From: a virus
DNA: 24,974 nucleotides
Virus record (IMG/VR): IMGVR_UViG_3300007351_000205
Coordinates: 1-24,974 of that record
Strand: one strand, 5' to 3'
Position 1 is the first letter of the stretch, and the number at the start of each line of letters is the position of its first letter. The position numbers and the translations under genes are program-made. Of this stretch, positions 1-24,974 are shown piece by piece. The notes under the pieces are model-generated. The model ran no database searches, was not told where the DNA came from, and worked only from the letters and a program-made list of their open reading frames with translations.

Positions 1-853
1 CCATGCGCCGAAATTTATACAAACTGTACTTGCGGATCACCCGGCAGGTGCGCCAGGTGCGATAGCCGACGAAATTGATGCCGCGGCGGATCTTCTGGAT
101 CGTGGTCTTCGACAGCTCCAGCCGCAGCTCGTTTTTCAGAAACTCGATTATCCGCAGCCGGCAGGACAGGCACTGTTCCCTGGTCAGGCCGACCAGGACA
201 AAATCATCCACATATCGCACGTAATGCCGGACCTTGAGCACCCGCTTGATAAAATGATCCAGTGGGTTGAGGTAAATCAGGGCATAGATCTGGCTGAGCA
301 AATTGCCGATCGGGATGCCGCGCGGCGCATCATGCTCGGCGAACAGCATCATCACGTCCACCAGGCGCCGGTCCTTGATCTTGCGCTCGATCAATCGCCG
401 CAGCGCCGCCCGGTCGATGGAATAAAAAAACTTGCGGACATCGAGCTGCAGGAAATACTCCTCGCCGCCGCACCGGCGCATGGCCTGCTGGGTGTAGTCG
501 CTGGCCCGGTGCGTTCCGTAGCCCTTGCGACAGGCAAAGGATGTGGCGATGAACGTCCGGTCGAACAGCGGGTAGATCACCCGGTAAATGGCATGCTGCA
601 CCACCACGTCGGCGAACGCCGGCGCGTGGATTGTCCGCCTCTTCGGCTCGTAAACCTCGAACTCGAAATACGGCTGCGGCTGGTATGTGCCGGCCATCAG
701 TGCCTTGTGCAGGCACATTATCCGCGCCCCCAGGTGCCGCTCGAATTCAAAGCAGGCGCGTTTATTCCGCTTGCCACGCCGAGCGTCCTCGTAGGCTGCG
801 AGCAGGTTGTCTACGCTGAACGCCTTGTCAAAAAGATTTCCGGCCCGTTTCAT
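1..853 (-). CDS. DGR reverse transcriptase (3' end cut by window edge)
   Basis: This reverse transcriptase should copy the TR-derived RNA into adenine-mutated cDNA that replaces the VR of the target gene. I translated it by hand from the ATG at 853: 284 codons are visible and the frame is still open at the edge. Most of a typical 300-400-aa DGR RT is therefore present. The N-terminus MKRAGNLFDKAFSVDNLLAA and an EPKRRTIHAP segment (about 69-78) are typical of the family. The motif A aspartate is D138 in LQLDVRKFFYSID. The segment GIPIGNLLSQ (179-188) replaces the QG..SP motif of group II intron RTs and is the DGR hallmark. The catalytic box is YVDD (214-217), followed by GINFVGYRTWRTCRV, the usual thumb-entry region. 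It is the last gene of the cassette, 125 bases after the TR. The ribosome site before 853 is weak, so the start rests on the conserved N-terminus. Identification as a DGR RT is firm; the missing C-terminus cannot be judged. Confidence 0.96.
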   Translation of the reverse strand, partial: MKRAGNLFDKAFSVDNLLAAYEDARRGKRNKRACFEFERHLGARIMCLHKALMAGTYQPQPYFEFEVYEPKRRTIHAPAFADVVVQHAIYRVIYPLFDRTFIATSFACRKGYGTHRASDYTQQAMRRCGGEEYFLQLDVRKFFYSIDRAALRRLIERKIKDRRLVDVMMLFAEHDAPRGIPIGNLLSQIYALIYLNPLDHFIKRVLKVRHYVRYVDDFVLVGLTREQCLSCRLRIIEFLKNELRLELSKTTIQKIRRGINFVGYRTWRTCRVIRKYSLYKFRRM

Positions 854-978
854 GCAAACGTCTCACTGGTCTTCGGGCAGCGCCCTACCAAAAAGCGATC
901 CGGTAAAATTTCGCCGTTATGCAGGACAACGCATCCCTGTGGCTCCACTATGCGCAGTTTGCGCTTTGAGGGGAACCG
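854..978 (-). other. TR-RT spacer, probably part of the DGR RNA
   Basis: These 125 bases separate the 3' end of the TR from the RT start and contain no gene. In the well-studied Bordetella phage DGR, the comparable spacer of about 140 nt is part of the RNA bound by RT-Avd and primes cDNA synthesis. The length and position here fit that role, which is inferred. A short perfect hairpin (GCGCA, loop GTT, TGCGC on the plus strand) lies at 952-964, just past the TR. Confidence 0.5.
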
Positions 979-1094
979 TAGTCGAGCCGAACGCCCACGT
1001 TGTTGTTCGAGTTCGTCCGAAAGTTGTTCAAATTGGCGGCCCAGGCCCCGGCATTCGTACTGTTGCTCCAATAGCCGCCGGCCAGCCGAAAACA
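979..1094 (-). repeat. DGR template repeat (TR)
   Basis: This 116-base segment aligns without gaps to the VR at 1545-1660 (constant offset 566), with 106 identities. The ten differences are at 979, 982, 1001, 1004, 1006, 1033, 1034, 1055, 1063 and 1067. All are T on the plus strand, hence A in the sense-strand TR, which has 25 adenines here. No C, G or T of the sense TR differs. Read in the target frame it encodes nine AAY (Asn) codons, the codon class whose mutagenesis gives the widest amino-acid choice without making a stop. It lies 15 bases after the Avd stop and is not itself in a convincing gene. The left boundary could be 979 or 981; at 978 a non-adenine mismatch begins. Confidence 0.97.
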
Positions 1095-1109
1095 TGTTAA
1101 TGCGCTGCC

Positions 1110-1511
1110 CTATTGCCATTTCTTTTCATCCTTCAATCTCTTTATCCAGCCGCCGATCATCCTGCCCAGTTCATCGATCATGGCACTTATCGTCAGGTAC
1201 CTGTGCTTCGCCAGGCCCGAATGGTCATCTTCGGTGCGGCCGTCCTTGAATGCGAAATACCCTAGCTCGTTGGCCAGGTGCAGCTGCATCCGGAGCTGCT
1301 CGTGCGTGATATCCAGACTGCTCAAGGTGGTTTTTTTGAGATACCGTTTTTGCCCTTCGGTGATGAGGTCGTATACTTCATATGCCGTGTTCCTGATCCT
1401 GTTCGCCAGCGCGTATTTTTCGTGTTTTGGAAAATGATTCAAATACACATTCAGCAGCTTGGCGAACTCGATAAATTTACGATTTAATTGTGCTTCTGAA
1501 TCTACACCCAT
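1110..1511 (-). CDS. avd: DGR accessory variability determinant (Avd-like)
   Basis: Avd is a small basic four-helix-bundle protein that forms a pentamer, binds the DGR RT and the TR RNA, and is required for retrohoming in characterised systems. This 133-aa product is predicted all-helical. It carries the FPKHEKYALANRIRNTAYEV segment that resembles the FPK..R/YALG.RI signature of Avd and the related 23S rRNA intervening-sequence proteins. It has many Lys/Arg near its C-terminus (GGWIKRLKDEKKW). I prefer the ATG at 1511 (MGVDSEAQ) over a GTG two codons upstream at 1517; GAG lies five bases before the ATG. It starts 20 bases after the target stop and ends 15 bases before the TR, the same order (target, avd, TR, RT) as in Bordetella phage BPP-1. 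Function is assigned by family and position. Confidence 0.93.
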   Translation of the reverse strand: MGVDSEAQLNRKFIEFAKLLNVYLNHFPKHEKYALANRIRNTAYEVYDLITEGQKRYLKKTTLSSLDITHEQLRMQLHLANELGYFAFKDGRTEDDHSGLAKHRYLTISAMIDELGRMIGGWIKRLKDEKKWQ

Positions 1512-1531
1512 AAACACTCGCTATCGCTCGT

Positions 1532-3178
1532 TCAGCCAATGTAACAGGCGAGCCGAACGCCCACGTCGTGGCTCGAGTTCGTCCGAAAGTTGTTCAAAGG
1601 GGCGGCCCAGGCCCCGGCATACGTACTGCTGCCCCAATAGCCGCCGGCCAGCCGAAAACACTGATCGCGGATATATTGGTAGATAGAGTCCGCACCGAAC
1701 TGGCTTGACCCTACCGCCGACAGCCCGGTGACAAGCGGGAAGCCTGCGCAATCGAGCAGCCATGCCGCCCCGCTTGGCTCCCCTGACAGCACCTGGCCGG
1801 CACCGTTGCCGAATCGCTGCGAGAATCCATTATTCGGATAATCAGTCCTGAACGCCGGAGTCACAGCGTCCATCATCGCAGCCACACCGGTTGTGCCCCA
1901 GTGGTCTGTTGCCGATGCGGTCCCGGATGTAAAATCCTTCATCGCCGTGGTCTGCTTGGCAACATAGAACGTCCCTTTCGTTATCGTCCCAGGGTCGGCC
2001 CCTGCGTCATAGGCAGCATAGGCGGTCGTGTCCGGTGCGGTCTCTAGTGTGAAGGTGTTGGCATCCGGCGTAGCGGCCACGGTCCACAATTTATCCTTGA
2101 AATTTGTCCAATTGGCCTGGGTGATCCCGTTGATCTGTATCACGCTCCCGGCTGATAACCCGTGTCCGGTCACAGTGAAAACTGGCGTCGCTGCCGAGGT
2201 GATGCCTTCAATCGCCGGTGAGGTTGCAACGCAGGTCATCCCGATAACCGGCTCCCACATCAGCCCGTTGACATCCGCCTCGCCGCAATTTTGACCGTTG
2301 CAGGTACTTTTTGCGAACACGTTTCCTGCGCCACCGCCGTACCCTGCGGACCCGGCCTTGCCGCAGTTGCTGTACCCGTCCGACTCCCATTTGACAGACG
2401 TGTCGTTAACGTCCGACAACGCGTTATTATTGCAGCCTTTGGCAAAATTGGCGATCCCGGTAGCGTCGTACCAAGCGCAGTTAGCGGTAGACGTCGCAGC
2501 CTGGGCATGGGCCAGCGCCAGCAGCGCTACCCAGGAACGCTGGAATACCGATGACTGATGCCAGATCGAGCTGGCGTTGGCCGCGCCATCCACCCCGTCC
2601 CTGGCCTTGGCTGCGTTGATCACCTCGTAATATTGATTAACGCTGCACGCGGTAAGATCGGCGATGGGGTTATGATCCGCATGACACGAGATCGGCAGCC
2701 CGTTTTTAACTGAGCTGGCGATGTATCCGGCCCCCCACGCCTGCTTGGAGTTGGGGTACTTGTCCCTGGTAAACCCGCGCACATTGTGCCCGCCGTCGAT
2801 AAACGCTCGGTGCCTGGCATAGCCTGCCGCATTGGCGGCAGCGTCGCTGGAAAAGAACCACTCCGGCTTGATATCTATGGAGTTGACCCCGTAGGTCGCA
2901 TAGGTCGGATTATCGACATGCCCGATCCTGTACCATCCCATGGGCCGCCAGATGCACACCGCACCCGACGCGGTAATATAGTTGCCGTAATTGTCGTGGC
3001 CAAGGATGCGAGTTCCCGGCAACTCAAAAATCCCGTGCGCGGCATGATTAAGCGGGCAGATCCCCACCCCGAACCCGACTCCGCCGGGGGTGCCGATGTG
3101 GTTGAGGCGACCGCCGAACCTCGGCGAAAGCGGATCGCCCTGGCCCGGGCCGAATGGACTATGGATCGGCGGCGACAT
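1532..3178 (-). CDS. DGR target protein, probable receptor-binding tail protein with C-terminal variable C-type-lectin-like domain
   Basis: This 548-aa protein carries the VR in its last codons and is the substrate of the retroelement. The C-terminus reads CFRLAGGYWGSSTYAGAWAA, then PLNNFRTNSSHDVGVRL and a short tail to TGA. The G.W, AGAWA and FR..S...GVRL elements match the C-type-lectin/formylglycine-enzyme-like fold shared by DGR targets. Residues about 325-395 contain a GHGLSAGSVIQINGI segment of the kind found in small beta modules of phage fibres (sometimes annotated E1/FCCH-like). It may be an inserted linker domain. A Gly/Asn/Cys-rich stretch precedes it. There is no signal peptide, so a structural virion role is likely. 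The gene follows fibre and tail-tip genes, placing the product at the adsorption end of the tail. Receptor binding is inferred from that context and from known phage DGRs. Confidence 0.93.
   Translation of the reverse strand: MSPPIHSPFGPGQGDPLSPRFGGRLNHIGTPGGVGFGVGICPLNHAAHGIFELPGTRILGHDNYGNYITASGAVCIWRPMGWYRIGHVDNPTYATYGVNSIDIKPEWFFSSDAAANAAGYARHRAFIDGGHNVRGFTRDKYPNSKQAWGAGYIASSVKNGLPISCHADHNPIADLTACSVNQYYEVINAAKARDGVDGAANASSIWHQSSVFQRSWVALLALAHAQAATSTANCAWYDATGIANFAKGCNNNALSDVNDTSVKWESDGYSNCGKAGSAGYGGGAGNVFAKSTCNGQNCGEADVNGLMWEPVIGMTCVATSPAIEGITSAATPVFTVTGHGLSAGSVIQINGITQANWTNFKDKLWTVAATPDANTFTLETAPDTTAYAAYDAGADPGTITKGTFYVAKQTTAMKDFTSGTASATDHWGTTGVAAMMDAVTPAFRTDYPNNGFSQRFGNGAGQVLSGEPSGAAWLLDCAGFPLVTGLSAVGSSQFGADSIYQYIRDQCFRLAGGYWGSSTYAGAWAAPLNNFRTNSSHDVGVRLACYIG
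1545..1660 (-). repeat. DGR variable repeat (VR)
   Basis: This is the recipient copy of the TR, ending 10 bases before the target stop codon. Relative to the sense TR there are ten adenine substitutions: five A to G, four A to C and one A to T. The coding consequences, in order from the VR 5' end, are Ser to Gly, Asn to Ser, Asn to Tyr, Asn to Pro (both bases), Asn to Ser, Asn to His, Asn to Asp, Asp to Ala and Tyr to Cys. The last codon also differs at one non-adenine at the repeat boundary. The G/C-rich adenine-poor 3' part (sense GTGGGCGTTCGGCTC) is identical in both copies and corresponds to the homing-initiation region of other DGRs. No clear cruciform follows the VR. Confidence 0.97.
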
Positions 3179-3179
3179 C

Positions 3180-3545
3180 TTATCTCACCCAGTCAACGCC
3201 GGCGGCTGACGCCGTGGCCGGCTTGTTGAGCCGGATTGACATGGCCCCGTACATGCTGATAATGTGGTTGGTGCTTGTCAGGCTCTTTGCGTCGGCCCCG
3301 TCGATCTTAAGCTGCTCCCACGCTGATCCGTTCCATCTCTGCAATGTTATGGCCTCGCCATCGGCCAGAACGCCGGTCAGCTGCAGCGATGATCCGAGCC
3401 CCTCGGGGATGATGATCTCCCGTGTCGCCGCGCCAGTCGTCGGCGCGATCAGCTGCGTGGTCGGCCCCCAGGCCAGCGCGTCAGCGGCCGCGATCGGCGT
3501 GCCGCAAAGAATCAGTGCGATTGCGATAACCCGTGCGAATCTCAT
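3180..3545 (-). CDS. small exported or virion-associated protein of unknown function
   Basis: I do not recognise this 121-aa protein. Its N-terminus (MRFARVIAIALILCGTPIAA) has a basic start, a hydrophobic core and a small-residue stretch ending near ADALA, which is a good Sec signal peptide. The mature part would be about 95 residues, beta-rich in appearance and with no cysteines. A strong Shine-Dalgarno (GGGAGGAAAGC) precedes the ATG. The stop is one base from the start of the DGR target, so the two are almost certainly co-translated. A signal peptide is unusual in a block of tail genes. The product might be exported to the periplasm of the lysogen or might chaperone the target, but nothing in the sequence decides between these. 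Confidence 0.8.
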   Translation of the reverse strand: MRFARVIAIALILCGTPIAAADALAWGPTTQLIAPTTGAATREIIIPEGLGSSLQLTGVLADGEAITLQRWNGSAWEQLKIDGADAKSLTSTNHIISMYGAMSIRLNKPATASAAGVDWVR

Positions 3546-3562
3546 GCTTTCCTCCCCTTTGA

Positions 3563-4759
3563 TTATGTGTAATAGCGCGCGTCCGCAACAAAGTGCGCCC
3601 GTGCCAGCCCAAGATTTGTATTCGCCGCCGTGGTCAATACCGATGCGGAACTCGCGCTAACCTGGCCGGCCGCCGCGGCTATGTCGCCGTCAACCTCGTG
3701 GTCGATCTTGCCGACGGTTCCGGTTGTCGGCGAGTATACGGAGACGGTCGGCCTCGTCCGCATGGGTGCAGGGAATACCAGGCTGAAGCAGGTCCGGTAG
3801 GCGGTTATTGATGCCTGCATGAGTACGTGCCTGCCGTATCCGTCGATCGATCCCGGCTTGACTGCGGTATCGTATGTTTTGAACATATAGGGCGCGCACA
3901 GGGCGCCCTCCTCCTCCCACGATCGAGGAACGTACGGGGACGGATACATCCCCCGCTCCAGCTTCGGCCGCCAGAACGTGCTGGTTCCGGATTTTTTCAA
4001 TTCAAGGAATCCCGAGTTGCCGGATGCGCCCAAAACCCATGTGAATGGCGCGCCAGGGGTAACCGTGGTCCATGTCGTTACCCCCAGGCCATAAATCTGG
4101 ACCGCTCCGGACTGGATGGAGAAGACGACCTGCTCGCCATTTGCGGCAAGGATGTCATCATTTTTCTGCCCAAGCTCGGTCGCGCCAAGGTTGACGTTGC
4201 CGCTGCCGTCGATGCTGTATATCTGCGTAGTGCCTGTCCGGTTGATCCACATGGAATGGGCGTAAACATTGTTTGCGATGGTCGCGACCCCGTCAGCCGG
4301 GTAGGCATCAAAGTTGTGATTGAACCCAGGATTGATCAGGAGGTTCTTTCCGGACTCAGCCACGAACATGAACGGCCTGACCGTGCCGATTCTGTAAATT
4401 GTGCTGGCCCCGGTATCCGCGACAGCCAGCGGGACATAGTCGCCGGTTGGCGGCGAGGTCGATGCGGCAACAGCCCCAGAGCTGTTTACGTACACATAGT
4501 TCAGGCTGTCAGCGGCCAGCGTCACGCTTGCGGCAGCGACCGCATAGCGAACCCCGCCTGTCCACGCGACCAGCGCAGTGTACCCAGCGCTCAGGCCGCC
4601 GCCATCAGACACCAGTCCGCCAGAAATAATTCTGTTGCGCGAATTCAGCGCGCCGGCAACAAAATCCACGATGGCCAGGTTTTCATTCAGCAGGACGTCC
4701 CAATTTGCGTCGTTGTAGGCCTGCGCCCTCAGTTTTAAAAAATTGGTGTAGGTGGTCAT
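3563..4759 (-). CDS. putative tail fibre or tail-associated structural protein
   Basis: This 398-aa product begins MTTYTNFLKLRAQAYNDANW and has a central stretch with LNYVYVNSSGAVAASTSPPT, a pattern often seen in phage fibre or appendage N-termini that attach to the tail tip. The second half (from about residue 130) contains an NLLINPGFNHNFDAYP segment. This resembles the NLLINGNF.. motif that opens carbohydrate-binding-like domains of many tail fibres, followed by beta-rich sequence. No enzymatic motif is visible. The gene has a GAGGGA ribosome site within the preceding stop region and sits between a tail-tip block and the DGR target. Assignment as a fibre is from composition, motif and position. 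Confidence 0.72.
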   Translation of the reverse strand: MTTYTNFLKLRAQAYNDANWDVLLNENLAIVDFVAGALNSRNRIISGGLVSDGGGLSAGYTALVAWTGGVRYAVAAASVTLAADSLNYVYVNSSGAVAASTSPPTGDYVPLAVADTGASTIYRIGTVRPFMFVAESGKNLLINPGFNHNFDAYPADGVATIANNVYAHSMWINRTGTTQIYSIDGSGNVNLGATELGQKNDDILAANGEQVVFSIQSGAVQIYGLGVTTWTTVTPGAPFTWVLGASGNSGFLELKKSGTSTFWRPKLERGMYPSPYVPRSWEEEGALCAPYMFKTYDTAVKPGSIDGYGRHVLMQASITAYRTCFSLVFPAPMRTRPTVSVYSPTTGTVGKIDHEVDGDIAAAAGQVSASSASVLTTAANTNLGLARAHFVADARYYT

Positions 4760-4769
4760 ATTATTTCCC

Positions 4770-5237
4770 TCAAAAGCTGATTTCCCACTGGCACACCAGT
4801 ATGCTTCCGCTCGGCTTGCTGATGGTCGGCGATATCAGTACCCTGGAAAAGAGGACGCTGCCAAAAAACAGCCCTGCCTCTGCCAGCGTCCCGACTGCTT
4901 CGTCCGTGTCAAAAAATGCCCTGGCGAAAATTTTATGACTGTCGGTGCCAAAACCCTGCCACGGAACCCGAACCAGACTTGCACTGGCCAGCTGCGACGA
5001 CAGCGCGGTGTCCCCGACGACCGGAGCCGCATTGCCAGTGCCCACCGCTATTGCAGTTAGGTTCTGCTGTCCTGTTGATCCGGCGGCCCTAGCTGCCAGC
5101 CATTTTTTCCCCTCGTTAACGATCAGGTTGTCGATTCGTCTGCCGGCAATGACCAGCAGGCTGTCAGATTGAATCAGCCACGCGGAAAAAACCCCCTTCG
5201 CCATGACCGAATCAGATATCAGGTTATTATGCTCCAT
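4770..5237 (-). CDS. phage tail-associated protein of unknown function
   Basis: The 155-aa protein starts MEHNNLISDSVMAKGVFSAW and contains a GRRIDNLIVNEGKKWLAARA segment followed by TAIAVGTGNAAPVVGDTALS. That last kind of sequence (a G.G....V.GDT.L motif) is common in small baseplate-wedge-side or fibre-adaptor proteins of siphophages. I chose the ATG at 5237 rather than the longer frame reaching 5339, because GAGGGGGGT immediately precedes this ATG and the longer version would overlap the upstream gene by more than 100 bases. It overlaps the stop of the upstream 782-aa gene by 11 bases. The C-terminus (PSGSILVCQWEISF) looks like a compact beta domain. Specific role unknown. Confidence 0.75.
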   Translation of the reverse strand: MEHNNLISDSVMAKGVFSAWLIQSDSLLVIAGRRIDNLIVNEGKKWLAARAAGSTGQQNLTAIAVGTGNAAPVVGDTALSSQLASASLVRVPWQGFGTDSHKIFARAFFDTDEAVGTLAEAGLFFGSVLFSRVLISPTISKPSGSILVCQWEISF

Positions 5238-7575
5238 ACCCCCCCTCGCCGTACCCTCCGGCCCCGTACCCGGTTCCGTCCAGAGTGCCTGAGAATTGTT
5301 CTGTCGCCGCAATCGTGTCCGCCAGGCCAGCCTCAACAACGGATCTGACAGAGGCCTTGATTGTTATCCTGAACAGGTTGATTCCCCCGTTTTTCCCAGA
5401 ACCAAAAACCCGCGTCAGACCGGTGATGTCGCCCTTGATGACCTTGAATTTGCTGAACTCAGTATGCAGGACTACCACATCGTCAAACTCAAGCGGAAAC
5501 GCTTCCAGGTAGGTATTGAATGTCACCAGGGCGAAAGGGTTCGCCCATTCCGCAATGTAGAAATTGGCCAGGGCTGTGGCCATGGTCCCATCGTTCACCA
5601 GGTAGAAGTCAAGGACCGCTTCCTGCAGGCCGAATTTGTCGATGGATGCCTGATCCTTGACCTCCTTGACGGCCGTGTAACTGGCCAGCACGTCAGTGGC
5701 CGCATAGCGGATCTGCACCTTATTCAGCACGTCGCGGACGCTCTGCCTTGCCACTCCGATGGATTTCTGCTGCGTGCTGGCTGCGGTGAAGTGGAGGTTG
5801 ATGTCCTTGTCCGCAACATTCTTCCTGATTATCAGCTTGATGCCGCCGCCGTTATATATCAGCCGGGCACGGCACTGCTGGCACATAGCAACCAACACTT
5901 CCCGGCATCGCATATCGCCGGGGATGAACCCGTTGAAAGAGTAACCATTAGTGGTGAACCAGGTTTTTGCCGTGGCAAATGTCGCCGCATCGATGGCCCC
6001 GGCAATCCCGATGATCCCCAATACCGAGGTGATGGCATCGGCCGGGTTGGTGTTGCCGGTACCCGATGACAGGTCGCAGGTGAGATTCGTTGAATGGGTC
6101 TTAATGTACGGTTTGTACTGTATTTCACAGCGAACCATATCCAGTTGGCACAGCGTCCGCGAATATGCCGATGAATAGTTGGTCTGACAAAGTGCTTCGA
6201 GCCGTATTTGGTATCCGGTTTTCGCACCACTCCAGCCGCGCGACGTCTGGTCCATGGTCAAATCGAAATCCCCGGCGCCGGATTCTGTTTTCGAGTCGCT
6301 CGCCTCCCAGTATCCTGATACCCCGATCACCCTGACGAATCCCCAATCCTGCATGGTGATCACTCCGCCGTTCGTTTGATATCCGTTGAGTTTAACCTTT
6401 GCAGATACCAACTCGGCGTGGCTTGCTATACCCTCAGATATTCCGGTCGACTGTTGTGCCTCCTGCCATGCGTAAACCGCATTGATAGTCCAGCTGCTGG
6501 CGGTCCTGGTAGCCATACGAAATACACCGTTGTCGGACTGGATTGCTGCGCTGGTGTTGTTCTCCCAGGTGACAGTTCCTCCCACCGACCCTGCCGTGAA
6601 ATTATCGGCATTATTGGTCACCGCGGTGCTGCTCGTCGATTTGATCCACGGGTCACCATGCAGGAAGCCAACTTGAACCGGATTACGGTCCTTGTAAATC
6701 GTATGCGGCCCGGAGTATACCACCCCGTCAACATAGACCGGCCCCACGACTGGCAACGGCCCCTGTCCGAACGAATACAGATACTCGTGGTTGTACTTGA
6801 ACACCTTTTGCCCGGAGCTATGCGGGAACGCAGCCGACCAGGTGGTGCCTGCGCTTACCCCCCTGGTGCAGCCGGTGAAGCTGTTGCCGGAGATGCCTGT
6901 ATAGCTGATCTGCTCAAAATCGATGACGATGGACCCAGGAGCGGTAAACCCTGCCGTGGCCGGGCTGGATGTGCAGGCGATGGTCGTGGCGGCGGCGGAC
7001 AGGTCGCCGGCCAGTTCCACAACAGGCCTGGCTCCATATTGAGATCCTGGGGCGTTGGATACGGAGCCGATCACTACCCCGTAGAAATTATTGTCCTCAG
7101 TGGACAGCTGCCCGATATACGGGTCCGCCCTCTGGTTGAGGGATACCAGATCCAGCGCCAGGAGGAGGCTGGCCTCGCTGTATTCAATGGGATCCTGGAC
7201 AATGAACCTGTCGATGAGCACTTTCGCGCTTTCCGGCGTCCCATCAAACCATTGATAGAGAGACACCTCGGTGTTTTCAGGCGCCTCGTCGTTGAATCTG
7301 GAGGAAAAGGGAATCGCCCCGATATTCAACAGGGTGACCGTGGCCTGCCTGGTGCCCTGGTTGGTCCCTCTGATCACGTCCTCGATGGTGCTTGTGTCTG
7401 CCAGCTCTCCCCAATTTTCGACAATGGGCAGGTATGCGTTTGCCAGGGCCGACCCGTATTCCTGGTCCGACACGTAGATCGTGCCTGACGCAAAGGCGAA
7501 CTCAAGCAGCTGGCGCGGCTTCCGCCCCTGCCTGGCCAGTTCGGCAAGGAACTCCTGGGGGAGATCCGTGCGCAT
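5227..7575 (-). CDS. large tail-tip / hub-like structural protein
   Basis: This 782-aa product is the largest protein encoded in the window. Its first 150 residues (QEFLAELARQGRKPRQLLEF..., with DRFIVQDPIEYSEASLLLAL) match the style of tail-tip or distal-tail proteins that meet the tail tube. Residues about 185-260 contain a module ending FTGCTRG..AGT, a recurrent beta module in phage tip proteins. A later part (about 540-600) has MRCREVLVAMCQQCRARLIY and GGGIKLIIRK, typical of hub-like proteins. The extreme C-terminus is a Gly/Tyr repeat (GYGAGGYGEGGYGA). Its start overlaps the stop of the 122-aa gene (ATGA). Position after the tape measure is where siphophages encode distal tail and hub proteins. 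A host-attachment or hub role is inferred. Confidence 0.75.
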   Translation of the reverse strand: MRTDLPQEFLAELARQGRKPRQLLEFAFASGTIYVSDQEYGSALANAYLPIVENWGELADTSTIEDVIRGTNQGTRQATVTLLNIGAIPFSSRFNDEAPENTEVSLYQWFDGTPESAKVLIDRFIVQDPIEYSEASLLLALDLVSLNQRADPYIGQLSTEDNNFYGVVIGSVSNAPGSQYGARPVVELAGDLSAAATTIACTSSPATAGFTAPGSIVIDFEQISYTGISGNSFTGCTRGVSAGTTWSAAFPHSSGQKVFKYNHEYLYSFGQGPLPVVGPVYVDGVVYSGPHTIYKDRNPVQVGFLHGDPWIKSTSSTAVTNNADNFTAGSVGGTVTWENNTSAAIQSDNGVFRMATRTASSWTINAVYAWQEAQQSTGISEGIASHAELVSAKVKLNGYQTNGGVITMQDWGFVRVIGVSGYWEASDSKTESGAGDFDLTMDQTSRGWSGAKTGYQIRLEALCQTNYSSAYSRTLCQLDMVRCEIQYKPYIKTHSTNLTCDLSSGTGNTNPADAITSVLGIIGIAGAIDAATFATAKTWFTTNGYSFNGFIPGDMRCREVLVAMCQQCRARLIYNGGGIKLIIRKNVADKDINLHFTAASTQQKSIGVARQSVRDVLNKVQIRYAATDVLASYTAVKEVKDQASIDKFGLQEAVLDFYLVNDGTMATALANFYIAEWANPFALVTFNTYLEAFPLEFDDVVVLHTEFSKFKVIKGDITGLTRVFGSGKNGGINLFRITIKASVRSVVEAGLADTIAATEQFSGTLDGTGYGAGGYGEGGYGA

Positions 7576-7943
7576 CAGCCCACCACCTCCAGCAGCAATT
7601 CGCCCGCGTAGCGCTGATAGGAGATCTCCTGAAAGTCCAGCGACTCGGACAGCATTCGCACCGCCATGGGAGTACCGGTTTCATCGTAATAGGTGAACTG
7701 GTTTGCGGCGCCCTCGGCAATGCCCTCGTACCAGTTGACCAGGGCTGTGTAGTCGGCCAGCGGCAGATCTTTGAATGTGAGTCGGCGGTGCCGGATGTTC
7801 GGCCCCAGGCTTTCAACCTCAAGGGTGCCGGCGCCGGTGCGGTCCACTGCCTGGACGGCCTGGCTTGGCTTGGCCACCGGGTAGCGGATGCCCCGCGAAA
7901 ACTGCAGCACGTCAGCGCCCAGGACGAACTTCGGGACGGCCAT
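7575..7943 (-). CDS. small tail protein downstream of the tape measure
   Basis: This 122-aa protein begins MAVPKFVLGADVLQFSRGIR and has an NWYEGIAEGAANQFTYYDET segment. The pattern of a short beta-rich protein with a conserved aromatic FTYYD-like loop is typical of distal-tail or minor tail proteins encoded directly after the tape measure gene. Start and stop overlap both neighbours by the ATGA arrangement (7941-7945 and 7573-7577), showing translational coupling. No catalytic motif is present. It probably links the tail tube end to the tip protein that follows, but this is deduced from gene order. Confidence 0.78.
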   Translation of the reverse strand: MAVPKFVLGADVLQFSRGIRYPVAKPSQAVQAVDRTGAGTLEVESLGPNIRHRRLTFKDLPLADYTALVNWYEGIAEGAANQFTYYDETGTPMAVRMLSESLDFQEISYQRYAGELLLEVVG

Positions 7944-9829
7944 CAGCTCCGCGCCTCCCTGCGCTTCTTCTCCTGGAGCAGCGCCAGGATGTCGTTTCTG
8001 CTCACCTGCTGCTGGACGTTGATCACCGTGCTGTTGTTCGTTGTCTGCGGCTGCGCGTGGCTGGCCAGCATCGCCGGCGAGATCACCAGCCCGACCCCGG
8101 GCTGATAATCTGCCGGCGCGCCGTATTCGCTGTCTCCGCTAGAGCCTGGCCCGGGACTGCCCTGTGGGGCCGCCGTGTTGACCGAGTTCACCGCTGCGGC
8201 CGCCTGGGCCGCCGCTCCGGCAAGCTGGTCGTAGCTGCCGGCAAGGGCCGAGGTCGAAGCCGCCAGTGCGTCCTCGCCGCCGGTCAGCTCGTTGACGACA
8301 TCGAGCATCAGGTTTGTTTCCTCGTAGGCGAGCTGCATGGCCGTCTGGTAGCCGTACATGCCGTCGGTGGACAGTTCGTAGGCCATGGCCTCGGCGCCGA
8401 GGAGCACGGCGGAATTCTGGATGGCGGTCGTGAGCGCATCTGCCGCCTGCTTTGCCGTCTGCCTGGCCGTAGCGTTCACGGTCAGCGCCCCGGTATTCAT
8501 CCCCAGGGCCTCCGAGTCTGCGGCCAGCGCGCCTGTGTGCGTTCCGACCGTCGCCGTGCCTGTCGAGGTCGCCGCGCTGGACTCTCCGGCCTTGGCGATG
8601 TAGCCGTCCAGGGTTGCGATGGTCGCGTCGTAGGCGGCGTTGGTGGCGCCGATCTTTGCGATGTGCTCGTCCAGGACCTCGCCAGCAACCTCCCGGAACA
8701 TGGTCGCCGCACTGGCCAAAGCGTCGAACGGGTTTGCGTCGATCATCCCCAGCTTGACCAGCCCTTGGAAGATCAGATCGAGCGGTGTCGCAACGGCCCG
8801 CAGTCCCTTGGCCAGGTAATCAAAGACCATCGCGTAGGCATTGATGATCGTCTGCCCGACCAGCACCAGGCCGTTGAACCCGTTGTGGAGGAACTGCACT
8901 CCCTGGACCACGAACCTGATCGCCTGCAACAGCCGCACGCTCATAGCCTGGGCCAGGGCGTCAACCCCGCCGGCGCTGCCCCCCAGGGCGACGTTGATCC
9001 TGGAGATGGCGTCGGTAGCAATCGGCAGCAGCCGCTGGCCGAAGCCGGCGGTCAGGTCCTCGATATTGGCATGGAACTTCTTGAGTTGGTTGGCATAGCC
9101 GTCCGCGGTCCTGGTCATGTCGCCGATCGCCGCCTGCGAGCCGTTGACCATCAGCGCGTAGGCCGCCTGGGCCTTTATGCCGGCGGTCAGCTCGTCCTTG
9201 GTCTTCGCCAGGCCCATAGCCAGGGCCTTTTCCTGCACCGTTGACTCGTTGAGGACCACGCCGTACTTCTTCATCGTCTCATAATTGCCGACCAGGGCCG
9301 ACTGGATGTCGTCCATGACCTGGGCGGTCGGCAGGTTGTTGAACGAGCCGAGATCAGCGGCCAGCCGCACCACCTGGTTGGACATCTCGCCGGCCGCGTC
9401 GGCCTGCATACCCATGGGCACCAGCAGGTCCTGGACCGAGCTGAGATACTGCCGCGCCTCGCGGGTGGACATGGCGTAGCCGCTCACCAGCTCCTGCGCC
9501 CATGCTTCGGCCTGTTCGACCTGGCCGGCGAAGACGACGTTGAATTTGGAGGTGGTCTCCGCCAGATCGCTGGCCGCCTTGACCGTCTTCATCATTCCGC
9601 CCGCGGCTGCGACCGCCAGGGCCGCGGCCGCTGCGCCGAGCATGGTCAGTGTGCCCAGGGTCACATGGGAGGACTGGTCGAGATCGTTCAGGGACTTGCG
9701 CATGCCGGCAAAGCCGGTCTCGCCCTTTCTGGCCGCCTCCTCGGAGATGTTGCCCAGGCTGCGGAGCTTCCCTGACCCCTTGTCGTTCACCTCGATGGCG
9801 ATATTGATGCTTCCCGTATTGCCGATCAT
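7943..9829 (-). CDS. tail tape measure protein
   Basis: The tape measure is threaded through the tail tube during assembly and sets tail length. At 628 aa it would imply a rather short tail. The N-terminus (MIGNTGSINIAIEVNDKGSG) leads into LDQSSHVTLGTLTMLGAAAA, with an alanine-rich hydrophobic segment near residues 57-80. Residues 80-260 (FAGQVEQAEAWAQELVSGYA, YLSSVQDLLVPMGMQADAAG) match the conserved domain of phage tail tape measure proteins. A middle hydrophobic region (LQAIRFVVQGVQFLHNGFNG) and long Ala-rich helical stretches follow. The C-terminus is basic (LLQEKKRREARS). The gene follows the frameshifted chaperone, as in lambda-like tail modules. Confidence is high. Confidence 0.92.
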   Translation of the reverse strand: MIGNTGSINIAIEVNDKGSGKLRSLGNISEEAARKGETGFAGMRKSLNDLDQSSHVTLGTLTMLGAAAAALAVAAAGGMMKTVKAASDLAETTSKFNVVFAGQVEQAEAWAQELVSGYAMSTREARQYLSSVQDLLVPMGMQADAAGEMSNQVVRLAADLGSFNNLPTAQVMDDIQSALVGNYETMKKYGVVLNESTVQEKALAMGLAKTKDELTAGIKAQAAYALMVNGSQAAIGDMTRTADGYANQLKKFHANIEDLTAGFGQRLLPIATDAISRINVALGGSAGGVDALAQAMSVRLLQAIRFVVQGVQFLHNGFNGLVLVGQTIINAYAMVFDYLAKGLRAVATPLDLIFQGLVKLGMIDANPFDALASAATMFREVAGEVLDEHIAKIGATNAAYDATIATLDGYIAKAGESSAATSTGTATVGTHTGALAADSEALGMNTGALTVNATARQTAKQAADALTTAIQNSAVLLGAEAMAYELSTDGMYGYQTAMQLAYEETNLMLDVVNELTGGEDALAASTSALAGSYDQLAGAAAQAAAAVNSVNTAAPQGSPGPGSSGDSEYGAPADYQPGVGLVISPAMLASHAQPQTTNNSTVINVQQQVSRNDILALLQEKKRREARS

Positions 9830-10544
9830 TTTTTACCTGCCATTAACGGGCATTGAAACCGTGGCTCTAGAACGCCCTTGACCTGCGCCAGATCAAACCA
9901 CTCTTCTCGCCCCAGATCGTCGGCGGTCATCGGGTAGCCTGCCTGTTGGAGAGTGACCATGTTCATCAGCTTGACCGTGTACGGGTGGAGATCATCAGCC
10001 CGGGTCTTCGGGCAGTGGGCGCAGGCCCAGGCAAGGTTGTCGCCGTTCTCGACCCGGCACCGCTCCTCTTCCTCTTTGCCGCAGAGACCCCGCCTTATTG
10101 CGGCGAGGTCTCTCCGGAGTTTCCCGGGGCTTCCTCTCCCCCTTCGCCCTGGTCAATATCGTCGGGCTCGTCAATCTCGGCGGAGACGTCAAAGACGTGC
10201 GCGGCGAGCAGCATCACCAGGTCCGCGGCCCCCTTTTCGATCTCCTCTTTCCAGTCGGCACGGTACCGGGGCGATGCCGGGTCGCTGGCAAACACCTCGG
10301 GCCGGCCGCCGGCGTCCCTGACGAAATCGCCCTCCCGGAACCCGGTGAGGATCAGCATCCCGTACTTCATCCGTGCCTCGGCCTGGTGCAGGGTGACCTT
10401 GTTGCGCTTGCGCTGCACGGCCATGTTGGCATAGCCGGTGCGCTCGCTGGTGGTCGGGTTGCGGTAATACAGGACGATGTCGCTGTCGGAGATGTTGTCG
10501 TGGATATGCAGGCTGTTGGTAGCCGTGCCGAGTATGCGTGGCAT
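9826..10544 (-). CDS. tail assembly chaperone, predicted -1 frameshift fusion (G-T type)
   Basis: The frame that opens at 10544 is read to codon 142. A -1 slip on GGGAAAC (10119-10125) then moves ribosomes into a second open frame that continues 97 codons, to a TGA at 9826-9828 overlapping the tape-measure ATG. The fusion would be 239 aa. The extension starts LRRDLAAIRRGLCGKEEEER and includes CAHCPKTRADDL and EEWFDLAQVKGVLE, with no good independent start upstream of 9966. Lambda makes gpG and gpGT in the same way, from G GGA AAG, just before its tape measure gene H; there gpGT bridges tail tube and tape measure. The heptamer, its phase and the open second frame are all visible in the sequence. 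Actual frameshifting is a prediction. Confidence 0.85.
10095..10544 (-). CDS. tail assembly chaperone, unshifted product (G type)
   Basis: Normal decoding gives a 149-aa protein, MPRILGTATNSLHIHDNISD to a stop at 10095 just past the slippery site. A GAGGAG ribosome site lies eight bases before the ATG. The end of the protein is acidic (EIDEPDDIDQGEGGEEAPGN), a feature shared by G-type chaperones. The body has EARMKYGMLILTGFREGDFV and an ADLVMLLAAHVFDV helix. In lambda-like systems this shorter product is made in large excess over the fusion and coats the tape measure. It follows the tail-tube gene. The family assignment rests on position, acidic tail and frameshift architecture rather than on strong sequence similarity I can recall. 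Confidence 0.85.
   Translation of the reverse strand: MPRILGTATNSLHIHDNISDSDIVLYYRNPTTSERTGYANMAVQRKRNKVTLHQAEARMKYGMLILTGFREGDFVRDAGGRPEVFASDPASPRYRADWKEEIEKGAADLVMLLAAHVFDVSAEIDEPDDIDQGEGGEEAPGNSGETSPQ
10119..10125 (-). other. -1 frameshift slippery heptamer GGGAAAC
   Basis: In the zero frame the codons are CCG GGA AAC, so the heptamer G GGA AAC has the X XXY YYZ phase needed for tandem slippage to GGG AAA. It differs from lambda's G GGA AAG only in the last base. The zero-frame stop is eight codons on, and the -1 frame is open for 97 codons. Confidence 0.85.
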
Positions 10545-10580
10545 GCGGTGCTCCTCTTCATTGTTGATGGATTGATTTCC

Positions 10581-10630
10581 GGGTACCCCTCACCCGAGGG
10601 GGAGGTGCTTGCCTTAGCGCCTAGGCGCCT
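10581..10630. repeat. intergenic palindromes between tail tube and chaperone genes
   Basis: The 99-base gap (10545-10643) holds GGGTACCC (10581-10588), a stem CCCCTC/GAGGGG (10586-10591 with 10596-10601), the perfect 12-base palindrome GCGCCTAGGCGC (10617-10628) and an overlapping AGGCGCCT. There is no T-run, so this is not a classical terminator. It may act as an RNA-processing or stability element that lets the abundant tail-tube protein be expressed differently from the chaperone. Confidence 0.5.
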
Positions 10631-10643
10631 CAGTGTCCCTCTT

Positions 10644-11924
10644 CTACGCCGCGACCGTGGCCTGCAGGTTCTTTACCCGGGCAATCACGCTGCCGTAGGT
10701 GTCGTCTTCCAGCACCTGCAGGTTCCCGGCCTCGGTGATCCGGCCGTCCTTGCTTGAGAACGGCGCTTCCAGGATGCTTACCCTGGGGAAGATCAGCTCC
10801 AGTGTGTACTTATGGCCGGTATCGAACTCCGCCCCCTCGCACAGGACATGGAGCCCGAACGTCTCGTTTTGCAGAATATAGTTCTGCAGGAGGAAGTCCC
10901 GGGTCTGCCGGGTCAGCTTGATTGTCTGTTCCCGGGCCGAGCGCAGAGCCTGACCGGCGTACACCCCGCCGGCACAGGGTGTGAAAATTACGTCCATGTT
11001 GTTTTTCAGCTCGTACTCCAGAGACTCCAGCACCGAAGAGAGCGACTTGCCGCCGACAAAGGCCGATCCGTCCCAGTTGCCGCCGACATGCAGGCACATC
11101 TGGGATACGCGCAGCGGCGTCTCGGTGATCCGCGCCGGGAACGTGCACCAGGCCGGCTCGGTCGGCACGTACAGGATTTTGTAATCCAGGCTGGAGAGCC
11201 CGTCGCCGCCCAGGCTGGCGATGGTAATCACCGCCGGGGTTGCGGAAGACACCGCGGTCACCACGCAAAATTCGTACTGGTCGCCGACGGTCGCCGCCCG
11301 CACCACCTGGACATTATCCAGCCGGGCCTGGGCCGTTGCCCCTGCCACCGCGTTGGCGGCCAGGGGGAGGCTGGTCGCGTTGTTCAGGGCGCTGACCGTC
11401 TCCTCGGTGATGTTGTCGGTGTGCTTGCCGGTACCCTTGATGGCGCCGCTGCCGCTGACCCACTCGTCCCTGGCGAACTTCAGAGACAGCCCATCCACAA
11501 ACAGCGAGGCGAACCGCCGCTTGACGATGGAGTTGCCGATGCGCTGAACCCCGGTGAGTGACGGATTCGACCGCTGCTCGTCCAGGTCGCCGGCGATCGG
11601 GGTGATGGTGTGGGCATACCCCGAGCCGGCCGCGGCGGTGGTCACGCTGCCGAGGCCATAGCCGAGGAGCAGTGCCGCGTGGTGCGGTTGCAGCTTGGCA
11701 AAGGTGAATTTCGCCTCGGACGTTGCCCCGAGATCGTCAACCGCGTCCGCCTCCTCCTTGCCGTTCGCCTCGCCGGCGTTGCTTTCCCGCCGGTGCTGCA
11801 GGTTGATATAGTCGTCGTCACTGACGAGCAGCGAGATGTCCGTTGCCTGTTCGGTATTGATGGCGGTCTCTCCAGTTGCGAGGGAGACCGCCAGCAGGTT
11901 GAGATTGGATCGCGGGTTTCTCAT
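10644..11924 (-). CDS. major tail (tube) protein
   Basis: This 426-aa protein begins MRNPRSNLNLLAVSLATGET. It contains LQPHHAALLLGYGLGSVTTA and the segments VKRRFASLFVDGLSLKFARD and LESLEYELKNNMDVIFTPCA. Such sequences are typical of the two-domain tail-tube subunits of siphophages in this Mu-headed group, where the subunit stacks into the tube below the connector. It sits exactly where the tube is expected: after the connector and completion genes, before the frameshifted chaperone and tape measure. The start overlaps the stop of the 56-aa gene (ATGA). No sheath-like gene is adjacent. The tube assignment is from order and general similarity. Confidence 0.78.
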   Translation of the reverse strand: MRNPRSNLNLLAVSLATGETAINTEQATDISLLVSDDDYINLQHRRESNAGEANGKEEADAVDDLGATSEAKFTFAKLQPHHAALLLGYGLGSVTTAAAGSGYAHTITPIAGDLDEQRSNPSLTGVQRIGNSIVKRRFASLFVDGLSLKFARDEWVSGSGAIKGTGKHTDNITEETVSALNNATSLPLAANAVAGATAQARLDNVQVVRAATVGDQYEFCVVTAVSSATPAVITIASLGGDGLSSLDYKILYVPTEPAWCTFPARITETPLRVSQMCLHVGGNWDGSAFVGGKSLSSVLESLEYELKNNMDVIFTPCAGGVYAGQALRSAREQTIKLTRQTRDFLLQNYILQNETFGLHVLCEGAEFDTGHKYTLELIFPRVSILEAPFSSKDGRITEAGNLQVLEDDTYGSVIARVKNLQATVAA

Positions 11925-12091
11925 GATTTACCCACCTCCTCGCCCTGGGCGACTTTTGCCTTGATCTTTTCAAACCGGCCCTTTTCCTGCGGCGGGATCT
12001 CCGCATATCTCCGGCCGGGCTCAAACCGCCGGCCGGCCATGGGGCCGTCAACCACCACAAACGCCTCCTGGCCCTTTTTCAGCATGTACAT
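11921..12091 (-). CDS. 56-aa conserved-type small protein between tail completion and tail tube genes
   Basis: This short gene was read by hand. It starts MYMLKKGQEAFVVVDGPMAG and ends EEVGKS at 11921, overlapping the next gene's ATG by four bases. A strong GGGAGG ribosome site lies seven bases before the ATG at 12091. The protein is basic, with GRRFEPGRRYAEIPPQEKGR in the middle. Mu also encodes a small protein at about this position (gp38), but the sequences do not obviously match, so homology is not claimed. The good ribosome site, tight coupling and lack of an alternative gene in this stretch support it as real. Confidence 0.72.
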   Translation of the reverse strand: MYMLKKGQEAFVVVDGPMAGRRFEPGRRYAEIPPQEKGRFEKIKAKVAQGEEVGKS

Positions 12092-12095
12092 GGGG

Positions 12096-12542
12096 TTATC
12101 CCTCCCAGATATAATTGTAGGTTATGGACTTGGTCTGCCAGGCCGCGCCGCCCTCGCCGACGAACAGCTCGGACGCCGCCTCGGCCACCGGCCGCGCAAA
12201 CATCATCCCGGGAATCGAGAGCAGGTTGTCGGTAAGGGTTGTCTCGATCGCATCGATTGCCTCCAGCACGCCAAGGCTTGACGTGGAGTCGTCCCCCATC
12301 ACCGCCGCCTCCGGCTTGAGCAACCGGACGAACACCCCGACCTGCACCTGCAGTGTCTTTTCGACCAGCCCGCAGGTCAGGTCACGCCTGGCAACCGGCC
12401 CGTCCTTGATGCCGATGGCCAGCGTCGACTTGACGCCGGCGGGCAGGAAGTTCAGCGACGGGGTGATGAAGATGTCCCCGTCCCTGGCCTCGGCGATCCC
12501 TGTCTGCAGGGCGGCCTTGATGGCGGCGAGCAGCGTTTTCAT
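12096..12542 (-). CDS. tail completion / neck protein, Mu gp37-like
   Basis: The 148-aa product begins MKTLLAAIKAALQTGIAEAR, then DIFITPSLNFLPAGVKSTLA and QVQVGVFVRLLKPEAA. A short helical N-terminus followed by beta strands with an internal L.V.V.V pattern is the shape of neck or tail-terminator proteins. Mu-like phages carry a gp37-type gene immediately after gp36, and this gene follows the gp36-like gene by six bases. The C-terminal YNYIWEG is a typical beta-strand end. The role, capping or joining the tail to the head, is inferred mainly from order. Confidence 0.68.
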   Translation of the reverse strand: MKTLLAAIKAALQTGIAEARDGDIFITPSLNFLPAGVKSTLAIGIKDGPVARRDLTCGLVEKTLQVQVGVFVRLLKPEAAVMGDDSTSSLGVLEAIDAIETTLTDNLLSIPGMMFARPVAEAASELFVGEGGAAWQTKSITYNYIWEG

Positions 12543-12548
12543 AACCGG

Positions 12549-12974
12549 TTAGTACCCAGCCAGGGTGTCGGTTGAAAAGATGCGATCGCCGCTGGTCGCC
12601 GCCGGCCTGTCGGCGGCACCGGTCCCGGCCGGATCGTCGGCGCCCAGGCTTATCTTGCCCGTGGCGATCTTCTCCAGGAATTTGATCGCGTTGTCGTGCC
12701 GTGCCTGCCAGTGCGCGGGTGCGGCGACATCGCGGCGGACGTGGAGCAGCCAGCCGCCGATGTCGACGGCCAGCTTCGTCAGGACGGCAGGGGGCGACGC
12801 GAGCGGCAGCGCGTACCTGCCGCCGAGATAGCCGTCGATCTCGACAGACGCCGCCGCCAGGGCGGTGGCCACCACGTCGGCATCCGTAGTCCCCGCGTCG
12901 GCATCGTCGGTCAGCTGGATCAGCACGTCCTCGTCGATCCACTGTCTGATGTCGGTTATGGTTGCGTAGCTCAT
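12549..12974 (-). CDS. head-tail connector, Mu gp36-like (DUF1320)
   Basis: This 141-aa protein starts MSYATITDIRQWIDEDVLIQ LTD, a clear match to the start of the DUF1320 (Mu gp36) family. It continues with AAASVEIDGYLGGRYALPL and a helical DIGGWLLHVRRD segment, the usual family layout. Family members are thought to form part of the connector between portal and tail. It is the first gene after the major capsid protein, separated from it by a 72-base gap with a strong GC-rich hairpin. A GGAG sequence lies a few bases before the ATG at 12974. The residues after about 115 are low-complexity and probably flexible. Confidence 0.85.
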   Translation of the reverse strand: MSYATITDIRQWIDEDVLIQLTDDADAGTTDADVVATALAAASVEIDGYLGGRYALPLASPPAVLTKLAVDIGGWLLHVRRDVAAPAHWQARHDNAIKFLEKIATGKISLGADDPAGTGAADRPAATSGDRIFSTDTLAGY

Positions 12975-12989
12975 TCGCTCCTCCGGTTA

Positions 12990-13015
12990 CCCTCGCCCGG
13001 CCGCCCGGGCGAGGG
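12990..13015. repeat. GC-rich hairpin between capsid and connector genes
   Basis: A perfect 11-bp stem (CCCTCGCCCGG, 12990-13000, with 13005-13015) and a four-base loop. No T-run follows on the minus strand, so it is not a standard terminator. It resembles the hairpins at 14523 and 22498. An adjacent GGCTGAA-type string (complement at 13023-13051) matches the one at 22457-22485 and runs into the capsid stop codon. Confidence 0.7.
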
Positions 13016-13046
13016 GACTTTCTTCAGCCTGATAGCCTTCAGCCTC

Positions 13047-14024
13047 TTAGGTCAGCAGGGTGTCGTACCAGAGGAAGCCGAGATCCGCGCCGGTCTGCAG
13101 GATGTCGGTCTCCTCGGCAACTTCGTAAACGTCCTGATGCTCGGCAGACTCGCGCCAGGTCGTGCTGCGCCGCGGTGAGCCGTCCTCGTAGGCGACCCGC
13201 GCCTGGTAGCCGGCGGACGGCGTTTTCAGGCCGGGCGTCGCCGGAGCGTAGTAGAGGAACGCGGAGCCCTTGCCGGCGTTCTTCTCCCAGACGTTGGCCG
13301 CGGTGAATTCCGTCCCGGCCTTGGTTTCCTTGGCCGTCGAGTAGATCGCCTCGCCGATCAGGACTTCTTCCAGCTCCAGGATGGCCGCCAGCAGTTCCTT
13401 GGTCAGCACTCCGCGCTCGGTATACTTGATCTTGTCGAGCACGGTGGACTCCTCTTTCAGGGAGTTATAGGTGCCGTGGTCGATGATCAGCCGGTTCGGC
13501 TTCATGCCGGTATTGGCGCGGATGGTCTCCACCCTGGCGCGTACATCGGCCAGAAAGGTGTTGCCCGCGCCTGCCGCCCAGAGCCCGGCGGCATCCTCGC
13601 CGGCCACTCCAGACCAGGTCCCGGCCAGGATGATGCTGGCCGTCCGGACCTCCTTGGACAGGTCGATCTTGTCCGCGCAGAACTCAAGCGCGTCCTGGTC
13701 GGGGCGCAGCGGGGGCGCGCCCTGTACGGTGGCGAAGCGGCGATCCTCATCGGTCACTTCCTTGGCAAAGGCGTACTCCTTTGTACTGAGGCTGATCAGG
13801 TCGACGGGATAGCCGCCGCGCGGCGCCCTGCTCCCGGCGCCCCTGATTCCGGCCTCGTTGCGGAACCAGGCGCCCTTGAGGTAGCGGGCAATTTTCGCCC
13901 GCGGCGAAACCCGGTCAATGATCGGGAAAACCCGGTCGGCGATGTAGCTTTTGTTGCGGTAGGCGATGCTGACATCAGCCAGCGGTCCGGCCACAATCAG
14001 GTCTTTCACGTTCGGTTGGGGCAT
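13047..14024 (-). CDS. major capsid protein
   Basis: This 325-aa protein builds the icosahedral head. It begins MPQPNVKDLIVAGPLADVSI and has NKSYIADRVFPIIDRVSPRA, the N-arm-like start of a group of HK97-fold capsids found in Mu-headed siphophages. Later segments KPNRLIIDHGTYNSLKEEST and VWEKNAGKGSAFLYYAPATP match the A-domain and the W.K/D....LFY-like signature of this capsid type. It lies between the decoration protein and the connector gene and has a good AGGAGA ribosome site before the ATG. Strong hairpins flank its transcript region at 14523-14545 and 12990-13015, perhaps protecting a highly expressed message. Confidence 0.9.
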   Translation of the reverse strand: MPQPNVKDLIVAGPLADVSIAYRNKSYIADRVFPIIDRVSPRAKIARYLKGAWFRNEAGIRGAGSRAPRGGYPVDLISLSTKEYAFAKEVTDEDRRFATVQGAPPLRPDQDALEFCADKIDLSKEVRTASIILAGTWSGVAGEDAAGLWAAGAGNTFLADVRARVETIRANTGMKPNRLIIDHGTYNSLKEESTVLDKIKYTERGVLTKELLAAILELEEVLIGEAIYSTAKETKAGTEFTAANVWEKNAGKGSAFLYYAPATPGLKTPSAGYQARVAYEDGSPRRSTTWRESAEHQDVYEVAEETDILQTGADLGFLWYDTLLT

Positions 14025-14090
14025 GGTGATTCTCCTATTGCAGGGTTAATCGTTGGTTAAATCCGCCGGCAGCAGCGCTCTTCATCCGGC

Positions 14091-14486
14091 TTAGCTGATC
14101 GCGTTCACCTGGTGGACCGCTCCGGAGAGCAGGACCTCGCCAAGCTCGTCCTCGGCACCGCCGGCAAGGCAGCGGCCGATGGCCAGGTCCAGGGCCACGT
14201 CGGCATCCAGGCCCTTGCCCGCGTCGGCGGCGTCGATGTACTCCAGCTTGATCCATTCATTTTCCAGCACTGCCTCACCAAGCTGAATCTTGCTAATGCC
14301 GATCAGCCGGACCACCGCGGCCTCGCCTGCTGCCGGCGCATTCTGCAGCACCCCGAGCGGGTGGTCGGTGGCGGCATTCGGACGACGGACCTTGCCGGTA
14401 TCCAGCACCACGATCCGGTACTGGTCATTGCTGAGATCCTCCGCCGCCCCAAAGGAAACGTCCAGAACTCTGTTTTCAGTTGCCAT
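14091..14486 (-). CDS. capsid decoration/stabilisation protein (DUF2190-like)
   Basis: The 131-aa product starts MATENRVLDVSFGAAEDLSN and has a small beta-barrel look: HPLGVLQNAPAAGEAAVVRL and ISKIQLGEAVLENEWIKLE. Proteins with this G.L....AAGE.A.V...G signature sit directly upstream of the major capsid gene in many tailed phages and trim or decorate the head surface. The GRCLAGGAEDELGEVLLSG stretch near the C-terminus is a typical end of the family. It lies 66 bases before the capsid gene. The assignment is moderately secure from signature plus position. Confidence 0.72.
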   Translation of the reverse strand: MATENRVLDVSFGAAEDLSNDQYRIVVLDTGKVRRPNAATDHPLGVLQNAPAAGEAAVVRLIGISKIQLGEAVLENEWIKLEYIDAADAGKGLDADVALDLAIGRCLAGGAEDELGEVLLSGAVHQVNAIS

Positions 14487-14522
14487 ATTCTTTACTCCTG
14501 TTGGTTGGTCATAGTCGTTTCA

Positions 14523-14545
14523 CCCTCTCCCCTCGCGGGAGAGGG
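14523..14545. repeat. GC-rich hairpin between protease/scaffold and decoration genes
   Basis: A perfect 9-bp stem CCCTCTCCC/GGGAGAGGG with a five-base loop lies in the 73-base gap 14487-14559; flanking CACCCT and AGGGTG can extend it. It has no T-run. Same general design as the elements at 12990 and 22498. Confidence 0.7.
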
Positions 14546-14559
14546 CAGGGTGAGGGGGC

Positions 14560-15066
14560 CTACTTCCCCAGATCGACCTGGTAGGCCTTCGCCAGATCCG
14601 GGTGCTCCGCCTGCACCTCGCTGAACGCGGCCGCATAGCTGAGGGTAGGCGCCGACTTGCGCTTCTCCGCAACCAGCGCCGCGATCTGCTCCCCGGCAGG
14701 CAGCCCGCCCATGTCCTTATCCCGGGTCGCCACCTCGGTGAACAGGCCGGAGGCGGGCAGGGACTCCATGAAGGTCATGAACCAGGCCAGCGGGCTCTGC
14801 TTCTTGCCCTCGCTGAACTCCAGTTCCGCGCCGCCGTCGAGCTGCTCCATGAACTGCTTGACTCCGGCATCGAGCAGGGCCGGCGGCAGCTTGCCCTTGC
14901 CCTCCTTGGGCCAGTTGCGCGCGATAAACTCGTCGATGCCGCGCTTGCGCTCGGCCTCGGCGAACTCGCGCTGCGCTTCTCGCTTCCCTTCCTCTTTCGC
15001 CTTGGCGGCGGCTGCCTCTTCAGCGGCCTTCACGTCCGCCTCGGAGAACTGTTTCCCTTCCGGCAT
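14560..15066 (-). CDS. nested head scaffold protein (Mu gpZ-type, internal start)
   Basis: An in-frame ATG at 15066 (MPEGKQFSEADVKAAEEAAA) is preceded by GGAGGG ending five bases upstream. That is a textbook ribosome site inside a coding region and among the better ones in the operon. The 168-aa product would be the helical, charged C-terminal part of the protease. Mu uses the same plan, with gpZ scaffold translated from inside gene I. Scaffold proteins are needed in many copies while protease is needed in few, so a separate strong start makes sense. The site is seen; independent translation is inferred. Confidence 0.78.
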   Translation of the reverse strand: MPEGKQFSEADVKAAEEAAAAKAKEEGKREAQREFAEAERKRGIDEFIARNWPKEGKGKLPPALLDAGVKQFMEQLDGGAELEFSEGKKQSPLAWFMTFMESLPASGLFTEVATRDKDMGGLPAGEQIAALVAEKRKSAPTLSYAAAFSEVQAEHPDLAKAYQVDLGK

Positions 15067-15699
15067 AGTACCCTCCGTTGTGTTGGGTTTTTCGTTATAG
15101 ACCGCCGAGACTGCCTGTTTCTCCGTGCGGCTCGCTTCCTGTTTCAAATGGTCGATGTCCCAGTCCGGCATGATCCGATCCGCGACCTCCACCCCGTCTT
15201 TCTCGATCAGCCATTCGCGCAGCCTGCCGAACATCCGGCCGATGACGCCCATGTTCCAGCCTTCAGAGAACTCGATGTACTGTTCGCCCGCCTCGAACTT
15301 GAGATCCGCCAGCCCCTTCACGGCCGGGGGCATGGCCCCGAGGAACCCGACATGCCGCAACCTGCCGTCCGGATAGAAGGCGGCGCTGCGCTTCTTGTAG
15401 CGGCCGGCCTTGAGCAGGGCCTCGAATTCCGGCACCACTTCCTTGAACTTTGCCAGCAGCACCTTGCCGACGTTCGGGAGGTGCTCTGCTTTCAGCCCCT
15501 CGACCCATCCGAATGCCGGGGCGTTGTCCTTGGGGTGCCCCACCACCACCGGCGGCTCGTGCTCGCTCGCATTGAATGAGGCCACCGCCTTGTCGATCAG
15601 GGCGTCGCCGTCGTGTTCGGCGCCGCTGGAATCTACCTGCTTGCCGCCCTTGAAGATCTGGATCCAATCGTCGAAGCCTTTGAATTCGTTTTTCGCCAT
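14560..15699 (-). CDS. head maturation protease with C-terminal scaffold, Mu gpI-like
   Basis: The 379-aa precursor begins MAKNEFKGFDDWIQIFKGGK QVDSSG. It then has EPPVVVGHPKDNAPAFGWVE, KFKEVVPEFEALLKAGRYKK and RSAAFYPDGRLRHVGFLGA, which is the conserved region of Mu gpI-type proteases (the H-P-K and R-S-A-F positions are retained). Residues 212-379 are Lys/Glu/Ala-rich and helical, the usual scaffold part. The enzyme is expected to cleave scaffold and possibly capsid during head maturation. A nested start inside the same frame gives the scaffold alone (separate entry). The gene follows a 150-base gap and has GAGGGGG before the ATG. Confidence 0.88.
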   Translation of the reverse strand: MAKNEFKGFDDWIQIFKGGKQVDSSGAEHDGDALIDKAVASFNASEHEPPVVVGHPKDNAPAFGWVEGLKAEHLPNVGKVLLAKFKEVVPEFEALLKAGRYKKRSAAFYPDGRLRHVGFLGAMPPAVKGLADLKFEAGEQYIEFSEGWNMGVIGRMFGRLREWLIEKDGVEVADRIMPDWDIDHLKQEASRTEKQAVSAVYNEKPNTTEGTMPEGKQFSEADVKAAEEAAAAKAKEEGKREAQREFAEAERKRGIDEFIARNWPKEGKGKLPPALLDAGVKQFMEQLDGGAELEFSEGKKQSPLAWFMTFMESLPASGLFTEVATRDKDMGGLPAGEQIAALVAEKRKSAPTLSYAAAFSEVQAEHPDLAKAYQVDLGK

Positions 15700-15849
15700 T
15701 TCCAGCCCCCTCGTTTTTTCGTCCAGGCCCCGGCAAGCGGAACCGTTTTTAAAACACGTTTAATTCTTCCTGTATTGGGCGCGCGCCCTATCGCCCCTGT
15801 CTCGGGACAGGTTGTCCCGCTTTTGCGAATTTGGGGCGATTTGAGCCTT
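15700..15849. other. 150-base intergenic region with overlapping palindromes
   Basis: There is no gene here. The perfect palindrome GGGCGCGCGCCC lies at 15777-15788. Two mutually exclusive hairpins share a middle segment: CCTGTC/GACAGG (15796-15801 with 15806-15811) and GGGACA/TGTCCC (15804-15809 with 15813-15818). Such competition can act as a switch or binding site, but no T-run follows on the minus strand. An AT-rich part (about 15745-15765) precedes the protease gene, and a promoter there is possible but not convincing. Confidence 0.45.
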
Positions 15850-16335
15850 TCACCGCTTGCCCTCAAGAATGTAGCTTTCGATCTGCCGCAAGATCACAAC
15901 CTTGTCCTGCTCCTGAACCATCAGGAACGGCCGCGCGGGCAGGCCCGGGTGGCGCGCCCACATGCGCAGGCCTATGCCGGGAATGTTCAGCGCCTTCTTC
16001 GCCTTCGGCCTGATGATGTGCCCCTTGGTCCCGAACTGATGCGCGGCCGCGTAGTCCACGTTGGTGCCGATCGTGACCACCCGGCCGCTGACCAGGGAGG
16101 TAATGGAGTTGCGCAGCCGTCCGGTATCGGAAAGGGTTATGCCGCCCTGGGCCGCTGCCCTCTTCGACTGCTTCCACCGTTCCGGCCTGCCGCCCGTCTC
16201 AAAGTTGATCTTCGTCGAGAGCTTGATCGTCTCGCCGATATTCCACAGCAGCGGCCCGATGTCCTCGCACCGCCTCGCCGCCCCGCGCAGCGCCTCCAAT
16301 ACCTCTCTGTCGTCCCACCTTATGGTGACGGTCAT
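15850..16335 (-). CDS. phage virion morphogenesis protein, Mu gpG-like
   Basis: This 161-aa protein starts MTVTIRWDDREVLEALRGAA. It has NIGETIKLSTKINFETGGRP followed by ERWKQSK, then DTGRLRNSITSLV and YAAAHQFGTKGHIIRPK. The F..G..P.RW and GRLR.SI...... A..HQ.G signatures define the virion morphogenesis family, which in Mu is gpG and is implicated in head-tail joining or tail completion. The C-terminal PARPFLMVQEQD is also conserved in the family. The ATG overlaps the stop of the upstream gpF-like gene. Confidence in family is high; the precise assembly step is less certain. Confidence 0.9.
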   Translation of the reverse strand: MTVTIRWDDREVLEALRGAARRCEDIGPLLWNIGETIKLSTKINFETGGRPERWKQSKRAAAQGGITLSDTGRLRNSITSLVSGRVVTIGTNVDYAAAHQFGTKGHIIRPKAKKALNIPGIGLRMWARHPGLPARPFLMVQEQDKVVILRQIESYILEGKR

Positions 16336-17141
16336 GCCTGCTCCCCGATCAGCTCTTTCAGCTTTGCGATCTCCGCGGCGCTGAGGATCTTTGCCGCCCT
16401 CGCCAGCACCATACTGGCGATCTGCGGCCGCATTTTCGGAAGCGCGTCGCGCAGCATCCTTGCCGGCCCCTGGTCCGCGGCCTTGCCCGGGTGATAGTTC
16501 CAGCCCGGGTCCGGCAGCAATTGCCTGGCCGGCAGCTTTACGCCGGTCACCGGATCGGTTGGCTCGAAGAGCGTGTTGGTCGGATCGCTCCCTTCAACCT
16601 GCCAGCCGTAGCCCTCCATCTCCTCCTTGGAAACTGAATCGACTGAGCACCGGCAGCGGAAACCGTTGGGCGGATACCAGGTGTCCCAGAATGGATGGTC
16701 CGCCGGGAAGATCTTGCCGTGCATGGCCCGGTGCTCCGGCCTGGTGCGAGAATCGTTCACCGCGCTGTAGCGCCAGAATGGCCGAAGCTTCTTCACCCGT
16801 TGCATCTGCTCGTAGCGGCCGACATTGTAGGCGGTCTGGATGTTGGTCCGAAAGATGTTGTCCACTCGCCAGGCCCGCTTGCCGGTCCAGCCGCGGCGCT
16901 CGAAGATCTCGGCGCACTCGGCCTTGAAGTCCTCGAAGCTGTCCCCGTTGTCGATAGCCCGCTGCAGGGCGTCGAATACCGTGTCCAGCTCGTCGCCGAG
17001 AGCGATGCCTGATACCGCGAAGGCGTTCGTCCTGGCACTGTCCTGCAGCGCCCTGAACTCCTTGGGCGAAAGCCTCAGCTTGCGCCGCCAGAACGCTGCG
17101 GCCTCTGCCATGGGCAGGTCAAACGACAGGTCGATCATCAT
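16332..17141 (-). CDS. minor head protein, Mu gpF-like (SPP1 gp7 family)
   Basis: The 269-aa product starts MMIDLSFDLPMAEAAAFWRR KLRLSPKEF. It contains WRVDNIFRTNIQTAYNVGRY, then RPFWRYSAVNDSRTRPEHRA, FPADHPFWDTWYPPNGFRCR and C. The F.TN.Q.AY..GRY, D..TR..H, and P...FW....PP.GF.CRC motifs are the defining pattern of the Mu gpF/SPP1 gp7 head morphogenesis domain. These proteins join the capsid near the portal and may be injected or help DNA exit. The gene overlaps both portal and gpG-like genes by four bases. Confidence 0.92.
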   Translation of the reverse strand: MMIDLSFDLPMAEAAAFWRRKLRLSPKEFRALQDSARTNAFAVSGIALGDELDTVFDALQRAIDNGDSFEDFKAECAEIFERRGWTGKRAWRVDNIFRTNIQTAYNVGRYEQMQRVKKLRPFWRYSAVNDSRTRPEHRAMHGKIFPADHPFWDTWYPPNGFRCRCSVDSVSKEEMEGYGWQVEGSDPTNTLFEPTDPVTGVKLPARQLLPDPGWNYHPGKAADQGPARMLRDALPKMRPQIASMVLARAAKILSAAEIAKLKELIGEQA

Positions 17142-18739
17142 TTGCCCTCAACAGTGTACGCGCCGAAGGCGCGCCCTGAGACGAGGCACTGTTCAAGCGC
17201 GGCGGCGGCCCTGTCCGCATCAAGATCAGGCAGCAGGGTAAGCAGCCGCTCCTGGGCCTCCTCAAACGAGTGCGCCCCCCGCACCGCGGCCAGCATCTTT
17301 TCCTCATTGTCGGAAAATGCCTGCGCGGCCTCGGCGATCGCCTGCTCCGTCAGGTCCTCCAGCGCCTGCTGTTCCGGGGTGAACTTTCCCTCGCTGAACT
17401 GTGGCGCGGCGGCATCCCCTGGTGTGCTCTTGGTTTGCGGCAGCAGCTTGTCCCCGCCGGGCACAGGCTTCATCCCGAGCATGGCCCGCACCTCGTTGGG
17501 TGTCACCAGCCCATAGGCCAGGTGGTATTCAAAGATTTTGTTCTTGTCCTGGCCCAGCAGCATCTCCGGCTCAACACCCTCCGCCGGGTCGGACAGGCCA
17601 AGCTTGTCGCGGATCTCCGCCTGCTCAACCCGCAGCCCCATCGGCACCAGCTTTTCCAGCGCCAGGGTCAGGGCCTCCATGTTGTCCGGCTCTTCGGTCT
17701 GCAATACCAGCCACGGATAGAGCCGGTCCGGGAAGTTCAGATCCACCAGCCAGCGCACCAGGGAGCTGTTCAAGCATTCCTCGATCAGGTCCGCGTCGGC
17801 GTTGCGGATATCGTGCCGCACCTCGTCCTGCGATTCCTCGTTGCCCAGCTTGCCGGGGGTGCCCTCTGTCGTGGCGGTCTGGCCCAGGACCCGTTTCGAG
17901 ATCTGCCGGTCCATGTACTCGCACATGGCCTCATAGGATGCCTGGCCGGACCTGGCCGCCTCCAGCAGCTCGATGGCCATACCCTCGGGGATGGTGACTC
18001 CGGTCTCCTGGTGGATGGCCTCGATGGCATCCATCAGGGCATTCTTTTGTTCCGGGGTCGAACCGGCAGGGTATTTGCCGACGGGCGTCGGCGAGCCGAA
18101 CTTGTCCAGGAATTGCATCCAGAACTTGATGCCGTTCTTTTTGAACCACACCGGCCACCAGATGGACTGGCCCAGCCCCTGGCCGTAGGGATTGTCCGAG
18201 GAGCCGCAGGTGAACACGACAAATTTGCGCTCCGGCACCACCTCGCCGGTGATCATGCTCGCCCTGGTCAGCAGCCGCAGCTCCCGCTCCGGGGTGAAGA
18301 CGAACCGGCGCGGGTGTTTGGTGATCAGCCGGGCCGGCACCCAGGCGCCGCGCCGCACCGTCCACAGCACCTCGGCCACGTAGAACCCGTAGAGCACCGC
18401 CTGCATCAGCTCCTGGATCGCCTGGGTCATGTTGGTCATGTCCAGCACGTTCTTGACAAACTCGGCGATCGCCTGCGCCTTGACCGAGTCATCCGCCGGG
18501 ATCAGCTTCCACTCCAGCCTGGCGATGGACAGCGCCCTGGTTTGCAGCACGGACCCGGCATGGGCGTCCCGCGCCACCTCGTCATAGAGCTTGAGCCCCC
18601 GACCGCGCCCCTCGCTGAGCACGGTCGGGTCCGGATTCTCCAGGCGGCCCAGGTAGCCGGCAAAGATGTCGATGTCCTTGGCGGCGATCGCCACCTCGTC
18701 GGTGACCGGTCTGCCGCTTATCTGCTGCTCGTCGCTCAT
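17138..18739 (-). CDS. portal protein, Mu gp29-like (DUF935)
   Basis: This 533-aa protein forms the ring at the capsid vertex through which DNA passes. After MSDEQQISGRPVTDEVAIAA, it has DEVARDAHAGSVLQTRALSI, then LEWKLIPAD, GFYVAEVLWTVRRGAWVP and a DNPYGQGLGQSIWWPVWFKK segment. A run of AMCEYMDRQISKRVLGQTAT followed by TEGTPGKLGNEESQDEVRHD is the hallmark of the DUF935 portal family. The C-terminal 70 residues are Ala/Glu-rich and helical. It lies directly after terminase and before gpF, the standard Mu-like order, overlapping both by four bases. Confidence 0.93.
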   Translation of the reverse strand: MSDEQQISGRPVTDEVAIAAKDIDIFAGYLGRLENPDPTVLSEGRGRGLKLYDEVARDAHAGSVLQTRALSIARLEWKLIPADDSVKAQAIAEFVKNVLDMTNMTQAIQELMQAVLYGFYVAEVLWTVRRGAWVPARLITKHPRRFVFTPERELRLLTRASMITGEVVPERKFVVFTCGSSDNPYGQGLGQSIWWPVWFKKNGIKFWMQFLDKFGSPTPVGKYPAGSTPEQKNALMDAIEAIHQETGVTIPEGMAIELLEAARSGQASYEAMCEYMDRQISKRVLGQTATTEGTPGKLGNEESQDEVRHDIRNADADLIEECLNSSLVRWLVDLNFPDRLYPWLVLQTEEPDNMEALTLALEKLVPMGLRVEQAEIRDKLGLSDPAEGVEPEMLLGQDKNKIFEYHLAYGLVTPNEVRAMLGMKPVPGGDKLLPQTKSTPGDAAAPQFSEGKFTPEQQALEDLTEQAIAEAAQAFSDNEEKMLAAVRGAHSFEEAQERLLTLLPDLDADRAAAALEQCLVSGRAFGAYTVEGK

Positions 18740-20277
18740 TGCATGTACCCGTCAAGCTGTGTGCCGATCCGGCCCTTGCCGGTGGACTGGTATTCAAACA
18801 CGCCGCCGCCTTGGGCCTGCAGCATGCTCACCGCGCCCTCCAGGGCGTCCGGGCCGTCGTCGTTGATATTGCGGTTCAGGATGTAGATCAGCTGCTCCAC
18901 CAGCAGGTCCTGGTCGCTGTGCCCCTTCTCGAACAGCAGCTTGCCGTGCTCCACCAGATAGCTGAGGGTGCCGATGATCCGGGCCTCCTTGTTGGTGTTG
19001 TGCTGCACCGCCTGCCAGGGCAGATAGCGGCCGACCTCCTTGGCGTAGTTGTAGATGGCCTCGTGCAGGAAATCCTTGAGCATGTTCTCCTCGATGCCGA
19101 TGGTTCCGCCGTAGGCGTCCACCTGCCGGTAGGCCGCGGCGAACATCTCGCCCGGGCTGGCCCGCCTGATCCAGGCATGCAGGCAGCGGAACAACATCTT
19201 GTCCCGCTGCAGGCCCACGGTAATGATCGCCTTGTAATCGTTGGCCTCGCCGTTCTTGGCGCTGGGATCGACAAAGGTGGCCACCAGCATGGATGGCAGA
19301 AGCACCTCGATGTGCGGCCGCTCGTAGTATTTGAACCATGGCTCCTGGAACGGCGAGTCATCGGCGCCGGTGAGGTTCATCATCTCGGCGTTGAAGTCCC
19401 GCGTGCCCATGGTCCGCTTCTTCTTCTCCAGCCGATCGGCCGGCCAGAGCGCGGGCCACAACGGCCGCTGCGTATCCTGGCCGTAGTCGAGCCAGGCCCG
19501 GTAGACCCGGGAGACATAGAGCTTCTCGCCGGTCTCGTCCTTCTCTGCGATCAGCTGGGAGAGCACCGACTTCGGATGAAACAGGTTCCCCACCATCACG
19601 AAGGTGTAGCCGGTGCCCATGGAGCCGATCACCGCGCGGCGCAGCCAGCGCAGCCCCTTCTCCACCAATTTCGGATTCTCGACATTCTCGTCGTTCTCGA
19701 AATCGTCCACCGTGGCGTAGTCGGGCCGGTGCTGGCGGTTCTTCAGGCCGCGCACCTTTTCCCCCTTGCCCCGGGCCAGAGTCCGGACGCCGTTGCTGGT
19801 GGTGAAATCCCCGCTCTGCCAGACCTGCCCGCGCAGGTCGCCGAAGTCGTGGCGCAACCGGGGATTGTCCTCCAGCTCCAACCGGATCGGCAGGGTGAAG
19901 CCGGTGGCCTGGTCATTGGTGTCCGAGACCAGGAGCTGGAACTGGCGCAGGCCGTAGACGATATTGCGCACCGGGATGGCGAAGCTCCAGAAGGTCGATT
20001 TCGCATGCTCGCGGGGCGCGGCAACCAGCACCACCTCGTCGCGCAGCTCGGACAGCCCTTCCCACTCCTCGTGGCACTCGGCAAACTCCACCGGGAAGTA
20101 GTGGGGCAAGTACGTCTTGCAGAAATAGAGCAGATCGTTGCGGCCCAGCTCGATGCGCGCCGCCTTCTTCGCCGGGGTGTCATCCTCGAAAGGGGATACC
20201 GACTCGGTGATCCAGCCCTTGAGCTGGTCAACCCACAGGTCGAACCTGTGCTCTGTCAGTTGCGGCCGTTTTCTCAT
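18736..20277 (-). CDS. large terminase (DNA-packaging ATPase/nuclease)
   Basis: The 513-aa motor protein pumps DNA through the portal. A deviant Walker A APREHAKST is at 87-95. The ARGKGEKVRG segment (about 168-177) followed by RPDYATVDDFEND (184-196) holds the coupling and Walker B acidic residues. The nuclease domain begins near TFVDPSAK (D337), with a later IEENMLKDFL, and ends near NDDGPDALEGAV, a common terminase-nuclease ending. These features fit the large-terminase families of Mu-headed phages. The gene overlaps the small-subunit-like gene and the portal gene by four bases each. The packaging mode, headful or otherwise, cannot be read from this window. Confidence 0.93.
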   Translation of the reverse strand: MRKRPQLTEHRFDLWVDQLKGWITESVSPFEDDTPAKKAARIELGRNDLLYFCKTYLPHYFPVEFAECHEEWEGLSELRDEVVLVAAPREHAKSTFWSFAIPVRNIVYGLRQFQLLVSDTNDQATGFTLPIRLELEDNPRLRHDFGDLRGQVWQSGDFTTSNGVRTLARGKGEKVRGLKNRQHRPDYATVDDFENDENVENPKLVEKGLRWLRRAVIGSMGTGYTFVMVGNLFHPKSVLSQLIAEKDETGEKLYVSRVYRAWLDYGQDTQRPLWPALWPADRLEKKKRTMGTRDFNAEMMNLTGADDSPFQEPWFKYYERPHIEVLLPSMLVATFVDPSAKNGEANDYKAIITVGLQRDKMLFRCLHAWIRRASPGEMFAAAYRQVDAYGGTIGIEENMLKDFLHEAIYNYAKEVGRYLPWQAVQHNTNKEARIIGTLSYLVEHGKLLFEKGHSDQDLLVEQLIYILNRNINDDGPDALEGAVSMLQAQGGGVFEYQSTGKGRIGTQLDGYMQ

Positions 20278-20789
20278 TTCGAGTTTGCGAACTCGCTTTT
20301 AAACTGGATGATCAGCGCGTCAAAGTTGCGCGCCAGCACTTTCAGACCTTCCGGATCCAGGTCCCGCAGCTTGATGGCCAGCCATTCCAGGTTGCCCAGG
20401 AACAGGGCCGGCCGGTCGATCTCCGGCGCCACCTCCTGGGCCTTGGCAGCTTCGGCCCGCTCGATATCGTCCCACTTGCGGACAATGGCCGCGGTCTTGG
20501 ACAGCGTGTCCATCACGGCGCTGTCGCGCTCCGATGGCCGCAACCCCTTGACATAGGTGAGCTGCTCCTTGAACATCGCCCGCAGCTCATCGACAAAAGC
20601 GCGGTGCCCCTGGCGGGCCAGGTCCCATTCGTCCAGGTCGGAGGAGGGCCGCTTGGATTCGGACTTCCACTTGGACAGACTGGTGACGGAGACATCCAGC
20701 CGCTCGGAGATCTCGGTCAGGGTGTTGCCCTGGGCGTAGAGATCCTTGGCCAGGGGTTCCTTGGCAGCGCGATCGCCTTTAGCTCCCAA
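20274..20789 (-). CDS. small terminase-like protein, Mu gp27-type (DUF1804)
   Basis: This 171-aa protein starts MGAKGDRAAKEPLAKDLYAQ and has a helix-turn-helix in GNTLTEISERLDVSVTSLSK followed by WKSESKRP. The layout, an N-terminal HTH with W-K-S pattern followed by long helices, matches the DUF1804 family, which sits immediately upstream of the large terminase in Mu-like phages. It would bind phage DNA and load the motor. A long helical region follows (EQLTYVKGLRPSERDSAVMD). It overlaps the upstream coiled-coil gene by 11 bases. Confidence 0.85.
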   Translation of the reverse strand: MGAKGDRAAKEPLAKDLYAQGNTLTEISERLDVSVTSLSKWKSESKRPSSDLDEWDLARQGHRAFVDELRAMFKEQLTYVKGLRPSERDSAVMDTLSKTAAIVRKWDDIERAEAAKAQEVAPEIDRPALFLGNLEWLAIKLRDLDPEGLKVLARNFDALIIQFKSEFANSK

Positions 20790-21030
20790 GGCCCAGCTCC
20801 TTTTTCAACCGGTTGATCTGGCTGTTCACGCCCTGCAGCTTGACCGCGGCCGTTTCCAGGTTGCGCATCTGCTGCGCCGCCATGGCGATGTCCATATTTT
20901 CAGGGTCGCTCAATGCCGGATTAATCTCCTCGCGGATCACCCGGCACAGCCCCTCGATGCTCATGCGCAGCCGATGCCGCTCCTGTTCCAGAACCGACAT
21001 CCGGCCCAGCATCTGTTCTCTCTCGCTCAT
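20779..21030 (-). CDS. small coiled-coil protein
   Basis: This 83-aa protein of unknown function reads MSEREQMLGRMSVLEQERHR, is predicted almost wholly helical and ends NSQINRLKKELGLGS. Heptad-like spacing of Leu/Met suggests a coiled coil. It has a four-base overlap with the preceding membrane protein and an 11-base overlap with the small terminase gene. Mu has a similarly small gene (gp26 region) at this place. The link is positional only. Confidence 0.72.
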   Translation of the reverse strand: MSEREQMLGRMSVLEQERHRLRMSIEGLCRVIREEINPALSDPENMDIAMAAQQMRNLETAAVKLQGVNSQINRLKKELGLGS

Positions 21031-21398
21031 GACTGTAAGTCCCTCGGCCTTGTCGTTTTCCGCACCATCGGGCAGTGCAGGTTGTTCTTGGCAATGTCCT
21101 TCGCCTCGGTGGCGACCTGCGTGGACCAGATCAACTGGTCCCGGTAGCCCTCGGCCAGGCCCTTGATTTCGTCAACCATCAGCACGTTGTTTTCGTACAT
21201 CTTCACCACGCTCTCGAAACGGACCTCGTGACTCCTGGTCACTGCCTCGATGCGCTGGTGCTGGATGATGGACAGCCAGACCAGGATGATCCAGGGCACG
21301 ACAACCAGGGCCGAGACGATGCTCAGCACCGGCCAGGTGCCTATCGATTTGAGAAGGCCGGCGACGGCGGCCAGTGTTGACAGCTGGTCCGGGGTCAT
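21027..21398 (-). CDS. small membrane protein, possible holin-like or spanin-type lysis component
   Basis: A 123-aa protein starting MTPDQLSTLAAVAGLLKSIG with one clear transmembrane helix (WPVLSIVSALVVVPWIILVW LS, about residues 22-43). A long charged helix follows it and a basic tail ends KTTRPRDLQS. The AAGGAG ribosome site ends just before the ATG at 21398, so the longer frame to 21497 is unlikely. It lies two genes after the lytic transglycosylase, in the place where Mu-like phages encode lysis-related membrane proteins. A lysis role is plausible but not shown by any specific motif. Confidence 0.75.
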   Translation of the reverse strand: MTPDQLSTLAAVAGLLKSIGTWPVLSIVSALVVVPWIILVWLSIIQHQRIEAVTRSHEVRFESVVKMYENNVLMVDEIKGLAEGYRDQLIWSTQVATEAKDIAKNNLHCPMVRKTTRPRDLQS

Positions 21399-21613
21399 CC
21401 GCGCTCCTTGAGGTGTTCCTTGTCTTCCTGGCAGCTGACGCACAGGGTGCAGCCCGGCATGGCCAGGCGCCGCGCCATCGGGATCGGCGAGTCGCACCAG
21501 GCGCAGACCGGCGCGCCGAGGCCCTCCTTGCCCGCGTCGCCCCTGGCGATGTCAATCAGGGCGGCCATCTCGCGCGGATCGCGGTCCGTTATGTCGTCGA
21601 TAAAGTCCGGCAT
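21395..21613 (-). CDS. small zinc-finger protein, DksA/TraR C4 type
   Basis: The preferred start at 21613 gives 72 aa, beginning MPDFIDDITDRDPREMAALI, which resembles the usual start of phage TraR/DksA-like proteins; a longer frame begins at 21640. Cysteines at 37, 40, 55 and 58 form a C..C (14) C..C zinc site, in VCAWCDSPIP and GCTLCVSC. These proteins bind in the RNA polymerase secondary channel, and phage versions may adjust late transcription. The gene overlaps the next by four bases. Confidence 0.83.
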   Translation of the reverse strand: MPDFIDDITDRDPREMAALIDIARGDAGKEGLGAPVCAWCDSPIPMARRLAMPGCTLCVSCQEDKEHLKERG

Positions 21614-21706
21614 GTTCCCGTTTCCATTTCCATATCTCATGCAGCCCGATCAGCCAGGCCGCTCTGCCCCCTTCGTGCCTCAGTGCCTTATGCCTCGGTG
21701 CCTTTT
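21614..21706. other. short gap with GTGCCT-type tandem repeats
   Basis: Between the zinc-finger gene and the transglycosylase, plus-strand 21674-21703 has GTGCCT/GCCTCAGTGCC/GCCTCGGTGCC-like copies. They resemble the short string at 10621-10640 (GCGCCTCAGTGTCC). No gene or terminator is visible. Confidence 0.4.
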
Positions 21707-22198
21707 TCAAACTTCGATCATCGAAAGCCGGATCCCCTCGATCCGGCGGACATAGTCCGTTGTTTGCCTGGCATTTGCCGGTCCGGTCACCTCGGGCAGC
21801 ATGGCGCTCACCGACTCCCAGACGTTCTTGCGGCTGGCCATCCCCTGGGCCTTGATGATGTTGCCGGCCCCGGCATTGTAGGCGCCGAAGGCAAAACGCA
21901 GCCGCTCCAGCCCTTCCTCCTGGCCGAAGATGTTCCACATCTTCCGCAGGTAGTGGGCTCCGAACATGATGGATGTCTTGGGATCGTCAAGGTTGGGCAC
22001 CACCTGGAAATGCTTGGCGATGTCCTTGGCCGTGCCGGGCATGATCTGCATGATCCCCCGCGCGCCAACCGGCGACACGGCATCGTGCCGGAGCCCGCTC
22101 TCGGCTATCCCCTGCGCCTTGAGCCATGGCCAGGTAACGAGCCCGCTGAAATAGATAAAGGCGAACTCCTGAAACCATCGGTCATACTCTTTGGTCAT
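21707..22198 (-). CDS. lytic transglycosylase (SLT domain endolysin)
   Basis: This 163-aa enzyme cleaves the MurNAc-GlcNAc bond of peptidoglycan with formation of 1,6-anhydro ends. The catalytic glutamate is E33 in AQGIAESGLRHDAVSPVGAR, followed by GIMQIMPGTA (48-57), the classic SLT motif, and FAFGAYNAGAGNI, the second substrate-binding segment. There is no signal peptide, so a holin-like partner is needed. The membrane protein at 21027-21398 is a candidate. I chose the ATG at 22198 (MTKEYDRW), preceded by GGAGGGG, over one at 22228. It opens the late minus-strand gene block below the repeat-rich gap and terminator. Confidence 0.92.
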   Translation of the reverse strand: MTKEYDRWFQEFAFIYFSGLVTWPWLKAQGIAESGLRHDAVSPVGARGIMQIMPGTAKDIAKHFQVVPNLDDPKTSIMFGAHYLRKMWNIFGQEEGLERLRFAFGAYNAGAGNIIKAQGMASRKNVWESVSAMLPEVTGPANARQTTDYVRRIEGIRLSMIEV

Positions 22199-22213
22199 CG
22201 CCCCTCCGAATTC

Positions 22214-22285
22214 AGTGACAAGTGACAAGTGACAAGTGGCAGCCTGGCAAGCTCTTTCCGCTTTTAACTTTCAACTTTTAACTTT
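22214..22285. repeat. short tandem repeats upstream of the lysis gene
   Basis: Three perfect 7-base copies of AGTGACA (22214-22234) plus a partial copy lie next to the transglycosylase ribosome site. A 14-base unit CTTTTAACTTTCAA (22261-22274) with a partial second copy follows. No coding role. Each AGTGACA copy gives TGTCACT on the minus strand, so they could form a phased binding site, or simply be slippage. Confidence 0.7.
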
Positions 22286-22319
22286 CCACTCGCCGCCCGC
22301 GGCGGCCCCTCCATGCTCG

Positions 22320-22347
22320 AAAACCCCTGGCGGCAAGCCGTCAGGGG
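22320..22347 (-). terminator. rho-independent terminator-like hairpin, minus strand
   Basis: On the minus strand, CCCCTGACGG pairs with CCGCCAGGGG (nine Watson-Crick pairs plus one G-U), with a 4-base loop, followed directly by TTTT. It would stop transcripts from the Rha operon (22538-23502) before they enter the late genes. Confidence 0.6.
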
Positions 22348-22456
22348 TGGATGAAGAGGAGCTGCTGCCGTGCTCTTACCGATGTTTATAGGAGATTTAA
22401 GGGGAGGGGTTTAGCCGGAAGGGTCGGGATATAAAAGTACGGGGAAAGTGGGAGGG

Positions 22457-22520
22457 GGCTGAAGGCTGAAGGCTGTTAGGCTGAAGGGGACAAGATCCCC
22501 TCCCCCTTGACGGGGGAGGG
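22457..22520. repeat. GGCTGAA string plus perfect GC-rich hairpin
   Basis: GGCTGAA occurs at 22457-22463, 22464-22470 and 22479-22485. Next is the perfect stem CCCTCCCCC/GGGGGAGGG (22498-22506 with 22512-22520). The same pair of elements, in opposite orientation, is found at 12990-13051. Confidence 0.7.
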
Positions 22521-22537
22521 TTGGGTGGGGGTGACGG

Positions 22538-22768
22538 TTACAGCTTCGCTTCCGCCGCGTGCAGGGTCTCGATCAGGCCGTCCAGGATCAGGACCAGGCC
22601 GAAGCACGCTTCCTGCGTCAGGGGCCGCTCGCCCTTGGCGTCGGCAAAGGTCTCGGAGAGAAAGGTCAGCACGTGCCGGGCCGTGCCGATCTCATTGTCC
22701 GCGCCGGACAGCTCCCCGAACATCGGCGGGATATGCAGGCCCCGGGCCTGCTGGGCCTGGGCGCTCAT
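22538..22768 (-). CDS. small protein of unknown function downstream of Rha-like regulator
   Basis: A 76-aa protein read from the ATG at 22768 (MSAQAQQARGLHIPPMFGEL); a GTG one codon earlier is possible. The end of the Rha gene and this start share a base (TGATG), which indicates re-initiation. The C-terminal half (EACFGLVLILDGLIETLHAA) is helical and amphipathic. It resembles no family I can name. The coupling suggests it functions alongside the regulator. Confidence 0.72.
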   Translation of the reverse strand: MSAQAQQARGLHIPPMFGELSGADNEIGTARHVLTFLSETFADAKGERPLTQEACFGLVLILDGLIETLHAAEAKL

Positions 22769-23502
22769 CACAGCACCCCGAGCCCGCGCACCATTTTCAG
22801 GATAGTGCCATGGCGGCGGTCCTTGCGCTCCGTCTTGCGGACGGGGATGCCGGTCTGGTACAGCGCCTTGAAGAAGTTGTTGTAGTCATAGGGCACTTCG
22901 CCGTTTTCGCCGCACCATGCCTCGTACTGGCGATAGAGCACGTACTTCTCGCACAGGGCGTTGCAATCGACGGCGCAGTGCCTGTCGATGAAGTTGCGGA
23001 TATGATCGGTGGAAAAGGTGTACATCGGTTTTGCATGGCCGCCGGCTGGTACCAGGTCGCCCTGGGCGACCAGCTTGCCGACCTTGACCATGAGATCGGA
23101 CATGACGCTGATCAGGTTCTGGATCACCGGCGTGTCGAGCATGGCCTGGTGCAGGTCCGCGCTGCTGCCTTTCATGACCGCCGCCTCCATCTGGTTGAAG
23201 GCCGCGATATACGCCTCCCGCCAGCGGACCGCAGGCGCGCCGGTGAAGCCGAAGGCCAGCATGGTGAAGCCGTCCCTGGTCATTTCAACCATGGGCAGCA
23301 TCCTGCCGGTGGGGTCCTTGTATTCACTGGGCGCAAGATTGCGCTCAGTGAACTCGGCTGAACACTCAAGATTGTAGATCGCCCGGAGGACGTCCTTGTG
23401 TTTTTTGTCGAAGAAGTTGGCCACATCCAGCGAGGTGGTGAAGATCCTGCCGCCCTTGACCGTGAGGTGTTTCTTGATGGTGCTGATCTGTTTCTGATCC
23501 AT
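22768..23502 (-). CDS. Rha-family phage regulatory protein with primase-like C-terminal region
   Basis: This 244-aa protein has an N-terminal Rha domain (residues about 22-110): TTSLDVANFFDKKHKDVLRA, ECSAEFTERNLAPSEYKD, GRMLPMVEMTRDGFTMLAFG FTG and YIAAFNQMEA are all family landmarks. Rha proteins are antirepressor-like phage regulators whose presence affects lytic growth in some hosts. The C-terminal third, IRNFIDRHCAVDCNALCEKY and YRQYEAWCGENGEVPYDYNN followed by a F..AL...G..VRKT..K pattern, resembles the winged-helix end of D5/P4-type primases. A strong AGGAGG lies seven bases before the ATG at 23502. A longer frame to 23808 overlaps the structured leader and is rejected. The leader is likely to regulate translation (see RNA entry). 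Confidence 0.87.
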   Translation of the reverse strand: MDQKQISTIKKHLTVKGGRIFTTSLDVANFFDKKHKDVLRAIYNLECSAEFTERNLAPSEYKDPTGRMLPMVEMTRDGFTMLAFGFTGAPAVRWREAYIAAFNQMEAAVMKGSSADLHQAMLDTPVIQNLISVMSDLMVKVGKLVAQGDLVPAGGHAKPMYTFSTDHIRNFIDRHCAVDCNALCEKYVLYRQYEAWCGENGEVPYDYNNFFKALYQTGIPVRKTERKDRRHGTILKMVRGLGVL

Positions 23503-23748
23503 GGTGCTGCCTCCTGTACGAAGAATTAAGAAATTCCCCGCCCATCGCTGCAAAACGAAAATGGGCGGACATGCGGGTTTGCAGACCGAGGTACAGGACC
23601 CGGCGAGCCCGAAGGCTCCCCGCATGGCCACCCAAGAAGGAGCCATGCCACGGACACAAAAAAACCGCCAAGACTGAGCTGGTGGCGGTGTGTCCGCCTG
23701 TACGATTCGGGCTGCAACCCCGGCCGCCGGTATCCCGACGACATGAGT
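23503..23748 (-). ncRNA. hairpin-rich leader, candidate C4/CI-type antisense RNA
   Basis: This transcribed, gene-free leader upstream of rha has four stems: ACCGCCA/TGGCGGT followed by seven Ts (23658-23689), GCATGGC/GCCATGC (23622-23648), GAGCC/GGCTC with a UUCG-like loop (23605-23618) and CCGCCCAT/ATGGGCGG (23538-23568). The minus-strand RNA has UCCUGUAC (23591-23598), complementary to GUACAGGA over the rha ribosome site (23512-23519). It also pairs with seven bases of a second near-copy of that site at 23687-23705 (15 of 19 identical). This is the logic of P1/P4 C4/CI RNAs, which silence antirepressor translation. Structure and complementarity are seen; RNA identity is inferred. Confidence 0.55.
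23658..23689 (-). terminator. intrinsic terminator-like hairpin within the rha leader
   Basis: Minus-strand ACCGCCA, a 12-base loop, TGGCGGT and T7. Transcription from the promoter at 23749-23778 would reach it about 60-85 bases after the start. It could end a short RNA or attenuate rha. Confidence 0.6.
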
Positions 23749-23778
23749 ATGGTAGCCCAAACGATCAGCATTTGTCAA
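23749..23778 (-). promoter_or_regulatory. sigma70-type promoter for the rha leader
   Basis: Minus strand: perfect TTGACA (plus 23773-23778), an 18-base spacer and TACCAT (plus 23749-23754, four of six consensus). It points at the leader and rha. The -35 overlaps that of the divergent promoter. Confidence 0.65.
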
Positions 23779-23800
23779 GCGGGTCATTTTGTGATAGCCT
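23772..23800 (+). promoter_or_regulatory. sigma70-type promoter for the plus-strand accessory genes
   Basis: TTGTCA (23772-23777), a 17-base spacer and TAGCCT (23795-23800) with an upstream TG (extended -10). It lies 40-68 bases before the ATG at 23840. Confidence 0.55.
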
Positions 23801-23839
23801 TTACACATCGTTTAAGCATTCAAAAAAAAGGAGGGTCTT

Positions 23840-24145
23840 ATGCTACGATTTATCGCCGTTGCCGTTGCCGTGCTCCTGTCAGCCGCCTGGGCGCAGGCGG
23901 ATATCATGTCCTATTGCCGCGACAAATGGTCTGACAACTATTCGATGCAGGAATACTGCGTCAAAAAGGAGCGCCAGGCCAAGGCGAACGTTGACCAGTG
24001 GTACCGGGACAACATGGACTTCGACCTCCTGAACCGCTGCACGGAGAAGTGGACCAAAGACTTTGAGCCCATCCACTCCATGATCATCTACTGCCTGGAT
24101 AAAGAGCAGAAGGCCAAGGAGTGGCTCCAGCAAAACGGCGGCTGA
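23840..24145 (+). CDS. secreted small protein with two Cys-containing repeats
   Basis: The 101-aa product begins MLRFIAVAVAVLLSAAWAQA, a clear Sec signal peptide likely cut after AQA. The mature protein of about 81 residues holds two copies of one motif: C..KW...Y.M..YC..KE..AK (from about residue 25) and C..KW...F..MI.YC..KE.KAK (from about residue 66). Each has a cysteine pair that could form disulfides in the periplasm. A strong AAGGAGG precedes the ATG. It is transcribed away from the phage genes, the pattern of a lysogeny-expressed accessory gene (moron). Function unknown. Confidence 0.87.
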   Translation: MLRFIAVAVAVLLSAAWAQADIMSYCRDKWSDNYSMQEYCVKKERQAKANVDQWYRDNMDFDLLNRCTEKWTKDFEPIHSMIIYCLDKEQKAKEWLQQNGG

Positions 24146-24165
24146 TTTCTGTCACCCCTGAGCTT

Positions 24166-24741
24166 ATGGCCATCGAGATCATTGCCATCGTCGTTGTTGG
24201 CGTTGCCGGCATCGCCGTCATTGTTTATCTGGCCTTGAAGGCCGGCAACAGACCGCAACCTGTTCCGCGCGAGATCCCCACCGATGAGTTCGGCCCGGTC
24301 TTCGCCGATCCCCGCGAGATAAAAAGATTCAACACGCTTCTGATGAGAAGGAATCCGTTTCTTGCCGAGAGGCTGCGCACGCAGCAGATCATCAGGGAGA
24401 GCCTGCAGATCGCGGTGACCAGCAAGAACAAGGATACGGCCGAAAGCAGGATGGCGCTTGCCATCGACAAGTACAAGGATCTGCGCGAGCGGTACCGCAT
24501 CCCGGATGACGAGTTGGCCAGGCTTGACGCCGGAGTGAACGGGTACCTCAAAAAGTACGCCACGGCCAAATACGTCAACGAGGCCCAGGGATACATCGAC
24601 AAGATCGCCAAGGTCAAAACCGTCAAGACCAAGAAGAAGTATGCTGAGCAGGCCCGGCTGCTCCTGGAGGCCGGACTGCTCGACCGCAATGCCGATCCGC
24701 AGACACTGCTGTCCAGACTCAAGGGCATTCCCACCATTTAG
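24166..24741 (+). CDS. membrane-anchored protein of unknown function
   Basis: I choose the ATG at 24166 (MAIEIIAIVVVGVAGIAVIV), giving 191 aa and a 20-base gap after the previous stop; a GTG at 24121 would overlap that gene by 25 bases. One transmembrane helix (residues about 3-25) is followed by a soluble, highly charged helical region: TQQIIRESLQIAVTSKNKDT, IDKYKDLRERYRIPDDELAR and KVKTVKTKKKYAEQARLLLE. It probably faces the cytoplasm or periplasm as a helical bundle. It appears to share an operon with the secreted protein. No family recognised. Confidence 0.8.
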   Translation: MAIEIIAIVVVGVAGIAVIVYLALKAGNRPQPVPREIPTDEFGPVFADPREIKRFNTLLMRRNPFLAERLRTQQIIRESLQIAVTSKNKDTAESRMALAIDKYKDLRERYRIPDDELARLDAGVNGYLKKYATAKYVNEAQGYIDKIAKVKTVKTKKKYAEQARLLLEAGLLDRNADPQTLLSRLKGIPTI

Positions 24742-24927
24742 CTATTCTCCTACCTCCGGCCCCTCCGGCTGCGCCTGCAACTGCTTCTCACACTCCTTGC
24801 ACAGCCCGGCGCCATTGGCGCACCCCTCGCCGCAACCGGCGCAAAGCTCGTCCCACCCGGTGCAGGTCTGGCACGCGGTGCCCCGGCATTCCTCGCTTGG
24901 ATCGATGATTCCGAATATGCACGGCAT
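24742..24927 (-). CDS. small cysteine-rich protein
   Basis: A 61-aa product reading MPCIFGIIDPSEECRGTACQ, with nine cysteines (C3, C14, C19, C22, C29, C32, C36, C43, C46). The pattern C..C then C..C...C then C..C looks like one or two metal-binding knuckles; it lacks a signal peptide. It is convergent with the plus-strand gene, the two stops being adjacent. Its ATG is only three bases from the stop of the next upstream minus-strand gene, so they look co-transcribed. The ribosome site is poor (AGGAT). Function unknown. Confidence 0.68.
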   Translation of the reverse strand: MPCIFGIIDPSEECRGTACQTCTGWDELCAGCGEGCANGAGLCKECEKQLQAQPEGPEVGE

Positions 24928-24929
24928 GA

Positions 24930-24974
24930 TCAGGCATCCTTATAGTCAACGCTGGACCAATCAGCTTCAATGTC
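24930..24974 (-). CDS. C-terminal end of a gene cut by the window edge
   Basis: The minus frame ending in TGA at 24930-24932 reads DIEADWSSVDYKDA to the edge. Fourteen codons are too few to identify, but the close spacing to the Cys-rich gene suggests a minus-strand operon continuing beyond the window. Confidence 0.35.
   Translation of the reverse strand, partial: DIEADWSSVDYKDA

Follow-up and report, generated by a model that had tools for sequence, protein, structure and literature searches.

A phage tail operon carrying a diversity-generating retroelement of the BPP-1 type, with tandem G-A mismatches in the hairpin that follows its variable repeat

The described system with which the present locus is most readily compared is the diversity-generating retroelement (DGR) of Bordetella phage BPP-1, annotated in the order mtd-avd-TR-brt. 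In that phage a spacer RNA (sp) between the template repeat (TR) and the reverse transcriptase (RT) gene is required (PMC12875486), as is a hairpin following the variable repeat (VR), for which the published phage examples have GC-rich stems of 7-10 bp and GRNA loops (PMC3240598); that of BPP-1 itself has a perfect 8-bp stem and a GAAA loop. The name IMH, used below for the adenine-free 3' end of VR, is likewise taken by analogy with BPP-1 (PMC3240598), where this segment is all G+C. Other useful comparisons are the DGR variable protein TaqVP of Thermus aquaticus (PDB 5vf4), the DGR of Pseudomonas phage Bise (L142), and six phage DGRs from IMG/VR (L003-L008).

The DNA analysed here (the window, 24,974 nt) is an entire contig, G000:C36, from a 2.6 Mb genome assembly that is 74% complete, and positions 1-3178 of it carry, on the minus strand, a BPP-1-type DGR within a phage tail operon (Table 1). 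The DGR has tail-fibre-like genes as neighbours, and head, portal and terminase genes lie beyond them, which marks the contig as a portion of a tailed-phage genome. On the minus strand the target gene with its terminal VR is followed by the post-VR hairpin, avd, TR, the spacer RNA and finally the RT gene; target gene, avd, TR and RT succeed one another as in BPP-1, as a preliminary description based on the sequence had stated. That description also held the system to be complete apart from the C-terminus of the RT, which stands in so far as all the parts are present and the cut is the end of the contig; its list of parts, however, lacked the post-VR hairpin, the spacer RNA and the likelier start codon of avd. 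The RT C-terminus (about 50 residues, judging from the 331-339 aa of intact RTs in relatives) is missing because the window is the whole contig and the assembly ends there.

Table 1 Positions of the DGR components and neighbouring genes in the window.
Feature	Positions	Strand	Remarks
DGR reverse transcriptase (RT)	2..853	(-)	284 aa present; C-terminus cut at contig end
Spacer RNA, TR-RT interval (putative)	854..978	(-)	Conserved fold with covariation
Template repeat (TR)	979..1094	(-)	From TR/VR alignment
avd, accessory variability determinant	1110..1511	(-)	ATG at 1511 likelier; GTG at 1517 also readable
Target-site hairpin (likely)	1516..1531	(-)	ACGAGC-GATA-GCGAGT; tandem G-A/A-G mismatch within stem
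DGR target (variable) protein	1532..3178	(-)	548 aa; predicted C-type lectin fold, TaqVP type
Variable repeat (VR)	1545..1660	(-)	Target codons 507-545; from TR/VR alignment
IMH-like 3' part of VR	1549..1566	(-)	18 nt without adenine, same as TR 983-1000
Tail-fibre-like genes (context)	3563..5339	(-)	PHROG 4492, 5417, 4176

Two further features of the contig may be recorded. Immediately upstream of the target gene lies an ORF of 121 aa (window 3180-3545, minus strand) whose start resembles a signal peptide and for which profile searches found no family. Near the far end, Rfam identifies a C4 antisense RNA (23562-23639, minus strand; 48.1 bits against a gathering threshold of 45) inside the 5' part of a Rha/antirepressor ORF (22768-23808), which resembles the immunity arrangement of P1/P7 and suggests a temperate phage; on the basis of this Rha-type regulator with its C4 RNA the phage is probably temperate. 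Nothing in Rfam matched at the DGR.

The evidence most characteristic of a DGR lies in the two repeats, which are 116 nt each (minus-strand sense, offset 566) and differ at 10 sites, every one of them an adenine in TR (five have become G in VR, four C and one T). With adenine at 25 of the 116 TR positions, the hypergeometric probability of an all-adenine outcome is 4.0e-8, which puts a figure on the earlier statement that ten of ten would be very unlikely at random. When the repeat is read in the frame of the target, codons for asparagine or serine of the sort typical of DGR templates (AAC, AAT, AGC) hold 8 of the 10 differences, and the remaining two occupy the final two codons of the repeat; the resulting changes of residue from TR to VR include S516G, N517S, N520Y, N527P, N536S, N537H, N538D and D544A. 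TR and VR share the adenine-free IMH-like end, which unlike that of BPP-1 is not all G+C, and diverge past it (IMH versus IMH*).

As expected for such a system, VR forms the 3' end of the gene for a variable protein, and this protein models as a C-type lectin fold. A phmmer search of the target against the PDB gave no matches, but a fold search did find relatives: for an AlphaFold2 model built from 34 aligned sequences (pLDDT 89), the closest solved fold was TaqVP (Z 30.1 over 301 residues, 2.9 A), followed by other proteins of C-type lectin fold including Mtd (Z 12.3) and a Treponema variable protein (Z about 12). On the model, then, the nearest DGR protein would be TaqVP, from which the window target differs in possessing an inserted beta domain (residues about 317-402) of a kind known also from ubiquitin E1 enzymes and from the tail proteins of phages. 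This inserted segment is skipped in alignments of some relatives (L038, L039, L059). Homologues of the target adjoin DGR RTs in relatives.

The accessory protein is likewise present: Avd was recognised by the Pfam bAvd profile (E 1e-16, over its cut-off) and by PHROG 3206, and the NCBIfam Avd model gave 75 bits, just below its cut-off of 80. The interval between TR and RT can be aligned across 32 relatives, with double changes in 15 of 25 predicted pairs, and would be expected to act as a spacer RNA like the sp of BPP-1.

Taken as a whole the locus resembles the BPP-1 DGR in gene order, repeat length class, Avd, spacer RNA, adenine-specific TR/VR differences, post-VR hairpin and the tail-region setting of its target, and differs in having an RT only 39% identical and a predicted TaqVP-like target where BPP-1 has Mtd. 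The Bise DGR (RT 62% identical to that of the window) and those of L003-L008 (84-89%) are alike in layout, and the targets of L005, L007 and L008 are 56-60% identical to that of the window; the VR sequences of all these differ from the one described here, as expected. The original observation is thus confirmed and its interpretation as a DGR supported, and it is very nearly certain that this is a BPP-1-type DGR of a tailed phage, by which the target lectin domain is varied through rewriting of VR. By analogy with BPP-1, RT together with Avd would copy an RNA that spans TR, the spacer and the last part of avd, making errors where the template has adenine; the resulting cDNA would then take the place of VR in the 3' terminal part of the tail-protein gene (retrohoming), TR remaining as the master copy, so that the ligand-binding face of the C-type lectin domain could be varied at about 15 codons and tropism might be switched. 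The hairpin right after VR, with its GATA loop, would mark the target.

This hairpin is where the locus departs from the published description, the DGR itself being ordinary. Its 4-nt GATA loop is of the GRNA type, but its stem consists of 2 bp, a tandem G-A/A-G mismatch and 2 further bp, instead of the continuous Watson-Crick stem of 7-10 bp of the published rule (PMC3240598). The hairpin of Bise has a perfect stem. With DNA folding parameters the mismatched hairpin comes out much weaker, at about -3.5 kcal/mol, against about -9.5 kcal/mol for perfect stems. Tandem G-A pairs in such a context would, however, be more stable than nearest-neighbour tables suggest. The window hairpin likely marks the DGR target, with a role in homing like that of its BPP-1 counterpart. 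In a search of the text of the open-access literature, no account of a DGR hairpin with G-A pairs came to light.

A survey of 235 DGR loci indicates that the window is far from alone in this respect. The strict G-A motif occurs at the post-VR site in 99 of them, against an expectation of 0.24 from shuffles, and on the antisense strand at that site in none of the 235; across all 1.68 Mb of these loci there are 111 sense-strand occurrences, and therefore most sit at the post-VR site. (The hairpin survey behind the classification that follows gave the motif a scoring bonus; the strict count of 99 was made without it.) When 182 distinct post-VR sequences were classified by the two stem pairs concerned, 91 proved to be Watson-Crick at both, 60 tandem G-A and 18 other, with no call for 13. 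Of 67 distinct contexts with the G-A frame, 63 have Watson-Crick bases at both inner pairs; pairing in the outer stem exceeds that of shuffles, and in one sub-form it spans a bulge of one base. On the RT tree there have been at least 5 switches between G-A and perfect stems, counting well-supported branches, or 14 by parsimony. In a scan of IMG/VR that took no account of RTs, 44 of 71 matches to the 16-mer TGAGCGATAGCGATGG lay on the same strand as a DGR RT and about 640-770 nt upstream of it; the 14-mer CGAGCGATAGCGAG is not diagnostic alone (10 of 119 sampled matches near a DGR RT). Fresh VR variation is also seen in DGRs of the G-A class, for example L068/L070, L185-L193 and L210-L217.

Tandem sheared G-A pairs would be stable on the sense strand only, their antisense counterparts being C-T mismatches. 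It is from this chemistry, together with the motif's absence from the antisense strand at the post-VR site, that strand specificity is argued; folding energies from DNA parameters offer no support for a strong difference between the strands, the mean gap between sense and antisense folding energies being 1.0 kcal/mol in the G-A class and 0.7 kcal/mol for perfect stems. A tentative proposal, the chances of which seem clearly short of even, is that a large proportion of phage DGRs mark the target not by a perfect stem but by a sense-strand hairpin built from sheared G-A pairs in tandem, of the pattern YGAR...GRTA...YGA, in some cases with a bulge of one base, and that, since such pairs would be stable on the sense strand alone, the machinery reads a single-stranded sense hairpin and not a symmetric cruciform.

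The motif might instead be part of the mRNA, as an avd translation signal or a stop/start overlap, given that it sits between the target stop and the avd start, that in 19 of 58 distinct contexts its 3' GA lies inside a GATG whose ATG could start avd, and that in other contexts the 3' arm is within ribosome-binding-site range. We consider this unlikely, as the motif lies past the target stop in 53 of the 58 and overlaps neither codon in 34, its loop and position agree with the proven target hairpin of BPP-1 (PMC3240598), on the RT tree perfect-stem forms stand in its stead at that position, and covariation is seen in both the inner and the outer pairs. An overlap with coding sequence does not account for the motif in most of the contexts tested.

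Returning to the DGR as a whole, the variation of VR was followed in near relatives, the preliminary description having suggested looking for changes confined to TR adenine positions in host populations or induced lysates. Among the 80 nearest IMG/VR relatives of the RT, 72 have a TR/VR pair of the same geometry, so this layout is a common one among phage DGRs; of the remaining eight, seven are short of upstream sequence and one, L003, has TR and VR that differ in part at sites other than adenines. In 82 locus pairs with near-identical flanks (not all of them independent, as several contigs recur in further pairs or loci) there are 49 differences in 93,976 flanking bases, as against 650 in the VRs, of which 629 fall on TR adenines. 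A particularly simple case is L005 versus L006 (RTs 89% identical to that of the window), which over 1846 nt differ at just 5 positions, each of them a VR site where TR has adenine. The support for mutagenic retrohoming is thus comparative and drawn from relatives, whose VR variation indicates that the system works in nature.

Two pairs of loci differ in TR. The VR and flanks of L074 and L076 are identical, and 8 sites distinguish their TRs; L076 has A at every one of these, and at four of them the L074 base is unlike VR too; TR may itself have been mutagenised, or one contig may be chimeric. The TRs of L046 and L047 differ at 4 sites, where that of L046 equals its own VR, which would fit either VR-to-TR conversion or an assembly chimera.

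It must be remembered that a single copy cannot show activity, and with an RT cut at the contig end the DGR of this particular phage could be imagined as a dead relic whose VR changes are old and which no longer diversifies its target. This is nevertheless very improbable: every ORF is open and the motifs are intact, TR and VR differ at adenines alone with no decay elsewhere in VR, and close relatives are active.

The RT itself belongs with those of the DGRs. The motifs noted at the outset, YVDD and GIPIGN..SQ, were found as YVDD and GIPIGNLLSQ, and the protein matches PF00078 (RVT_1; E 1e-16) and the phage RT family PHROG 1423 (E 1e-102), its best PDB sequence match being the bRT of BPP-1 (8ub7, E 1.6e-56), compared with 1.3e-19 for the group II RT LtrA. 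Placing the RT in a phylogeny, also suggested in the preliminary description, bore this out: against a contrast set of four group II intron RTs and the second RT of the same genome, it falls in a clade composed only of DGR RTs (BPP-1, ANMV-1, VP585 and others) with support of 100/100. Membership among retron and defence RTs, examined by profile alone, was not found. An origin of the RT in a group II intron, retron or defence system, with coincidental repeats, would be favoured by weak scores to group II and DRT models (those in NCBIfam all far under their cut-offs), but is refuted by the RT phylogeny and the adenine bias, is contradicted as well by Avd, the TR/VR pair, the hairpin and the spacer RNA, and is vanishingly improbable. 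The second RT (L002; G000:C90:10151-10735), which lies inside an open frame of 903 aa, sits at the end of a very long branch and shows a loose affinity to the group II RTs.

The DGR of this window is thus one more well-supported phage example, and its near relatives document with unusual clarity how diversification in nature is confined to adenines. Its hairpin variant touches on the structure of the DGR target site and the strand on which that site is read: if functional, the G-A hairpin loosens the published perfect-stem rule and broadens the search pattern for DGR targets, and reading of the sense-strand hairpin, if true, would accord with homing into single-stranded DNA of the lagging strand.
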